From Halomonas alkalisoli (lineage in GTDB: Bacteria > Pseudomonadota > Gammaproteobacteria > Pseudomonadales > Halomonadaceae): a stretch of DNA of 64,000 nucleotides. The stretch lies in NCBI RefSeq assembly GCF_021412585.1, contig NZ_JAKCMI010000018.1, positions 1 to 64,000 of the forward strand, written 5' to 3'. Of the stretch, positions 1 through 64,000 are shown piece by piece. Every line of letters starts with the position of its first letter. Positions within the stretch are counted from its first letter, which is position 1. Position numbers and translations under genes: made by a program. Under the pieces are notes generated by a model. That model ran no database searches, had not been told where the DNA came from, and saw nothing but the letters and a program-made list of their open reading frames with translations.

Positions 1-64
1 CTCGCTTGCTGTCGTGGCGGCCGACTCTGTCGGCGGCCTCGCCAGCGCCCTGCGAGGAAGGCGT

Positions 65-92
65 ATTCTACTGAAGTGGCTGAGTTTGTCAA
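65..92 (-). promoter_or_regulatory. Strong sigma70 promoter, proximal of a tandem pair
   Basis: On the minus strand there is a perfect -35 TTGACA (87-92), a 16-bp spacer and a -10 TAGAAT (65-70). The next bases are GC-rich (ACGCC), like the discriminators of stringently controlled stable-RNA promoters. It reads out of the window to the left, so its gene is not visible. The arrangement resembles rrn P2, but that is inference. Confidence 0.7.
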
Positions 93-167
93 CTCTCTTC
101 GCGGCCGTCACCGGGGTGAGCCTGATGCGAAGCGCCGCGCTTGCCGGCTGCCTTCAGCGTGGCGTGC

Positions 168-195
168 ATTCTACCGTCTCCGGTGCTTCTGTCAA
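168..195 (-). promoter_or_regulatory. Strong sigma70 promoter, distal of a tandem pair
   Basis: On the minus strand there is a perfect -35 TTGACA (190-195), a 16-bp spacer and a -10 TAGAAT (168-173). This is the same hexamer pair and spacing as the promoter 103 bp further on. A/T-rich bases at about 219-236 lie upstream and could act as an UP element. The pair resembles rrn P1/P2. Confidence 0.7.
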
Positions 196-353
196 TCGCG
201 AATCGCTCTAGCCGATTCGAAAAAAACCAAACAGAAACAAGCACTTTCTCCACTTCCACCGCCGGTAACGTTTGCCCGTTGCCGGCAGCGGATGCGTACT
301 TTACGGGCTGGGGGCCGCGGCCGCAAGGACTTTTGTCGGAAAATTTCACCGCC

Positions 354-388
354 CGCCCGAAACGCCCGTCCACAGGCGGTTTCGGGCG
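354..388 (-). terminator. Probable terminator of the lut-dld operon
   Basis: A perfect 10-bp inverted repeat (CGCCCGAAAC at 354-363, GTTTCGGGCG at 379-388) has a 15-base centre and can be extended by GCC/GGC with one bulge. It lies about 40 bases past the dld stop codon. No immediate T run follows on the minus strand, so it may be an imperfect or Rho-assisted terminator. Confidence 0.5.
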
Positions 389-428
389 AGTGGCTGTGGA
401 TAACCGGTCGCTTTCGGCTCGCCTGCCG

Positions 429-3287
429 CTATTGGCTTGCACGATCGAGCAGCGACAGGATCGAACGATAGGGGATGCCCCCATGCAGCGCCAGCCCGAT
501 CTCACAGGTCTTGGAATTGGAGTAGCCCGCATCGCAATCTGCCACCTGGGCGGCCAGCCCCTTCAGCGCCGAGGCATTGAGCTCCGGCGTGGAAAGCCCC
601 TTGTCGCCGGCGAAGCCACAGCAGGTGATCTCCGCCGGCACCACCACCTCACGGGCACAGGCCCTGGCCAGCGCCACCATGCGCTCGCCAAGCCCCATAT
701 GAGTACTGGAGCAGGTGACATGTACCGCGACACGCTCATCCAGGGGTGTGAGCTCGAGCCGTGGCAACAAGTGGTCATGGGCGAAGGCAACCGGCTCCTG
801 CACTGACAGACGCTGATCCAGGCGCGATTGCATATGCAGCACACAGGGGCTGGTGTCGCTGATGATCGGATAGCGACCGTTCTGGCTGGCCACCAGCAAC
901 TCGCGATTGAGTTCACGGGCCTTGTGCGTCGCCTCGTCGAACTGCCCCTTGGAGTGAAACGCCATGCCGCAACACAGATGCCCCGTCATCTCGGGCAGTA
1001 TCACCTCGAAACCCGCCCGCTCCAGCAGCGACAGGGTAATCTCCATGATCGAGCGGCTCTCGGCATCGCCATGGGTGGCACCGAACACTCGAGTCGCACA
1101 GGAGGGCAGGTAGACCACCTTGTCCCTTGATCCACCACCGGGTGAGCGCTGCTTGAGTACTCGTATCGGCGCCGCCTTGGGCAGGGTGGGCACCCACTGG
1201 GGCACTCGGTTGCCACTGGCCTTCGTTATCGTACCGCTGACGCGGGAGAGTCCCTTCTCGCCCAGCACCGCACGGCCAACGCCTGCCATGTTCAGAACGC
1301 CCCGGGCAACACGCGTCACCCCGGAGAAGTGGCGCCCCACCCGCCGCGACAGATCGGCATGCTTCGCCAGGCGCTCATGACGCATCTCGCGGATCAGTTC
1401 ACCGGTATTGATACCCACCGGACACTGGGTGGCGCAGAGGCCGTCGACGGCACAGGTCTCGTCGCCGGCGTAGCGATAGTCGCGGCGCAAGGTGGCCAGC
1501 CGTTCGGCATCCTCCCCGTCGATGGCATCGCCCAGCGCCTCGAGCCTTGCCATCTCACGGGCAATGACGATGCGCTGGCGCGGCGTGAGGGTCAGGTCCT
1601 TCGACGGGCAGACGTGCTCGCAGAAACCGCACTCGATGCACTTGTCGATGATGTCGTGGGCCGCCGGCAACGGCTTGAGGTTCTCCAGGTGCAATGTCGG
1701 GTTGCGGCTGAGGATGACCTCGGGATTGAGCAGATTCTCGGGGTCGAACAGCGCCTTGATCTGCCACATCAGGGCGTAGGCCTCGGGCCCCCACTCCAGC
1801 TCGACATAGGGAGCCATGTTGCGTCCGGTGCCGTGCTCGGCCTTGAGCGAGCCGCCGTACTCGACGCCGACCAGCTGCGCCACTTCGTCCATCAGAGCCT
1901 GGTAGCGCTCCACCTCGCCGGGCTTCTCGAAGCCCTGGGGGAAGACGAAGTGCAGGTTTCCTTCCAGGGCGTGGCCGAAGAGGATGGCCTCCGGATAGCC
2001 ATGGCGATGGAAGGCATCGGTCAGCGCCTGAACGCCTTCGTCGAGGCGCTCGATGGGAAAGGCCACGTCCTCGATGATCACCGTCGTGCCGGTGTCACGC
2101 ACCGCGCCCACCGCGGGAAAGAGACCCTTTCGGATCTTCCAGTAGAGCTCGTAGGTGCCCTTGTCGCGGGTGAAGGTAACGGGCTCCAGGGTGTGAATGC
2201 CCTCAAAGATGTCACGCACCGCCTGAAGCCGCGCTTCGAGCTCGCCCTCGTCATTGCCGCGTACGTCGATCAGCAGCGCGGCCGCCCCTTCCGGCAGCGT
2301 TTTCAACACCTCGGGCATTCCCGGCTTGCGCTCCACCGAGCGCAGCGCCGCGCGGTCCATCAGCTCCACCGCGGAAACCGGCGCCGGCTTGAGGGCGATC
2401 GTCGCCCGGCAGGTGGTGGCCATGTCCGGCAGGAAGACCAGTGCCGCGGCCTTCAGCGGCTCATCCACCACGGTGTCGTAGGTAATGGTGCTGATGAAGC
2501 CCAGCGTCCCTTCGGAGCCGATCATCAGATGCTTGAGAATCTCGATACCATCGGTGAAGTCGACCAGGCTGTTGAGCGCATAGCCGGTCGTATTCTTGAG
2601 CCGGTACTTGTGGCGAATCTTCTCGGCCAGCGGCGCATTGGCCCGGGTCTCGGCGGAGAGCCGCTCGAGCCCTTCGACGAGTTCGGCATGGCTACGCCGA
2701 AACGCCTCACGACTGGCCGGGTCGGCGGTGTCCAGCCGGGTGCCGTCGGCCAGGATCACGCGGATATCGCGCACCGTGCGATAGCTGTTCTGTGCGGTAC
2801 CGCAGCACATGCCCGAGGCATTGTTGGCAGCGATACCGCCGATCATGCAGCTGCCGATGGAAGCCGGGTCCGGACCTATCTTGCGACCAAAGGGGGCCAG
2901 CACCTGGTTGGCCCGGGCGCCGATCACCCCGGGCTGCAGGCGGATCGCCTGCCCACCCTCGAGGATCTCATGGCCGCGCCAGCCCTGGCCCATCTGGATC
3001 AGCACGGAGTCGGTAACCGCCTGGCCGGAAAGCGAGGTGCCGGCGGCACGGAAGGTCACCGGCAGCCGGCGGGAGCGACACGCCGCCAGCACTGCCATCA
3101 GCTCGTCCTCGCTCTCGGGGCGCACGATCAGCTTGGGAATCAGACGGTAGAAGCTGGCATCGGTGCCGTAGGCCAAGGTGCGCAGCGGATCATCGATCAG
3201 CCGCTCGACAGGCACGGCCTCGAGCAGTTCGCGCTTGAGATCCTGCCAGGCATCGGCAGCGGGAGGCGCTGAGGTCACGACAGTCAT
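429..3287 (-). CDS. dld: FAD/Fe-S D-lactate dehydrogenase (Dld-II type)
   Basis: This 952-residue flavoprotein probably oxidises D-lactate to pyruvate and passes electrons to the respiratory chain. The N-terminal half is a GlcD-like FAD-binding domain (RAAGTSLSGQAV near residue 80, then a GIAANNASG segment). A ferredoxin-like region follows, with CIECGFCEHVCP near 547 and a second Cys group CAVDGLCATQCP near 610. The C-terminal half carries two CCG motifs (near 772 and 889), as in GlpC/LutA-type proteins. The length matches Pseudomonas Dld-II (about 940 aa). Its start overlaps the lutC stop (ATGA), so it is translationally coupled as the last gene of the lutABC-dld operon. A D-2-hydroxyglutarate dehydrogenase of the YdiJ type has the same layout, but the lut context favours lactate. 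Confidence 0.88.
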   Translation of the reverse strand: MTVVTSAPPAADAWQDLKRELLEAVPVERLIDDPLRTLAYGTDASFYRLIPKLIVRPESEDELMAVLAACRSRRLPVTFRAAGTSLSGQAVTDSVLIQMGQGWRGHEILEGGQAIRLQPGVIGARANQVLAPFGRKIGPDPASIGSCMIGGIAANNASGMCCGTAQNSYRTVRDIRVILADGTRLDTADPASREAFRRSHAELVEGLERLSAETRANAPLAEKIRHKYRLKNTTGYALNSLVDFTDGIEILKHLMIGSEGTLGFISTITYDTVVDEPLKAAALVFLPDMATTCRATIALKPAPVSAVELMDRAALRSVERKPGMPEVLKTLPEGAAALLIDVRGNDEGELEARLQAVRDIFEGIHTLEPVTFTRDKGTYELYWKIRKGLFPAVGAVRDTGTTVIIEDVAFPIERLDEGVQALTDAFHRHGYPEAILFGHALEGNLHFVFPQGFEKPGEVERYQALMDEVAQLVGVEYGGSLKAEHGTGRNMAPYVELEWGPEAYALMWQIKALFDPENLLNPEVILSRNPTLHLENLKPLPAAHDIIDKCIECGFCEHVCPSKDLTLTPRQRIVIAREMARLEALGDAIDGEDAERLATLRRDYRYAGDETCAVDGLCATQCPVGINTGELIREMRHERLAKHADLSRRVGRHFSGVTRVARGVLNMAGVGRAVLGEKGLSRVSGTITKASGNRVPQWVPTLPKAAPIRVLKQRSPGGGSRDKVVYLPSCATRVFGATHGDAESRSIMEITLSLLERAGFEVILPEMTGHLCCGMAFHSKGQFDEATHKARELNRELLVASQNGRYPIISDTSPCVLHMQSRLDQRLSVQEPVAFAHDHLLPRLELTPLDERVAVHVTCSSTHMGLGERMVALARACAREVVVPAEITCCGFAGDKGLSTPELNASALKGLAAQVADCDAGYSNSKTCEIGLALHGGIPYRSILSLLDRASQ

Positions 3288-3952
3288 ACGCGCTCCTCGG
3301 GATGGCGCACCAGCACGATCAATTCCCGGGGACCGTGGACCCCGTAGGCCAGGGTCTGCTCGATATCGGCGGTCTTGCTCGGGCCCGAAATGAGCAATGC
3401 ATTGGTGGGCATGCCGCCGGCCCAGCCATGGGCCTCGATGACATCGAAGAAGGTGTCTTCCAAGGTGTCGGCATCCAGCACGGCGATATGAATCGGCGGC
3501 ACCAGGCTGATCAGGCGGGGCTCATCCGGAGTCGGCCACAGCCACAGGCTACCGGTCTCGGCGATGCCGCCACGGGTTGAGGTCAGCCCGGCGTCGGTAT
3601 CGTGAAACTGAGCGTGCTGCCAGGTCTCGACATCACGATCGGCATCGATCAGGGTCACCTCCCCTTCGGCCAGAGCGGCACGCGCCTCGGCGGCAACCGG
3701 ATGCTCGCGACCCAATGCCAGCCGTCTTACCCCCTTGGCTTGCAGCAGCTTTGCCAGGTCGGCGGTCCAGTTGCCACGGGAGGTATGGATGACCTCGCCA
3801 TGAACGGAGCTGATCCAGCGCTCGAAGCGCTCCAGCCGCTCTTGCGCACTCCAGCCGCGCCCGGTAACGACGGCAAAATCGCTGTCAGGTGCCGTGAGCG
3901 GGCCATCGGTGCGCTCACGCAGGCGCTTGAGAATGTTATCGCGGGCGCTCAT
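3284..3952 (-). CDS. lutC: Lactate utilization protein LutC
   Basis: This 222-residue LUD-domain protein is the third subunit of the LutABC L-lactate oxidising system, which converts L-lactate to pyruvate without LldD. Visible family features include the Gly/Thr-rich stretch TRGGIAETGSLW in the middle and a C-terminal GPRELIVLV segment close to the end. It overlaps lutB upstream and dld downstream by four bases each (ATGA), which indicates one polycistronic, translationally coupled unit. No cysteine cluster is present, as expected, because the iron-sulfur centres lie in LutA and LutB. Confidence 0.9.
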   Translation of the reverse strand: MSARDNILKRLRERTDGPLTAPDSDFAVVTGRGWSAQERLERFERWISSVHGEVIHTSRGNWTADLAKLLQAKGVRRLALGREHPVAAEARAALAEGEVTLIDADRDVETWQHAQFHDTDAGLTSTRGGIAETGSLWLWPTPDEPRLISLVPPIHIAVLDADTLEDTFFDVIEAHGWAGGMPTNALLISGPSKTADIEQTLAYGVHGPRELIVLVRHPEERV

Positions 3953-5379
3953 GACTCATCCTCCCCTGCCCGGCGGTGCGACTTGACCAGCGCATGCAGT
4001 GAGCGCTTGGCCGGCTTCAGGGCAGTGCGGTATTGCGTCCAGGGCCCGAGCCTGGATGGCGTCAAGGCGCGCAGCTTGCCAGCCATGAGCAGGCTTCCCC
4101 GCCAGGCCGAGGGGTGGGTCGCCAGCCACTGCCAGGTTTTCCAGGCCGCCACCTCCTTCTTGGTGCGCTTTACCCCGGCGCCGGGAACGTTGCCACGCCC
4201 CTCGCCCACCGCCTCGCGGCGCAGGCGCACCAGCAGGTCGGGAATCGGGATCTTGACCGGGCAGACCTCGCCGCAGGCGCCGCACAGGCTCGAGGCCGTC
4301 GGCAGGTCCTTGGTCTCCTCCAGCCCCAGCATGTGAGGCATCAGGATGCTGCCGATGGGACCGGGGTAGGTGGTGCCGTAGCTATGACCACCAACGCGGG
4401 TATAGACCGGGCAGTGGTTCATGCAGGCGCCGCAGCGAATGCAGCGCAGGGTATCGAGCAGCTCATTGTCCTGGTAGATGCGGGAACGTCCGCTGTCGAC
4501 CAGCACCAGGTGGACTTCCCGCGGGCCATCATGCTCCCCCGCCTTGCGCGGGCCCGAGATCATGTTGAAGTAGGTGGTGACATGCTGGCCGGTGGCCGAG
4601 CGAGTCAGCAGGGCATAGAGCGGCGGCACATCGCGCAGGTGCTCGACCACCTTCTCTATACCCGTCACGGCAATATGCACCGGGGGTACCGTGGTGGTCA
4701 TGCGGCCATTGCCCTCATTCTCCACCAGGCACAGGGTACCGGTCTCGGCCACGGCGAAGTTGACCCCCGAGACACCCACGTCGGCATTCATGAAGCGCTC
4801 ACGCAACTGGGCCCTGGCGGCAGCGGTCATGTAGTCGACATCGCGGGTTCGCTCGGTCCCCGTCTTTTCGTGCATGATGTCGGAGATCTCGTCGGTATTG
4901 AGATGGATCGCCGGCATGATGATATGCGAGGGCGTCTGCTCGTTGAGCTGTACCAGGTACTCGCCGAGGTCCGACTCCAGGGCCTCGATGCCGGCCGCCT
5001 CCAGGTGGGCATTGAGATGCATCTCCTCGGACACCATCGACTTGCCCTTGATGACCGATTTCGCGCCATGCGATTCACACAGCTCACGAATGATCCGGCA
5101 CGCCTCCTCGCCATCTTCGGCCCAGTGGACCCGGATACCGTTGGCCTCGCAGTTGGCTTCCAGCTGCTCCAGCAGGTCGGGCAGCCTGGCCAGCGCCCTC
5201 AGGCGGATATTGGCGCCCAGCTCGCGCAGGGTCTCCAGATCCCAGTCGCTGAAGACATCGCGACGCTTGGTCATCAGGCCATCCATGGCACGGCGAAAGT
5301 TGGAGCGGATCTGCGGGTTGCCCAGGGCATCATGGGCCTGGCGGTGAAAGGCCCGCGGCGTATAGGTCTCGACGCTCAT
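3949..5379 (-). CDS. lutB: Lactate utilization iron-sulfur protein LutB
   Basis: This is the 476-residue LutB subunit. The N-terminal two thirds is a LUD domain (FAVAETGTLCLVENEG region). Two [4Fe-4S] ligand sets follow: CIRCGACMNHCP near residue 311 and CGACGEVCPV near 363. I placed the start at 5379, where ATG follows a GGAG Shine-Dalgarno by seven bases and overlaps the lutA stop as ATGA. A GTG 15 bases upstream is open but lacks this signal. It works with LutA and LutC in membrane-associated L-lactate oxidation. Confidence 0.92.
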   Translation of the reverse strand: MSVETYTPRAFHRQAHDALGNPQIRSNFRRAMDGLMTKRRDVFSDWDLETLRELGANIRLRALARLPDLLEQLEANCEANGIRVHWAEDGEEACRIIRELCESHGAKSVIKGKSMVSEEMHLNAHLEAAGIEALESDLGEYLVQLNEQTPSHIIMPAIHLNTDEISDIMHEKTGTERTRDVDYMTAAARAQLRERFMNADVGVSGVNFAVAETGTLCLVENEGNGRMTTTVPPVHIAVTGIEKVVEHLRDVPPLYALLTRSATGQHVTTYFNMISGPRKAGEHDGPREVHLVLVDSGRSRIYQDNELLDTLRCIRCGACMNHCPVYTRVGGHSYGTTYPGPIGSILMPHMLGLEETKDLPTASSLCGACGEVCPVKIPIPDLLVRLRREAVGEGRGNVPGAGVKRTKKEVAAWKTWQWLATHPSAWRGSLLMAGKLRALTPSRLGPWTQYRTALKPAKRSLHALVKSHRRAGEDES

Positions 5380-6131
5380 GAGGTTCTCCGCCACAGGTAA
5401 CTGGCGATATGCTCGCCCTGGATCGCCTTCTTCTGGTGTTCGAAGCGGCCGTTGATGTTCATCAGGCAGCCGCAGTCGGACGAGACGAAGTGGCTGGCAC
5501 CCGTCGCTTCGATGGCCTGGGCCTTGTCATCCACCATGGCGGCGGAGACTTCCGGATGGCGAACGGAAAAGGTGCCACCGAAACCACAGCATTCGGCAGC
5601 CCGTTCCTGCTCCACCAGCTCGACCTGTCCAAGCCTGGCCAGCAGCATCGGTCCTGTCTCGGCCAGTCCCATCTCGCGTCGCGCGCTGCATGAGGTATGC
5701 ATCGCCACCGTTTCGGCCTGACCACGATCGTCGAGCCGGAGATGGCAGACATGAACCAGGTATTCCGTGAGCTCGTACACCCGGCTCGCGACCTCACCGG
5801 CCAGTGACTCCTGTTCACTGCCGGCAAACAGCTGCGGATAATGGGTCCGCATCATGCCGCCGCAGGAGCCCGAAGGCACGATGATCGGCCAGGGCTCCGG
5901 GAATAGCCTGAGCTGTGCCGCCGCCACGGCGCGAGCCTCGCTCTGATAGCCGGACGTATAGGCCGGCTGTCCGCAGCAGGTCTGGTCTTCGGGAAAGAGC
6001 ACCTCGATGCCTTCACGCTCCAGCAGGCGAATGCCATCCAGACCCGCTTCGGGGTAGAACATATCGACGAGACAGGTGCCGAAGAAGTAGACCTTTTCGG
6101 ACTTGGGGGGATAGAGCTTGACTGGCGTCAT
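5376..6131 (-). CDS. lutA: Lactate utilization protein LutA (CCG domain)
   Basis: This 251-residue protein has the two CCG cysteine-rich motifs typical of LutA/GlpC/HdrB-type subunits (CCGQPAY near residue 50 and CCGFGGTF near 180). It starts with a conserved YFFGTCLVDMFYP segment. It is the first gene of the minus-strand operon lutA-lutB-lutC-dld. A 39-bp perfect palindrome 120 bases upstream (6251-6289) is the likely operator of the divergent FadR/GntR-type regulator. No lactate permease gene is adjacent, so uptake must be encoded elsewhere. Confidence 0.92.
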   Translation of the reverse strand: MTPVKLYPPKSEKVYFFGTCLVDMFYPEAGLDGIRLLEREGIEVLFPEDQTCCGQPAYTSGYQSEARAVAAAQLRLFPEPWPIIVPSGSCGGMMRTHYPQLFAGSEQESLAGEVASRVYELTEYLVHVCHLRLDDRGQAETVAMHTSCSARREMGLAETGPMLLARLGQVELVEQERAAECCGFGGTFSVRHPEVSAAMVDDKAQAIEATGASHFVSSDCGCLMNINGRFEHQKKAIQGEHIASYLWRRTS

Positions 6132-6250
6132 GAGGTGCCCTCACGGTCGGCCCGCGGGAAGCTGCGGACTGCGGTAGGATATGCTGTGTCACACGACTGC
6201 TATTGTCTTGCATGACGTCGGATCTTCGCACAGGATTTGCCTGGCTTCTC

Positions 6251-6289
6251 CATCTGCGGTAAATTGGTAATACCAATTTACCGCAGATG
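6251..6289. promoter_or_regulatory. 39-bp perfect palindrome, operator of the lut operon
   Basis: Two 19-bp arms are exactly complementary around a single A at 6270. The core TTGGTAATACCAA fits the TTGGTNNNACCAA site known for PdhR/LldR-type FadR-subfamily regulators. The divergent gene at 6503 encodes such a regulator. The palindrome is much longer than that family normally needs. Confidence 0.75.
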
Positions 6290-6461
6290 AAAAAGGCACA
6301 TTAGGGTGCGGCTTGCACAGTGTCAAACGACAGGCCGCGTTTTACCCCACCGAAGAGGCTATACTTTGGTCGAAGCCCTGCAATAACTGTTGCAAGCTCA
6401 TGATAGTCGGCCAGATTTTCTCGCCTCTTTCCGATTGCATCGTGACCGCAATCGCGGCAAT

Positions 6462-6476
6462 ATTGGTCAGACCAAT
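6462..6476. promoter_or_regulatory. Second FadR/LldR-type operator
   Basis: ATTGGTCAGACCAAT is a perfect 6+3+6 palindrome. It shares the ATTGGT/ACCAAT half sites with the larger operator at 6251-6289 and lies 26 bases before the regulator start. It probably gives autoregulation, possibly with looping between the two sites. Confidence 0.7.
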
Positions 6477-6502
6477 TATAGCCGGCCGCCAGGAAAACCT
6501 GC

Positions 6503-7276
6503 ATGTCCTACCAGACCGTTCGCCAGCCCAAACTGGCCGATGTGATCACCGAGCGCCTCGAGGCCATGATTCTCGAAGGTAGCCTCAAGCCGGGCCAGCG
6601 GTTGCCACCGGAGCGGGAGCTAGCCGAGCGCTTCGGCGTCTCTCGGCCGTCGCTGCGCGAAGCCATCCAGAAGCTGGCCACCCGCGGACTGCTGACCAGC
6701 CGCCAGGGGGGCGGCACCTTCGTGACCCACGAACTCAACAGCGGCTACAGCGACCCTCTGCTGGACATGCTCTCCCGCCATCAGGAATTTCATCTGGACC
6801 TGCTGGAATTCCGCGATGCCATGGAGGGCATATCGGCCTACTATGCCGCCTTGCGCTCCACCCCGGCCGACAAGGCCATGTTGATCAAGCGATTCGACGA
6901 GCTGGAAGCCTGTTTCGCCGGCCGCAACCCGGCGCTCGAAGCCAAGGCCGACGCCGCCTTTCACCTGGCCATCGCCGAGGCGGGCCACAACGTGCTGCTG
7001 CTGCATACCATACGCGGTATCTTCCATCTTCTGGAAAAGAGCATCGTCGACAACCTGGCCCACCTGTTCGAGAAACCTCAGTCGCGCCCGCTGCTGATGA
7101 AACAGCACCGCGCCCTGCTGGATGCCATTCTCGAAGGCCGGGCCGAGGACGCTCGCGCTCGTGCTCACGAGCACCTGGTCTTCGTCGAAGAGGAGCTGCT
7201 GGAAATGGAGCGCGCCGAGACCCGATCCCAGCGGGCGCTGCGGCGTGCCCAGGCACTTCCCGAAAACCCGAGCTGA
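6503..7276 (+). CDS. FadR/GntR-family regulator of lactate genes (LldR/PdhR-like)
   Basis: This 257-residue regulator has an N-terminal winged helix-turn-helix (residues about 8-75, with LPPERELAERFGVSRPSLREA) and a C-terminal all-helical FCD domain. It is the usual controller of lactate or pyruvate genes in this family. It sits divergently from lutABC-dld, and both intergenic palindromes match the family site. The ATG at 6503 follows AGGAAA by seven bases. The symbol lldR would be reasonable but is not proven. The effector is probably lactate or pyruvate. It ends 12 bases before a DctB-like kinase gene, so read-through is possible. Confidence 0.85.
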   Translation: MSYQTVRQPKLADVITERLEAMILEGSLKPGQRLPPERELAERFGVSRPSLREAIQKLATRGLLTSRQGGGTFVTHELNSGYSDPLLDMLSRHQEFHLDLLEFRDAMEGISAYYAALRSTPADKAMLIKRFDELEACFAGRNPALEAKADAAFHLAIAEAGHNVLLLHTIRGIFHLLEKSIVDNLAHLFEKPQSRPLLMKQHRALLDAILEGRAEDARARAHEHLVFVEEELLEMERAETRSQRALRRAQALPENPS

Positions 7277-7288
7277 GGACACTCGCGC

Positions 7289-9206
<1,918 letters not shown>

Positions 9207-9214
<8 letters not shown>

Positions 9215-10589
9215 CCCGGCGGCCGCCCCGGTACTGATCGTCGATGACGAACCCCACCTGCGCATCACGGCCGGCCAGACGCTGGAACTGGCCGGCTACC
9301 TGCCCGAACCACACGCCAGCGCCGAGAGCGCCCTGGCGATGCTATTGCCCGACTTTCCCGGCGTTATCGTCAGCGATATCCGCATGCCCGGCATGGACGG
9401 CATGGCCCTGCTGAAGGAGGTGCGCCTGCGCGATCCCGACCTGCCGGTCATCCTGATCACCGGTCACGGTGACATTTCCACCGCCGTGGAGGCGATGCGG
9501 GAAGGTGCCTGGGACTTCCTGGAAAAACCCTTTGCCGGCGAGCGCCTGGTGGAGATGGTGCGCCGTGGCGTCGACAAGCGGCGCCTGAGCCTGGAGAACC
9601 GCCGGCTCAAGGCCGAGCTGGAAGCGCAGCAGGCCGCCCCAGGCCCACGCCTGGTGGGGCGCACCCTGGCCATCCAGCGCCTGGCTTCCATGATCCAGCG
9701 TATCGGCCAGGTGCAAACCGACGTTCTGCTGTTCGGCGAGACCGGCACCGGCAAGGACCTGGTGGCCCGCGCCATCCATGAGCGCAGCCCACGCGGCGGC
9801 CACCCGTTCGTCGCCATCAACTGCGGGGCAGTACCGGAAAGCATCATCGAGTCGGAGCTGTTCGGCCACGAGAAGGGGGCATTCACCGGCGCCGTGGAGC
9901 GTCGCATCGGCAAGTTCGAACACGCCAACGGCGGCACCGTCTTCCTCGACGAGATCGAGTCCATGCCCCTGGCCCTGCAGGTCAAGCTGCTGCGTGTGCT
10001 CCAGGAGCGCTGTGTCGAACGGCTGGGTGCCAATGAGCCGGTGCCCCTGGATATCCGTGTCATTGCCGCCACCAAGGTCGACCTCAAGGTCGCCGCCGAG
10101 GAGGGCCAGTTCCGCGAGGACCTCTACTACCGCCTCAATGTGGTCACCCTGCCGATTCCGCCGCTGCGGGATCGCCGCGAGGATATCCCGCTGCTCTTCC
10201 AGCACTTCGCCGTGGTCGCGGCCAATCGCAGCGGCCTGGAGGCGCCGCCCCTCGACGCACGTGGCGTCTCGGCGCTGATGGCCCATGACTGGCCCGGCAA
10301 CGTCCGCGAGCTGCGCAACCTGGCCGAACGCTATGTGCTGCTGGGCTCGGCCTTCGACTATCGCCTCGATGCCCTGCTCGAGGGCGTCGAGACCACCGGT
10401 GCCGACCTGGCCCTGCCGCAGCAGGTCGAGCTATTCGAGAAGAGTCTCATCAGCCAGTCCCTGGCCAGCCACCGCGGACGTATCAATGACGTCTGCGAAC
10501 ACCTGGGCCTGCCGCGCAAGACTCTCTATGACAAGCTGAAGAAATACGGGCTCAAGGCCGAGGACTACCGCCAGAAGGTCAAGCCCTGA
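9207..10589 (+). CDS. dctD: DctD-like sigma54-dependent response regulator
   Basis: This 460-residue regulator has three domains. The receiver domain holds the phospho-acceptor Asp in VSDIRMPGMDG (near residue 56). The AAA+ sigma54-interaction domain has Walker A GETGTGKD near 177, GAFTGA near 224 and FLDEIE near 250. A C-terminal Fis-type helix-turn-helix ends the protein. I chose ATG 9207, which has AGGAG upstream and overlaps the kinase stop, over an upstream in-frame codon at 9153. It would activate sigma54 promoters in response to the DctB-like kinase. Its last 25 bases overlap the convergent ydjM-like gene. Confidence 0.88.
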
Positions 10590-11236
10590 GCGACCAGCTC
10601 GCCCAATACCGACCAGGACGGCAGCCAGGGCACCATGCCGGCCACCAGCAGCAGCATGAGGAGAGAGTTGCGAGGGGCGCGGTAGTCGAACGGCTTGAGC
10701 GCCGTGCCGAAGGAGCGCTTGAGCCGGGCCCCGGTTAGATCCACGCTATAGAGCTCGTCCAGCGCCAGATGGATCAGATAGCCCAGCACCAGCGCCAGCC
10801 CCTGGGCCCAGGCAAGCCGACCCTCCTGGGCCAGGAAGTGGTAGCTGGCCACGCTGGTCGCCAGTCCGCACAGCACGGCGGCCAGCAACGAGTGCCAGAT
10901 CCCGCGGTGCACGGAGAAGCGCTTGAAGATCGGGCTCAGCACATGGCGCACCCCGATATAGAGCCCGCCGCAGACCATCAGCAGCGCACCCGGCTCCAGC
11001 CGAGCGTGCAGCAATAGCACGCCCACCATCACCGCCAGCACGGCCATGGTATTGAAGATCAGCCGCACGGCGTGGGAGTGATCGGCATCGATATCGGGCA
11101 GGATGCCGCCGAAGGCGGTCAGTACCGCCAGCGGCAGTGCCTCGGCCGGTGTCCAGAGACCGCCCTGCCAGCCGGTGACGGCCAGCAGGACACCGCCACC
11201 CACGGCGGCACTGAGATGGGTGCGAAAATCGGCCAT
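10565..11236 (-). CDS. YdjM-like membrane-bound metal-dependent hydrolase family protein
   Basis: This 223-residue inner-membrane protein has about five hydrophobic helices. It carries the family signature near the N terminus (HLSAAV), ILPDIDADHSHA near residue 45, and a conserved VHRGIWHS segment near 100, with His and Asp residues that could bind metal. It matches the LexA-regulated YdjM / DUF457 family, for which no reaction is established. It is monocistronic on the minus strand and overlaps dctD tail to tail. Confidence 0.75.
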   Translation of the reverse strand: MADFRTHLSAAVGGGVLLAVTGWQGGLWTPAEALPLAVLTAFGGILPDIDADHSHAVRLIFNTMAVLAVMVGVLLLHARLEPGALLMVCGGLYIGVRHVLSPIFKRFSVHRGIWHSLLAAVLCGLATSVASYHFLAQEGRLAWAQGLALVLGYLIHLALDELYSVDLTGARLKRSFGTALKPFDYRAPRNSLLMLLLVAGMVPWLPSWSVLGELVAQGLTFWR

Positions 11237-11324
11237 GCCGGGTCGGACTCCCTGAAGCCTTGGACAAGAGATACTGGATAAATTACCAGATTATCGCCCG
11301 ACTCGGCATGAAAAAACAACGTGT

Positions 11325-11469
11325 TAGGCACTGTCTGAAAAGTCGGCGAGCGATGGCCAGACAAGGCAAAAATCAGCGAAAAGACGGAGTTTACGGGGTG
11401 TAAATGAGTACTTTGAGCTGATTTTTAACGAAGTATGACCGAGCGCAGACAGTTTTCGGACAATGCCTA
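11325..11469. repeat. 145-bp palindromic MITE-like element, copy A
   Basis: The element has imperfect 17-bp terminal inverted repeats (TAGGCACTGTCTGAAAA at 11325-11341 and its partner at 11453-11469). It also has an inner 10-bp stem (AAAAATCAGC at 11368-11377, GCTGATTTTT at 11417-11426) and a small apical stem TTTAC/GTAAA. A reverse-orientation copy of exactly the same length lies at 58072-58216, at about 129 of 145 identical positions. Both are bounded by TA, as for Tc1/IS630-type target duplication. It lies between two minus-strand genes, ending five bases before the yrdA stop. No transposase gene is present. Confidence 0.85.
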
Positions 11470-11474
11470 GGGGA

Positions 11475-12023
11475 TTATTCCTGTGCTGCCAGGTACTCGT
11501 CCTTGAGCTTCACGTAGTTGCCCGCGGTATAGGGAAAGAAGGCACGCTCGCTCTCCTTGATCGGCCGCATCGCCCTGGCCGGATTGCCGGCATACACATG
11601 CCCGCTCTCCAGGCGCTTGCCTGGCGGAACCAGCGCCCCCGCGGCAATGATCACCTCATCCTCGACCACGGCGCCATCCATGACGATGGACCCCATGCCC
11701 ACCAGAATGCGGTTACCCAGAGTGCACCCGTGCAGGACCGCCTTGTGGCCGATGGTCACGTCATCGCCGATGGTGAGCGGAAAGCCATCGGGATTGAAGT
11801 CGCTGGCATGGGTGATGTGCAGCACGCTGCCATCCTGCACGCTGGTGCGCGCACCGATACGAATGCGGTGCATGTCGCCACGGATGACCGTCATGGGCCA
11901 GACCGAACAGTCATCGCCCAGCACCACGTCGCCCAGCACCACGCTGGCCGGGTCCACATAGACCCGCTCTCCCAGGCTCGGGGTCACGCCCTTCCAGCTG
12001 CGAATAGGGTTTCCCGCTTGCAT
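11475..12023 (-). CDS. yrdA: Gamma-class carbonic anhydrase family protein (YrdA-like)
   Basis: This 182-residue protein of left-handed beta-helix hexapeptide repeats (DVVLGDDCSVWPMTVIRGD and similar six-residue periodicity) carries the His residues that bind metal in gamma carbonic anhydrases (HITHASD, IGHKAVLHG). The cytosolic enzyme may hydrate CO2, though many YrdA proteins lack measured activity. I chose ATG 12023 because AAAGGAGG stands directly upstream; an ATG at 12053 is in frame but has no such signal. It follows the NSS transporter on the same strand after 31 bases and probably shares its transcript. Confidence 0.88.
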   Translation of the reverse strand: MQAGNPIRSWKGVTPSLGERVYVDPASVVLGDVVLGDDCSVWPMTVIRGDMHRIRIGARTSVQDGSVLHITHASDFNPDGFPLTIGDDVTIGHKAVLHGCTLGNRILVGMGSIVMDGAVVEDEVIIAAGALVPPGKRLESGHVYAGNPARAMRPIKESERAFFPYTAGNYVKLKDEYLAAQE

Positions 12024-12054
12024 CTCGCCTCCTTTGGCCGGCTCGCCGGCCATG

Positions 12055-13395
12055 TCATAGCAGCCCGGCAGCCAGCACCAGGACCGTCAGTGGAATCGAC
12101 ACCCAGCGTACCACCCCCAGCCAGAGGCGAAAGCCCGGCTCACCGACACCCAGGGCGCCCCGGGCAGCTCCTTGCGGCATGACCCAGGCCGCAAAGACGG
12201 CTATCAGCAGGCCACCCACCGGCAGGAATATCTCGGTGGGAATGGTCGTCACCAGGTCGAAGACGTTCATGCCCGCCAGCGGGCGCCATTCGGCCAGCGT
12301 CGAGAACGACAGCACCGACAGCAGGCCCATCAGCCACACCGCCACGCCGATGACCGCGGCGGCCTGGCCGCGCCCGAGCCCCAGGCCCTGCAGCGTGGCG
12401 ACCATCGGCTCGGCCAGGTTGATCGACGAGGTCCAGGTCGCCAGCAGCAGCAGCAGGAAGAAGGTGCTCAACCACAGCGCGCCCCAGGGCAGCTCGGCGA
12501 AGGCTATCGGCAGCGTCACGAACATCAGGCCCGGCCCCTCGGCGGGGTCCATGCCCTGGGCGAACACCACCGAGAAGATGGCGATACCCGCCAGCAGTGC
12601 CACGCCCACGTCGAGAGCCGCCACCGCGGCGGCGGCTCGGGGCAGGCTCTGGCGCTCGGGCATGTAGGCACCATAGGCCATCAAGGCACAGGCTCCCACT
12701 GCCAGCGTAAAGAAGGCGTGGCCCATGGCATGCATCACGACGAGGGGTGTGATCACCGCGAAGTCGGGCTGAAACAGCCACGCCAGGGCCGGCCGGAACC
12801 CTGCCGTGGTCGCCGCATAGCCGGCCAGCAGGAGAAGGAGCAGGTACAACAGCGGCATCAACAGGTTGTTGAGTCGCTCGAGCCCCTTGGCCACGCCGGC
12901 GGCCACCACGCTCATGGTCATGAAGAGAAAGAGCGTATGATTGAAGGCCATGCGCCGGGGGTCGGCGAGGAAGGCGTCGAACCCGGCCCCGATCTCGGCG
13001 GCACTGCGACCGACGAAGTTGCCGTTGACCGACGCCACCAGGAACTCGATCGACCAGCCGGAGACCACGGAGTAGAAGGAGAGGATGCAGAATACCGTAA
13101 CGGCGCCGAAGAGCCCCAGCCAGCGCCAGTGGCCGCTGGCACCGGCGGCAGAGGCGAGATGCCCCAGCGACTGCATCGGCGAACGGCGGCCGGCGCGACC
13201 GACCAGTATCTCGGCCATCATCACCGGCAACCCCAGCAGCAGCACGAACGCCACATAGAGCAGCAGGAAGGCGGCCCCGCCGTTCTCGCCCGTGATATAG
13301 GGAAAACGCCAGATATTCCCGAGCCCTACGGCTGCACCGGTCACCGCCAGTATAAAGGCCCGCCGGGTACTCCAGCGCTCCAGGGTTGCGTTCAT
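12055..13395 (-). CDS. Sodium-dependent NSS-family amino acid transporter
   Basis: This 446-residue polytopic membrane protein has about 11 helices. The N terminus carries the hallmark of the neurotransmitter:sodium symporter family: WSTRRAFILAVTGAAVGLG then NIWRFPYITGENGG, which forms the Na+ and substrate site in LeuT-like proteins. It probably imports an amino acid or related osmolyte using the sodium gradient, which suits a halophile. The substrate cannot be read from sequence. It stands upstream of the carbonic anhydrase-like gene on the same strand. Confidence 0.9.
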   Translation of the reverse strand: MNATLERWSTRRAFILAVTGAAVGLGNIWRFPYITGENGGAAFLLLYVAFVLLLGLPVMMAEILVGRAGRRSPMQSLGHLASAAGASGHWRWLGLFGAVTVFCILSFYSVVSGWSIEFLVASVNGNFVGRSAAEIGAGFDAFLADPRRMAFNHTLFLFMTMSVVAAGVAKGLERLNNLLMPLLYLLLLLLAGYAATTAGFRPALAWLFQPDFAVITPLVVMHAMGHAFFTLAVGACALMAYGAYMPERQSLPRAAAAVAALDVGVALLAGIAIFSVVFAQGMDPAEGPGLMFVTLPIAFAELPWGALWLSTFFLLLLLATWTSSINLAEPMVATLQGLGLGRGQAAAVIGVAVWLMGLLSVLSFSTLAEWRPLAGMNVFDLVTTIPTEIFLPVGGLLIAVFAAWVMPQGAARGALGVGEPGFRLWLGVVRWVSIPLTVLVLAAGLL

Positions 13396-13565
13396 GCCGT
13401 CGGCCTCTCCTTCGTGAAGGCCGCAAGCCTATCAGGCCGGCTCGATGGCACCAAATCCTTCGATATCCCGTCATGCATTGAAACCCGGCCTGCCCGGCCG
13501 CATCTAAAGCCAATTACGGTTAACCTGATACCTACCCATCTTTCCTCCCTGTTCCCGAGGTGTGC

Positions 13566-15617
13566 ATGTCCCACAATCCGCTGCTCGACTCCCACGACCT
13601 GCCACCCTTTGCCGATATAGGCCCGGCCCATGTCGTGCCGGCCATTGAAAAGCTGATCGCGGAAAACCGTGCAGCCATCGATGCCCTTGTCGCGCGCGCG
13701 CAGCAGGAGACGCCGACCTGGGAAAGCCTCGCCGCTCCCCTGGAGGCCCTCAACGACCGCCTCTCCCGGGCCTGGTCGCCGGTCTCTCACCTCAATGGCA
13801 CCATGAACACACCCGAACTTCGCGAAGCGTATCAGGCCTGCCTGGGCCAGCTCTCCGACTACGGCACCTGGCTTGGCCAGCACGAAGGGTTGTTCCTGGC
13901 CTGGCAGGCGCTGAAGGAGGGGCCTGCCTGGGAGTCGCTGGATGAAGGTCAGCGCCGCAGCATCGACAACGCCCTGCGCGACTTCCACCTCGCCGGCGTC
14001 GACCTGCCCGCCGAGAAGAAGGAGCGCTACGGCGAGATCAAGTCACGGCTCTCCGAACTCTCCAATACCTTCTCCAACCAGCTGCTGGATGCCACCCAGG
14101 CATGGCACAAGGACATCGACGACGCTGCCCAGCTGGCCGGCCTGCCGGAGAGCGCCCTGGCGACGCTTGCCGCCAACGCCGAGGCCAAGAATGCGCGCGG
14201 CTATCGCATTACCCTGGACTTCCCCAGCTTCTATCCGGTGCTGACCTTCGCCGACGATGCGTCGCTGCGCCGCGAGGTCTACACGGCCTTCGTCACCCGC
14301 GCCTCCGACCAGGGCCCCAACGCCGGCGAACACGACAACGCACCGATTATCGAGGAGACCCTGCGCCTGCGCCGCGAGCTGGCCGAGCTGCTCGGCTTTG
14401 CCACCTATGCCGACTACTCCCTGACCACCAAGATGGCCGAGTCGCCCCGACAGGCGATCGATTTCCTGGACGACCTGGCCAGGCGCGCCGTGCCCCAGGC
14501 CCGCGAGGAGTTCGATGAGCTGGCCGAGTTCGCCCGTAGCGAGCTGGGCATCGCCGAGCTCTCTCCCTGGGACGTGGGTTATGCCAGCGAGAAGCTGCGC
14601 GAAGCGCGCCACGCCATTTCCCAGGAGCAGCTGCGTCCCTACTTCCCGGCGCCCCGGGTGGTGGACGGGCTGTTCCGGGTCGTCGAGCGTCTCTATGGCG
14701 TGACATTTCAGGAGGATGCCTCGGCCCCGCGCTACCACCCGGAAGTTCGCTACTTCCAGATCCTCGAGCACGGCCAGGCCATCGCCGGCTTCTATCTCGA
14801 CCTTTACGCCCGAGAAGGCAAGCGTGGCGGCGCCTGGATGGACGAGTGCCGGGTGCGGCGCTGCCGTGAAGATGGCTCCCTGCAGCTGCCGGTGGCCTAT
14901 CTCACCTGCAACTTCACCCGCCCGGTGGGCGACAGGCCCGCCCTGCTGACACATGACGAGGTCACCACCCTGTTCCACGAATTCGGGCACGGGCTGCATC
15001 ATATGCTGACCCGGCAGACCGTAGCCGATATCTCCGGCATCAACGGGGTGGCATGGGACGCCGTGGAGCTTCCCAGCCAGTTCATGGAGAACTTCTGCTG
15101 GGAGCGCGAAGGGCTGGACCTGATCGCCGGCCATGTCGACACCGGCGAAGCGCTGCCGAGCGAGCTGCTCGAGCGCCTGCAGGACGCCAGGAACTTCCAG
15201 TCGGCCATGGGCCTGGTGCGCCAGCTCGAGTTCTCCCTGTTCGACCTGCGCCTGCATCATGAGCTGGCCGCCCCCACGGCCGCCGACGTACAGGCGCTGC
15301 TCGACGACGTGCGTGCCGCCGTCTCGGTGGTACCCCGGGCCGATTTCAACCGTTTCCAGAACGGTTTCAGCCATGTCTTCGCCGGCGGCTACGCGGCGGG
15401 CTACTACAGCTACAAGTGGGCCGAGGTACTCTCCGCCGATGCCTGGAGCGCCTTCGAGGAGGCCGGGATCTTCGATCTCGAGACCGGCCAGCGTTTCCGC
15501 CACGAGATTCTCGAGCAGGGTGGCGCCCGGGATGCCGCCGAGCTGTTCCGGGCGTTCCGGGGACGCGAGCCCAGCGTAGAACCGCTGCTGCGCCATAGCG
15601 GGATTCGTGCCGCCTGA
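13566..15617 (+). CDS. prlC: Oligopeptidase A (M3 zinc metallopeptidase)
   Basis: This 683-residue cytosolic peptidase degrades oligopeptides, including cleaved signal peptides. The zinc motif HEFGH lies at about residues 471-475, followed by GLHHML, with a downstream zinc-ligand region around NGVAWDAVELPSQFMENF. The length equals E. coli PrlC (680). I start at ATG 13566 with GAGG five bases ahead; a GTG two codons earlier is possible. A small zinc-ribbon gene follows, the usual gammaproteobacterial companion. Confidence 0.95.
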   Translation: MSHNPLLDSHDLPPFADIGPAHVVPAIEKLIAENRAAIDALVARAQQETPTWESLAAPLEALNDRLSRAWSPVSHLNGTMNTPELREAYQACLGQLSDYGTWLGQHEGLFLAWQALKEGPAWESLDEGQRRSIDNALRDFHLAGVDLPAEKKERYGEIKSRLSELSNTFSNQLLDATQAWHKDIDDAAQLAGLPESALATLAANAEAKNARGYRITLDFPSFYPVLTFADDASLRREVYTAFVTRASDQGPNAGEHDNAPIIEETLRLRRELAELLGFATYADYSLTTKMAESPRQAIDFLDDLARRAVPQAREEFDELAEFARSELGIAELSPWDVGYASEKLREARHAISQEQLRPYFPAPRVVDGLFRVVERLYGVTFQEDASAPRYHPEVRYFQILEHGQAIAGFYLDLYAREGKRGGAWMDECRVRRCREDGSLQLPVAYLTCNFTRPVGDRPALLTHDEVTTLFHEFGHGLHHMLTRQTVADISGINGVAWDAVELPSQFMENFCWEREGLDLIAGHVDTGEALPSELLERLQDARNFQSAMGLVRQLEFSLFDLRLHHELAAPTAADVQALLDDVRAAVSVVPRADFNRFQNGFSHVFAGGYAAGYYSYKWAEVLSADAWSAFEEAGIFDLETGQRFRHEILEQGGARDAAELFRAFRGREPSVEPLLRHSGIRAA

Positions 15618-15699
15618 CCCGATACCCGCTCCACGGGGTATCGACCATCGACCGCCATCGGGGCATTGCCGCCCCGGTGGCTGCCATACGGGAGTTTCC

Positions 15700-15945
15700 A
15701 TGGCCGTTCAGAAACGTTTTATCGCCGGTGCCATCTGCCCTCGCTGCGCCGAGATGGACCGCATCCGCGCCTGGGAGCAGAACGGGATTCGCTACCGCGA
15801 CTGTGTCAACTGCGACTTCTTCGAGCAGGCCGCCATCGCGGACGATGCCCACGACGAGCTGGAAACCCGGGTCAACCGGGAGCGTGAGGAACAGCGCAAC
15901 GACACCATTCAGACCGTCAGGATTCTCGACCCCAAAGGACGTTGA
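15700..15945 (+). CDS. YheV-family small zinc ribbon protein
   Basis: This 81-residue protein has a CPRC...CVNC pair (residues about 13-40) that forms a zinc ribbon, followed by an acidic helix. The ATG at 15700 follows GGAG. It stands 82 bases after prlC, the common position for this conserved uncharacterised family. The role is unknown. Confidence 0.82.
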   Translation: MAVQKRFIAGAICPRCAEMDRIRAWEQNGIRYRDCVNCDFFEQAAIADDAHDELETRVNREREEQRNDTIQTVRILDPKGR

Positions 15946-16096
15946 TCCTGCCCCGTGCAAGCCGTTCGTCAACATTGGCAGCGTGATCTGGCCGAGCGTC
16001 TGCGCCAGCAGAGGCTCGATCCCTTACGCTGAGTACGACCTGGCGAATCGACTGATTGCCGTACGGGTCACCCCACCCCCGCCACGATGACCTGGA

Positions 16097-16116
16097 GTGT
16101 GCGGAGACCCGCACAC
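16097..16116 (+). terminator. Hairpin after yheV-like gene, possible terminator
   Basis: GTGTGCGG (16097-16104), loop AGAC, then CCGCACAC (16109-16116) form a perfect 8-bp stem. It is followed by a C/A-rich tract and not by T residues, so intrinsic termination is uncertain. Confidence 0.35.
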
Positions 16117-16186
16117 ACCCCCACTCCCCCCGTGCGACATCCCAGCCAGAGCGGTCGCCAGCACCCTCGACCTTGGTCTAACCCCG

Positions 16187-16208
16187 TTTGCTCAAACTAT
16201 TGAGCAAA
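16187..16208. promoter_or_regulatory. 22-bp inverted repeat, candidate operator
   Basis: TTTGCTCAA (16187-16195), spacer ACTA, then TTGAGCAAA (16200-16208) form a perfect 9-bp dyad 128 bases before the first TAXI gene. It lies just upstream of the TATACT -10 candidate. The binding protein is not known. Confidence 0.5.
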
Positions 16209-16336
16209 TAGCATTTTGCCTTTCAAGGCACGCCGATTGCCTATACTGGGTGTTGTACGCCAGACTTTTCCTGAGCGTTCGTTCTATTCACTGAAGCGTT
16301 ACGCTCTCATAACGACAACTCGATTGGAGTGACACC

Positions 16337-17320
16337 ATGCGACATGCAGCATCCAAGCTGATCGTAACCTCATGCTTGAGCGCCGCCCTGGTAGCAACCG
16401 GCGTCCAGGCCGATGACCGCGAAGATTGGCCCCGCAGCCTGACCGTGGGCACCGCCAGCCAAGGCGGCACCTACTACATCTACGGTTCCGGCTGGGCCAA
16501 CCTGGTTGGTGACGCCATCGACGTTTCCTTCGGCGCTGAAGTGACCGGCGGCCCGGTCCAGAACGCCACCCTGGTACAGATGGGCGAGCACGACTTCGGC
16601 ATGGTCACCATGGGACCCGCCTACCAGGCCTGGATCGGTGAGAGCGAGCTGGCGCCGGGCGTCGAGCACACCGATATACGCGCCGTCTTCCCGATGTACC
16701 AGACCACCCTGCAGATCATCACTCTGCAAGGCTCCAACATCACCTCCGTGGCTGACCTGGACGGCAAGACCGTGGGCGTGGGCCCGGCCGGCGGCACGTC
16801 GGACATGTACTACCCGCAGCTGTTCGAAAAACTCGGCCTCGACGTCGACACCCGTAACGGCGGCGCCTCCGACCAGGCAGGCCAGCTTCAGGATGGCCTG
16901 ATCGACGCCTTCGCCTTCGCCGCCGGCGTGCCGATCTCGGCCTTCAGCCAGCTCGAGGCCCAGGCCAACGTCAACATCTTCTCCTTCTCCGAGGAGGACA
17001 TGGATCGGGTACTGGGCGACTACCCCGAGCTGTCGCCGTCCACCATCCCGGCATCCGTGTACAACAGCCTTGAAGAAGATCTGCCGGCCATCTCCATCTG
17101 GAACTTCGCCATCACCCATAAGGACATGCCGGAATCACTGGTCTACGAAGTGACCAAGACGGTGATGGAGAACCACGAGCGTATGCAGCAGATCCACGGC
17201 GCCGCGCGTGAGACCGTGCCCGAGAACTTCGAACACAACACCTTCATGCCTTGGCATCCGGGTGCCGTGCGCTGGTTCGAAGAGAACGGCTACGACATCC
17301 CGGAAGATCTGCGCGGCTGA
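16337..17320 (+). CDS. TAXI-family TRAP transporter solute-binding protein 1
   Basis: This 327-residue periplasmic binding protein has a cleavable signal peptide (residues 1-25, ending VQA). It shows the TAXI family start LTVGTASQGGTYYIYG and a middle GKTVGVGPAGGTSDMY segment. It captures an unidentified solute, often glutamate, dicarboxylates or related acids in this family, for the fused permease downstream. The ATG follows a GGAG. A second, clearly paralogous binding protein is encoded after the permease. Confidence 0.9.
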   Translation: MRHAASKLIVTSCLSAALVATGVQADDREDWPRSLTVGTASQGGTYYIYGSGWANLVGDAIDVSFGAEVTGGPVQNATLVQMGEHDFGMVTMGPAYQAWIGESELAPGVEHTDIRAVFPMYQTTLQIITLQGSNITSVADLDGKTVGVGPAGGTSDMYYPQLFEKLGLDVDTRNGGASDQAGQLQDGLIDAFAFAAGVPISAFSQLEAQANVNIFSFSEEDMDRVLGDYPELSPSTIPASVYNSLEEDLPAISIWNFAITHKDMPESLVYEVTKTVMENHERMQQIHGAARETVPENFEHNTFMPWHPGAVRWFEENGYDIPEDLRG

Positions 17321-17339
17321 GTTCAATCAACGCGCCAAC

Positions 17340-17363
17340 GACGCCGGCCTCCGGGCCGGCGTC
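17340..17363 (+). other. Intra-operon hairpin between binding protein and permease
   Basis: GACGCCGGCC (17340-17349), loop TCCG, GGCCGGCGTC (17354-17363) form a perfect 10-bp stem without a T run. Hairpins in this position commonly stabilise the upstream mRNA or attenuate reading into the permease, giving more binding protein than membrane protein. Confidence 0.55.
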
Positions 17364-17410
17364 AACGCCTCGCCCAACGCAGGCACCCGTAACCTTCTAG
17401 GCACTCCGGC

Positions 17411-19570
17411 ATGAATCACGAAACCCAACCCAACGAAGCCGCACCCAAGATCGGCACAGATGGGGTCGCTGACGTCCCCATCGCACATAATGAGCGGGTA
17501 CTCTCCGGCCTGGTCGGCCAGACGGTATTCCTCGCCTGTGTGCTGTTCACGGCCATGCACCTCTACGCCCTCAACGTATCCCCCATCGAGACCTGGACGT
17601 TTCGCATCATTCACGTGGCGGGCGGTCTCGCCGTTGGCTTCGCCATTACTGCAGCCATGACGCTGGACCGCAGCCCCGAGCAGGTACGCATCAACCGCCT
17701 CGAGTGGTTTGCCCTGATTCCCGCGGCCGCTGCCATTATCTATGCCACCTTTACGATTCTCTACGCCTGGTACATGCGCGAAGCCGGCACGCCGCCTGCC
17801 AACTGGTTGGTCGTGCATCTGAGCTGGTCGCTGGTGTTCGCCACCACCATTGCCCTGGTCAGCAGCTGGATATGGCGCAGCTCCAGCCGCTCCATCCACT
17901 GGGCCGACGCGATCCTGATCGTTGCCTCGATCCTCGTTGCCGCCTATCTCGTTCTTGTGCTCAATCGCTGGCGCATGGCTGCCGGCACGCCGTTTGCCGG
18001 GCAGAACGAATTCATGATCGCCGCCGTGGGCGTGGCCCTGATCATGGAATTGACCCGCCGTGTGGCCGGCCTCGCACTGATCGCCATCACCGGCGTCTTC
18101 CTGATCTACGCCTTCGCCGGGCCTTACCTGCCGGGCCTGCTGGAACATCGCGGGTACTCGGCCGCGCGCTTCTTCACCTATCTCTATACCGACAACGGCA
18201 TCCTCGGGCCGACCACCGCCGTCTCGTCGACCTATATCATTCTATTCATCACCTTTGCCGCCTTCCTGCAGGCCTCCAAGGTGGGTGACTACTTCATCAA
18301 CTTCGCCTTCGCCGCCGCCGGCCGCGCCCGGGGTGGCCCGGCCAAGGTCGCGGTGTTCGCCTCCGGCCTGATGGGCATGATCAACGGCACCTCCGCCGGC
18401 AACGTGGTGGCCACCGGCTCGCTGACCATCCCGCTGATGAAGAAGGTGGGTTACCATCCGCGCAGCGCCGGCGGTATCGAGGCAGCCGCCTCCACCGGCG
18501 GCCAGATCGTGCCGCCGATCATGGGCGCAGGCGCCTTCATCATGGCCGAGATCACCGGTATCCCCTATACCGAGATCGCCATTGCCGCGCTGATTCCCGC
18601 CGCGCTCTACTTCCTCTCCATCTACCTGATGGTCGACCTGGAAGCGCGCCGCGACGGCATGGAGGGCATGAGCAAGGACGAGATCCCGCAGTTCCGCAAA
18701 CTGGTCAAGCAGGTCTATCTCTTCCTGCCCATCATCATCCTGATCGGCACCCTGTTCATGGGCTACTCGGTGATTCGTGCCGGCACCCTGGCCATGGTCA
18801 GCGCCGCCGTCGTCTCCTGGTTCACCCCGCACTGGATGGGGCCCAAGGCGCTGCTCAACGCCCTGTCACTGGGCGCACGCATGGCCATTCCGCTGATCGC
18901 CGTGTGCGCCTGTGCCGGCATCATCGTCGGGGTCATCTCGCTGACCGGGGTCGGTGCCCGCTTCGCCTCCATGCTGCTGGGCATCGCCGATGCCAGCCAC
19001 CTGCTGGCGCTGTTCTTCGCCATGTGTATCTCGATCTTGCTGGGCATGGGCATGCCCACCACCGCAGCCTACGCCGTCGCCGCCTCGGTGGTCGCGCCCG
19101 GCCTGCAGCAGATCGGCATCCCGCCGCTGGTCGCCCACTTCTTCGTGTTCTACTACGCGGTGCTCTCGGCGATAACGCCACCCGTCGCACTGGCCGGCTA
19201 TGCCGCCGCGGCCATCGCCAACACCGATCCGCTGAAAACGGCCATGACCTCCTTCAAGTTCGGCCTGGCCGCCTTCATCGTGCCCTTCATGTTCTTCTAC
19301 AGCCCGGCGCTGCTGATGGATGGCACCTGGATGCAGATCCTGCGCGTTGCCATCACCGCCGCCATCGGCATCTACCTGCTGGCGGCCGCCGTCCAGGGCT
19401 GGTTCCTCAACGGTGTAGCCAACCTGGTGCAGCGTGTCCTGCTGTTGGCAGCGGCACTGTCGATGATCGCCGGCGGCTGGATGACCGACCTGGTCGGCCT
19501 GGGTATCGGGGGGCTGGTCTTCCTGTGGCAAGCCGCCGCCCTCAAGGCCAAGCCCGGCGTCCCGAACTGA
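17411..19570 (+). CDS. TRAP transporter fused permease (DctQM type, TAXI system)
   Basis: This 719-residue inner-membrane protein fuses the small four-helix DctQ part (residues about 35-200) to the large DctM part. The DctM half shows the GMINGTSAGNVVATGSLTIP segment, STGGQIVPPIMGAGAFIMAE near residue 365, and LLGMGMPTTAAYA in the second half. It uses a sodium gradient to import the solute delivered by the TAXI binding proteins. It ends at 19570 in a 17-bp tandem duplication that includes the stop codon. Confidence 0.93.
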   Translation: MNHETQPNEAAPKIGTDGVADVPIAHNERVLSGLVGQTVFLACVLFTAMHLYALNVSPIETWTFRIIHVAGGLAVGFAITAAMTLDRSPEQVRINRLEWFALIPAAAAIIYATFTILYAWYMREAGTPPANWLVVHLSWSLVFATTIALVSSWIWRSSSRSIHWADAILIVASILVAAYLVLVLNRWRMAAGTPFAGQNEFMIAAVGVALIMELTRRVAGLALIAITGVFLIYAFAGPYLPGLLEHRGYSAARFFTYLYTDNGILGPTTAVSSTYIILFITFAAFLQASKVGDYFINFAFAAAGRARGGPAKVAVFASGLMGMINGTSAGNVVATGSLTIPLMKKVGYHPRSAGGIEAAASTGGQIVPPIMGAGAFIMAEITGIPYTEIAIAALIPAALYFLSIYLMVDLEARRDGMEGMSKDEIPQFRKLVKQVYLFLPIIILIGTLFMGYSVIRAGTLAMVSAAVVSWFTPHWMGPKALLNALSLGARMAIPLIAVCACAGIIVGVISLTGVGARFASMLLGIADASHLLALFFAMCISILLGMGMPTTAAYAVAASVVAPGLQQIGIPPLVAHFFVFYYAVLSAITPPVALAGYAAAAIANTDPLKTAMTSFKFGLAAFIVPFMFFYSPALLMDGTWMQILRVAITAAIGIYLLAAAVQGWFLNGVANLVQRVLLLAAALSMIAGGWMTDLVGLGIGGLVFLWQAAALKAKPGVPN

Positions 19571-19600
19571 GTCCTCGGCTCGACTGAGTCCTCGGCTCGA
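19567..19600. repeat. 17-bp perfect tandem duplication at the permease stop codon
   Basis: CTGAGTCCTCGGCTCGA occurs twice in tandem (19567-19583 and 19584-19600). The first copy contains the TGA stop of the TRAP permease. It looks like a recent slippage duplication. Confidence 0.9.
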
Positions 19601-19681
19601 ACGCCAGCAAGCCCGGCCGGGGCGGCATCCGCCGCTCCGGCCGTTTAGTCAGCAAGACCGAACAACCGCAGGAGGCAAGCC

Positions 19682-20764
19682 ATGGCTAGCTTACGGTGTA
19701 CGATCCTCCCCCCCCTCCTTGCCGCCGGCACCCTGTTGGCCAGCACTCTGCTGGCCGGCAACGCCCTCTCCGACGAGCGCGACGACTGGCCCGAGCGGGT
19801 CCACCTGGGTACCGCCTCCCTCGGCGGCACCTATCAGGTCGTTGGCGACGGCCTGGTGACCCACATCAGCGACACGCTGGACGTGCTTGCCTTGTCCCAG
19901 GCCACCGGCGGGCCCTACCACAACATGACGCTGGTCCATACGGGAGAAGCGGAGCTGGGTCTGGTTACCCTGGGCCCGGCCCGGGAACTGTGGGACGGAG
20001 AGGGCGTCGCCGCTCCCGGCGAAGAGATGCGCAACGTCCGCGCCCTCTTCCCCATGTACCAGACGCCCTTCCATGTGGTGACGATGGCCGACTCGGGGAT
20101 CGAGAGCATCGACGACCTGAGCGGCAAGCGGGTCGGCGTGGGTCCCATGGGCGGCACCTGTGCCGCCTACTGGCCACAGTTTCTGGACGCACTGGGCGTC
20201 GAGGACGTCCACCTGCAGTACGCCGGGGCCAATCACCTGGCGGACTACCTGCCGTCGCGGCTCAGCGATGCCTTTGCCTTCTGTGCCGGCCTGCCGATCC
20301 GCGCCTTCCAGCGCCTCGAGCGCAACCATGATGTACACATGTTCGGGCTGACCGAGGACGAGCAGGCCACGCTGATGGAAGCTTTCCCGGTCGCCTCGTT
20401 CGAGATCCCCGCCGATACCTACGCGTCCATGGATGCCCCCCATGCGTCGGTGGCCTTCTGGAACTTCGCCATCGGCCATAAGGATCTCCCCGAGAGCTTT
20501 GTCTATGAGCTGATGAAGCTGGTGCTGGATGACAACGAAACCATGGAGGCGATCCACCCCGCCATGGCCGAAGCCAGGGCGGAACACCTGGACAAGAACG
20601 ATGTGCTCTGGTTCCACCCCGGAGCGGTGCGCTATTACGAGGAGCAAGGCCTCGAGGTACCGACTGCCATGCTGCCGCCGGAGATGCGCCCGGAGGAGGA
20701 AGCGGCAGACGTCGCCGCCGATGACGCCAACGACGAGACGATGCCAACGGACACCACCGACTAA
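19682..20764 (+). CDS. TAXI-family TRAP solute-binding protein 2
   Basis: This 360-residue protein has a signal peptide (to about residue 30) and is plainly paralogous to the first binding protein; compare DERDDWPERVHLGTASLGG with DDREDWPRSLTVGTASQGG. Shared landmarks are VGPMGGTCAAYWPQ and WNFAIGHKDLPESFVYE. The C terminus has an extra acidic tail of about 25 residues that is absent from protein 1. It lies in the same orientation, 111 bases after the permease, and is followed by a strong terminator. It may widen substrate range for the same permease. Confidence 0.88.
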   Translation: MASLRCTILPPLLAAGTLLASTLLAGNALSDERDDWPERVHLGTASLGGTYQVVGDGLVTHISDTLDVLALSQATGGPYHNMTLVHTGEAELGLVTLGPARELWDGEGVAAPGEEMRNVRALFPMYQTPFHVVTMADSGIESIDDLSGKRVGVGPMGGTCAAYWPQFLDALGVEDVHLQYAGANHLADYLPSRLSDAFAFCAGLPIRAFQRLERNHDVHMFGLTEDEQATLMEAFPVASFEIPADTYASMDAPHASVAFWNFAIGHKDLPESFVYELMKLVLDDNETMEAIHPAMAEARAEHLDKNDVLWFHPGAVRYYEEQGLEVPTAMLPPEMRPEEEAADVAADDANDETMPTDTTD

Positions 20765-20780
20765 CCCCCGGCAACACAGC

Positions 20781-20808
20781 AGAAGGCCCCGCCTTGGCGG
20801 GGCCTTCT
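20781..20808. terminator. Bidirectional terminator between TAXI operon and sodC
   Basis: AGAAGGCCCCGCC (20781-20793), TT, GGCGGGGCCTTCT (20796-20808) form a perfect 13-bp stem between two convergent genes. The T tracts are short on both sides. Confidence 0.75.
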
Positions 20809-20833
20809 GCGTTCTCGGCCATGCTGTCGTCCG

Positions 20834-21370
20834 TCAGAACTCGACCGTGCCGCAGGCCATGCGATCACCGCCACCGCCAAGATGAGGCTCGTCCGAGTAG
20901 GTATCGCCCCCTGCATGGATCATCAGGCTTCGCCCATCCATGTCATCGAGGCTGAGTCGCGGTGCCAGCACCGGCAGGTTGGCTTCACCCTCCTCATTGA
21001 CGACCAGTACCGGCAGATCACCCAGGTGACCGTCGCCATAGGGGCCCTGGTGGGTATCGGTATCGTCGGGGTCATAGTGCCCGCCCGCCTCGCCGGCCGC
21101 GGTCATCTCGCCGTCGTCGTTCTCGCTTGGCTCGCAGCTGGCATGCTCATGCACGTGAAAGCCGTAGACACCCGGCGGTAACCCGCTCAGGTCGGGCGTA
21201 AGCAGCAGACCACCGTGGCTCTCTTCCAGCGTGATGGTACCGATGGCGTCCTCGATACCATCGGCACTCACCAGATTTATCTCGACGTCATGTCGCTCGT
21301 CGGCGTGGCTGGCACTGGCGGCCAGCAGAAGGGAGGCGGCAGCGACTCCCGGTAGGATGGCATTGCGCAT
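20834..21370 (-). CDS. sodC: Superoxide dismutase [Cu-Zn], periplasmic
   Basis: This 178-residue exported enzyme dismutates superoxide in the periplasm. It has a signal peptide (residues 1-23, ending SHA). The copper ligands lie in [10 protein letters not shown], the zinc region around [23 protein letters not shown], and the C-terminal His in [13 protein letters not shown]; the [10 protein letters not shown] segment holds the conserved second Cys. The mature protein is acidic, as expected for a halophile. It is monocistronic and converges with the TAXI operon. Confidence 0.95.
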
Positions 21371-21444
21371 CTAGCGTCTCCTGTTCCTGATTCCATGGAC
21401 ATGCATGGATCAAGCTAGACGCTGAAACGACAGCAGGCCAGTGC

Positions 21445-22284
21445 TCAGCTCAGATTGTCGAGTATGCGCAGGCTCGGTGTGGCCTGATTGAGCGTATAGA
21501 AGTGAAGGCCCGGGGCACCACCATCCAGCAGTCGCTGGCACAGCCGTGAAACCACTTCCTCGCCGAAGGCCGCAATGGATTCGCTGTCATCGCCATAGGC
21601 CTCGAGCTGCTTGCGAATCCAGCGTGGGATCTCTGCACCGCAGGCGTCGGAGAATCGTGCCAGTTTGGTGTAGTTGGTGATCGGCATGATGCCCGGGATA
21701 ATGGGCGCCTCGACGCCCAGCGCACGCGCCCGCTCCACGAAGTGGAAGTAGGCATCGGCGGTGAAGAAATACTGGGTGACGGCGAGGTTGGCTCCCGCCT
21801 TCATCTTGCGCACGAAGTTCTCCAGGTCCTTCTCGAAGCTGGGCGCCTGGGGGTGGGATTCCGGATAGGCCGCCACCGCGATCTCGAAGTGATCGCCGGT
21901 CTCCTCACGGATGAACTCGACGAGCTCGTTGGCGTAGCGCAGCTCGCCGATGCCGCCCATGCCTGAGGGAAGATCCCCCCTCAGCGCCACCAGGCTGTCG
22001 ATGCCCTGCTCACGATAGCGATGCAGCAGGTCACGCAGCTGGGCTTTCTCGCTACCGACACAGGAGAGATGCGGGGCGGTGGTGATACCCGACTCGCGCA
22101 CGGCCTGCACGGTACTGATGGTGCGAGCCTGGGTGGAACCGCCGGCGCCGTAGGTCACCGAGAAGAAGCGCGGGTTGCGTTCGGCAAGGGCATCGCGCAC
22201 ACCCATCAGCTTCTCACGCCCGAGGTCGGTATTCGGCGGAAAGAATTCGTAACTGATACCCAGCGGGTGTGCCTGCGTGCTCAT
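21445..22284 (-). CDS. metF: 5,10-methylenetetrahydrofolate reductase
   Basis: This 279-residue flavoenzyme reduces methylene-THF to 5-methyl-THF, the methyl donor for methionine synthesis. Family landmarks are SYEFFPPNTDLG at the start, FSVTYGAGGS near residue 45, HLSCVG near 75 and ALRGDLP near 100. It sits a few kilobases from ahcY and metK, so the methyl-cycle genes are loosely grouped. No SAM riboswitch is visible upstream. Confidence 0.95.
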   Translation of the reverse strand: MSTQAHPLGISYEFFPPNTDLGREKLMGVRDALAERNPRFFSVTYGAGGSTQARTISTVQAVRESGITTAPHLSCVGSEKAQLRDLLHRYREQGIDSLVALRGDLPSGMGGIGELRYANELVEFIREETGDHFEIAVAAYPESHPQAPSFEKDLENFVRKMKAGANLAVTQYFFTADAYFHFVERARALGVEAPIIPGIMPITNYTKLARFSDACGAEIPRWIRKQLEAYGDDSESIAAFGEEVVSRLCQRLLDGGAPGLHFYTLNQATPSLRILDNLS

Positions 22285-22522
22285 CGGTCAATCTCTCTTC
22301 GTTAGCCGGCGAGGCCGAAATGGGCCGCGCCACGATGTATCGATCACTCTGCTTCGAGTCTATGGCCACCATTTTGCCGGGCAGCCTCAAGAGAGACCAA
22401 TGAAAGTTTCCGGGCATGCACATTAGTTCCGGTCATGTTGAGGGCAGCGGTCGACGCGACTCGCTGACAGAAGCGTGAGCGCCAGGCATCATGACGGCTT
22501 TCGGCAAGGGATTGAAAAGACG

Positions 22523-23455
22523 ATGATCGACCCCGGCGCCCTGATGGGCCCTCTCTGGACGCTGCTGGCCTTCGTCGGCCTGGGCTGGCTGGCGGCTCGG
22601 CATCTGGCCGTGGACCCGCGCCCCATCGCCACGCTGCTGATCTACCTCATTGCCCCGCTCACCTTCTTTCGCGGCCTCACCCTCGGCGGCCCGACACCGG
22701 GGTACCTGCTGCTGACCCTGGCCCTGTTCGCGCTGGCCAGTCTGATGGCCATCCTCGTCAATCTGGTGGGCAAGCGCTTTCTCCCCGCCCAGGAGAGCGC
22801 CCTGCTGGCCTTTTCGGCCGGCACCGGCAACACCGGCTACTTTGGCCTGCCGATCGCCATGGTCCTGCTGCCCCCCGAAGGCGTGACGCTCTACCTGTTC
22901 TGTGTCCTCGGGGTCACCCTCTACGAGTTCACGGTGGGCTTCTATCTCAGCGCCCGGGGCCAGTTTTCGGTACGTCAGAGCCTGATCAAGATCATCCGGC
23001 TGCCGCTGATCTACGCCTTCCTCGCCGCCCTGCTGGCCAGTGGCCTGGGGCTGGCGATTCCCGTCGCAATCATGGACGGCCTGGCCGTGTTCCCGGCCAC
23101 CTATACCCTGCTGGGCATGATGATCATCGGCATGACCCTGAGTCGCGTATCGGTAAGGGAGTTCGACGGCCGCTTCATCAGTGCCTGCGTGGCGGTGCGT
23201 TTCGGCCTCTGGCCCCTGGTCGCACTGCTGGCCGTGCTCGGTCTGCAGGCGTTCTTTTCACTGTCGATCGAGCTGGCCATGGCCCTGCTGCTGGTGGGGG
23301 TAGTGCCCATGGCCGCCAATGTGGTGGTGGTCGCCATGGAGCTAGGCATCCGGCCGGAAAAGGGTGCCATTGCGGTGCTGCTGACCACCCTGGCGGCGCC
23401 GTTGCTGATCCCCTTCTACCTGGAGGGCCTGATACGCCTGACCGGGCTGGGGTGA
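22523..23455 (+). CDS. AEC-family transporter (auxin efflux carrier-like)
   Basis: This 310-residue protein has about ten hydrophobic helices in two five-helix halves, the layout of the AEC permease family (malonate, malate or other anions, substrate unknown). I start at ATG 22523, which places the first helix near the N terminus; a GTG 48 bases upstream would add a hydrophilic extension untypical of the family. The FSAGTGNTGYFGLPIA segment is characteristic. It is divergent from metF. Confidence 0.85.
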   Translation: MIDPGALMGPLWTLLAFVGLGWLAARHLAVDPRPIATLLIYLIAPLTFFRGLTLGGPTPGYLLLTLALFALASLMAILVNLVGKRFLPAQESALLAFSAGTGNTGYFGLPIAMVLLPPEGVTLYLFCVLGVTLYEFTVGFYLSARGQFSVRQSLIKIIRLPLIYAFLAALLASGLGLAIPVAIMDGLAVFPATYTLLGMMIIGMTLSRVSVREFDGRFISACVAVRFGLWPLVALLAVLGLQAFFSLSIELAMALLLVGVVPMAANVVVVAMELGIRPEKGAIAVLLTTLAAPLLIPFYLEGLIRLTGLG

Positions 23456-23543
23456 AATAGGGCAGCCCACCCATCAGCCGTCTTGCAACCCATGCCGGCA
23501 TGGCTAGCCTGTAAGGAAACCCCTGCACAGGAAGGAGAGGACC

Positions 23544-23903
23544 ATGTCACGGCTATCAGGAGTCGGCTGGGGCGCCCTGTTGTGCGCCCTGCTGCTGTTC
23601 GTAAGCCCTGTCCAGGCTCACCATGGCTGGATCGGTGGCGAGACCATCGAACTCAGCGGCACCATCACCTGGGTACGCCTGGGCAATCCCCACGGCGAGC
23701 TGACCCTGGACGTCGACGGGGAGGAGTGGACGGTAGAGGTGGGGCAGCCCTGGCGCAACGAGCGCGCCGGCCTGGAAGAGGGCGACCTGGCCGAAGGGGT
23801 GACCCTGCGCGTGTCTGGCGAACATGCCGCTGAACGGCTGCTCAAGGCCGAGCAGCTGTGGATCGGCGAAGAGCACTACGTCCTCTACCCCGGGCGCATC
23901 TAA
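23544..23903 (+). CDS. Small exported protein, DUF6152-like
   Basis: This 119-residue protein has a signal peptide (residues 1-25, ending VQA). It begins its mature part with HHGW and has a small beta-rich domain (TITWVRLGNPHGELTLDV). This resembles the DUF6152 family of periplasmic proteins of unknown function. The ATG follows GGAGAGG. A membrane protein gene begins five bases after its stop, so the two are probably made together. Confidence 0.72.
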   Translation: MSRLSGVGWGALLCALLLFVSPVQAHHGWIGGETIELSGTITWVRLGNPHGELTLDVDGEEWTVEVGQPWRNERAGLEEGDLAEGVTLRVSGEHAAERLLKAEQLWIGEEHYVLYPGRI

Positions 23904-23908
23904 GCCCG

Positions 23909-24373
23909 ATGGAAGAGCTGCTGACTCGGCTGGCGGCGACTCCGCTGGCCGAGTGGATGCGCCTGTCGCGGTGGGGCTATGCCGTTGTCAACGCCCTGCA
24001 TGTGCTGGGTATTGGCCTGATGATCGGCGCCATCGCTGCGCTCGACCTGCGCCTGATGGGGTGGCGCCGCGACCTCCCGCTTTCCGCACTGGCCCGGTTG
24101 CTGCAGCCGGTGGCTATCGGCGGGCTGCTGCTGGCCATCGCCATAGGTGGCCTGCTGTTTCTCGCCGACCCCACCGGCTATGCCGGCATGCCGCTCTTCC
24201 AGCTCAAGCTGGGACTGATCGGCCTGGCGATCGCCAATGCCCTGCTGCTCAACCTGGGGCCGGGGCTGGCCAAGGCAACGGCGCTACGGCTGCGTATCAG
24301 CGGTGCCCTGTCACTTGGCCTGTGGCTCTCCGCACTGGTTGCCGGACGCTTCCTCGCCTTCGTCGATGGCTAG
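23909..24373 (+). CDS. Small four-helix membrane protein, DUF6644-like
   Basis: This 154-residue inner-membrane protein has four hydrophobic segments and conserved Trp, Gly and His residues early on ([20 protein letters not shown]). The early His could bind haem, as in small cytochrome-like membrane proteins, but that is not shown. Its gene follows the DUF6152-like gene by five bases and overlaps the ahcY stop tail to tail. Confidence 0.7.
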
Positions 24374-25779
24374 TAGCGATAGGTGTCGGGCTTGAAGGGC
24401 CCCTCCACCGGCACCCCGGTGTACTCGGCCTGGTCCTCGGTCTGGCGTGTGAGCACCCCGCCGAAGCCCTCGACCATGTAGCGGGCCACCTCTTCATCGA
24501 GATGGCGCGGCAGCACGGTGACTTCCAGGCCGTCGCGCCGCGCCTCCTCGGGCAGGTCGGCGAAGCGTCGCTCGAAGAGATGGATCTGCGCCAGCACCTG
24601 ATTGGCGAAGGAGCCGTCCATGATCCGCGAAGGGTGGCCCGTGGCATTGCCCAGGTTGACCAGGCGGCCTTCGGAGAGCAGCAGCAGGTAGTCGCTGCTT
24701 GCCGGGTCGAAGCTGCCCGGCTTGCTGTCGCGATAGACCTTGTGCACCTGGGGCTTGACCTCCTCCCAGTGCCAGTGGCGACGCATGTAGCCGGTATCGA
24801 TCTCGTTGTCGAAGTGACCGATGTTGCAGACCACAGCGCCGGACTTGAGGGCGCCGAGCATGGCGGCATCGCAGGCGCGGATGTTGCCGGTGCAGGTCAC
24901 CACCAGGTCGATCCGGCCCAGCAGTGCCCGGTCGACGCTCTCCGACCCGCGATTGACGCCATCCACATAGGGCGAGACCACTTCAAAGCCGTCCATGCAC
25001 GCCTGCATGGCGCAGATCGGGTCGATCTCGGCGACCTTGACGATCATGCCCTCCTGGCGCAGCGACGCCGCCGAGCCCTTGCCCACGTCGCCGTAGCCCA
25101 CCACCAGCGCCTGCTTGCCGGCCAGCAGATGATCCAGGCCCCGCTTGATCGCATCGTTGAGCGAATGGCGGCAGCCGTACTTGTTGTCGTTCTTCGACTT
25201 GGTCACGGCGTCGTTGACGTTGATGGCCGGCACCTTGAGCAAGCCGTCGCGCAGCATCTCCTGGAGCCGGTGCACGCCGGTAGTGGTCTCCTCCGAGATG
25301 CCATGAATCTCGGCCAGCAGTTCCGGGCGCTTCTCATGCAACAGGGCCGTGAGGTCGCCGCCGTCGTCCAGCACCATGTTGGGTCGCCAGTCGTCGGGGC
25401 CTTCCACGGTCTGCTCGATGCACCACCAGAACTCCTCCTCCGTCTCGCCCTTCCAGGCGAACACCGGGATGCCGGCGGCCGCGATGGCGGCGGCAGCATG
25501 ATCCTGGGTAGAGAAGATGTTGCAGGACGACCAGCGCACCGAGGCGCCCAAGTCTATCAGGGTCTCGATCAGCACCGCGGTCTGGATGGTCATGTGGATG
25601 CACCCGGCGATGCGGGCGCCCGCCAGCGGCTGCTCTGCGTGGTATTTGCGGCGGATCGCCATCAGCGCGGGCATCTCGGTCTCGGCGATGCGAATCTCGC
25701 GACGCCCCCAGTCGGCCAGCGTGATATCGGCAACCTTGTGATCCTGAGCATTCAGGGCAGAAACGGCGGCCTGGTTCAT
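24370..25779 (-). CDS. ahcY: S-adenosyl-L-homocysteine hydrolase
   Basis: This 469-residue cytosolic NAD+-dependent enzyme hydrolyses S-adenosylhomocysteine to homocysteine and adenosine. The NAD+ loop [10 protein letters not shown] is near residue 222, the C-terminal KPDTYRY is intact, and the conserved [12 protein letters not shown] is near 60. The ATG follows GAGG. It lies downstream of metK on the same strand, but a strong hairpin separates them, so it probably has its own promoter. An SAH riboswitch was looked for in the gap and not found. Confidence 0.97.
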
Positions 25780-25891
25780 GCGTCACCTCGTCGATTGGAA
25801 TCGGTGACCCTCACTATAGGCCCAGCGGGGCCGCCCGCGCCAAGTCATCCCTTTCACGCAAGGCGAAGCCGCAGCGGCCACACCAGACGAC

Positions 25892-25916
25892 GACGCCCGG
25901 CACAGGGCCGGGCGTC
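25892..25916 (-). terminator. Terminator of metK
   Basis: GACGCCCGGC (25892-25901), loop ACAGG, GCCGGGCGTC (25907-25916) form a perfect 10-bp stem, 34 bases past the metK stop on the minus strand. The following bases are GTCGTCTGG, so the T content is modest. Confidence 0.65.
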
Positions 25917-25949
25917 TGTCTGTCACGCAGGCTGGCTGCCGGGTATCGG

Positions 25950-27170
25950 TTAGAGGCCGGCGGCCTGACGCAGCGCCTGGGCGCGATCGATCCGCTCCCA
26001 GGGAAAGGCCGTGAAGGTCTCGGTCTGCTCCTGCCCCTTGTCGTCCTTCCAGCTGTAGGAGGTCTCGAAGGGCTCGCGGCCGAAATGACCATAGGCCGCG
26101 GTGAGCTGATACATGGGGTGAAGCAGGTCGAGCATGCGGGTGATGGCAAAGGGGCGCAGGTCGAAGTGCTCGCGCACCAGCTCGATGATGCGCGCCTCGT
26201 CCACCTTGCCGGTGCCGAAGGTATTGATCGCCACCGAGGTCGGCTGGGCCACGCCGATGGCGTAGGAAACCTGGATCTCGCACTTGTCGGCCAGGCCGCC
26301 GGCGACGATGTTCTTGGCCACGTAGCGGCCGGCGTAGGCGGCGCTGCGGTCGACCTTGGAGGGGTCCTTGCCGGAGAAGGCGCCGCCCCCATGGCGTGCC
26401 ATGCCGCCGTAGGTATCGACGATGATCTTGCGCCCGGTCAGCCCGCAGTCGCCTACCGGCCCACCGATGACGAACTTGCCGGTGGGGTTGATATGGTACT
26501 GGGTCGCCTCGGTGAGCCACTCCTCGGGGATCACCTGCTCGATGATCTCGTGCTTGACCATCTTGCGCAGTTCGACCTGGTCGATCTCCGGGTCGTGCTG
26601 GGTCGACAACACCACCGCCTCCACGCCGCAGGGCATGCCGGCCTCGTCGTAGCGGAAGGTGACCTGGCTCTTGGCGTCCGGGCGCAGCCAGGGCAGCAGG
26701 CCGTTCTTGCGCAGCTCGGCCTGACGCTCCACCAGCCGGTGGGCATAGTGGATCGGCGCCGGCATGAAGGAGTCGGTCTCGTTGGTGGCGTAGCCGAACA
26801 TCAGCCCCTGGTCGCCGGCACCCTGGTCCTCAGGCTTGACGCGGTCGACCCCCTGGGCGATGTCCACGCTCTGCTTGCCGATCAGGTTGAGCACGCCGCA
26901 GGTCTCGCCATCGAAGCCCACCTCGGAGGAGGTGTAGCCGATACCGGTGATGACCTCGCGCACCAGCGCCTCGAGATCGACCCAGGCCGAGGTGGTGATT
27001 TCGCCGGCGACGATCGCCACGCCGGTCTTGACCAGCGTCTCGCAGGCGACACGGGCCTGCTTGTCCCGGGCGATGATGGCATCCAGCACCGCATCGGAAA
27101 TCTGATCGGCGATCTTGTCCGGATGTCCTTCGGACACGGACTCGGAGGTGAACAGGGAGTATTCGCTCAT
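25950..27170 (-). CDS. metK: S-adenosylmethionine synthetase
   Basis: This 406-residue enzyme makes S-adenosylmethionine from methionine and ATP. It has the signature segments [12 protein letters not shown] near residue 14, [12 protein letters not shown] near 115 and [19 protein letters not shown] near 260. I start at ATG 27170, preceded by GAGG at the right distance; longer forms exist in frame but lack support. It is divergent from tkt across a 313-bp gap. Confidence 0.97.
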
Positions 27171-27483
27171 GGGCATCCTCGACCATCTGGGTAACGTCAA
27201 AACGCTGCAGCGCAATTCCCGTCAGGATAACAGCCTCTGCCGGTACAGGCGGAATCGAGACGACAGGAAAGAGAATCCAGGGTTTTCGGGGCCAAGAGTT
27301 TACACGCTGGTACCTTTGGAGACACCCGCCATTTGATGACCGGCGGCAAGTCGGCGACAATAGGCGGCCGAAATTCTACCGCGCCGCCGCCATCCTGCGG
27401 CGCCCCAGCCAGAATGAAAACCCGGCAGGCACTTGGGTGCCGCCGTGGACTGCCCATTCTGCCGCAGGTGAGGAGCCAACCCA
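27171..27483. promoter_or_regulatory. Divergent region between metK and tkt
   Basis: This 313-bp gap must contain the promoters of both genes. I found no confident -35/-10 pair, no SAM riboswitch and no small gene. The plus-strand ribosome site GAGGAG for tkt is at its right end. Confidence 0.5.
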
Positions 27484-29475
27484 ATGCCGTCCCGTTTCGA
27501 ACTGGCCAATGCCATTCGCGCCCTGTCCATGGATGCCGTACAGAAGGCCAAGTCCGGCCATCCCGGCGCCCCCATGGGCATGGCCGACATCGCCGAAGTG
27601 CTGTGGAACGACTACCTCAAGCACAACCCCAACGACCCGAAATGGCCCGACCGCGATCGCTTCGTGCTCTCCAACGGCCACGGCTCGATGCTGCTCTACT
27701 CGCTGCTGCACCTGACCGGCTACGACCTCAGCCTCGAGGAGCTGCAGAATTTCCGCCAGCTCCATGCCAAGACCGCCGGGCACCCGGAGTTCGGCTATGC
27801 CCCCGGCATCGAGACCACCACCGGCCCGCTGGGCCAGGGCCTGGCCAATGCCGTGGGCATGGCCATCGCCGAGAAGACCCTGGCGGCCCAGTTCAACCGC
27901 CCGGGACACACCGTCGTCGACCACAACACCTGGTGCTTCGTGGGCGACGGCTGCCTGATGGAGGGTATCTCCCATGAGGTCGGCTCACTGGCCGGCACCC
28001 TGGGCCTGGGCAAGCTGATCACCTTCTACGACGACAACGGCATCTCCATCGACGGCGAGGTGGAAGGCTGGTTCACCGACGATACCGCCAAGCGCTTCGA
28101 GGCCTATGGCTGGCACGTGGTGCCCAACGTCGATGGCCACAAGCCCGATGAGGTCAAGGCGGCCATCGAGCTGGCCAAGAGCCAGGACGACCGGCCGAGC
28201 CTGATCATCTGCAAGACCGTCATCGGCTTCGGCGCCCCCAACAAGCAGGGCAAGGAAGAGTGCCACGGCGCCCCGCTGGGCGACGACGAGGTCGCCGCGG
28301 CCCGCGAGCAGCTCGACTGGCCCCATGCGCCCTTCCACGTGCCCGAGCCGGTCTACCAGGGCTGGGACGCCCGCGAGGCAGGCAAGAGCGCCCAGGAGGC
28401 GTGGCAGGCCAAATTCGATCGCTACCGCGAGGCCCACCCGGCACTGGCCAAGGAATTTCTGCGCCGCATCCAGTGCAAGCTGCCGACGGAGATCACCAGC
28501 GAGGCCTTGATCGAGAAGGCCCAGCAGCAGGGCGAGAGCATCGCTTCGCGCAAGGCGTCGCTGGCCTGCCTGAACGAGCTGGGCCCTCAGCTGCCCGAAC
28601 TGCTTGGCGGCAGCGCCGACCTGGCGCCCTCCAACCTGACCTTCTGGAGCGGCGCCAAGGCGATCTCCAAGGAGGATGCCAGCGGCAACTACCTGCACTA
28701 CGGCGTGCGCGAGTTCGGCATGGGCGCGATCATGAACGGCATCGTGCTTCACGGCGGGTTCATTCCCTACGGCGCCACCTTCCTGATCTTCATGGAGTAC
28801 ATGCGCAACTCGGTGCGCATGGCGGCACTGATGGGCAAGCGTGCCATCTACGTCTTCACCCACGACTCCATCGGCCTGGGCGAGGACGGCCCCACCCACC
28901 AGCCCATCGAGCAACTGACCAACCTGCGTACCACGCCGAACCTGTGCACCTGGCGCCCCTGCGACGCGGTGGAGACCGCCGCCGCCTGGGATGCCGCCAT
29001 CAAGCGCAACTCCGGGCCCACGGCGCTGGTGCTGTCGCGCCAGAACCTGCCGCACCAGGCGCGCAGCAAGCAGCAGCTGGCCGAGATACAGTGCGGCGGG
29101 TACATCCTGCGCGACTGCGCGGGCACTCCCGAGCTGATCCTGATCGCCACCGGCTCCGAGGTGGGGCTGGCCATGGAGGCCGCCGCCGAACTGGAAGGCC
29201 AGGGTCATGCCATTCGCGTGGTCTCGATGCCCTCGGCCTACCGCTTCGACGGCCAGGACGCCGAGTACCGCGACAGCGTGCTGCCGAGGGCAGTGACCAA
29301 GCGCATCGCCATCGAGGCCGGCCACGCCGACTACTGGTACAAGTATGTCGGCCTCGACGGCCGGGTGATCGGCATGCGCACCTACGGCGAATCCGCCCCG
29401 GCGGAGGACCTGTTCAAGCACTTCGGCTTCACCGTCGATAACGTCGTCAAGCAGGCCAAGGAGCTGCTGGGCTGA
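27484..29475 (+). CDS. tkt: Transketolase
   Basis: This 663-residue thiamine-diphosphate enzyme transfers two-carbon units in the pentose phosphate pathway. Landmarks are the early [12 protein letters not shown], the ThDP motif [12 protein letters not shown] near residue 155, and [12 protein letters not shown] near 465. A GAGGAG ribosome site precedes it. In many gammaproteobacteria tkt directly precedes epd-pgk-fba; here a 3.4-kb block separates them. An intrinsic terminator follows. Confidence 0.97.
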
Positions 29476-29504
29476 TGGCCAGCCAGCACTGAGCGGGAAT
29501 AGTA

Positions 29505-29534
29505 AGGGCGCGACCTGACGGTCGCGCCCTTTTT
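29505..29534. terminator. Rho-independent terminator after tkt
   Basis: AGGGCGCGAC (29505-29514), loop CTGACG, GTCGCGCCCT (29521-29530) and a run of five T form a classical intrinsic terminator. The other strand also has T-rich bases, so it may serve the convergent fbaB as well. Confidence 0.88.
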
Positions 29535-29554
29535 CCTTTGGCCTGGCTGCATCC

Positions 29555-30607
29555 TCAGGCGACAGTCACACCCTTGTCCAGGTAGACATCCTGGATGGCC
29601 TGGAGCAGCTCCACGCCTTCGGTGACCGGCTTCTGGAAGGCCTTGCGACCGGAGATCAGCCCCATGCCGCCGGCACGCTTGTTGATCACCGCGGTACGCA
29701 CCGCCTCGCCCAGGTCGGTATTGCCCTTGGAGCCGCCCCCGGAGTTGATCAGCCCGGCGCGCCCCATATAGCAGCAGGCCACCTGATAACGAGCCAGATC
29801 GATGGGATGATCCGAGGTCAGTTCTTCGTAGACCTTGGCGTGAGTATGGCCAAAGCCGATATCGCTGTAGCCACCGTTGGTTTCCGGCAGCTTCTGCTTG
29901 ACGATATCCGCCTTGAGCGTCGAGGCGAGGTGATTGGCCTGACCGGTGAGGTCGGCGGCCACGTGGTAATCCTTGCCATCCTGCTTGAAACCCGGGTTGC
30001 GCAGGTAGGCCCAGAGCACCGTCGCCATGCCCAGCTGGTGGGCCCGCTCGAAGGCCTCGCTGATCTCCATGATCTGGCGGCGGCTTTCCGGCGAGCCGAA
30101 GTAGATGGTCGCACCCACCGCGGCACAGCCCATGTCGTGGGCCTGCTCCACCTCGGCGAACAGCGTCTGGTCATAGATCGCCGGATAGGTCAGGGTCTCG
30201 TTGTGGTTGAGCTTGAGGATCATGGGAATGCGGTGGGCATAGCGACGCGCCACCGACGACAGCACGCCGAGCGTCGAGGCGACGCCATTGCAGCCCCCCT
30301 CCAGGGCCAGCTCGACGATGTTGGCCGGATCGAAGTAGCGCGGGTTCGGCGCGAAGGAGGCGCCGGCGGAATGCTCGATGCCCTGATCGACCGGCAGCAG
30401 GCTCAGGTAGCCGGTACCCGCCAGGCGGCCATGATTGAACAGCGCCTGCAGGTTGCGCAGCACGGCGGGGCTGCGGTCGCTGTCGCACACCACGCGGTCG
30501 ATGAAGTCGGGGCCGGGCAGGTGCAGCTGCTCACGGGGAAATCCGCGACAGCGGTGATCGAGCAGGTATTCGGCGTCGTCACCCAGTAGTTGGGGAATAT
30601 CAGTCAT
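29555..30607 (-). CDS. fbaB: Class I fructose-bisphosphate aldolase (DhnA/FbaB type)
   Basis: This 350-residue Schiff-base aldolase cleaves fructose-1,6-bisphosphate. Landmarks are the early [16 protein letters not shown] region, the active-site-like MILKLNHNE and the C-terminal [13 protein letters not shown] start at ATG 30607 behind AGGAG; a much longer in-frame form lacks any ribosome site. It is convergent with tkt. The cell also has a class II aldolase in this window (35295-36359), so two unrelated aldolases are encoded within 7 kb. Confidence 0.93.
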
Positions 30608-30689
30608 ATTGCTCCTCTCCTTGGTTTTGGCCTTCACTTTCCCCAGCGTAGTGGAAACCGTACCGAGCGCGCGCCTCGCTTGCAAATGC

Positions 30690-30716
30690 AGGCGCCCTCC
30701 CGGTGGGAGAGCGCCT
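30690..30716 (-). terminator. Hairpin terminator of the hsp20 operon
   Basis: AGGCGC-C-CTCCC (30690-30701), loop GGT, GGGAG-A-GCGCCT (30705-30716) form an 11-bp stem with one mismatch, 18 bases past the stop of the second hsp20 gene on the minus strand. Confidence 0.6.
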
Positions 30717-30733
30717 CGAAGAGCGACCATCGC

Positions 30734-31135
30734 TCAGGCTGCCCTGACCTCGATGCGACGCCGATGGTGGGACTGCTTCTTCGGCAGCAGCAGGTGCAGC
30801 AGGCCGTTGTCGAGTCGGGCCTCGATCGCCTCGGCATCGATCTCGTGGCTCAGGGTGAAGCGACGTGCGAAGCGCTGTGCCTGCACCTCGGCATAGATCG
30901 CCGACATCCCTTCCGGCATGTCGAGGCGGATCTCGCCCTCGATGGTCAGCACATTGTTGTCCACCTCGATGCTCAGCGAGTCGGACGTGACGCCGGGCAT
31001 ATCGGCAACCAGGTGCAGGGCATTGCCCTCTTCATGGATATCCACCGGTGGCTGCAACGCCCTGCCGCTATCCCGCTCGGGGGCCCGGGTCTCGGCAGCC
31101 TCTCGGGGCGTATCACGACGGGTGACATCGTTCAT
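30734..31135 (-). CDS. Small heat shock protein, Hsp20/alpha-crystallin family (second gene)
   Basis: This 133-residue chaperone holds unfolding proteins in soluble form. The alpha-crystallin domain runs from about residue 30 to 125 (DMPGVTSDSLSIEVDNNVLT, then NGLLHLLLPK). The short charged N terminus lacks the usual hydrophobic arm. It starts 29 bases after the first hsp20 gene and is probably cotranscribed with it under heat-shock control. Confidence 0.92.
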   Translation of the reverse strand: MNDVTRRDTPREAAETRAPERDSGRALQPPVDIHEEGNALHLVADMPGVTSDSLSIEVDNNVLTIEGEIRLDMPEGMSAIYAEVQAQRFARRFTLSHEIDAEAIEARLDNGLLHLLLPKKQSHHRRRIEVRAA

Positions 31136-31164
31136 GGCGGTTCACCTCCCTCAGTCGTCAGGCA

Positions 31165-31626
31165 TCATGGGGATTGGATCTCGATACGACGCGGCTTGAG
31201 TTCTTCACGCTTGGGCAGGTGGATCACGAAGACCCCATTCCTCGAGCGTGCCTCGGCGCGGTCGGCATCCAGCCCTTCCGGCAGCGCGATGGAGCGGGCA
31301 AATTCGCCCCGGATGCGTTCCCGACGGAAGTAGGGGCGCCGGCCATTGTCCTGCGTCCCGGTATCCTCATCGGTACGCCGCCCCTGCAGCGTCAAGACGT
31401 TGTCCTGGATATTGATCTCCATGTCATCGGCTGACAGCCCGGCCGCAAAGACATAGACTCGCACCGCATCGTCGGTACGACCGATGTTGATCATGGGATA
31501 ACTGCCAGCGGGTACCGAGCGGATGTTGGCTAGACCGGGGTCGGGAAACAGCTCGTCCAGCAGTTCCCGGAACCGGTCCGCTCCCCGCAGCGGCCCACTA
31601 TCGAAACGCCTGAGATCTCCGAACAT
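31165..31626 (-). CDS. Small heat shock protein, Hsp20/alpha-crystallin family (first gene)
   Basis: This 153-residue sHsp has an N-terminal arm (residues 1-45, including FRELLDELFPDP), an alpha-crystallin core (AAGLSADDMEINIQDNVLTL) and the C-terminal NGVFVIHLPKRE, so it is the ibpA-like member of the pair. I use ATG 31626 because AGGAGG precedes it by eight bases; the GTG three codons earlier overlaps that ribosome site. A sigma32-like promoter and a candidate RNA thermometer lie upstream. Confidence 0.93.
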   Translation of the reverse strand: MFGDLRRFDSGPLRGADRFRELLDELFPDPGLANIRSVPAGSYPMINIGRTDDAVRVYVFAAGLSADDMEINIQDNVLTLQGRRTDEDTGTQDNGRRPYFRRERIRGEFARSIALPEGLDADRAEARSRNGVFVIHLPKREELKPRRIEIQSP

Positions 31627-31633
31627 GGCGAAC

Positions 31634-31690
31634 ACCTCCTACGTAGTGGGGTTGGGATCAGGAGGCCGCCGGGTTGACCCCGAGCCTCCC
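31634..31690 (-). promoter_or_regulatory. Candidate RNA thermometer or switch in the hsp20 leader
   Basis: On the minus-strand RNA the Shine-Dalgarno AGGAGG (31635-31640) is perfectly complementary to CCTCCT at 31660-31665. That same CCTCC can instead pair with GGGAGGC at 31684-31690. The ribosome site could be hidden at normal temperature and freed on heating. This is an inference from base pairing only; it does not match the ROSE or fourU consensus. Confidence 0.45.
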
Positions 31691-31699
31691 TATACAGGC

Positions 31700-31727
31700 A
31701 AATAGGAGCGCTTGGGCGGTTTTCAAG
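31700..31727 (-). promoter_or_regulatory. Sigma32-like heat-shock promoter for hsp20 genes
   Basis: The minus strand reads CTTGAAA (31721-31727), a 14-base spacer, then CCTATTT (31700-31706). The -35 is the exact RpoH core, and the -10 approximates CCCCATTT. It lies about 75 bases before the first hsp20 gene. Confidence 0.65.
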
Positions 31728-31789
31728 CCCCTGACCTATCGTTTTTCGCACGGGTTTTCGAGCCGCTTATTTTCGTGCCAAGGAATGTC

Positions 31790-32146
31790 ATGTCATCGCT
31801 CTACGGATTTCTCTGGCTGGTGGGGTTTCTGCTGTTGGGAGAGGCCCTGGTATGGCTGCTGCACCTGCCGGTCTCCCCCGGGGTGGTGGGCATGCTCGCC
31901 TTGACCCTGTGGCTGATGGTGAGAGGCCGCGTCAGCCAGGAAATACAGTCCGCCAGCCAGCCGCTGATCGCGATACTGGCCATGCTGATCATGCCCGGTG
32001 TGGTGGGGGTGTTCTTCATCGTCGAGGCGTTTGCCGGCCAGTGGCTCATCGTCGGCGTGGCGCTGGTGCTCGGCACCCTGCTCAGCGTCGCCACCACGCT
32101 CTGGCTGATGCTGCGCTTCATGCCGAAGGCGGATTCCGATGAATGA
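31790..32146 (+). CDS. CidA/LrgA family membrane protein
   Basis: This 118-residue protein has four transmembrane helices and the family motif GEALVWLLHLPVSPGVVGM. CidA/LrgA proteins are described as holin/antiholin-like, or as partners in pyruvate or small-acid transport. I start at ATG 31790 behind AGGA; the longer in-frame form adds a poorly supported extension. Its last eight bases overlap the LrgB-family gene, which indicates coupled translation. Confidence 0.85.
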   Translation: MSSLYGFLWLVGFLLLGEALVWLLHLPVSPGVVGMLALTLWLMVRGRVSQEIQSASQPLIAILAMLIMPGVVGVFFIVEAFAGQWLIVGVALVLGTLLSVATTLWLMLRFMPKADSDE

Positions 32147-32861
32147 GGGCCTGGCAGGGCTGCAATCGGTGTGGCTCGAGACCCCCATGCTGGCCATCTT
32201 CCTGACCCTGGCCGCCTATCTCACCGGCGCCCGCCTCTTCCTGCGCCTGGGCAAGCCGAGCTGGTGCCCCGCGGTACTGATCGCCGCCATGCTGCTGGCC
32301 GCGACCCTGGCGCTGACCGGTATCGACTACGACGACTATCGCGCCGGCGCCGGCTGGCTGATGCTGCTGCTCGGCCCTGCCACCGTGGCACTGGCCGTGC
32401 CGCTCTACCAACAGCTGCCGCGCATTCGCGAGCTCTGGCTTCCGGTCCTCTGCACCCTGCCCCCGGCGGCCATGCTGGCCGCGCTCTACTCGGTGGGGCT
32501 CGCCTGGCTGCTCGGCGCCACGCCCGAGGTACTCGCCTCCCTGGCGCCAAAATCGGTGACCGCACCGATCGCCATGGGCATCACCGAGCAGCTCGGCGGG
32601 GTCATTCCCCTGATGATGGGCGGCCTGTTGATCACCGGCGTGATGGCCACCGCCTTCGTCGGGCTGCTGTCTCGCTGGCTGGGTATCCGCGACGAACGGG
32701 TACTGGGCTTCGTTCTGGGCGTCAACGGCCATGTGATCGGTACGGTACGCGCCTTCGAGTACGGCGCCACCGCCGGCGCCTTCGCCTCGCTGGGCATGAG
32801 CCTGACCGGCATCTTCAGCGCCCTCTTCCTGCCCCTCGCCTGGCGACTGGTGGGGCTCTAG
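32139..32861 (+). CDS. LrgB/CidB family membrane protein
   Basis: This 240-residue protein has six to eight helices. Its landmarks are SLAPKSVTAPIAMGITEQLGG and the C-terminal HVIGTVRAFEYG, typical of LrgB/YohK proteins. It forms a system with the CidA/LrgA-like partner encoded immediately upstream (overlap ATGAATGA). A role in pyruvate or glycolate movement is established for some relatives; the substrate here is unknown. Confidence 0.9.
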   Translation: MNEGLAGLQSVWLETPMLAIFLTLAAYLTGARLFLRLGKPSWCPAVLIAAMLLAATLALTGIDYDDYRAGAGWLMLLLGPATVALAVPLYQQLPRIRELWLPVLCTLPPAAMLAALYSVGLAWLLGATPEVLASLAPKSVTAPIAMGITEQLGGVIPLMMGGLLITGVMATAFVGLLSRWLGIRDERVLGFVLGVNGHVIGTVRAFEYGATAGAFASLGMSLTGIFSALFLPLAWRLVGL

Positions 32862-32935
32862 AGCAGACGTTCGGCCTGCAAATGCGCTAGAATCGCCGGC
32901 TTGTGTTCCACGCTTCGGGAGTACCAGGCAGCCCC

Positions 32936-33961
32936 ATGGCCCATCGCATCGCCATCAACGGTTACGGTCGTATCGGCCAGTGCGTGCTGCGCGCCCTGGA
33001 AGAGCGCCATGCTCCCGAACTGGAAGTCGTGGCGATCAACGAACTGTCCGACCTGGACACCATCGCCTACCTGACCCGCTACGACACCACCCACGGCCGC
33101 TTCCCCGGCAGCGTCAAGGCGGAAAACGGCCGGCTCGTGGTCAACGGACGTCCGATACGCATTCTCTCGGAAGCCGATCCGTCACGGCTGCCCTGGGATG
33201 CGCTGGGCATCGACCTGGTGCTGGAGTGCTCGGGCAGCTTCAAGGATCGCGCCACGGCAGAGCGCCACCTTGCCGCCGGCGCCGGCCGCCTGCTCTTCTC
33301 CCAGCCGGCGGAGAGCGACGTGGATGCCACCATCGTCTGCGGCATCAACGACGCCGCCCTGGCACCGCACCACCGCATCGTCTCCGCCGCCTCATGCACC
33401 ACCAATTGCCTGATACCGGTCCTCACCGTGCTCGATGAGGCACTGGGCATCGAGCACGGCGTGACCACCACCGTGCACTCGGCCATGAACGACCAACCGG
33501 TGATCGACGCCTACCACCAGACCGACCTGCGCCTGACCCGCTCGGCGATGCACTCCATCGTCCCGGTGGACACCAGCCTGGCGCGCGGCATCAACCGCCT
33601 GATGCCGCACCTGGCCGGCCGCTTCGAATGCCTGCACATGCGGGTGCCGACCATCAACGTCTCGGCCATGGACCTGTCGATCTGCGTCCGCCGCGATACT
33701 TCGGCCGCCCAGGTCAACGCCCTGCTGCGCCACGCCTGCCAGGGCCACCTGGCCGGGCTGCTGGGCTACACCGAGGAGCCCATGGCCTCCAGCGACTTCA
33801 ACCACGACCCCCGCTCGGGTATCGTGGACGCCACTCAGACCCGGGTGGCGGGCGGCCGCCTGATCAAGCTGCTGTGCTGGTTCGACAACGAATGGGGCTT
33901 TGCCAACCGCATGCTCGATGTGAGCCAGCGGCTCGCGGCCATGCCCACGGACACCCCATGA
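32936..33961 (+). CDS. epd: Erythrose-4-phosphate dehydrogenase (GAPDH family)
   Basis: This 341-residue NAD+-dependent enzyme of the GAPDH fold has INGYGRIGQCVLRAL at the N terminus and the catalytic Cys in SAASCTTNCL near residue 154. It probably oxidises erythrose-4-phosphate to 4-phosphoerythronate for pyridoxal phosphate synthesis. The epd-pgk-fba gene order is the E. coli one and supports this over a glycolytic GAPDH. I start at ATG 32936, matching the family N terminus. Confidence 0.88.
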   Translation: MAHRIAINGYGRIGQCVLRALEERHAPELEVVAINELSDLDTIAYLTRYDTTHGRFPGSVKAENGRLVVNGRPIRILSEADPSRLPWDALGIDLVLECSGSFKDRATAERHLAAGAGRLLFSQPAESDVDATIVCGINDAALAPHHRIVSAASCTTNCLIPVLTVLDEALGIEHGVTTTVHSAMNDQPVIDAYHQTDLRLTRSAMHSIVPVDTSLARGINRLMPHLAGRFECLHMRVPTINVSAMDLSICVRRDTSAAQVNALLRHACQGHLAGLLGYTEEPMASSDFNHDPRSGIVDATQTRVAGGRLIKLLCWFDNEWGFANRMLDVSQRLAAMPTDTP

Positions 33962-34026
33962 CCCTGCTCCGATAACCCAGTTTCGATGACCCCGCTTCGG
34001 TTTCCCCAGATGAGGAAGACGCCCCG

Positions 34027-35193
34027 ATGAACGTGCTCAAGATGACCGACCTCGATCTCTCCGGACAGCGCGTGCTGATCCGCGAGGACCTGAACGTACC
34101 CGTCAAGCACGGCAAGGTGAGCAGCGATGCCCGTCTGCGGGCCTGCCTGCCGACGATCATGGCCGCCCGTGACGCCGGTGCCAAGGTGATGCTGATGAGC
34201 CACCTGGGCCGCCCCACCGAAGGCGAGCCGGCCGAGGAGTTCTCCCTGGCCCCGGTGGCCGAGCACCTGGGCCAGTTGCTCGGTCGCCCGGTCACCCTGA
34301 TCAAGGAGTACCTGGACGCCTCGCTGGACCTGGCCGACGGCGAGGTCGTGCTGCTCGAGAACGTACGTTTCAATGCCGGCGAGAAGGGCGACGACGAGAC
34401 CCTCTCCCGGCAGTACGCCGAACTGTGCGATATCTTCGTCATGGACGCCTTCGGCACCGCCCACCGCGCCCAGGCCTCCACCCATGGCGTGGCCCGCTTC
34501 GCCCCCCAGTCCTGCGCCGGCCCGCTGCTGGCCGCCGAGCTCGACGCCCTGGAGAAGGCGCTGGCCACGCCGAAGCGCCCCATGGTTGCCATCGTCGGTG
34601 GCTCCAAGGTCTCCACCAAGCTCGACGTGCTCAACGCGCTCTCCGAGAAGTGCGACCAGCTGATCGTCGGTGGCGGTATCGCCAACACCTTCATTGCGGC
34701 GGCCGGTTACAATGTCGGCAAGTCGCTGCATGAAGCCGATCTGGTCGGCCAGGCCAAGGAGCTGATGTCACGGGTGGAGATCCCGCTGCCCACCGATGTG
34801 GTCGTCGCCACGGAGTTCTCCGAGCAGGCCTCCGCCGTGGTCAAGCCGGTGGATCAGGTGGGCGACGACGAGATGATCCTGGATATCGGTCCCGATACCG
34901 CAGGCCGCCTGGCCGGACTGCTCAAGGACGCCGGCACCATCCTGTGGAACGGCCCCGTCGGCGTGTTCGAGATCGACCAGTTCGGCCACGGCACCGAGGC
35001 GCTGTCACGGGCCATCGCCGAGAGCAACGGCTTCTCCATCGCCGGTGGCGGCGATACCCTGGCCGCCATCGACAAGTACGGCATCAGCGATCGCGTCTCC
35101 TATATCTCCACCGGTGGCGGGGCCTTCCTCGAATACGTGGAAGGCAAGACCCTGCCGGCGGTGAAGGCCCTGGAAGACGCCGCCGAACGCTGA
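34027..35193 (+). CDS. pgk: Phosphoglycerate kinase
   Basis: This 388-residue glycolytic kinase converts 1,3-bisphosphoglycerate and ADP to 3-phosphoglycerate and ATP. Landmarks are [43 protein letters not shown] and the nucleotide loop GGGDTLAA near residue 340. The ATG follows GAGGAAG. It is the middle gene of the epd-pgk-fba group. Confidence 0.97.
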
Positions 35194-35294
35194 GACGACT
35201 CACCCCCGGCACCTTAGATCGGCGCGGCCACGGCCGCGCCGTCATTGCACAGACCCATTGCATAGACAGATTGCACACAGAGGCAGGTAATTTC

Positions 35295-36359
35295 ATGGCA
35301 CTGATCAGCATGCGCCAGATGCTGGACCACGCCGCCGAATACGGCTACGGCGTTCCGGCTTTCAACGTCAACAACCTCGAGCAGATGCGGGCCATCATGG
35401 AAGCCGCCGACAAGACCGACTCCCCGGTCATCGTCCAGGCCTCCGCCGGCGCCCGCAAGTACGCCGGCGCGCCCTTTCTTCGCCACCTGATCCTCGCCGC
35501 CGTGGAGGAGTTCCCGCACATTCCGGTGGTCATGCACCAGGACCATGGCACCAGCCCCGCGGTGTGCCAGCGCTCCATCCAACTGGGCTTCTCCTCGGTG
35601 ATGATGGATGGCTCCCTGGGTGAAGACGGCAAGACACCGATGGATTACGACTACAACGTCGACGTCACCCGCCGCACCGTGGAGATGGCTCACGCCTGTG
35701 GTGTCTCGGTGGAGGGCGAGCTGGGCTGCCTGGGCAGCCTGGAGACCGGCATGGCCGGCGAGGAGGACGGCATCGGCGCCGAAGGCAAGCTCGACATGGA
35801 CCAGCTGCTCACCGACCCCGAGGAGGCCGCCGACTTCGTCAAGGCGACCCAGGTCGATGCCCTGGCCATCGCCATCGGCACCAGCCACGGCGCCTACAAG
35901 TTCACCAAGCCGCCCACCGGCGATACGCTGTCGATCCAGCGCATCAAGGAGATCCACGCCCGTATCCCCGATACCCACCTGGTGATGCATGGCTCCTCCT
36001 CGGTGCCCCAGGAGTGGCTGGCGATCATCAACGAGTTCGGCGGCGAGATCCCCGAGACCTACGGCGTGCCGGTCGAGGAGATCGTCGAGGGCATCAAGCA
36101 CGGCGTGCGCAAGGTCAACATCGACACCGACCTGCGCCTGGCCTCCACCGGCGCGGTGCGCCGCTTCCTGGCCCAGAATCCGTCCGAGTTCGACCCGCGC
36201 AAGTTCCTCAAGGAGACCGTCAGCGCCATGCGCGACGTCTGCATTGCTCGCTACGAGGCCTTCGGAACCGCCGGCAACGCCAGCCGGATCAAGCCGATCA
36301 ACCTCGAGGAGATGTTCCTGCGCTACGAACGCGGCGAGCTGGCTCCCAAGGTGAAGTGA
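35295..36359 (+). CDS. fba: Class II fructose-bisphosphate aldolase
   Basis: This 354-residue zinc-dependent aldolase is of the Calvin-cycle-like subtype. Landmarks are [15 protein letters not shown], the metal-binding MHQDHGTSP near residue 82, EGELGCLGS near 140 and HGSSSVP near 232. It starts at ATG 35295 with AGGCAGG upstream. It ends the glycolytic group; a strong hairpin follows. Confidence 0.96.
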
Positions 36360-36378
36360 AGGATCGCACCTTCGATAG

Positions 36379-36407
36379 TTGCGGGAAGGCGATCCGCCTT
36401 CCCGCAA
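36379..36407 (+). terminator. Terminator-like hairpin after fba
   Basis: TTGCGGGAAGGCG (36379-36391), loop ATC, CGCCTTCCCGCAA (36395-36407) form a perfect 13-bp stem, 20 bases past the fba stop. No T tract follows. Confidence 0.6.
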
Positions 36408-36573
36408 GGCCTGCATCGAGGCAAGCCTCAGTCCAAGCAACCGAAACCGCCCCGGTGCATGACGACTCAATGCCACCAGTAGCAAAGTTACATATTAAAA
36501 ATCACGGGAACACTAGTCTCATCGTAATGAAAAAAATGGTGCTGAAATAGAGTCCAAAAACCCAGCGCGCACA

Positions 36574-36602
36574 TTGACACCCCTCCCCCCCTGACATAGC
36601 TT
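36574..36602 (+). promoter_or_regulatory. Candidate sigma70 promoter for the glycan cluster
   Basis: A perfect -35 TTGACA (36574-36579) is followed after 17 bases by TAGCTT (36597-36602), a weak -10, with a TATTAA stretch just beyond. It would give a leader of about 300 bases before the glycosyltransferase gene. Confidence 0.4.
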
Positions 36603-36696
36603 ATTAAATGTAACTTCCTGTTTCAGTCGCAACAATGCAGCGGCCGCCAACATGAAGCATGGCGACCCTGGCATCAAAAAGCGCCTGATATTTCAT

Positions 36697-36720
36697 AACA
36701 CTCCACGCAACACTCCATGC
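36697..36720. repeat. 12-bp imperfect tandem repeat
   Basis: AACACTCCACGC (36697-36708) is followed directly by AACACTCCATGC (36709-36720), one mismatch. It lies in the AT-rich gap before the glycan cluster. The function is unknown. Confidence 0.8.
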
Positions 36721-36912
36721 AGGATGCGAAAAGTTACAGAAAAATAATGACAACACTGTTTGTTACATATTCCTTAATTGTTCCCCCTGGTCACCTCCGG
36801 CATTTATAAAGGCGTGGCAACTTCAGGTCGGGCGAAAGAAAACAGCAGGGAAAATCAAGAGAGTGCCAACGCTCCTAAAAATGGCATCACAGAAATCGCA
36901 GGGAAGGTTGCC

Positions 36913-37923
36913 ATGAAAAACGTAACAGCTGTCATACTGACCTTCAATCGTAAAGAGCTTCTCCGGCAGTGCCTGGATGCGGTCTATGCGCAGACACGTC
37001 CCTGCGACAGCATTATCGTCGTTGACAACGCCAGCACCGACGGTACCCGAGAGATGCTGCTGGCCGATAACCACCCCCAGCTGGCTATCTTCACCCTGCC
37101 CCGGAACATCGGCGCATCAGGTGGCTTCAACACTGGCTTTCGCCTGGCGTACCAGCAGGGAGCCGAGTATCTCTGGGTGATGGATGACGATGTCATTCCT
37201 CGACCCGATGCCCTGCAGCGCCTGGAGGAAGCCGAAGAACTCCTCAAGAGCGAAGGCATCGACCGGGCCTTCCTCCTGTCCAAGGCGGTCACGGAAAGCG
37301 GCTCGGTCACCAACACGCCGGCAGTGAGCTCGCTGAGCAACAGGATCGGTTACCAGAGCTGGCCCCAGGTATTGGAGCATGGGCTCGTCCCGGTACGTCG
37401 CGCCACCTTCGTCTCGATTCTCTTGCACCGTGCCACCCTGGAAAGACACGGACTCCCCATCTCAGACATGTTCATCTGGGGAGAGGATACAGAGTTCACC
37501 ATGCGCGTGACCCGCGATAAACCGGGCTTCATGGTTGGCAAGAGCCAGGTCATGCACTTACGCCAGGAGAGCGGCCCCATTTCCATCCTGACAAACAACT
37601 GCCCGGGGCGGCTTGGCTTATATCGGCACCACATACGCAACAAGATATTTATTGCCAGGAAATATCGCCACTATCAGAAATACCTTGTCCTGCAAGAGCT
37701 TTTCAAGATCACAGGACTTTTCTTCAAGTTGATCGGACGGCGTGAATTCAAGAAGGCCGGCATAGTGTTTCAAGGCATGATCGAGAGCATCAGCTTCTAC
37801 CCCAGGCAGGAAGCAGCCGATGCCAGCACCGAGATAGCCGACATCAACCGGCTGGAATATAAACGAAAAGCGCCTCTCAAGCCGATGATCGTCATGCCGG
37901 AAACGGCTCAAAGGGAAAGTTGA
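36913..37923 (+). CDS. Family 2 glycosyltransferase
   Basis: This 336-residue GT-A fold enzyme has AVILTFNRKELLRQCLDAV at the start, VVDNASTDGT near residue 37, the DXD-type metal site WVMDDDVIP near 90, and the acceptor-side WGEDTEF near 193. It resembles GlfT- or rhamnosyltransferase-like GT2 enzymes that add one sugar to a surface glycan. I chose ATG 36913, behind GGAAGG; an in-frame ATG at 36778 would add 45 residues without family similarity. Its codons are less GC-rich than those of neighbours. It opens the sugar cluster. Confidence 0.85.
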   Translation: MKNVTAVILTFNRKELLRQCLDAVYAQTRPCDSIIVVDNASTDGTREMLLADNHPQLAIFTLPRNIGASGGFNTGFRLAYQQGAEYLWVMDDDVIPRPDALQRLEEAEELLKSEGIDRAFLLSKAVTESGSVTNTPAVSSLSNRIGYQSWPQVLEHGLVPVRRATFVSILLHRATLERHGLPISDMFIWGEDTEFTMRVTRDKPGFMVGKSQVMHLRQESGPISILTNNCPGRLGLYRHHIRNKIFIARKYRHYQKYLVLQELFKITGLFFKLIGRREFKKAGIVFQGMIESISFYPRQEAADASTEIADINRLEYKRKAPLKPMIVMPETAQRES

Positions 37924-37941
37924 TATTGCCGGGAGGCTATC

Positions 37942-38988
37942 TTGAAAATATTAATCATCGGCAACATGGGCTATGTCGGTCCGATGGTGGTGCGCGAGTT
38001 GGCCAGACGCCACCCTGACGCCATTCTCCACGGCTACGACAATGCCTATTTCGCCCACTGCCTGACAGGCGCCGCATGCCTTCCCGAGCGGCATCTGGAG
38101 CAGCAGTTCCTTGGCGACATACGCACGCTCCCGGATGCCATGCTGGAAGGCTATACCGCCGTGGTTCAGCTGGCGGCCATTTCCAACGACCCCATGGGCA
38201 ACCGCTTCGCCTCCGTCACCACCGAGGTCAACCAGGATGCCACGGTTCGCATTGCCCGGGCGGCCTCGAAGGCGGGCGTGAAGAACTTCGTCTTTGCCTC
38301 CAGCTGCAGTATCTATGGTGTCGCGTTGGGGCCCCCCAGGTCCGAGGCGGACCCGGTGGCACCCATCACGGCCTATGCCAGGTCCAAGATCGGCGCCGAA
38401 GAGGGCCTTGCCGATATCAGTGGCGACATGGTCATCACCAGCCTTCGTTTCGCCACGGCATGCGGCATGTCGGACCGGCTACGCCTGGATCTCGTTCTCA
38501 ACGACTTCGTGGCCTGCGCGCTCAGCCAGGGCTGCATCACCGTGCTCAGCGATGGCTCTCCCTGGCGCCCCTTGATCGACGTCGCGGACATGGCCCGGGC
38601 AATCGATTGGGCCGTCCAGCGCACGGCCGAGAACGGAGGCCGCGTGCTCAGCGTCAATGCGGGCTCCGACACACGCAACCATCAGGTGCGTGACATTGCG
38701 GCAGCCGTAGCCGCCGCGGTGCCCGGCACCACCTTGAGCATCAACACCGAGGCGCCGGTGGACAGCCGCTCCTACCAGGTGGATTTCGGCCTGTTCCGCC
38801 GCCTCGCCCCCGAGCATCAGCCCAGGGTCACCCTGATGCAATCCATTATCGGCGTGATCTCGGGGCTGCAGCGCATGAACTTCTCCGACCCACAGTTTCG
38901 AACCTCGTCACTGGCTCGCCTGACTGTCCTGCAGGGCCATATCGAGGAAGAACGACTCTGCGAGAACTTGAAATGGCAGGTTCGCTGA
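37942..38988 (+). CDS. NAD-dependent sugar epimerase/dehydratase (extended SDR)
   Basis: This 348-residue extended short-chain dehydrogenase/reductase has the nucleotide loop GNMGYVG at residues 8-14, a catalytic Ser region SSCSIYG and the YxxxK pair YARSK near 147-151. It modifies a nucleotide sugar. The start is TTG 37942 behind GGGAGG. With a glucose-1-phosphate cytidylyltransferase downstream, a CDP-hexose is the likely substrate, but the protein does not look like a standard RfbG 4,6-dehydratase and the reaction is open. Confidence 0.8.
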   Translation: MKILIIGNMGYVGPMVVRELARRHPDAILHGYDNAYFAHCLTGAACLPERHLEQQFLGDIRTLPDAMLEGYTAVVQLAAISNDPMGNRFASVTTEVNQDATVRIARAASKAGVKNFVFASSCSIYGVALGPPRSEADPVAPITAYARSKIGAEEGLADISGDMVITSLRFATACGMSDRLRLDLVLNDFVACALSQGCITVLSDGSPWRPLIDVADMARAIDWAVQRTAENGGRVLSVNAGSDTRNHQVRDIAAAVAAAVPGTTLSINTEAPVDSRSYQVDFGLFRRLAPEHQPRVTLMQSIIGVISGLQRMNFSDPQFRTSSLARLTVLQGHIEEERLCENLKWQVR

Positions 38989-39052
38989 ACCGGTGGCCAG
39001 CGCATCACCACCGGCTTTGCCCTTGGTTGTTTACTGAATGAGGGATCTGGAC

Positions 39053-39832
39053 ATGAAAGTTGCGATCTTGGCGGGAGGCTTCGGAACACGACTGAGCGAG
39101 GAAACGGCCATCTGTCCCAAGCCGATGGTGGAAGTGGGCGGAAGGCCGATTCTCTGGCACATCATGAAAATCTATGCTCACCACGGCTTCAAGGAGTTCG
39201 TGGTTCTGGGGGGCTACAAGGTCGAGTACATCCGCGACTACTTCCTCAACTACCGTGGCAATCGGACCGACTACACCATTGACCTGAAGACCGGCGCCAT
39301 CGACTGGCTGGAGAGCGTCAATGACGACTGGAAGGTGACCGTCCTCGACACCGGGGCGGACGCCATGACAGGCGGGCGCATCAAGAAGGCCAGGCATCTG
39401 CTGTCGGATGGCCCGTTTTGCCTGACCTATGGCGATGGCGTGAGTGATGTGGACATCGCGGCGCTGGTCGACTCCCACCGCGCTTCAAGCAACTGGTGCA
39501 CGCTGACCGCCGTGACGCAACCGGGGCGCTACGGGGCGTTGCGGCTGAAGAAAAACTCCAGTCACGTCGAAGGCTTCCGCGAGAAAGGCGCCACGGACGG
39601 TGGGCTGATCAACGGCGGCTTCTTCGTCTGCGAACCCGAGGTGTTCGAGCTGATCGACGACAGCCAGAGCGTTTGGGAAAACGACCCCATGGATCGCATG
39701 ATCAAGCTCGGCAAGCTGGGCTACTACCATCACAGCGGGTATTGGCAAAGCATGGATACGCTGAGGGACCGGATGGTGCTGGAAGCCGCCTGGGCGGAGG
39801 GCAACGCCCCCTGGAAACTATGGAAGGACTGA
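39053..39832 (+). CDS. rfbF: Glucose-1-phosphate cytidylyltransferase
   Basis: This 259-residue nucleotidyltransferase makes CDP-glucose from CTP and glucose-1-phosphate, the entry to CDP-deoxysugars. It has the N-terminal LAGGFGTRLSEET and PKPMVEVGGRPILWHIM, plus a FCLTYGDGVSDVD metal-site segment near residue 125. I use ATG 39053; an ATG five codons earlier is also open. The usual next enzyme, CDP-glucose 4,6-dehydratase (RfbG), is not adjacent. Confidence 0.92.
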   Translation: MKVAILAGGFGTRLSEETAICPKPMVEVGGRPILWHIMKIYAHHGFKEFVVLGGYKVEYIRDYFLNYRGNRTDYTIDLKTGAIDWLESVNDDWKVTVLDTGADAMTGGRIKKARHLLSDGPFCLTYGDGVSDVDIAALVDSHRASSNWCTLTAVTQPGRYGALRLKKNSSHVEGFREKGATDGGLINGGFFVCEPEVFELIDDSQSVWENDPMDRMIKLGKLGYYHHSGYWQSMDTLRDRMVLEAAWAEGNAPWKLWKD

Positions 39833-39838
39833 ACGCCG

Positions 39839-41146
39839 ATGATTATTGTCGATACCGCCCTGGCCAAGCGACAGGCCGAGGGCAACCCCATCCGCGTCGG
39901 CATGATCGGTGCGGGCTTCCAGGCCAGCGGCATCGGCCTGCAGATCATGACCGCGACACCGGGTATGCGACTCTGCGCCATCGCCAATCGCCACCCTGAT
40001 GCGGCGGTCAACATCTTCCGTCAGGCCGGGCAGGAAGCGCGCCACTGTGACACCCAGGCCGAGCTGGAAGCGGGCATCTCTTCAGGGTATCCGGTCGTCA
40101 CCGAGGATGCCGTGGCCCTGGCGCGGGCGGAAGGCCTTGATGCGATCATCGAAGTCACCGGCTCGATCGAGTTCGCCGTCCACGCCGTACTGGCCGCGCT
40201 GGAAAGTGGCAAGCACGTCATACAGATGAATGCCGAACTCGATGGCACCATCGGACCCTTGCTCAAGGCCAGGGCCGACGCGGCAGGCGTCATCTATACC
40301 TTTGCCGACGGCGACCAGCCGGGCGTACAGATGAACCTCTACCGGTTCGTCACCGGCCTCGGGGTGACGCCGGTGCTCTGCGGCAACATCAAGGGCCTGC
40401 ACGACCCCTACCGCAACCCGGCGACCCAGGAGGCATTCGCCAGACGCTGGGGCCAGAAGCCCGCCATGGTCGCCTCGTTTGCCGACGGAACCAAGATCTC
40501 CTTCGAACAGGCTATCGTGGCCAACGGCACCGGCATGGGAATCGCGCGCCGGGGCATGCTTGGCCCCGACTTTTCCGGCGGCAACCCAGGCGCCCCGCTG
40601 GTGCCGATCGAAGAGACCGTCTCCTCCTTCGAACCCTACCTGGACCCGGATGGGGCGGGGCTGGTGGACTATGTTGTCGGGGCTCGCCCGGGGCCGGGCG
40701 TCTTTGTCCTGGGCGCCATCGACCACCCCCGCAAGCGCCACTATCTGGAGCTCTACAAGCTGGGCAAGGGGCCCTATTACTGCTTCAGCACGCCCTATCA
40801 TCTCTGTCATTTCGAAGTGCCGACCTCCGTCGCCCGCGCCGTTCTGTTCAATGACCCGGTCCTTACCCCTCGGGCAGGCCCGAGGGTCGGCGTGATCGCC
40901 GTGGCCAAGAAGGCACTATCGGCTGGCGAGACGATCACCGATTTCGGCGGCTTCGAAGTCTATGGTGTCGCCGAAGAGATGGATGTGGTCCGTGGGGAAA
41001 ACCTGCTGCCGGTCGGCCTGGCCCTCGGCTGCCGGGTGAGTCGACCCATCGAGAAGGATACGCCGCTCACCTTCGCCGACGTCACGGCACCCGAGGGCCG
41101 CCTGATCGATACGCTGTATGCCGAGCAGGAGCGCCTGTTCGCCTGA
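39839..41146 (+). CDS. NAD(P)-dependent oxidoreductase with C-terminal SAF-like domain
   Basis: This 435-residue protein has an N-terminal Rossmann part like homoserine dehydrogenase or Gfo/Idh enzymes (RVGMIGAGFQASGIG, residues about 19-33; EVTGSIEF near 105). The C-terminal region from about 350 (VAVAKKALSAGETITDFGG) resembles the SAF/antifreeze-like fold. Such proteins are often misnamed homoserine dehydrogenase and recur in surface-polysaccharide clusters beside rfbF and an RmlC-like epimerase. The substrate is probably a sugar or sugar acid; the reaction is not established. It begins six bases after rfbF. Confidence 0.72.
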   Translation: MIIVDTALAKRQAEGNPIRVGMIGAGFQASGIGLQIMTATPGMRLCAIANRHPDAAVNIFRQAGQEARHCDTQAELEAGISSGYPVVTEDAVALARAEGLDAIIEVTGSIEFAVHAVLAALESGKHVIQMNAELDGTIGPLLKARADAAGVIYTFADGDQPGVQMNLYRFVTGLGVTPVLCGNIKGLHDPYRNPATQEAFARRWGQKPAMVASFADGTKISFEQAIVANGTGMGIARRGMLGPDFSGGNPGAPLVPIEETVSSFEPYLDPDGAGLVDYVVGARPGPGVFVLGAIDHPRKRHYLELYKLGKGPYYCFSTPYHLCHFEVPTSVARAVLFNDPVLTPRAGPRVGVIAVAKKALSAGETITDFGGFEVYGVAEEMDVVRGENLLPVGLALGCRVSRPIEKDTPLTFADVTAPEGRLIDTLYAEQERLFA

Positions 41147-41186
41147 TCCGTGCTGCCCTTACCTGCACTCTCCTGGAGAATGGACG

Positions 41187-41735
41187 ATGCGCTTTCATCA
41201 AACGACGCTCAATGATGCCTGGCTGATCGAGCTCGAGCCGCGTGGCGACCAGCGCGGCTTCTTCGCTCGCACCATGTGCCGCGAGGAGTTTGCAGCTCAC
41301 GGGCTGCGCAACGATTTCATGCAGCAGAACACCTCCTTTTCGGCCCAGCGCGGGACCCTGCGAGGGATGCACTACCAGCAGCAGCCCTATGGTGAGGCCA
41401 AGCTGGTACGCTGCATTCGTGGCGCACTGCTGGACGTCATCGTCGACCTGCGGGAGGATTCCTCCACCTACCTGCAGCATGCCGGCTTCGAACTGACCGA
41501 CGCCAATCGGCACCAGCTCTATGTGCCGCCGGGTTTCGCGCATGCCTTCCAGACATTGAGCGACGACGTTGAAGTTAGCTACCTGGTATCGGCCCCCTAC
41601 CGGCCGGAAGCCGAGCGGGGGCTGCGATACAGTGATCCCCGCCTGGCCATCGACTGGCCCCTCCCCGTGACCGTCGTGTCGGACAAGGACGCCTCCTGGC
41701 CACTGCTCGACGAGCGTACGGGTCCCCTGTACTGA
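41187..41735 (+). CDS. dTDP-4-dehydrorhamnose 3,5-epimerase family protein
   Basis: This 182-residue cupin of the RmlC/RfbC family has RGFFARTMCREEF, the active-site His in TLRGMHYQ, VDLREDSSTY and YVPPGFAHAFQTL. It epimerises C3 and/or C5 of a 4-keto nucleotide sugar. In the absence of rmlA, rmlB and rmlD it probably acts on a CDP-4-keto sugar in this cluster rather than on dTDP-rhamnose precursors. The ATG at 41187 follows GGAGAATGG. It is the last gene of the sugar cluster. Confidence 0.85.
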   Translation: MRFHQTTLNDAWLIELEPRGDQRGFFARTMCREEFAAHGLRNDFMQQNTSFSAQRGTLRGMHYQQQPYGEAKLVRCIRGALLDVIVDLREDSSTYLQHAGFELTDANRHQLYVPPGFAHAFQTLSDDVEVSYLVSAPYRPEAERGLRYSDPRLAIDWPLPVTVVSDKDASWPLLDERTGPLY

Positions 41736-41802
41736 ACGGGCGGACCATCGACGAATTACCGCGTGGTTAACCGCTTGTCGTTGCCGTGTCCACCGCCTAT
41801 GA

Positions 41803-41816
41803 TGGGAACGGTTCCA
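41803..41816. promoter_or_regulatory. LacI-type operator upstream of the LacI-family gene
   Basis: TGGGAACGGTTCCA shares its left half with the perfect palindrome TGGGAACGTTCCCA at 42898-42911. It lies 16 bases before the LacI-family gene start, which suggests autorepression. Confidence 0.65.
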
Positions 41817-41832
41817 CTGCAACGGATCGACA

Positions 41833-42858
41833 ATGACCGCCCAGACACCGCGTCGCCCCACCATCCTTGAAGTGGCCCGGGAAGCCGGCGCCTCGAAGAC
41901 CAGCGTGTCGCGCTATTTCGGCGATGAGCGCGATCGCCTGTCCCGAGGGCTGCAGGGCCGGATCGCCTCAGCTGCCAAGCGCCTGGGCTACCGCCCCAAC
42001 CAGATGGCCAGGAGCCTCAAGGGTGGCCATTCGCGCCTGATCGGCATGCTGGTGGCCGATATCCGCAACCCCTTCTCGGTCGCGGTGATGCACGGCGTCG
42101 AACAGGCCTGCCGGGCAAGCGGCTATTCGCTGCTGGCCTGCAACACCGACAACGACCCTGCCCAGGAGAGCGCTCATCTGTCACTGCTGGCGTCGTATCG
42201 GGTCGAAGGGTTGGTGATCAATGCCACGGGCAGCCCCCATGGCGCCCTGCAGGCACTCATCGACCAGGGCACGCCGCTGGTACTGCTCGACCGGGAAGTG
42301 GACCGGGTCGCCGCCGACGTGGTGGGACTCGACAATCCCAGGGCGATCGATATGGCCCTGGAGCACCTTGCCGAGCGCGGCTATCGCGAGCTGCTCTACA
42401 TCACCGAACCGCCCGAGGAAGCCAGTCCTCGCCAGCGCCGCATGGCGCGCTTCCGGGCCAGGCTCGCTGACTTCGGCATGACCGGTGAATCGCTTTGCCT
42501 CCCGCTGACGGATGACACGGCGACGCCCCACGCCGCCATCGCTGCTTTCCTGAACCGGCCGGGGGTGGCACCGAAGGCCCTCCTTTGCGCCAACGGCAAG
42601 ATCACCCTTGCCGTGACGCGCACCCTGCAAGCACTGGGTGTCCGGCTCGGTGAGACGGGACTGATGGGCATCGACGAGCTGGAATGGTGCGAACTGGTCG
42701 CACCGGGCATCACCACCCTGGCCCAACCCACCGAGGCGATCGGCAGGGCGGCGGTGGAGTGCCTGATGCAGCGCCGCGAGCCCCAGCACCACCCATCGCC
42801 ACCACGCCACATCCACTACCAACCTGTGCTGATACCCCGAGGCTCTACCCAGCGCTGA
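41833..42858 (+). CDS. LacI-family transcriptional regulator (PtxS/GntR/KdgR-like)
   Basis: This 341-residue repressor has an N-terminal LacI helix-turn-helix (TILEVAREAGASKTSVSRYF, residues about 10-29), a hinge helix, and a periplasmic-binding-protein-like ligand domain (LIGMLVADIRNPFSVAVMHG). It precedes a PfkB kinase and a 2-hydroxyacid dehydrogenase, the same partner types as Pseudomonas ptxS-kgu. Matching operator palindromes lie before it (41803) and before the kinase (42898). The effector may be 2-ketogluconate, its phosphate or KDG. A link with the sugar cluster upstream is unlikely. Confidence 0.85.
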   Translation: MTAQTPRRPTILEVAREAGASKTSVSRYFGDERDRLSRGLQGRIASAAKRLGYRPNQMARSLKGGHSRLIGMLVADIRNPFSVAVMHGVEQACRASGYSLLACNTDNDPAQESAHLSLLASYRVEGLVINATGSPHGALQALIDQGTPLVLLDREVDRVAADVVGLDNPRAIDMALEHLAERGYRELLYITEPPEEASPRQRRMARFRARLADFGMTGESLCLPLTDDTATPHAAIAAFLNRPGVAPKALLCANGKITLAVTRTLQALGVRLGETGLMGIDELEWCELVAPGITTLAQPTEAIGRAAVECLMQRREPQHHPSPPRHIHYQPVLIPRGSTQR

Positions 42859-42897
42859 CAAACCTCCCACCCCAGGGCTCATGGGGCAGCAAGCAGT

Positions 42898-42911
42898 TGG
42901 GAACGTTCCCA
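42898..42911. promoter_or_regulatory. Perfect 14-bp LacI-type operator before the kinase gene
   Basis: TGGGAACGTTCCCA is a perfect palindrome with the central CG typical of LacI-family operators. It stands between the regulator stop and the kinase start (43004). It is the best candidate site for the adjacent LacI-family regulator. Confidence 0.78.
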
Positions 42912-43003
42912 CTCATTCTTGCGGACGACATCCCGCAAAGCCGACAGCCGATTTGAACGCCAGCCCCGCTGGTACACTCAGGGAACAAGCAGAGGAGAAC
43001 GGC

Positions 43004-43978
43004 ATGACAACCTCCCCCCCTTCACCGGAGATCCTCGCTTTCGGCGAGGCCATGGCCCTGTTCGTTGCCGACGCCCCCGGGGCGCTGGACGAGGTGGAGC
43101 ACTTCCAGCGCCGCATTGCCGGCGCCGACACCAATGTCGCTATCGGCCTGGCCCGCCTGGGGTTTCGGGTCGGCTGGCTGAGCCGGGTCGGGGCCGACAG
43201 CTTCGGCCGCTACATCCGCCGCACCCTCGAGGCCGAGGACCTGGACTGCCGCCACCTGCTCGACGACCCGGACCACGCCACCGGACTGATGTTCAAGGAG
43301 CGAGCCGTCGGCGGCGCCGACCCACAGGTCGAATACTTCCGCCGCAACAGCGCAGCCAGCCACCTGTCGCCCACCGACGCCGCCCAGGTGGACTTTGCCG
43401 GCCTGCGGCACCTGCATGCGACCGGCATTCCCCCGGCGGTCTCCGCCAGCTGCCGCGAACTCTCGCTGCACATGCTGACCCAGGCCCGCAACGCCAACGC
43501 CAGCATCTCCTTCGACCCCAACCTGCGTCCCGGGCTCTGGTCCAGCGAGACCGAGATGTGCCAGACCCTGAACGACATGGCGGCCCAGTCCGACTGGGTG
43601 CTGCCCGGCCTGGCCGAGGGACGTCGTCTCACCGGCCTGGAGACTCCCCACGACATCGCCGGTTACTACCTGGAGCGCGGCGCTCGCGCCGTTATCATCA
43701 AGCTCGGCCCCCAGGGCGGCTACTACCGGGGGCATCTGGGCGGCAAGGAGGAGAGTTTTACCGTCCCCGGCTTCACGGTGAGCGAAGTGGTCGATACGGT
43801 AGGCGCAGGCGATGGCTTTGCGGTGGGCGTGGTCAGCGCGCTGCTCGAGGGTCGGTCGCCTCGTGAGGCGGTACGCCGCGGCAACCTGATAGGTGCCCAG
43901 GCGGTGCAGGTCATCGGCGACATGGAGGGGTTGCCACATCGTTCACGCCTGGATGAGTTGGAAGCCAACCTGAATTGA
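43004..43978 (+). CDS. PfkB-family sugar (acid) kinase, 2-ketogluconate or KDG kinase
   Basis: This 324-residue ribokinase-family enzyme begins ILAFGEAMALFVADAPG, has the substrate-side RRIAGADTNVAIGLARLG, and ends with the PfkB signature DTVGAGDGFAVGVVSAL (catalytic Asp near residue 267). Overall it resembles KguK and KdgK kinases. The neighbouring 2-hydroxyacid dehydrogenase and PtxS-like repressor favour 2-ketogluconate kinase. The mannonate operon 4 kb away would need a 2-keto-3-deoxygluconate kinase, so KdgK is a serious alternative. ATG 43004 follows AGAGGAG. The downstream gene starts ten bases after its stop. Confidence 0.82.
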   Translation: MTTSPPSPEILAFGEAMALFVADAPGALDEVEHFQRRIAGADTNVAIGLARLGFRVGWLSRVGADSFGRYIRRTLEAEDLDCRHLLDDPDHATGLMFKERAVGGADPQVEYFRRNSAASHLSPTDAAQVDFAGLRHLHATGIPPAVSASCRELSLHMLTQARNANASISFDPNLRPGLWSSETEMCQTLNDMAAQSDWVLPGLAEGRRLTGLETPHDIAGYYLERGARAVIIKLGPQGGYYRGHLGGKEESFTVPGFTVSEVVDTVGAGDGFAVGVVSALLEGRSPREAVRRGNLIGAQAVQVIGDMEGLPHRSRLDELEANLN

Positions 43979-43988
43979 GGAGAGCCCC

Positions 43989-44969
43989 ATGCCCAAGCGT
44001 ATCCTGGCCTATGGCCGCCTGAACGACGATCAGCTTGCCGAGCTGGCCCGTGACTTCGAGGTCGACGTTTTCGAGGGACTCGACCCGGCGAACGACCCGG
44101 CCTTTCGCACCGCCCTGAAGGGCGCCCACGGCCTGATCGGCTCAAGCCTCATCATCACGCCGGACCTGCTCGACGAGGCGCAGGAACTGGAGATCATCGC
44201 CAGCATCTCGGTGGGCTATGACAACTATCCGGTCGACGAACTGACCCGCCGCGGCATCCTGCTCTGCAATACTCCGGATGTGCTCACCGAAACCACCGCC
44301 GATACCGGCTTCGCCCTGATCATGGCCACGGCCCGCCGCGTGGTGGAACTCGCCGAGCTGGTCAAGCGCGGTGAGTGGCAGGCAAGCATTGGGCCTGCTC
44401 ACTTCGGCTGCGACGTGCACGGCAAGACCCTCGGCATGATCGGCTTCGGCCGTATCGGTGCCGCCGTGGCCCGCCGTGGTGCCCTGGGCTTCGGCATGAA
44501 AGTACTCTACTCAAACGCCTCCCCCAAGACTGAGCTGGAAAAGGAGCTCGGCGCCGAGCGCCGAGAGCTGGACGAACTGCTCGCCGAAGCGGATTTCGTC
44601 TGCGTGACGGTGCCGCTCACGCCCGAGACCCATCACCTGATCGGCGCCCGGGAGTTCGGCCTGATGAAACGCTCGGCGTGTTTCGTCAATATCGCCCGCG
44701 GCAAGGTGGTCAACGAGGCCGCCTTGATCGGCGCCCTGGAGACGGGTGAGATCCGCGCCGCCGGCCTCGACGTCTTCGAACAGGAGCCTCTCTCGACCGA
44801 ATCGCCACTGCCCCACATGGCCAACGTGGTGGCCCTGCCGCATATCGGCTCGGCAACCCACGAAACCCGCACCGCCATGGCCCAGCGCGCCGTGGACAAC
44901 ATCACACGGGCGCTCAAGGGCCAGCGTCCCATCAGCCTGGTCAACGAGGAGGCCTGGCGTCGAGCGTGA
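43989..44969 (+). CDS. D-2-hydroxyacid dehydrogenase (2-ketogluconate reductase-like)
   Basis: This 326-residue NAD(P)-dependent dehydrogenase has the dinucleotide loop GMIGFGRIGAA near residue 150, the catalytic Arg region VNIARGKVVNE near 235, and the His-containing ALPHIGSATHETR near 285. It belongs to the GhrB/TkrA/KguD branch that reduces 2-ketogluconate, its 6-phosphate, glyoxylate or hydroxypyruvate. Coupled to the kinase upstream, it could turn 2-keto-6-phosphogluconate into 6-phosphogluconate for the Entner-Doudoroff route. Confidence 0.85.
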   Translation: MPKRILAYGRLNDDQLAELARDFEVDVFEGLDPANDPAFRTALKGAHGLIGSSLIITPDLLDEAQELEIIASISVGYDNYPVDELTRRGILLCNTPDVLTETTADTGFALIMATARRVVELAELVKRGEWQASIGPAHFGCDVHGKTLGMIGFGRIGAAVARRGALGFGMKVLYSNASPKTELEKELGAERRELDELLAEADFVCVTVPLTPETHHLIGAREFGLMKRSACFVNIARGKVVNEAALIGALETGEIRAAGLDVFEQEPLSTESPLPHMANVVALPHIGSATHETRTAMAQRAVDNITRALKGQRPISLVNEEAWRRA

Positions 44970-45094
44970 CGGCTGACTCATGAGCTCAGGGAAGCTGAAC
45001 CCGACATGATTTGTTGTAGCGCAGCATAGGGAGGCCCACACTAACGGGATAGCGGCCCTCGGTCGCTCCCGACTCCTGACGAAGAGGCCAGTCC

Positions 45095-45448
45095 ATGAAA
45101 AGCCCGACCCATTTTCCTATCCTGCCACAGACCCCCGCTGCAATGATGGATGTCTGGAAACTGGGAGTCATGGCCTTCGAACTCTGGTCGACCTCGGCCT
45201 CAACCATCGCCCTGCGCAATAATCTATGGCAGACCCAGGCTCCCAACAGCGCCAGCATGATCAAGGAGAACCAGCGAATGGTGAGCGAAAAGCTCGAAGC
45301 CAGCCTGGAAACCGGCGTCGAGATCCAGAAAGCCATGCTGGGCATGGCATTCGGCCAGAGCACCCCCTGGTGGGTCACGGGTCGCCGCACCCTGACGCCC
45401 TATCATCGCCGCAGCAGCGCCAACTCTCGCCGGCTTTCCCGAGGCTGA
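45095..45448 (+). CDS. Small phasin-like protein
   Basis: This 117-residue protein is helical and has no signal peptide. It contains the sequence ENQRMVSEKLEASLETGVEI in the middle and a basic Arg/Ser-rich tail (SSANSRRLSRG). Similar small proteins with an ENxRMVSEK block and an NxRRL end in alphaproteobacteria have been called antifreeze or phasin-like. A polyhydroxyalkanoate granule role would suit a Halomonas but is only inferred. GAGG stands ahead of the ATG. Confidence 0.55.
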   Translation: MKSPTHFPILPQTPAAMMDVWKLGVMAFELWSTSASTIALRNNLWQTQAPNSASMIKENQRMVSEKLEASLETGVEIQKAMLGMAFGQSTPWWVTGRRTLTPYHRRSSANSRRLSRG

Positions 45449-45625
45449 GGGCAGCCGGGGCACCTCCCGGCGAGCGACTTGCCACACCGGGTATCAGCTT
45501 GGCACCCAACAGCCACATCATCCAACCGGGTGAGCCGCAGGCGGCCCCGCCGGTCGAGCCATAGGGATCACCGCAGGTGATTCGCCTGCTAAACTCTGCG
45601 GCTATCCCACTCGCCCGGAGCCGTC

Positions 45626-47014
45626 ATGCCTGCCGCAGCCGCCAAGTCGTTGCCCACGCCTCGCCACTGGATATCTCTCGTGGCCATCGTGGGAGTCACG
45701 CTTTTCCTGCTGGGGATGCCCGCGGCGCCGGTCATGGTTCGGGCGGGGGCGGTAATCGGGCTCTGTATCGGGCTCTGGGCGACCGGCTGGCTGCCGCAGT
45801 GGCTGACCGCACTGGTCTTCTTCACGCTCTGCACCCTTGCCGGCGTGGCACCGGCGGAGACGGTATTCGCCGGCTTCGGCTCGGCGGCAACCTGGCTGGT
45901 CTTCGCCGGCCTGATCATCGGCGCGGCGATCCAGTTCACAGGGCTCGGCACCACGCTGGCCCAAGGGGTCGGCCCCTGGCTCGCCGGCTCCTACCGCAAG
46001 GCGCTCGTCGGTGTCATCGTGCTGGGGCTGGTGATGGCATTCTTCATGCCCTCGGGCATGGGCCGGATTCTGCTGATGGTCCCCATTCTAACCACACTGG
46101 CCGATCACCTCGGCTATGCCCAGGGGGAGCGGGCCCGGACCGGGCTGATACTCGGCGGCATCATGGGTACCTTCCTGCCTACCTACGCCATCCTTCCCGC
46201 CAATGTGCCCAACAACGTCTTGATGGGGGCCGCGGAAGCGGTACTGGGCACGCCGCCCACCTACAGCGACTACCTGCTGCTGCACTTTCCGGTGCTGGGC
46301 CTGCTCAAGACACTGCTGCTGATCGGGGTCATGCTGTGGCTCTTCCCGGGTCAGGCACCGGCGCAGGCCCGAGAGCCGGCGCCATCCTTGCATCTCGCTG
46401 CACCCGAGCGCTGGCTGGCAGCGCTATTGTCGGTGGCGGTCCTGCTATGGATGACCGACGCCTGGCACGGGATCTCGCCCGCCTGGGTCGGCATGGGAGT
46501 GGCACTGGTCTGCCTCTTTCCCGGTAGCCGGCTGATGGGCGAGAAGCCACTGCAGTCGATCAGCTTCGACTCCTTCATCTATGTGGCGGGCATCGTCAGC
46601 CTCGGCGCACTGGCCTACCAGAGTGGATTGGGCACCCTGGTGGCGGGCGGCCTGCTATCGGCGCTGCCCCTGCGCGAGGCCAGCGATGCTGCCGCCTTTG
46701 GCATGCTCTCGGCGCTCGCCATGCTGCTGGGCACCCTGGTCACCCTGCCGGGTATTCCCGCCATCCTGACTCCCATGGCGCCAGGGCTCGCCGAGATGAC
46801 CGGCTGGTCGCCGGAGGCGGTCTACATGACCCAGGTGGTGGGGTTCTCCACGGTGCTGCTGCCGTACCAGGCGCCACCGCTGATCGTCGGCATCCTGGCG
46901 GCACGCATTTCGCTGAGGGAAACCGCCCGCCTCTGCCTGGTCACCGCGCTGCTCAGCGTGGTGTTGCTGTGGCCACTGGACTACTTCTGGTGGCAGTGGC
47001 TGGGGTGGCTATAG
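45626..47014 (+). CDS. SLC13/DASS-family anion transporter
   Basis: This 462-residue protein has about 12 helices. It shows the family-type segments AATWLVFAGLIIGAAIQFTG and FFMPSGMGRILLMVPIL, and the second-half GTLVTLPGIPAILTPMAP, where Na+ and substrate sites sit in DASS proteins. It probably moves dicarboxylate, citrate or another anion. No catabolic gene is adjacent to suggest the substrate. GGAG precedes the ATG. Confidence 0.82.
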   Translation: MPAAAAKSLPTPRHWISLVAIVGVTLFLLGMPAAPVMVRAGAVIGLCIGLWATGWLPQWLTALVFFTLCTLAGVAPAETVFAGFGSAATWLVFAGLIIGAAIQFTGLGTTLAQGVGPWLAGSYRKALVGVIVLGLVMAFFMPSGMGRILLMVPILTTLADHLGYAQGERARTGLILGGIMGTFLPTYAILPANVPNNVLMGAAEAVLGTPPTYSDYLLLHFPVLGLLKTLLLIGVMLWLFPGQAPAQAREPAPSLHLAAPERWLAALLSVAVLLWMTDAWHGISPAWVGMGVALVCLFPGSRLMGEKPLQSISFDSFIYVAGIVSLGALAYQSGLGTLVAGGLLSALPLREASDAAAFGMLSALAMLLGTLVTLPGIPAILTPMAPGLAEMTGWSPEAVYMTQVVGFSTVLLPYQAPPLIVGILAARISLRETARLCLVTALLSVVLLWPLDYFWWQWLGWL

Positions 47015-47085
47015 GGAAACACTGCATAAATGTCTGCGCTTCCATAGCACCTGAATGTGACCTGGTGTGTCTGACACACAAAGAA

Positions 47086-47110
47086 CCGCCCCCGGCATGA
47101 CCGGGGGCGG
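47086..47110 (-). terminator. Terminator between SLC13 gene and acidic protein gene
   Basis: CCGCCCCCGG (47086-47095), loop CATGA, CCGGGGGCGG (47101-47110) form a perfect 10-bp stem. On the minus strand TTCTTTG follows, so it fits an intrinsic terminator for the acidic protein gene; it may also stop the convergent transporter transcript. Confidence 0.7.
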
Positions 47111-47199
47111 GTGAGGCGGATGATGCTATCGCATCATCCTTGAGGAGACGACACCGCCCGTCCTTGGGCAGCGACCGCCATCCCTGGCAGTATCAGGGC

Positions 47200-47592
47200 T
47201 TACCACTCCTGATCGTCTTCCTCATCCTCTTCCCACTCTTCCTCTTCGTTCTCTTCTTCCCACGCGTCGGTGGTTTCGTCTTCCCACTCGTCATCCGAGC
47301 CGAAATCCGCATCGGCGCCAGCGCCTGCACCTGCTTCAGCACCGGTCTCACCTGCGCCGAAATCGGTATCAGCGCCTGCTTCAGCACCGGCCTCACCAGC
47401 ACCGTAACCGGTATCGGCACCTGCACCTGCACCCATGTCGGCGTCAGCGCCAGCTTCGGGAGCGGTCTGCTCCGGCACGATACCTTGCGCGTCCTCTTCA
47501 TCGTGGAATTCGGCAAATGCCAGCGGGCTGGCGGTCAGGCCAAAAGTGATACCGACAATGCCGAGTTTCTTGAGAAATTCCTTGGACATCAT
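47200..47592 (-). CDS. Exported, extremely acidic low-complexity protein
   Basis: I do not recognise a family. The 130-residue product has a signal peptide (residues 1-27, ending AFA). The mature part has no Lys or Arg at all. It has two 15-residue repeats of the form GADTxxGAGExGAEA, further Gly-Ala-Asp segments, and a C terminus of Glu/Asp with four spaced Trp (EW, AW, EW, EW). GGAGG precedes the ATG at a good distance and a terminator follows, so it looks like a real gene. It could be a periplasmic or surface polyanion that binds cations or water in a salty habitat, but this is a guess. Confidence 0.75.
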   Translation of the reverse strand: MMSKEFLKKLGIVGITFGLTASPLAFAEFHDEEDAQGIVPEQTAPEAGADADMGAGAGADTGYGAGEAGAEAGADTDFGAGETGAEAGAGAGADADFGSDDEWEDETTDAWEEENEEEEWEEDEEDDQEW

Positions 47593-47892
47593 GTTCGTCC
47601 CTCCAATGGGTCAGAACTTGTGTTTCCATTTCAAGCCGTTAGGCTTCGCTCGTCGTACCGGAAATCCGCTTGCCAGACTCTCTAGTAGCAGGACTTACCG
47701 GCTTGTCTTGCTCACCCAGGGTATTGCAGGGAGCGGGCCAACCCATGCCAGATTTAAAAACATTCCTTCTATTTCATAGTGTTGAAAGAATCGCTCTCGT
47801 TCCCTTCTCCGCCAGAAAGCCTAAGAAAAGTGGAGCGTTCTGGCACATGGGCCGGGAAGGCGCAGTCGCAGGCCCGAAGTCGCCCCGGGCTG
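47593..47892. other. 300-bp gap between uxuA and the acidic protein gene
   Basis: Both flanking genes are on the minus strand. The gap should hold the promoter of the acidic protein gene and the end of the uxu operon. I see AT-rich bases around 47750-47810 but no confident promoter hexamers, no strong terminator and no small gene. Confidence 0.4.
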
Positions 47893-49071
47893 TCAGTCGG
47901 TCAGGCGACGCACCGCCTGTTCCACGCCACGCAGTTCGGCCAGGCCGCGCAGCCGACCGTAGAGGGGGTAGCCCGGTGCGGTGGCGCGCTGCTGATCATC
48001 GAGAAGTTGGTGGCCATGGTCGGGACGCATCGGCAGCCGTGCCCCGCCCTGCCGCTCGCGGCGACGCTCCTCCGCCACCAGGGCCTGGATCACCGCCACC
48101 ATATCGACATCGCCATCCAGGTGAGGGGCCTCGAAGAAGGAGCGCGGATCCGACGCCTCGCGGCGGGTCGAGCGCAGATGCACGAAATGGATCCGTGGCC
48201 CGAAGCGGCTCGCCATATCGGCCAGGTCGATGTCCGCTCGCACCCCGTAGGAACCGGTGCACAGCGTCAGGCCGTTGGCCGGGCTGGGCACGGTATCGAG
48301 GATCCACTGGGCGTCCTCCGGCGTGGAGACCACCCGCGGCAGCCCGAGCATGGGGCGCGGCGGGTCATCGGGATGGATCGCCATGCGGATGCCGACCTCC
48401 TCGGCCACCGGGATCACCGCATCCAGGAAATACGCCAGATGTTCACGCAGCCGGTCGGCATCGATCCCGGCGTAGGCCGTCAGCACCTCACGGAATTGGG
48501 CCAGGGTGTAGCCCTCCTCGGCGCCGGGCAGGCCGGCGATCAGGGTATCGACCAGCCTGTCGCGGTCGGCCTGGCCAAGGGTTTCGAGATAGTCCCGGGC
48601 CTCGCGCTGCTCCACATCGCTGTAGTCGTTCTCGGCGCCGGGGCGCGCCAGCAGATACAGATCGAAGGCGGCGAAGGCGACCTGATCGAAGCGTAGCGCC
48701 AGGGCCCCATCGGGCAGGTGATAGCGCAAGTCGGTGCGAGTCCAGTCCAGCACCGGCATGAAGTTGTAGCAGACGGTATCGATGCCGCAGGCCGCCAGGT
48801 TGCGCAGGGTCTGGCAGTAGTTGGCAATCAGCCCGTCGCGCGCCGCCAGCCCCTGCTTGATCGCCTCGTGCACCGGCACGCTCTCCACCACCGACCAGGT
48901 CAGGCCGGCGGACTGGATCATCGCCTTGCGCTCGTCGATCGCCGCAGGAGACCACACCTCGCCATTGGGTATCTCGTGCAGCGCGGTGACGATGCCGGTG
49001 GCACCGGTCTGGCGAATCTCGTCGAGGCGAATGGGGTCCTTCGGGCCGAACCAGCGCCAGGTATGCTCCAT
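47893..49071 (-). CDS. uxuA: Mannonate dehydratase (UxuA family)
   Basis: This 392-residue cytosolic enzyme dehydrates D-mannonate to 2-keto-3-deoxygluconate. Family landmarks are [14 protein letters not shown] and [15 protein letters not shown] at the start, the His/Asp metal region [10 protein letters not shown] near residue 240, and [11 protein letters not shown] near 300. GGAG precedes the ATG. It is the last gene of the minus-strand uronate operon. A second, structurally unrelated mannonate dehydratase (ManD type) is encoded at the operon start. Confidence 0.95.
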
Positions 49072-49086
49072 GAAAATCTCCTTGTG

Positions 49087-50556
49087 TCAGTCTCGCACCA
49101 AGGCGGAAAGCGCCCCGGCAAGCCCCTCTCGTGTCAGTATCCGATAGGCATCGACCACCGCTGTGACAAAGGACGGCTGTCGAGCCAACGCAGGCGGTAT
49201 CACGTCGTCCATAGCCAGGAAGGCATCGACCAGCGCCTCGGCATCGTCGGCGTGCCGGGCATGCAGGTCGGCAAAGCGCGCGGCCAGCGGATCGTCGACC
49301 GGGTATTGGGCCCCGTGCAGGTCTTGGCCCGCGGTGTAGCGGACCCAGGCGGCCACACCCAGCGCCGTGCAGGGCAGCGCCTCGCCGACCTCGATCCGTG
49401 CCAGGGCACCCTGCAGCCAGCGCTGGGGCAGCTTCTGGCTGCCGTCCATGGCGATCTGTTGCAGGCGGTGGCGCAGGCTGTCATTGGCGAAGCGCGCCAG
49501 CAGCGAGTCGCCGTAGGCGACCAGGTCGGTGCCCGCGGGCATCGCCAGGGTGGGAGCGGCCTCCTCGAGCATATAGCGCCGCAGTAGCGCACTGAGATCC
49601 TCGCGGCTGACCGCATCGAATACCGTCTCGATGCCTTCCAGGGCACCCAGGTAGGCCAGCAGCGAGTGGCTGCCATTGAGCATGCGCAGCTTCATGGTCT
49701 CGAACGGCACGACATCCTCGACCATCTCCACCCCGTCAGCCTCCCAGCCGGGGCGCCCCTGGGGGAAGTCATCCTCCACCACCCACTGGCTGAACGCCTC
49801 CCCCACCACCGCGTTGGGATCCTCGATACCCAGCTCAACGAGGCGCACGTGATCCTCTGCAGTCATGGCCGGCACGATGCGATCGACCATGCTGCAGGGA
49901 AAAGCCACCTCGCGCTCGATCCAGGCGGCCAGTTCGACATCGCGACAGGCAGCGAGCTTTACCACGGCATGGCGGGTGCGCCCGCCGTTGTCCGGCATGT
50001 TGTCGCAGCAGAGCACCGTAAAGGGTGCAATGCCAAGTTCACGCCGCCGCGCCAGCGCCTCCGCCAGGATGCCTGGCGCGGTGCGTGGCGTGGTAGGCGC
50101 GGCGATGTCCGCGGCGATCATGGGATCATCGGCGAGCAGCTCGCCGCTGGCCGGGTTGAGGAAGTAGCCTTTCTCGGTGACGGTCAGGGTAACAATACGC
50201 ACCCCGGGATCCGCCATCCGCGCCAGCAACGGCGCCAGGTCGCGTCCCCAGTGGCCGTCTGCGCCTCGCCCGGAGAACAGCGCCTCTTCGATTACCCCAA
50301 TCTCGCGCAGGGCGACGGTCTGGCTGTCGGCGTACTCGGCGACATGGTAGCGATGACCGGCCGCCGCCAGGCCGTCCACCAGGACCACATTGCCGCGCAG
50401 GTTGGCGCTGCAGATACCCCAGGTGTCATCGCTGCTGCGCTGGCGGTAGCGCTCCAGATAGACCGCCTGGTGGGCACGATGGAAGGCTCCCAGGCCGAGA
50501 TGGACGATGCCGATGGCCCCACGCCGTGGCGCCGCCGGGTAACGGGTGATGGACAT
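49087..50556 (-). CDS. uxuB: Fructuronate reductase / mannitol dehydrogenase family (UxuB)
   Basis: This 489-residue NAD-dependent enzyme of the long-chain polyol dehydrogenase family has IGIVHLGLGAFHRAHQAVY at the N terminus, the middle-region VTLTVTEKGY, and KLRMLNGSHSLLAYLG near residue 290. Next to uxuA it probably reduces fructuronate to mannonate. Of two adjacent ATG codons I prefer 50556, five bases from the AGGAG; 50559 is only two bases from it. Confidence 0.92.
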   Translation of the reverse strand: MSITRYPAAPRRGAIGIVHLGLGAFHRAHQAVYLERYRQRSSDDTWGICSANLRGNVVLVDGLAAAGHRYHVAEYADSQTVALREIGVIEEALFSGRGADGHWGRDLAPLLARMADPGVRIVTLTVTEKGYFLNPASGELLADDPMIAADIAAPTTPRTAPGILAEALARRRELGIAPFTVLCCDNMPDNGGRTRHAVVKLAACRDVELAAWIEREVAFPCSMVDRIVPAMTAEDHVRLVELGIEDPNAVVGEAFSQWVVEDDFPQGRPGWEADGVEMVEDVVPFETMKLRMLNGSHSLLAYLGALEGIETVFDAVSREDLSALLRRYMLEEAAPTLAMPAGTDLVAYGDSLLARFANDSLRHRLQQIAMDGSQKLPQRWLQGALARIEVGEALPCTALGVAAWVRYTAGQDLHGAQYPVDDPLAARFADLHARHADDAEALVDAFLAMDDVIPPALARQPSFVTAVVDAYRILTREGLAGALSALVRD

Positions 50557-50575
50557 CATCTCTCCTTATGGTGGG

Positions 50576-51856
50576 TCATTCGCCCATGATCAGGGTTGGC
50601 AGCCACAGCGATACCGCCGGCACATAGGAGACCAGCAGCAGCACGCCGATATTGCAGATCAGGAACGGCACGATGGCCCGGGCCACGGTAAGCATCGGCA
50701 GCTTGCCGATGCCGGCGACGACGAACAGGCAGACGCCCACCGGCGGCGTGGTCAGGCCGATCATCAGGTTGAGCACGGCCATGACGGCGAAGTGCACCGG
50801 GTCGAGGCCGACACCGGTGGCGACACCGAGCAGCGCCGGGAACAGGATGATCAGCGCGGCGATGGTCTCCATGAAGGCGCCGACGAACAGCAGAATCAGG
50901 TTGAGGATCAGGATCACAATGATCGGGTTCTCGCTGATCGACAGGATCAGGGCGGCGATCATCTGCGGCACCTGCTCGCTGGTCAGGATCCAGCCGAACA
51001 GATTGGCCAGCCCCACCAGCAGCAGCAGCGCCGAGGAGGTGAGCACCGTATCGCTGAGGATGCCCGGCAGCTTGCGCCAGGAGAGCCCCTTATAGACGTA
51101 CATGCCTACCACCAGCGCATAGAGGCTGGCGACGATGGATGCCTCGGTGGGCGTGAAGAAACCACCGATGATGCCGTAGAGGATGATCACCGTCATCAGC
51201 AGCGCCCAGAAGGCGGTGCGCCCCTCGCGCAGCAGCTCCATGAAGGTGGCCCGCTTGCCCCTGGGATAGCCACGCCGCACGGCGAGAATATAGACCGTGA
51301 TCATCATCGCCAGGCCCAGCAGAAGGCCGGGGATGGCGCCGGCCAGGAACATCCGCCCCACCGAGACGCCGGAGAGCGAACCGGCGATGATCATCGGCAC
51401 GCTGGGCGGGATGATCGGCCCCACCGTGGAGGAGGCGGCGGTGACCGCGGCGGCGAAGGGCTTGTCGTAGCCGGAGCGGGCCATGCCGGGAATCATCACC
51501 GAACCGATGCTCGCCGAGTCGGCCACCGCGGTACCGGAGATGCCGCCGAAGATCATCGAGCCGCCCACGTTGGCCAGCCCCAGGCCGCCGCGGATATGGC
51601 CCAGCAGGGCGTTGGAGAAGCGGATGATGTGCTCGGTGATGTTGCCGACATTCATCAGGTTGCCGGCCAGCACGAAGCCGGGAATGCACAGCAGCACGAA
51701 GGTATCGATGCCGGCGTACATGCGCTGCGGCACGATGGTCAGCGAAATGCCCTCCAGCAGCAGATAGACCAGCGATGCGATACCCAGGGCGAAGGCGATC
51801 GGCAGGCCAACCACCAGCAGCACCAGAAAGGTGACGAACAGCAGGATGACTTCCAT
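50576..51856 (-). CDS. dctM: TRAP transporter large permease subunit (DctM)
   Basis: This 426-residue DctM protein has about 12 helices with the conserved GGSMIFGGISGTAVADSAS near residue 115 and IIPPSVPMIIAG near 148. With the small subunit and the binding protein it forms a sodium-driven importer, here probably for a hexuronate or aldonate because it sits inside the uxu/man operon. The start codon follows the dctQ stop directly. Confidence 0.94.
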   Translation of the reverse strand: MEVILLFVTFLVLLVVGLPIAFALGIASLVYLLLEGISLTIVPQRMYAGIDTFVLLCIPGFVLAGNLMNVGNITEHIIRFSNALLGHIRGGLGLANVGGSMIFGGISGTAVADSASIGSVMIPGMARSGYDKPFAAAVTAASSTVGPIIPPSVPMIIAGSLSGVSVGRMFLAGAIPGLLLGLAMMITVYILAVRRGYPRGKRATFMELLREGRTAFWALLMTVIILYGIIGGFFTPTEASIVASLYALVVGMYVYKGLSWRKLPGILSDTVLTSSALLLLVGLANLFGWILTSEQVPQMIAALILSISENPIIVILILNLILLFVGAFMETIAALIILFPALLGVATGVGLDPVHFAVMAVLNLMIGLTTPPVGVCLFVVAGIGKLPMLTVARAIVPFLICNIGVLLLVSYVPAVSLWLPTLIMGE

Positions 51857-52444
51857 TCAGCGTGCCTCTGCATCGTTGTCGGCGGGCCGGCGCAGCATGG
51901 CGACCAGGCCCTCGAGAAAACCGATGGCGCTGTAGACCAGCAGCAGCAGGAACAACACCACGGTGGAGAAGAAGATGTAGAGCATGGGTACCTTGAGGGT
52001 CGGCGAGGTCTGCCAGGCACCGTTCTCGGCGTACTGCCAGGCATAGGGCAGTACGATCCAGGCAAAGCCGCCGATCAGCAGGCACACCAGGGCCTGGTAG
52101 CCGGCCCGGGCACGGGGCCCGAGGTAGTGATGAAACAGTTCGACGTTGACGTTGCGGTGACGGCGCAGCACCACCCCCGCCGAGAGCGCCACCATGTAGA
52201 CGAACAGGTAGCGCGACAGCTCCTCGGTCCAGGCCATCGGGAACGGCAGGAACAGGCGGCCGGATATCTGCAGCAGCACGGTGCCGGCAATGGCCACCAG
52301 GGCCACCACCGCCAAGCCGGTGAAGAGCGCATCGATCCAGCCGATCAGGCGCCCCACCGGCCCCTGGAAGGTGGGCACCACCGAGAGGGTGTCGAGGCTG
52401 TCGATGGCCTCCCGCTCGAGGGCCTTGTGTTCGGGTGTCGTCAT
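51857..52444 (-). CDS. dctQ: TRAP transporter small permease subunit (DctQ)
   Basis: This 195-residue protein has four helices and the family segment PMAWTEELSRYLFVYMVALSAG in its centre. I start at ATG 52444, preceded by AGGGG; an earlier ATG at 52495 would add residues lacking family similarity. It assembles with the large permease encoded immediately downstream. Confidence 0.9.
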   Translation of the reverse strand: MTTPEHKALEREAIDSLDTLSVVPTFQGPVGRLIGWIDALFTGLAVVALVAIAGTVLLQISGRLFLPFPMAWTEELSRYLFVYMVALSAGVVLRRHRNVNVELFHHYLGPRARAGYQALVCLLIGGFAWIVLPYAWQYAENGAWQTSPTLKVPMLYIFFSTVVLFLLLLVYSAIGFLEGLVAMLRRPADNDAEAR

Positions 52445-52491
52445 TGGCGTGCCCCTCACGGGGCGGGCACCGCAGTGCCCGCCCCCATGGC

Positions 52492-53460
52492 TCACAGGTC
52501 CTGGATGGCGTCGAACAGCGCACGCTGCTCGTCATCCAGCGCTTCCAGCACCGCCGGCCGCGCCTTCTCGGCGAAGGCCTCGATATCGACCTCGACGAAC
52601 TCCATGCCGCGGTCGGTCAGGGCCTGCTCGAGACGCTGCTGGTCCTCGTCGAACAGCTCGGCCTGGTACTCCTGCATCACCGCGGCGGCATCGAAGACCA
52701 CCTGCTGCAGGTCGTCGGGCATGCTCTCCAGGGTATTGCGGCCGATCACCACATAGATCCAGCTGCGCACATGGCCGGTGAGGTTCACGTAGTCCTGCAC
52801 CTCATAGAAGCTGGCGCTCTCGATCAGGCTGAGCGGGTTTTCCTGGGCCTGGATGGTGTTCTGCTGCAGGGCGGTGAACACCTCGCTGAAGGCCATCGGC
52901 GTCGGGCGTGCGCCCAGCGCTTCCCAGGTATCGACGAACAGCGGCACATTGGGCACCCGCAGGCGCATGCCGTCCAGGTCGTCGGGATGCTCGATGCGGC
53001 GATTGGAGGTCAGCTCGCGGGGGCCGCGCTCGAACCAGGCCAGCGGCACCAGGTTGGCCCGTTCGATGATCTGCGCCTCGATCTCCTCGCCGATCTCGCC
53101 GCTCACCGCGGCATGCAGGTGTTCGGCGTCGCGGAACGCATAGGGCACCGCCATCATCGCCGCCTTGGGCGCCCAGTTCTGCAGGCTCTCCCCGGTGATG
53201 GTCATCTCGGCGGTACCCAGCTGGATGCTGTTGATCACATCCATCTCGCTGCCGAGCTGCTCGTTGGGATAGATGCGCACCTCGATGCGACCGTCGGAGT
53301 TGGCCTCGACCTCCTCCTTGAACTTCTCGGCGGCCTGGTGCCAGATATTCTGCTCGTTGGCCAGGTGGCCGAAGCGCAGCGTGAAGTCGGCGGACAGGGC
53401 GGCCTGGCTGCCTATCAGGGCGGCGCCGATCATCGCACCGGTGATGAGTCGCTTGATCAT
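52492..53460 (-). CDS. dctP: TRAP transporter solute-binding protein (DctP)
   Basis: This 322-residue periplasmic protein has a signal peptide (residues 1-24, ending LSA). It begins its mature part DFTLRFGHLANEQN and has the ligand-carboxylate-binding Arg region LRVPNVPLFVDTW near residue 150 and NPLSLIESASFYEVQDY near 195. It delivers a sugar acid to the DctQM permease. ATG 53460 follows AGGAG by nine bases. Confidence 0.93.
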   Translation of the reverse strand: MIKRLITGAMIGAALIGSQAALSADFTLRFGHLANEQNIWHQAAEKFKEEVEANSDGRIEVRIYPNEQLGSEMDVINSIQLGTAEMTITGESLQNWAPKAAMMAVPYAFRDAEHLHAAVSGEIGEEIEAQIIERANLVPLAWFERGPRELTSNRRIEHPDDLDGMRLRVPNVPLFVDTWEALGARPTPMAFSEVFTALQQNTIQAQENPLSLIESASFYEVQDYVNLTGHVRSWIYVVIGRNTLESMPDDLQQVVFDAAAVMQEYQAELFDEDQQRLEQALTDRGMEFVEVDIEAFAEKARPAVLEALDDEQRALFDAIQDL

Positions 53461-53529
53461 GACGTGAATCTCCTGCACATGCTGTTGTGAGTTATGGGTG
53501 TGCTATGGCATTGGCTATGCCGTTGGTCC

Positions 53530-54552
53530 TCAGGCACCGATCTCGATCAGTACCTTGCGGGCCCTTTCGGGATGATGCTCGAGCATGTCGATGGCGCCGG
53601 GCATCTCGTCGAACGGCAGCCGGTGGCTGACCAGCGCCGCGCCATCGAGCGCCCCGGATGCGAGCAGTTCGAGCACCTCCGGAAACTTGCGGTTGTTGAG
53701 TCGTGACCCGACCAGGGTCAGCTCCTTCTTGATCACCTCCAGCTGCACCAGGTCGCTGGGGGTGGGGTTGAAACCGAGCAGGCCGATGCGTCCCGCCGCC
53801 GAGGCCAGGCGCAGCATCTGCGGCAGCAGCGCCGGCACGCAGGCGGCATCCGCGATCAGCGGCACGCCCTCGCCGTCGGTGAGGCGCATGATCTCGGCCT
53901 CGACGTCGTCGCGGCTGCCATGCAGGGTATGCCGTGCGCCCAGCTCGCGGGCCGTGGCCAGGCGCTCGTCGATGACGTCGGTGACGATCACCTCCTCGAT
54001 GCCCTTGGCCCGGGCCATCTGCAGCACGGTCAGGCCGATCACCCCGGCGCCGTAGACCAGCAGCCGATCGCCCGGCTGCGGCTGCATGCGGTCGAGCACA
54101 TTGGCGGCGATGCTGTAGGGCTCGACCAGGGCGGCGATATCCAGCCCCAGGTGCGCCGGCAAGCGATGCAGGTTGGCCGCCGGCACGTTGACGTGCTCCT
54201 CGAAGCCGCCGTCACGATGCACGCCGATCACCTGCATGGCGGTGCAGACATTGGGCCGCCCGATGCGGCAGGGATAGCAGCGCCCGCAGCTGACCACCGG
54301 GTCGACGCACACCCGCTCGCCGATGTCGACGTTCTCGACGCCCTCGCCCACCGCCTCGACGATCCCGGTGAACTCATGCCCGGTGATGCGCGGAAAGCGC
54401 ACGAAGGCGTTGTCGCCATGGATGATATGCATGTCCGACCCGCAGATGCCGGCGAATGCCACCTTCACCAGCACTTCACCGGGTGCCGCCGTGGGCACCT
54501 CGACGTCGGCGATCCGGTAGTCCAGCGGCGCATTGACCTGGAATGCTTTCAT
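53530..54552 (-). CDS. Zinc-type alcohol dehydrogenase (RspB-like)
   Basis: This 340-residue medium-chain dehydrogenase has the catalytic zinc site GICGSD (near residue 36) and GHEF (near 59). A structural zinc loop with four Cys (CGRCYPCRIGRPNVC, residues about 89-103) and the NAD loop VYGAGVIGLTV follow. It is paired with a ManD/RspA-type gene as in E. coli rspAB, where RspB is a mannonate dehydrogenase. It probably oxidises a hexonate such as mannonate or galactonate. GAGGAG precedes ATG 54552. Confidence 0.87.
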   Translation of the reverse strand: MKAFQVNAPLDYRIADVEVPTAAPGEVLVKVAFAGICGSDMHIIHGDNAFVRFPRITGHEFTGIVEAVGEGVENVDIGERVCVDPVVSCGRCYPCRIGRPNVCTAMQVIGVHRDGGFEEHVNVPAANLHRLPAHLGLDIAALVEPYSIAANVLDRMQPQPGDRLLVYGAGVIGLTVLQMARAKGIEEVIVTDVIDERLATARELGARHTLHGSRDDVEAEIMRLTDGEGVPLIADAACVPALLPQMLRLASAAGRIGLLGFNPTPSDLVQLEVIKKELTLVGSRLNNRKFPEVLELLASGALDGAALVSHRLPFDEMPGAIDMLEHHPERARKVLIEIGA

Positions 54553-54562
54553 GTTGCTCTCC

Positions 54563-55774
54563 TCACCAGTGCCATAGGGTGCCGTCCTCGAGCCGGTTGA
54601 CCGGCAGGCTGGCACGCTTGTAGGGGTACTGCTTGGCCAGCGCCTCGTCGATATCGACGCCGTGCCCCGGCGTCTCGCCGACCAGGAAGTGGCCGTCCTC
54701 GAAGCGGTAGTCGTGGGGAAAGACCGCGTCGGTCTCCGGCGTGTGGGGCATGTGCTCCTGGATGCCGAAATTGGGCACCCAGGTATCGAAATGCACGGCG
54801 GCGCCCAGGCACACCGGCGACAGGTCCGTCGGCCCATGGAAGCCGGTGCGCACGTGATAGAGCCCGGCCAGGTCGGCGATGCGCCGCACGTGGGTGATGC
54901 CGCCGCCGTGGGAGAGCGGCGTGCGGATGTAGTCGATCCACTGGTTCTCGAGCAGCTCGCGGTAGTCGTGGATCGAGTTGAACACCTCCCCCACCGCCAG
55001 CGGCGTGGTGGTGTGCTGGCGAATCAGCCGGAAACTCTCCTGGTTCTCGGCCGGCACGCAGTCCTCCAGCCAGAACAGGTGGTAGGGCTCCACCGCCTTG
55101 CCCAGCCGCGCCGCCTCGATGGGCGTCAGCCGGTGGTGCACGTCGTGCAGCAGGTGGATGTCGTCGCCGAAACGCTCGCGCACCGCGGCAAACAGCTTGG
55201 GCACGTGGTTGAGGTACTTCTCGGTGCTCCACACGTGCTCGGCGGGCAATTCGGCGTCGGCGGGCTCGTAGCGCTCGCCTTCGCGCTTGGCCACGCCATA
55301 GATAGTCGGAATCCCCGGCACCCCGGCCTGGACCCGCACCGCGCGATAGCCCAGGGCAATGTGCCGCTCGACCTCGTCCAGGCAGCCCTCGATATCGCGC
55401 CCGGTGCAGTGGGCATAGGTCATCACCCGTTCGCGGCTCTTGCCCCCCAACAGTTGATAGAGCGGCATGTCGGCGGCCTTGGCCTTGATATCCCACAGCG
55501 CCAGGTCGACGGCCGAAATCGCCGCCATGGTCACCGGTCCGCGGCGCCAGTAGGCGCCGCGGTAGAGGTAATGCCAGATATCCTCGATGCGGCTGGCATC
55601 GCGGCCGATCAGGGCAGGCAGCACGTGCTCCTCGAGATAGGCGACCACCGCCATTTCCCGACCGTTGAGGGTGGCATCGCCGATCCCGTAGGTGCCCGAC
55701 TCGGTGACGATCTTGAGGGTGACGAAGTTGCGCCCCGGGGAGCTGACGATGAGATAGGCATCACTGATCTTCAT
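54563..55774 (-). CDS. manD: D-mannonate dehydratase, enolase superfamily (ManD)
   Basis: This 403-residue protein converts D-mannonate to 2-keto-3-deoxygluconate by proton abstraction with Mg2+. The ligand set is visible as HDVHHRL (Asp near 209), WLEDCVP (Glu near 236) and GEVFNSIHD (Glu near 262), with [11 protein letters not shown] near 312. The length and sequence match ManD enzymes such as those characterised in Chromohalobacter and Novosphingobium. Its own ribosome site is weak, and a 17-codon frame with a perfect AGGAGG overlaps its start. It heads the sugar-acid operon after gntR. Confidence 0.94.
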
Positions 55775-55814
55775 GGCGATTCCGTTGCAGAGAGGAAATA
55801 GCGCAAATTTTCAT
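55761..55814 (-). CDS. 17-codon leader reading frame overlapping manD
   Basis: ATG at 55814 stands five bases after a perfect AGGAGG. It opens a short frame ([17 protein letters not shown]) that stops at 55761, inside manD in another frame. The manD ATG (55774) itself has only a weak CGGAA. Translation of the leader could place ribosomes next to the manD start. Its first three residues equal those of manD (MKI). It may be a coupling device, a regulatory peptide or chance. Confidence 0.5.
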
Positions 55815-55842
55815 GTGAGCCTCCTGTCGATTCGTATTGTGA

Positions 55843-56598
55843 TTATTGGGTTGCGTCGAGTGGCGGCCTGACGTTGGGTAGTGAGACGACGCTAGCGGTG
55901 GCGTCGAACATCTCGGGAAAGCGGCGCATGAGTTCGGGCAGCGATTGAAGGATCTCTCGCTGATGGATACCCATGGCCTGAGTCGCGGCCTCGGGATCCT
56001 GCCGGGCGATGGCCTCGACGATCATCGAATGCTGATCGGTGAGCTTCGGGATCGGCGTCGACTCGGGAACGCTCAGATAGCGCACCCGGTCGAGCTGCGC
56101 CTTGACGTCTTCCGTCACGCGCCATGCCATGGCATGGCCCGTGCCCAACGCCAGGGCGCGATGAAAGGCCTCGTCGAGCAGAAAGAACCGGTCGTGATCC
56201 TCGGGGTCGATGCAGCGCCGTTGCCGCTCGATCAGCTCTTCGAGCTCGTCCAGCACCGCCGGCGCCAGGCCGTGCTGTGCCGCTTCCCTGGCAACCGCCA
56301 CCTCGACGGCCTCCCTGACGAAACGCGCCTCGAGCACCGCCTGCCGAGAAATCCGCACCACATAGGTGCCGCGCTGCGGGCGCACTTCCACCAGCCCCGC
56401 TTCCGACAGGCGAATGAACGCCTCCCTGACCGGCTGCCGGCTCACCGAGAAGGTATCGGCGATCTCCTTCTCGGAGAGCGCCTGCCCGGGGGCCAGCACC
56501 ATGCGGATGATCGACTGGCGCAGCACCTGGAAGAGGCGCTGCCTGACCGGGCCATCCTCTGCGGTACTTTGCCAAAGCGCATGCAAGCTGTGGTTCAT
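55843..56598 (-). CDS. GntR-family regulator (FCD domain) of the mannonate operon
   Basis: This 251-residue regulator has a GntR winged helix (LSEKEIADTFSVSRQPVREA, residues about 41-60, then EAGLVEVRPQRGTYV) and an FCD effector domain with metal-type His residues (LDEAFHRALA). It lies immediately upstream of manD on the same strand and so probably controls and belongs to the transcript. The likely inducer is a hexuronate or aldonate. GAGG precedes its ATG. Confidence 0.88.
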   Translation of the reverse strand: MNHSLHALWQSTAEDGPVRQRLFQVLRQSIIRMVLAPGQALSEKEIADTFSVSRQPVREAFIRLSEAGLVEVRPQRGTYVVRISRQAVLEARFVREAVEVAVAREAAQHGLAPAVLDELEELIERQRRCIDPEDHDRFFLLDEAFHRALALGTGHAMAWRVTEDVKAQLDRVRYLSVPESTPIPKLTDQHSMIVEAIARQDPEAATQAMGIHQREILQSLPELMRRFPEMFDATASVVSLPNVRPPLDATQ

Positions 56599-56866
56599 GT
56601 GGATTCCTCACGGTTGCGTCGTATCAGCAAGACCTGACTCAAGCCCGACTGACAGGACTAGTATGGTAGTATGGAAGAAAAGGCGAAAGCTCGGATTGCC
56701 TGAACTTTAGTCGAACACTTGAAGAAAAGGCCAGTACGAGCAATACTGTTTGGAAACAGCGTTCGTAAAGGTTCGTCGTTTACATTCAACTTTCTGCAGA
56801 GCATGCCGATAACAGGTATATGGTTACTTTTCGACTAGCCTCTGACCTATCGAGGGATGTTCGGCC
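56599..56866. promoter_or_regulatory. Divergent region between gntR and HAD phosphatase
   Basis: This 268-bp gap holds a direct repeat TAGTATGG twice (56659-56674). On the minus strand a possible -10 CATACT overlaps this repeat with a weak -35 TTTCGC 17 bases away, so the repeat may be the site of the GntR protein. No gene is seen. Confidence 0.4.
56659..56674. repeat. 8-bp tandem direct repeat near the gntR promoter
   Basis: TAGTATGG at 56659-56666 is repeated at 56667-56674. The spacing puts it over a candidate promoter -10 for gntR, so a regulatory role is possible. Confidence 0.6.
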
Positions 56867-57565
56867 ATGACAAGTCCCCTCTGCCTACTGTTCGATTGTG
56901 ATGGAACCCTGGTGGACAGCGAACCGCTGCTGGCTGCCGAGATGGCCATCAGCCTGACGAGGCTGGGCTTGCCCTTTCAGGCCAGTGACTATATCGGCGA
57001 ATTCCGCGGTAGCCGCTTTCGCAATATCGTGACGGTACTTGAGGATCGCTACGGCAGCGTGGACCCGCTACACCTGGCCGAGACCGAGACCGAGATGCGC
57101 AGCAATCTCAACCGTCGCCTCGAAACCGAGCTGGTGGCGATCACGGGTGCGACCGAGGCCTTGATGGCACTGGCCGACTTTCCCTGCGGCGTAGTGTCCA
57201 ACGGGCCCGAGAACAAGATTCAAACCTCCCTCAAGGCCATCGGTCTGGCCGATCACTTCGGCAATAATCTCTTCAGCGGCTATACCGCCAACTGCTGGAA
57301 ACCCGACCCCCGGCTCTACCTGCACGCGGCCAGCCGGATGGGCTTCGACGCCGAGGATTGCGTCGCCATCGACGACGCCATGGTGGGGGTCAAGGCCGCC
57401 CTGGATGCGGGGATGACGGTCATCCACCTCAACCGTTTCCCCGATGTGGAAGAAACCCCCGAAGGGGCCATCATGATCAGCAGCATGTACCAGCTGCCCA
57501 CCGTGATCGGTCATCTCCTGCACCATCGCGCCATGGACAACCGTCTGGCCGCCTATAGCCGCTGA
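56867..57565 (+). CDS. HAD-superfamily phosphatase (beta-phosphoglucomutase/YieH-like)
   Basis: This 232-residue haloacid-dehalogenase-type hydrolase has motif I DCDGTLVDSE (residues about 10-19), motif II VSNGP near 110, motif III Lys in WKPDPRLY near 145, and motif IV IDDAMVGVKAA near 167. It dephosphorylates a small phosphate ester; 6-phosphogluconate phosphatase YieH is a plausible relative. It is divergent from the mannonate operon regulator, so a sugar-acid phosphate substrate would fit. Confidence 0.83.
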   Translation: MTSPLCLLFDCDGTLVDSEPLLAAEMAISLTRLGLPFQASDYIGEFRGSRFRNIVTVLEDRYGSVDPLHLAETETEMRSNLNRRLETELVAITGATEALMALADFPCGVVSNGPENKIQTSLKAIGLADHFGNNLFSGYTANCWKPDPRLYLHAASRMGFDAEDCVAIDDAMVGVKAALDAGMTVIHLNRFPDVEETPEGAIMISSMYQLPTVIGHLLHHRAMDNRLAAYSR

Positions 57566-57699
57566 GCCTTGCCGGCAGCCGCATATCCTCTACCCGCCGG
57601 CCTTGCGCCACCGTTATTCACCGCAGGAGCCTGTGGCGATGCAGTCCGCGCCCCTGGGCGGTATCATCTGGCCATCCCTTTTTCGTACAAGGAGTTCCC

Positions 57700-58074
57700 A
57701 TGGCCTCTCTGCGGGACCAGCTGCATGGCCTGGTCTATTCCACCGAGCACGGCGATATTTGCCCGAACTGCCGCCAGCCGCAGGCCGACTGCTGCTGCGC
57801 CGAGGCCGCCGAGCAGGCTCGCATCGAGGCGCTGGACGGCGTCGTGCGCATTCGCCGGGAAACCAGCGGGCGCAAGGGCAAGGGCGTGACCACGGTTACC
57901 GGCATCCCTCTGCCCGATGCCGAACTGAAGGCCCTGGCCAAGCGTCTCAAGAAGCGCTGTGGAACCGGTGGCGCCGTCAAGGAGGGCATCATCGAGATCC
58001 AGGGCGATCATCGCGAGGTACTCAAGGCCGAGCTGGAGCGTAGCGGCTATACCGTGAAGCTGGCCGGCGGCTAG
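57700..58074 (+). CDS. yciH: SUI1/eIF1-like translation factor YciH
   Basis: This 124-residue protein has an N-terminal Cys-rich part (CPNCRQPQADCCC) and a C-terminal SUI1 domain (RKGKGVTTVTGIPL, then KKRCGTGGAVKEGIIEIQGDH). YciH affects start-site selection on the ribosome. GGAG precedes the ATG. The stop codon TAG is formed by the first bases of the palindromic repeat copy B, which suggests that the insertion converted a TAA stop to TAG without changing the protein. Confidence 0.93.
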   Translation: MASLRDQLHGLVYSTEHGDICPNCRQPQADCCCAEAAEQARIEALDGVVRIRRETSGRKGKGVTTVTGIPLPDAELKALAKRLKKRCGTGGAVKEGIIEIQGDHREVLKAELERSGYTVKLAGG

Positions 58075-58216
58075 GCTCAGTCCGAAAACTGGCTGCGCTC
58101 AACCATACGGCGTTAAAAATCGGCTCAAAGTACTCATTTACACCCCGTAAACTCCGTCTTTTCGCCGATTTTTGCCTTGCCTGGTCTTCGCTCGCCGACT
58201 TTTCAGACAAAGCCTA
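58072..58216. repeat. 145-bp palindromic MITE-like element, copy B
   Basis: This is copy A (11325-11469) in reverse orientation, the same 145-bp length. Terminal repeats TAGGCTCAGTCCGAAAA (58072-58088) and its partner ending at 58216 match at 14 of 17 positions. The inner stem is AAAAATCGGC/GCCGATTTTT, where copy A has CAGC/GCTG, a paired change. It starts within the yciH stop codon and ends just before the ribosome site of the next gene. Confidence 0.85.
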
Positions 58217-58231
58217 AGCAAGGAGAATGGC

Positions 58232-58651
58232 ATGCACGATACGACGACTGTTGCGGCGCCACCGCCGGGCAAGCCGATACTAGCGCTGGCACTGGGGCTA
58301 CTGGTCATGCTGGTGCTGGCCGGCTGCGCCGGCACCCCGCAGTTCACCGAGCTGCAGGCTCGCGTGATACCACCCGATCCGCTGACGCTGAGCGACGATG
58401 CCGAGCTGAACGTACGCCTCAGCGATGCCGACGGCACCCTGGCTGAAACCACGCTCACCCACCTGGGAACGCCCCCCTGGGCGGTTTCGTTGCGCCACGA
58501 CAGCCAGGCCCTCGAGGACTCCCGCTCCCCCCGGCTAAGCGCCGAGCTGCGCCAGCGGGGCGAACTGACCCACGCCACCAGCGAACCGGTACTGCTGGAA
58601 GAGAGCCACCCGGACGAGCCCGTTACCCTGTCGCTTGACCCGCGCCGGTAA
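58232..58651 (+). CDS. YbaY/YscW-like lipoprotein
   Basis: This 139-residue protein has a hydrophobic signal with lipobox LAGC (Cys near residue 34), so it is probably an acylated envelope protein. The mature part has a beta-rich layout (ARVIPPDPLTLSDDAELNVRL). This resembles YbaY-type lipoproteins, function unclear. I start at ATG 58232, with AGGAG directly after the palindromic repeat. Its 3' end overlaps the convergent Sir2 gene by 29 bases. Confidence 0.7.
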   Translation: MHDTTTVAAPPPGKPILALALGLLVMLVLAGCAGTPQFTELQARVIPPDPLTLSDDAELNVRLSDADGTLAETTLTHLGTPPWAVSLRHDSQALEDSRSPRLSAELRQRGELTHATSEPVLLEESHPDEPVTLSLDPRR

Positions 58652-59486
58652 GGGCCGCCGCCAAGGCATTCAGCGTCTCGCCCACCGGCGCCTCGACCTT
58701 CAGCGAGTAGAGCGCATCGGCCCGGGTATGGCCCAGGTTGAGGCAGGCGATGGGCTTGCTGGCGCGGGATGCCTGCCGCGCGAAGCGGTAACCCGAATAG
58801 ACCATCAGCGACGAGCCCACGACCAGCAGCGCGCCGGCCTCGTCGACCATCGCAGTGGCACGGGCCACGCGCTCGCCGGGCACGTTGTCGCCGAAGAAGA
58901 CCACGTCGGGCTTCCAGATCCCCTGGCCGCAGCGACGACACCCGGGCACCCGGAAGGTGGAAAAGTCCGCCTCCAGGTCCGCGTCACCATCGGGCCGTGC
59001 TGCTGCCTCTCGGGACAACCAGTGCGGATTGCACTCGGCCAACTCGTCGTGAAGGTCATGGCGCATGCGTAGCGCCCCGCACTGCATGCAGCGCACCTGC
59101 TCGGCGCGGCCATGCAGGTCGATGACCCGTCGCGAGCCGGCCTTCTGATGCAGCCCATCCACGTTCTGGGTGATCACCCCCGCCACCAGCCCCTCGGCTT
59201 CGAGCTGGGCCAGCGCCGTGTGGGCGATACCCGGGCGGGCCCGATGCAGGGTACGAAAGCCGACCAGCGCCCGCGCCCAGTAGCGCTGCCGCGCCGCATG
59301 GCTGCTCATGAATAGTTGGTGCTGCATCGGCGGTGAACACTTCCAGGCGCCGCTGGCATCGCGATAGTCGGGAATGCCGCTGTCGGTACTCACACCGGCC
59401 CCGGTCAACACCGCCAGTCGCGGGTAGCGAGTCAGGAAGTCCGCCAGGCGGCTGACCTCCTCCACCGGCATTGGCACGTCGCTCAT
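58623..59486 (-). CDS. cobB: Sir2-family NAD-dependent protein deacylase
   Basis: This 287-residue sirtuin has GAGVSTDSGIPDYRD near residue 30, TQNVDGLHQKAGS near 112 (catalytic His in DLHGRAEQV), and a zinc finger with CMQC and CRRC pairs. It removes acyl groups from lysines using NAD+. I start at ATG 59486 behind GGAGAG; an earlier ATG at 59534 has no ribosome site. Confidence 0.92.
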   Translation of the reverse strand: MSDVPMPVEEVSRLADFLTRYPRLAVLTGAGVSTDSGIPDYRDASGAWKCSPPMQHQLFMSSHAARQRYWARALVGFRTLHRARPGIAHTALAQLEAEGLVAGVITQNVDGLHQKAGSRRVIDLHGRAEQVRCMQCGALRMRHDLHDELAECNPHWLSREAAARPDGDADLEADFSTFRVPGCRRCGQGIWKPDVVFFGDNVPGERVARATAMVDEAGALLVVGSSLMVYSGYRFARQASRASKPIACLNLGHTRADALYSLKVEAPVGETLNALAAALTGAGQATG

Positions 59487-59615
59487 CGTCTCTCCAATGT
59501 CTGCTGCAGCCGCCTTGATGCGATCAACCTTCATGCGAACAACATGGCTCTTATGGTGGTAGGTTGTCTAGAATGTCATGCTTACGTGACTATAACAGGC
59601 AAGGACGGACCCCCG

Positions 59616-60530
59616 ATGGCCTGGCTGGAATACCTGCTTCCCCTGATCTTCCTGTTTCCCCTCGGGGCAATGGCGGTGATCGTTATCGCCCTGCGCAACC
59701 TGCACGATGCCAGGGTACGCTCACCGTTCAACGCCCGCCCCCTGCGAGAACCCGGCCAGGCCCTGCGCGACAGGCTCGACCGCGCCTTCGCCGCCCTGTT
59801 CCTGGATGGCGCCCTGGGGCCGATCCTGTCACTGGCGCCGCTGGTCTACGGCATGGGCCGCATGCTCTTTGCCAACCGGCAGAACTGGCTGGAATGGGCC
59901 CTCTACGGCGCACTCAGCACCGTGCTGGTGCTGGTCTACTGCTTCCTGCTGATTCGCGACTTCCAGCTTATCCGTCGCATCAAGCTGGGCCTGGCCTGCG
60001 AACTCGCCGTGGGCCAGGAACTGGAGCGGCTGATTCATCCCGAGGCCCACCCCTACTACGTCTTCCACGACGTGCCCACCGACACCGATACCATCGACCA
60101 TGTCGCCGTCACCCCCCATGGCGTCTTCGTCGTCGAGACTCGCGCCCGCACGCGCCCGTTCACGGCGGACGGCCGCGAGATCAATGTGGTGACCGTGGAG
60201 CCGAAGCGCCTCCGCTTCCCCGGCTGGAGCGAGCAGCAGCCCCTGGTGAAGACCCTGGGCGCCACGCGCTGGCTGGGCGAGTGGCTGGAGAGCCGCTGCG
60301 GTGCGCCGGTCCCCATCCTGGGGGTGCTGACCCTGCCCGGCTGGGACATCATCTGTGCCGGCACGCCGGAGGGGCTGATGGTGGTGAGCGGCGAATCGCT
60401 GGCCCAGCAGTTGGGCGAGAAGCAGCTGGGTCAGATCGATGACGACATGCACGACAAGGTGATCGCGGCGCTCATCGAACGCGCTGCCGAACTGGAGAAG
60501 AATACGCCGTTGAACGCCCCCTCCATCTGA
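59616..60530 (+). CDS. Membrane-anchored NERD-domain protein
   Basis: This 304-residue protein begins with a hydrophobic helix (residues about 3-25), has two more at about 75-125, and then carries a cytosolic NERD (nuclease-related) domain, seen as DTIDHVAVTPHGVFVVETR near 180. NERD domains are restriction-endonuclease-like, and the conserved E-T-K ends here as E-T-R, so activity is doubtful. The role is unknown. I start at ATG 59616, downstream of AAGGA; an earlier in-frame ATG at 59544 is possible. Confidence 0.78.
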   Translation: MAWLEYLLPLIFLFPLGAMAVIVIALRNLHDARVRSPFNARPLREPGQALRDRLDRAFAALFLDGALGPILSLAPLVYGMGRMLFANRQNWLEWALYGALSTVLVLVYCFLLIRDFQLIRRIKLGLACELAVGQELERLIHPEAHPYYVFHDVPTDTDTIDHVAVTPHGVFVVETRARTRPFTADGREINVVTVEPKRLRFPGWSEQQPLVKTLGATRWLGEWLESRCGAPVPILGVLTLPGWDIICAGTPEGLMVVSGESLAQQLGEKQLGQIDDDMHDKVIAALIERAAELEKNTPLNAPSI

Positions 60531-60604
60531 GGGGCTGCTCGATCGAGGGCGGCGATGCTTAGCCGGAGGCCAGGCGGCCGCGGTCCTGGCGGGCCTTCAC
60601 ATCC

Positions 60605-61939
60605 TCAGTCCCCCCGCAGCCGACCGCCCATCTCCTGGGCCAGGTCCACCGCATAGTGGTCGGTCATGCCGCCGATGAAGTCGAGCATGCGCCGATAGCT
60701 GTCGTACAGCGTCCAGGAGGGGCGCGGCGTGTTCTCGCCGACCAGCGCCAGCACCCGCTGGTGCTTGAAGCTGGACTCACCGGTGTAGTGCAGCTCGTGG
60801 GCCGCACCGATGAAGGCTTCCAGCAGGATGCCGAGGGTGGTGTAGGCGCCGATCTCCAGCTTGGCCTTGCGCTCGTTCTGGAAGATACGCTCGCGGGCCA
60901 GCTGCTTGGCCGCCGCCACCCCCCAGCCCAGGTCGGGGTGACAGAGCTCCAGCAGGTCGCTGGTCAGGGTACCGTTGAGCAGCGCCGTCTCATGGTCGAC
61001 GAAGACCGCCCCCACATCGTTGACCGCCCGCTCCATGGCCGCGCCGCGCAGGGCGGCGATACGCCGACGCTGGGAGACGCCGCTGCGCTCCATGGCGGCA
61101 TAGTCCGGCGGGGCGTCGCCGGCGATCTGCAGCAGCACGTCGGCCACCTCGTCGAAGCGCAGGATACCCATTTCCAGGCCGTCCTCCAGGTCGAGCAGGG
61201 CGTAGCAGATGTCGTCGGCCGCCTCGACCAGCCAGGCCAGCGGGTGACGACACCAGCGCCCCTCGCCCCGGGGCACCAGGCCCAGGCGGTCGGCCACCTC
61301 GGCCAGCAGCGCCTTCTCGCTCTGATAGCAGCCGAACTTCCCGGCACTGCCCCCATACTCCACCGTCCAGGGGTACTTCAAGAGTGTCCCCAGCGTCGCC
61401 GTGGTCAGCCGCATGCCGCCACGGAACTGGTTGTACTCGATCTGGGTGACCACCCGGAACCCCTGGGCATTGCCCTCGTAGGTGAGCAGGTCGGCGCGTT
61501 CGCGCTCCGACAGCCCCTCGAGCAGCCCGCTGCCGTCGGCCTCGGCGCGCTTGAACCAGTCGCGGATGGCATACTCGCCGGCATGGCCAAAGGGCGGGTT
61601 GCCGATATCGTGCCCCAGGCAGGCCGCCTGCACGATGACGCCCATGTCGGCCGGGGTGATCCACTCCGGCAACCGCTCGCGCAGCAACTCGCCGACGATC
61701 ATGCCCAGCGAGCGCCCCACGCAGCCCACCTCCAGGGAATGGGTCAACCGGGTGTGGATGTGGTCGTTGTCGGTGAGGGGGTGTACCTGGGTCTTGCGCC
61801 CCAGGCGGCGAAAGGAGCCGGAGAAGACGATCCGGTCATGATCCTTGTGGAAGGGGCTGCGGCCGATCTCGTCGCGCCCGGCCCGACTGCCGTAGAGTCG
61901 CGACGGGTCGAGCAAGCGCTGCCAGTGCATCTGCGTCAT
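60605..61939 (-). CDS. dgt: Deoxyguanosinetriphosphate triphosphohydrolase-like protein
   Basis: This 444-residue HD-domain enzyme hydrolyses dNTPs to nucleoside and triphosphate. The metal ligands are in HTRLTHSLEVG and in CLGHDIGNPPFGHAGE near residue 110, with the conserved start SPFHKDHDRIVFSGSFRRL. GGAG precedes the ATG. dGTP preference is inferred from the family. Confidence 0.93.
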   Translation of the reverse strand: MTQMHWQRLLDPSRLYGSRAGRDEIGRSPFHKDHDRIVFSGSFRRLGRKTQVHPLTDNDHIHTRLTHSLEVGCVGRSLGMIVGELLRERLPEWITPADMGVIVQAACLGHDIGNPPFGHAGEYAIRDWFKRAEADGSGLLEGLSERERADLLTYEGNAQGFRVVTQIEYNQFRGGMRLTTATLGTLLKYPWTVEYGGSAGKFGCYQSEKALLAEVADRLGLVPRGEGRWCRHPLAWLVEAADDICYALLDLEDGLEMGILRFDEVADVLLQIAGDAPPDYAAMERSGVSQRRRIAALRGAAMERAVNDVGAVFVDHETALLNGTLTSDLLELCHPDLGWGVAAAKQLARERIFQNERKAKLEIGAYTTLGILLEAFIGAAHELHYTGESSFKHQRVLALVGENTPRPSWTLYDSYRRMLDFIGGMTDHYAVDLAQEMGGRLRGD

Positions 61940-62011
61940 GGGCTATCTCTCCTTGAGGCCCCCATTCTGGCACCACAGTGGCGGTAAAGGCCACGCCCCG
62001 ATACCGCCGTC

Positions 62012-63416
<1,405 letters not shown>

Positions 63417-63424
<8 letters not shown>

Positions 63425-64000
63425 GGCGCCTCTCCAGGGGAATAAGCAAGCGGAATTCGGTATGGCCAGGGCGGGATTCGCATTCGATCAAGCCCTGGTG
63501 TTGATGCAGGATGCCCTGGGCAATGGACAATCCCAGTCCACTGCCCTCGGCACGGCCCGATACCATGGGGTAGAAGAGCGTCTCCTGCAGGCTCTCGGGA
63601 ACGCCGGGACCGTTGTCGATCAGCGCCACCTCACAGACCAGGCGATGGCGTTCGGCACCCAGGGTGAACTGGCGCCGCGCCCGGGTTCGCATCAGCAGGT
63701 GCGGCTGATCGGTGCCGTCCTCGGCCATGGCCTCCACGGCGTTACGTGCCACGTTGAGCACGGCCTGGATCATCTGCGCCTCGTCACCCGGGAAGTCTGG
63801 CAGGCTGGGGTCGTAGTCGCGCTCCACCACCACGCCGGGGGTCTCGGCAATCAGCAGCGTGCGTACTCGCTCCAGCACTCTATGGATATTGAGCGGCTCA
63901 TGGCGTACCAGCTTGTTGGGCCCCAGCATGCTGTCGACCAGGTCGCGCAGGCGGTCCACTTCCTCGATGATGATACGGGTGAACTCGGCCAGGTCGGGGT
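63417..64000 (-). CDS. ntrB: Nitrogen regulation histidine kinase NtrB, 5' end beyond the window
   Basis: Only the C-terminal about 194 residues are present; the frame is open to the right edge. Visible are EEVDRLRDLVDSMLG after the HisKA helix, the N box NVARNAVEAM, and the G boxes DNGPGVPE and GSGLGLSIAQGILHQHQG, all typical of NtrB. The autophosphorylated His lies outside the window. Its last bases overlap ntrC by eight. Confidence 0.95.

Follow-up and report, generated by a model that had tools for sequence, protein, structure and literature searches.

Based on the comparisons reported here, we suggest that a family of exported polyanionic proteins in the Halomonadaceae is placed under a sigma-54 circuit of its own. 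The family, its promoter, its enhancer, their co-occurrence with a histidine kinase and the purifying selection on the coding sequence all emerge from comparison between genomes, and it is highly probable from these data that kinase, regulator, enhancer, sigma-54 promoter and the polyanion set constitute a dedicated regulon. The explanation as a whole, i.e. a dedicated Halomonadaceae sigma-54 circuit that exports polyanions, we regard as evenly poised. None of the matches listed in our literature searches, which left subscription papers mostly outside their scope, described the family or the circuit, nor do the available portions of PMC9850573, PMC4987338, PMC12889724, PMC1569441 and PMC9006882. 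As far as these searches reach, the polyanion outputs are new while the design of the circuit is of a known kind.

The polyanion and its family

The window, i.e. the whole stretch of 64,000 nucleotides of Halomonas alkalisoli contig NZ_JAKCMI010000018.1 analysed here, carries the polyanion gene on its minus strand (47200..47592; 130 amino acids). The protein begins with a Sec signal peptide, MMSKEFLKKLGIVGITFGLTASPLAFA (residues 1-27; 47512..47592, minus strand), with an AxA-type cleavage site; it was assigned by reading the sequence, corresponds to invariant alignment columns and is the most conserved region of the family. The signal peptide supports export. The mature part has 103 residues, including 24 Glu and 16 Asp, no Lys, no Arg and a single His at residue 30, giving a computed net charge of about -40 at pH 7 in a mass of 10.6 kDa. 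It contains a Gly-Ala-Asp-rich repeat region (residues 46-98; 47299..47457, minus strand), the length of which differs among relatives, and a Glu/Asp tail (residues 99-130; 47203..47298, minus strand) with Trp at positions 103, 111, 120 and 130 that ends in EEDDQEW. Thus, the earlier note's description of an exported polyanion lacking Lys and Arg, with one His, Gly-Ala-Asp repeats and an acidic tail with four Trp, holds in every part. Its claim that the gene has its own ribosome site and terminator is borne out by GGAGGG six bases 5' of the ATG (47599..47604, minus strand) and by an intrinsic-terminator-like hairpin of 11 pairs with the tail TTCTTTGTGT (47086..47110, minus strand), terminator-like sites numbering two in the 1-kb stretch around the gene, the second of them inside the gene, against 0.8 expected from shuffles.

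The mature part has a dN/dS of 0.14-0.18 in comparison with three orthologues, which indicates purifying selection and, thus, that the reading frame is a protein-coding gene under constraint. No known protein family could be adopted as its identity, in agreement with the first reading of the DNA: Pfam, searched with E up to 1, gave no match to the protein and thus no RTX-type Ca2+-binding nonapeptide profile, and the sole NCBIfam match, YiaD (E 0.76), was far under its cut-off. An AlphaFold2 model built from 16 sequences had a mean pLDDT of 50 and a pTM of 0.15, and this low confidence fits with a disordered mature part.

The lack of basic residues goes beyond chance, as judged from the composition of the neighbours, the low probability of the event and its recurrence in relatives. 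Lys and Arg make up 3.7-11.7% of the residues encoded by eight neighbouring genes of the window (about 4% in two membrane proteins, 7.3% in an exported binding protein), and at 8-12% Lys plus Arg the probability that 103 residues contain neither is 2e-4 to 2e-6. Among 115 distinct family members, which are those from fetched loci and fewer than all matches, 88 lack Lys and Arg altogether beyond residue 27, and 101 contain no more than one such residue there. The 27 members outside the 88 have at least one, and three members from g23 genomes carry 8, 5 and 5, the enhancer described below being present for two of these three. Cys is absent from the mature part of all 115, and 79 end in Trp. Following an acidic run, this C-terminal Trp could be bound by a PDZ-type domain or another reader of C-termini.

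Homologues and variation in repeat number, both of which the earlier note had proposed looking for, were found. Homologues with intact signal peptides are encoded by many related species, which goes against one half of the refuting case that the note had set for itself. Window-type sequences at a permease-linked locus range from 115 to 151 amino acids (type assigned by eye), so that the number of repeats differs, and several of these sequences are adjoined by tandem copies that are shorter and of another type. Half of the genomes of the same genus (45/90, own genome included) matched in a search with the single sequence, and with a profile of 25 members (E 0.001) matches were obtained in 133 of the 275 Halomonadaceae genomes, spread over 11 of the 24 genera. 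In an order-wide sample of 390 genomes, all nine that matched were Halomonadaceae and none came from outside, and a scan of 84,980 species genomes with two peptide patterns returned at least 47 loci, all of which, among the matches listed, belong to Billgrantia, Halomonas, Franzmannia, Litchfieldella or Aidingimonas records. A plasmid-collection record, Halomonas sp. PA16-9, matches across 32% of the query.

The genome of the window has three family copies: the window gene, a second paralogue of 94 amino acids that adjoins an NADP-glutamate dehydrogenase gene, and a third of 178 amino acids with Asp-Pro repeats. The second paralogue also lies close downstream of 23S and 5S rRNA genes (L131:1-2497). 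By eye, the window gene is surrounded by a uronate-type catabolic cluster (41833-53478) with a LacI regulator, sugar kinase, dehydrogenase, UxuA-like protein, fructuronate reductase-like protein and TRAP transporter, and its flanks differ in many relatives. Across the family, the neighbours include uronate genes, glycolytic genes, polyamine- and betaine-type ABC transporters and glutamate dehydrogenase (names partly by eye). Because neighbours vary among loci, synteny says little about function, the kinase/regulator pair excepted, and we dismissed gene neighbourhood as a guide to function.

A shared sigma-54 promoter and enhancer

We found no sigma-70 promoter match in the 1-kb stretch around the polyanion gene and adopted instead a putative sigma-54 promoter, TTGGCCCGCTCCCTGCA (47725..47741, minus strand), with -24/-12 elements of the form GG-N10-GC. 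Located 108 bp upstream is a candidate enhancer, CATGTGCCAGAACGCTCCA (47831..47849, minus strand), for which the family-wide consensus is CATGTGYCA-N8-CA; this distance falls within the 80-150 bp that the available text of PMC4987338 gives for enhancers of sigma-54 regulons. The earlier note mentions neither this promoter nor the enhancer, the paralogues or the regulator. Scored with a constant ten-base gap between GG and GC and a threshold of 20 out of 24.5, 72 of 114 family upstream regions contain a sigma-54 promoter, against 4.0 expected from dinucleotide shuffles. Many of the other 42 belong to third-group members, in which a lipoprotein gene 5' of the family gene carries the promoter instead; in the 13 such operons listed, the enhancer core lies about 108 bp before the lipoprotein's promoter. 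The core, CACATG/CATGTG, is present in 72 of 74 promoter-bearing upstream regions, whereas 11.0 would be expected if random stretches taken from these loci are the measure. For the 56 of these 74 with printed positions, it is located between -107 and -120 in all but one (30/30 and 25/26), with clusters near -108 and near -118, i.e. one helical turn apart.

In the 4.87-Mb genome of the window, core plus promoter occurs three times and the control pattern not at all, these patterns having been adjusted after the family had been inspected. The three sites precede the window gene, the second paralogue and the operon of the lipoprotein and third paralogue. The first version of the pattern, which picked up two of the family loci together with one site elsewhere and had two control matches, was revised once the third-group promoters had been seen. 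The revised pattern was also tried as a family-wide marker and rejected as too loose and unspecific, since it matched 197 of 275 genomes, often in apparent coding sequence; the strict form was used instead. In this strict form, the pattern read backward gave 10 matches over the 275 genomes, and a version with the second half-site shifted by one base left six matching genomes, which serves as a level of chance.

The lipoprotein of the third-group operon has a signal peptide of another kind and no family match, and yet it shares the composition of the family: over 23 loci, these lipoproteins have 13 Lys or Arg in 2247 residues, 12 of them have none, and Asp and Glu make up about one third of residues. 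The sample comes from 40 regulator loci, of which 14 gave no lipoprotein by the filter (eight being short kinase-centred loci) and two were taken as duplicates; one of the 24 distinct lipoproteins, from L143, was excluded for its wrong frame. Because the filter set a minimum of 15% Asp/Glu and kept whichever candidate was most acidic, acidity was selected for, while the lack of Lys and Arg was not. Two g23 lipoproteins have no enhancer-promoter in front. We also observed a module, GFGEGTEPMPG (GFGEGTDPMPG in L205), both in g23 lipoproteins and near the C-terminus of a third-group family protein (L204:9181-9633, L205:9446-9922 and L132:5283-5819), as if modules had moved between the two genes; therefore, lipoproteins and third-group family proteins are not wholly independent.

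These observations bear on the null alternative, namely that the composition reflects ordinary drift in a halophile that exports acidic proteins anyway and that the polyanion has no special role. Acidity of envelope proteins is known in moderate halophiles (Oren 2005, as cited in PMC9006882), and the available text of PMC9006882 describes an excess of Asp and Glu in their exported proteins much as is seen here. However, in the polyanions basic residues are nearly absent, over 115 members, and no folded domain is predicted; moreover, they are under purifying selection, have a private enhancer and regulator, and have their composition in common with a lipoprotein that uses another signal peptide. 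We therefore consider drift very improbable.

Between promoter and start codon, the window gene has a predicted structured 5' leader (47593..47713, minus strand; its start inferred from the promoter) with a small hairpin around GAAGCC/GGCTT (47633-47647, minus strand) in the predicted fold. Covariation within the genus is weak: pairing is seen in 159 of 186 cells, where shuffles average 153 and 2 of 1000 shuffles reach the observed level. In g23 leaders, the first hairpin has an AGGA loop in three of five folded (L118, L122 and L126), while the L119 leader has AAGACG in this loop and that of L120 folds otherwise. Seven g23 loci have a further enhancer-promoter site with no family gene behind it and were fetched on that account (L194-L200; L194:2940-3181, for instance). 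There, a stretch of 176-402 nt contains no conserved open reading frame but conserved GGA-loop hairpins and a strong terminator, and both partners differ in 8 of its 31 predicted pairs. Rfam, queried with four of these seven loci, had no match, and a search of the window's genus (90 genomes) with an RNA model of the candidate, run without a positive control, gave no hit. The resemblance of this candidate small RNA to CsrB/RsmY-type CsrA sponges is a lead, not a result.

A histidine kinase and an NtrC-family regulator that travel with the family

In the genome of the window, the genes for a response regulator and a histidine kinase lie convergent to the third-group operon. By Pfam, the regulator comprises a receiver, a Sigma54_activat and an HTH_8 (Fis-type helix-turn-helix) domain, and the GAFTGA motif is readable in its sequence; the kinase has HAMP, HisKA and HATPase domains. 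A model of the kinase N-terminus, from nine close sequences (mean pLDDT 67), is a membrane-anchored alpha/beta domain with Cache/PDC sensors such as CitA and WalK as its best solved matches, which suggests that the kinase senses a small ligand or a condition of the envelope.

With presence scored at 66% identity or more, the kinase is found in 123 of 275 genomes, and eight further genomes have a relative of 41-43% identity. Family and kinase are both present in 118 genomes and both absent from 137, while 15 have only the family, six of these with family matches better than 1e-8, and five only the kinase (Fisher 1.7e-53); the association is also strong within each of two large genera and in the rest. 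Similarly, the strict enhancer-promoter pattern occurs in 116 of 123 kinase-positive genomes, leaving seven without a strict site, as opposed to 8 of 152 kinase-negative genomes (p 5e-58; counts tallied by hand from the table). Because the genomes are not phylogenetically independent, both p-values are inflated. The association does not come from synteny alone, since over 500 kb separate the kinase from the family genes in G219, the g23 genome that was checked. From co-occurrence and adjacency, we infer that this regulator is the one cognate to the family enhancer.

Four of the eight kinase-negative genomes with a strict site were inspected. In G004 and G013, the site adjoins a lipoprotein-like sequence, intact in G013 and apparently broken in G004, and no kinase was detected; G175 has a diverged kinase nearby and G154 nothing of that kind. 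The arrangement in G004 and G013 (L212 and L213) resembles a remnant of the circuit. G041 has no kinase, and the two members fetched from it have seven and at least six Lys or Arg and no sigma-54 site. That the charge rule relaxes once the switch is lost is only a hint, because the g23 members with 8, 5 and 5 basic residues come from kinase-positive genomes.

In a sister lineage, the switch appears to have another target. At all six loci fetched with the 41-43% relative of the kinase, in five of seven g9 genomes and in G175 (L222-L226 and L210), a diverged kinase/regulator pair adjoins an acyltransferase gene that has the core CATGTGTC and, after it, a strong sigma-54 promoter in front. The core is 114-117 bp upstream of the promoter in g9 and 100 bp in G175; G175 has the full enhancer consensus, while every g9 genome keeps the core alone. 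The acyltransferase is of the Acyl_transf_3 type in the two of six run against Pfam, the other four being alike by eye, and the NCBIfam matches, NolL-like in g9 and MdoC-like in G175, are under their cut-offs. Thus, core and regulator stay together even in loci in which a different envelope gene is the target.

An enhancer core before a gene that possibly acylates glycans would also suit a rather unlikely explanation, in which the polyanions are matrix proteins that, once outside the cell, would bind exopolysaccharide or Ca2+ in biofilms or flocs, like PepA, the RpoN-dependent PEP-CTERM protein that serves floc formation according to the available text of PMC9850573. The logic is the same, with a sigma-54/two-component circuit over small exported proteins: as described in the accessible portions of PMC1569441 and PMC9850573, the PEP-CTERM/PrsK-PrsR/RpoN system likewise consists of genes that stand alone behind long upstream regions, with an upstream motif in common and a sigma-54 promoter, its phylogenetic profile matches that of a transmembrane kinase and an NtrC-type regulator, and many exported proteins depend on one switch. 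However, PEP-CTERM proteins are defined by a C-terminal sorting domain, whereas here the N-terminal signal peptide is conserved and mature parts are poor in Lys and Arg. The PEP-CTERM motif and transmembrane stretch are absent from the window protein (no Pfam match; C-terminus EEDDQEW), an exosortase-type sorting signal being missing from a protein that ends DDQEW, and by eye no exopolysaccharide genes stood out in the 13 listed loci. The regulator scores 368.6 bits against PrsR (TIGR02915), under the cut-off of 502.6.

ZraP is thought to feed back on ZraSR. By analogy, the polyanion could be an accessory in metal handling or a chaperone with feedback on its own kinase, given that a polyanion partner is encoded in an operon adjoining a sigma-54 two-component pair and that ZraR and ZraS are among the best NCBIfam matches of regulator and kinase; the available text of PMC4987338 describes the same arrangement in enterobacteria, with a small exported partner alongside the pair. 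These equivalog models are not passed, the scores being far under cut-off (364.8 of 760 for ZraR and 169.7 of 479 for ZraS). Moreover, candidate metal-binding residues are few, with no Cys in any mature part and one His in the window protein, there is no ZraP-type or other Pfam match, and the paralogues are several and scattered. Altogether, we judge a ZraP-like role improbable.

A model for inducible envelope charge

In the model that we favour, a membrane-bound histidine kinase whose periplasmic sensor is of the Cache/PDC type would, in response to a signal, phosphorylate the NtrC-family response regulator. This regulator would bind upstream of the sigma-54 promoter, at the CATGTGYCA-N8-CA enhancer about 108 or 118 bp away, and turn on the polyanion set, i.e. 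three paralogues and the polyanionic lipoprotein in the genome of the window. The polyanions would be Sec-exported and intrinsically disordered and would act through bulk negative charge rather than through a fold or an active site. We lean slightly towards action by bulk charge, because two differently exported proteins under one switch have the same odd composition, with the caveat of the module shared in g23. By contrast, the conserved Trp at the C-terminus and the motif ENEEEEWE point to specific reading of some of the sequence, which counts against bulk charge.

Once exported, the polyanions may fill the periplasm or the outer surface with fixed charge that holds Na+, Mg2+, Ca2+, H+ or polyamines, and they would then be an inducible protein counterpart of anionic envelope polymers; that they hold counter-ions we propose tentatively, with somewhat more doubt than belief. 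Acidic wall polymers and the S-layer of alkaliphilic Bacillus are believed to retain cations under saline or alkaline conditions. SlpA and teichuronopeptide of these bacteria resemble the polyanions in providing a fixed negative surface charge. However, they are large or non-ribosomal polymers of Gram-positive cells, whereas here small ribosomal proteins are placed under a sigma-54 switch. A charge of about -40 in 10.6 kDa, spaced Trp, an export route and an inducible-type promoter would equip the protein as a decoy for cationic antimicrobial peptides or other polycations. However, high salt screens electrostatic interactions, and we consider such a decoy quite improbable. Returning to fixed charge held by the envelope, we speculate, while thinking it unlikely in this full form, that the circuit is an envelope-charge control system, in which a Cache-type kinase and a sigma-54 activator produce a set of gene-encoded, disordered polyelectrolytes free of Lys and Arg as an adjustable fixed-charge layer and one lineage has added a CsrA-sponge RNA to relieve the translational repression of these leaders.

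Trypsin releases no peptides from a mature protein that lacks both Lys and Arg, and standard proteomics can easily overlook such a protein; this could be part of the reason why the polyanions have gone undescribed. With the data reported here, an odd orphan protein becomes an experimentally open system with a sensor, an activator, an enhancer and few outputs in cultivable halophiles. If these outputs work by charge alone, they would represent a natural inducible polyelectrolyte and would provide a clean test of how the Gram-negative envelope handles fixed charge and counter-ions at high salt or pH.
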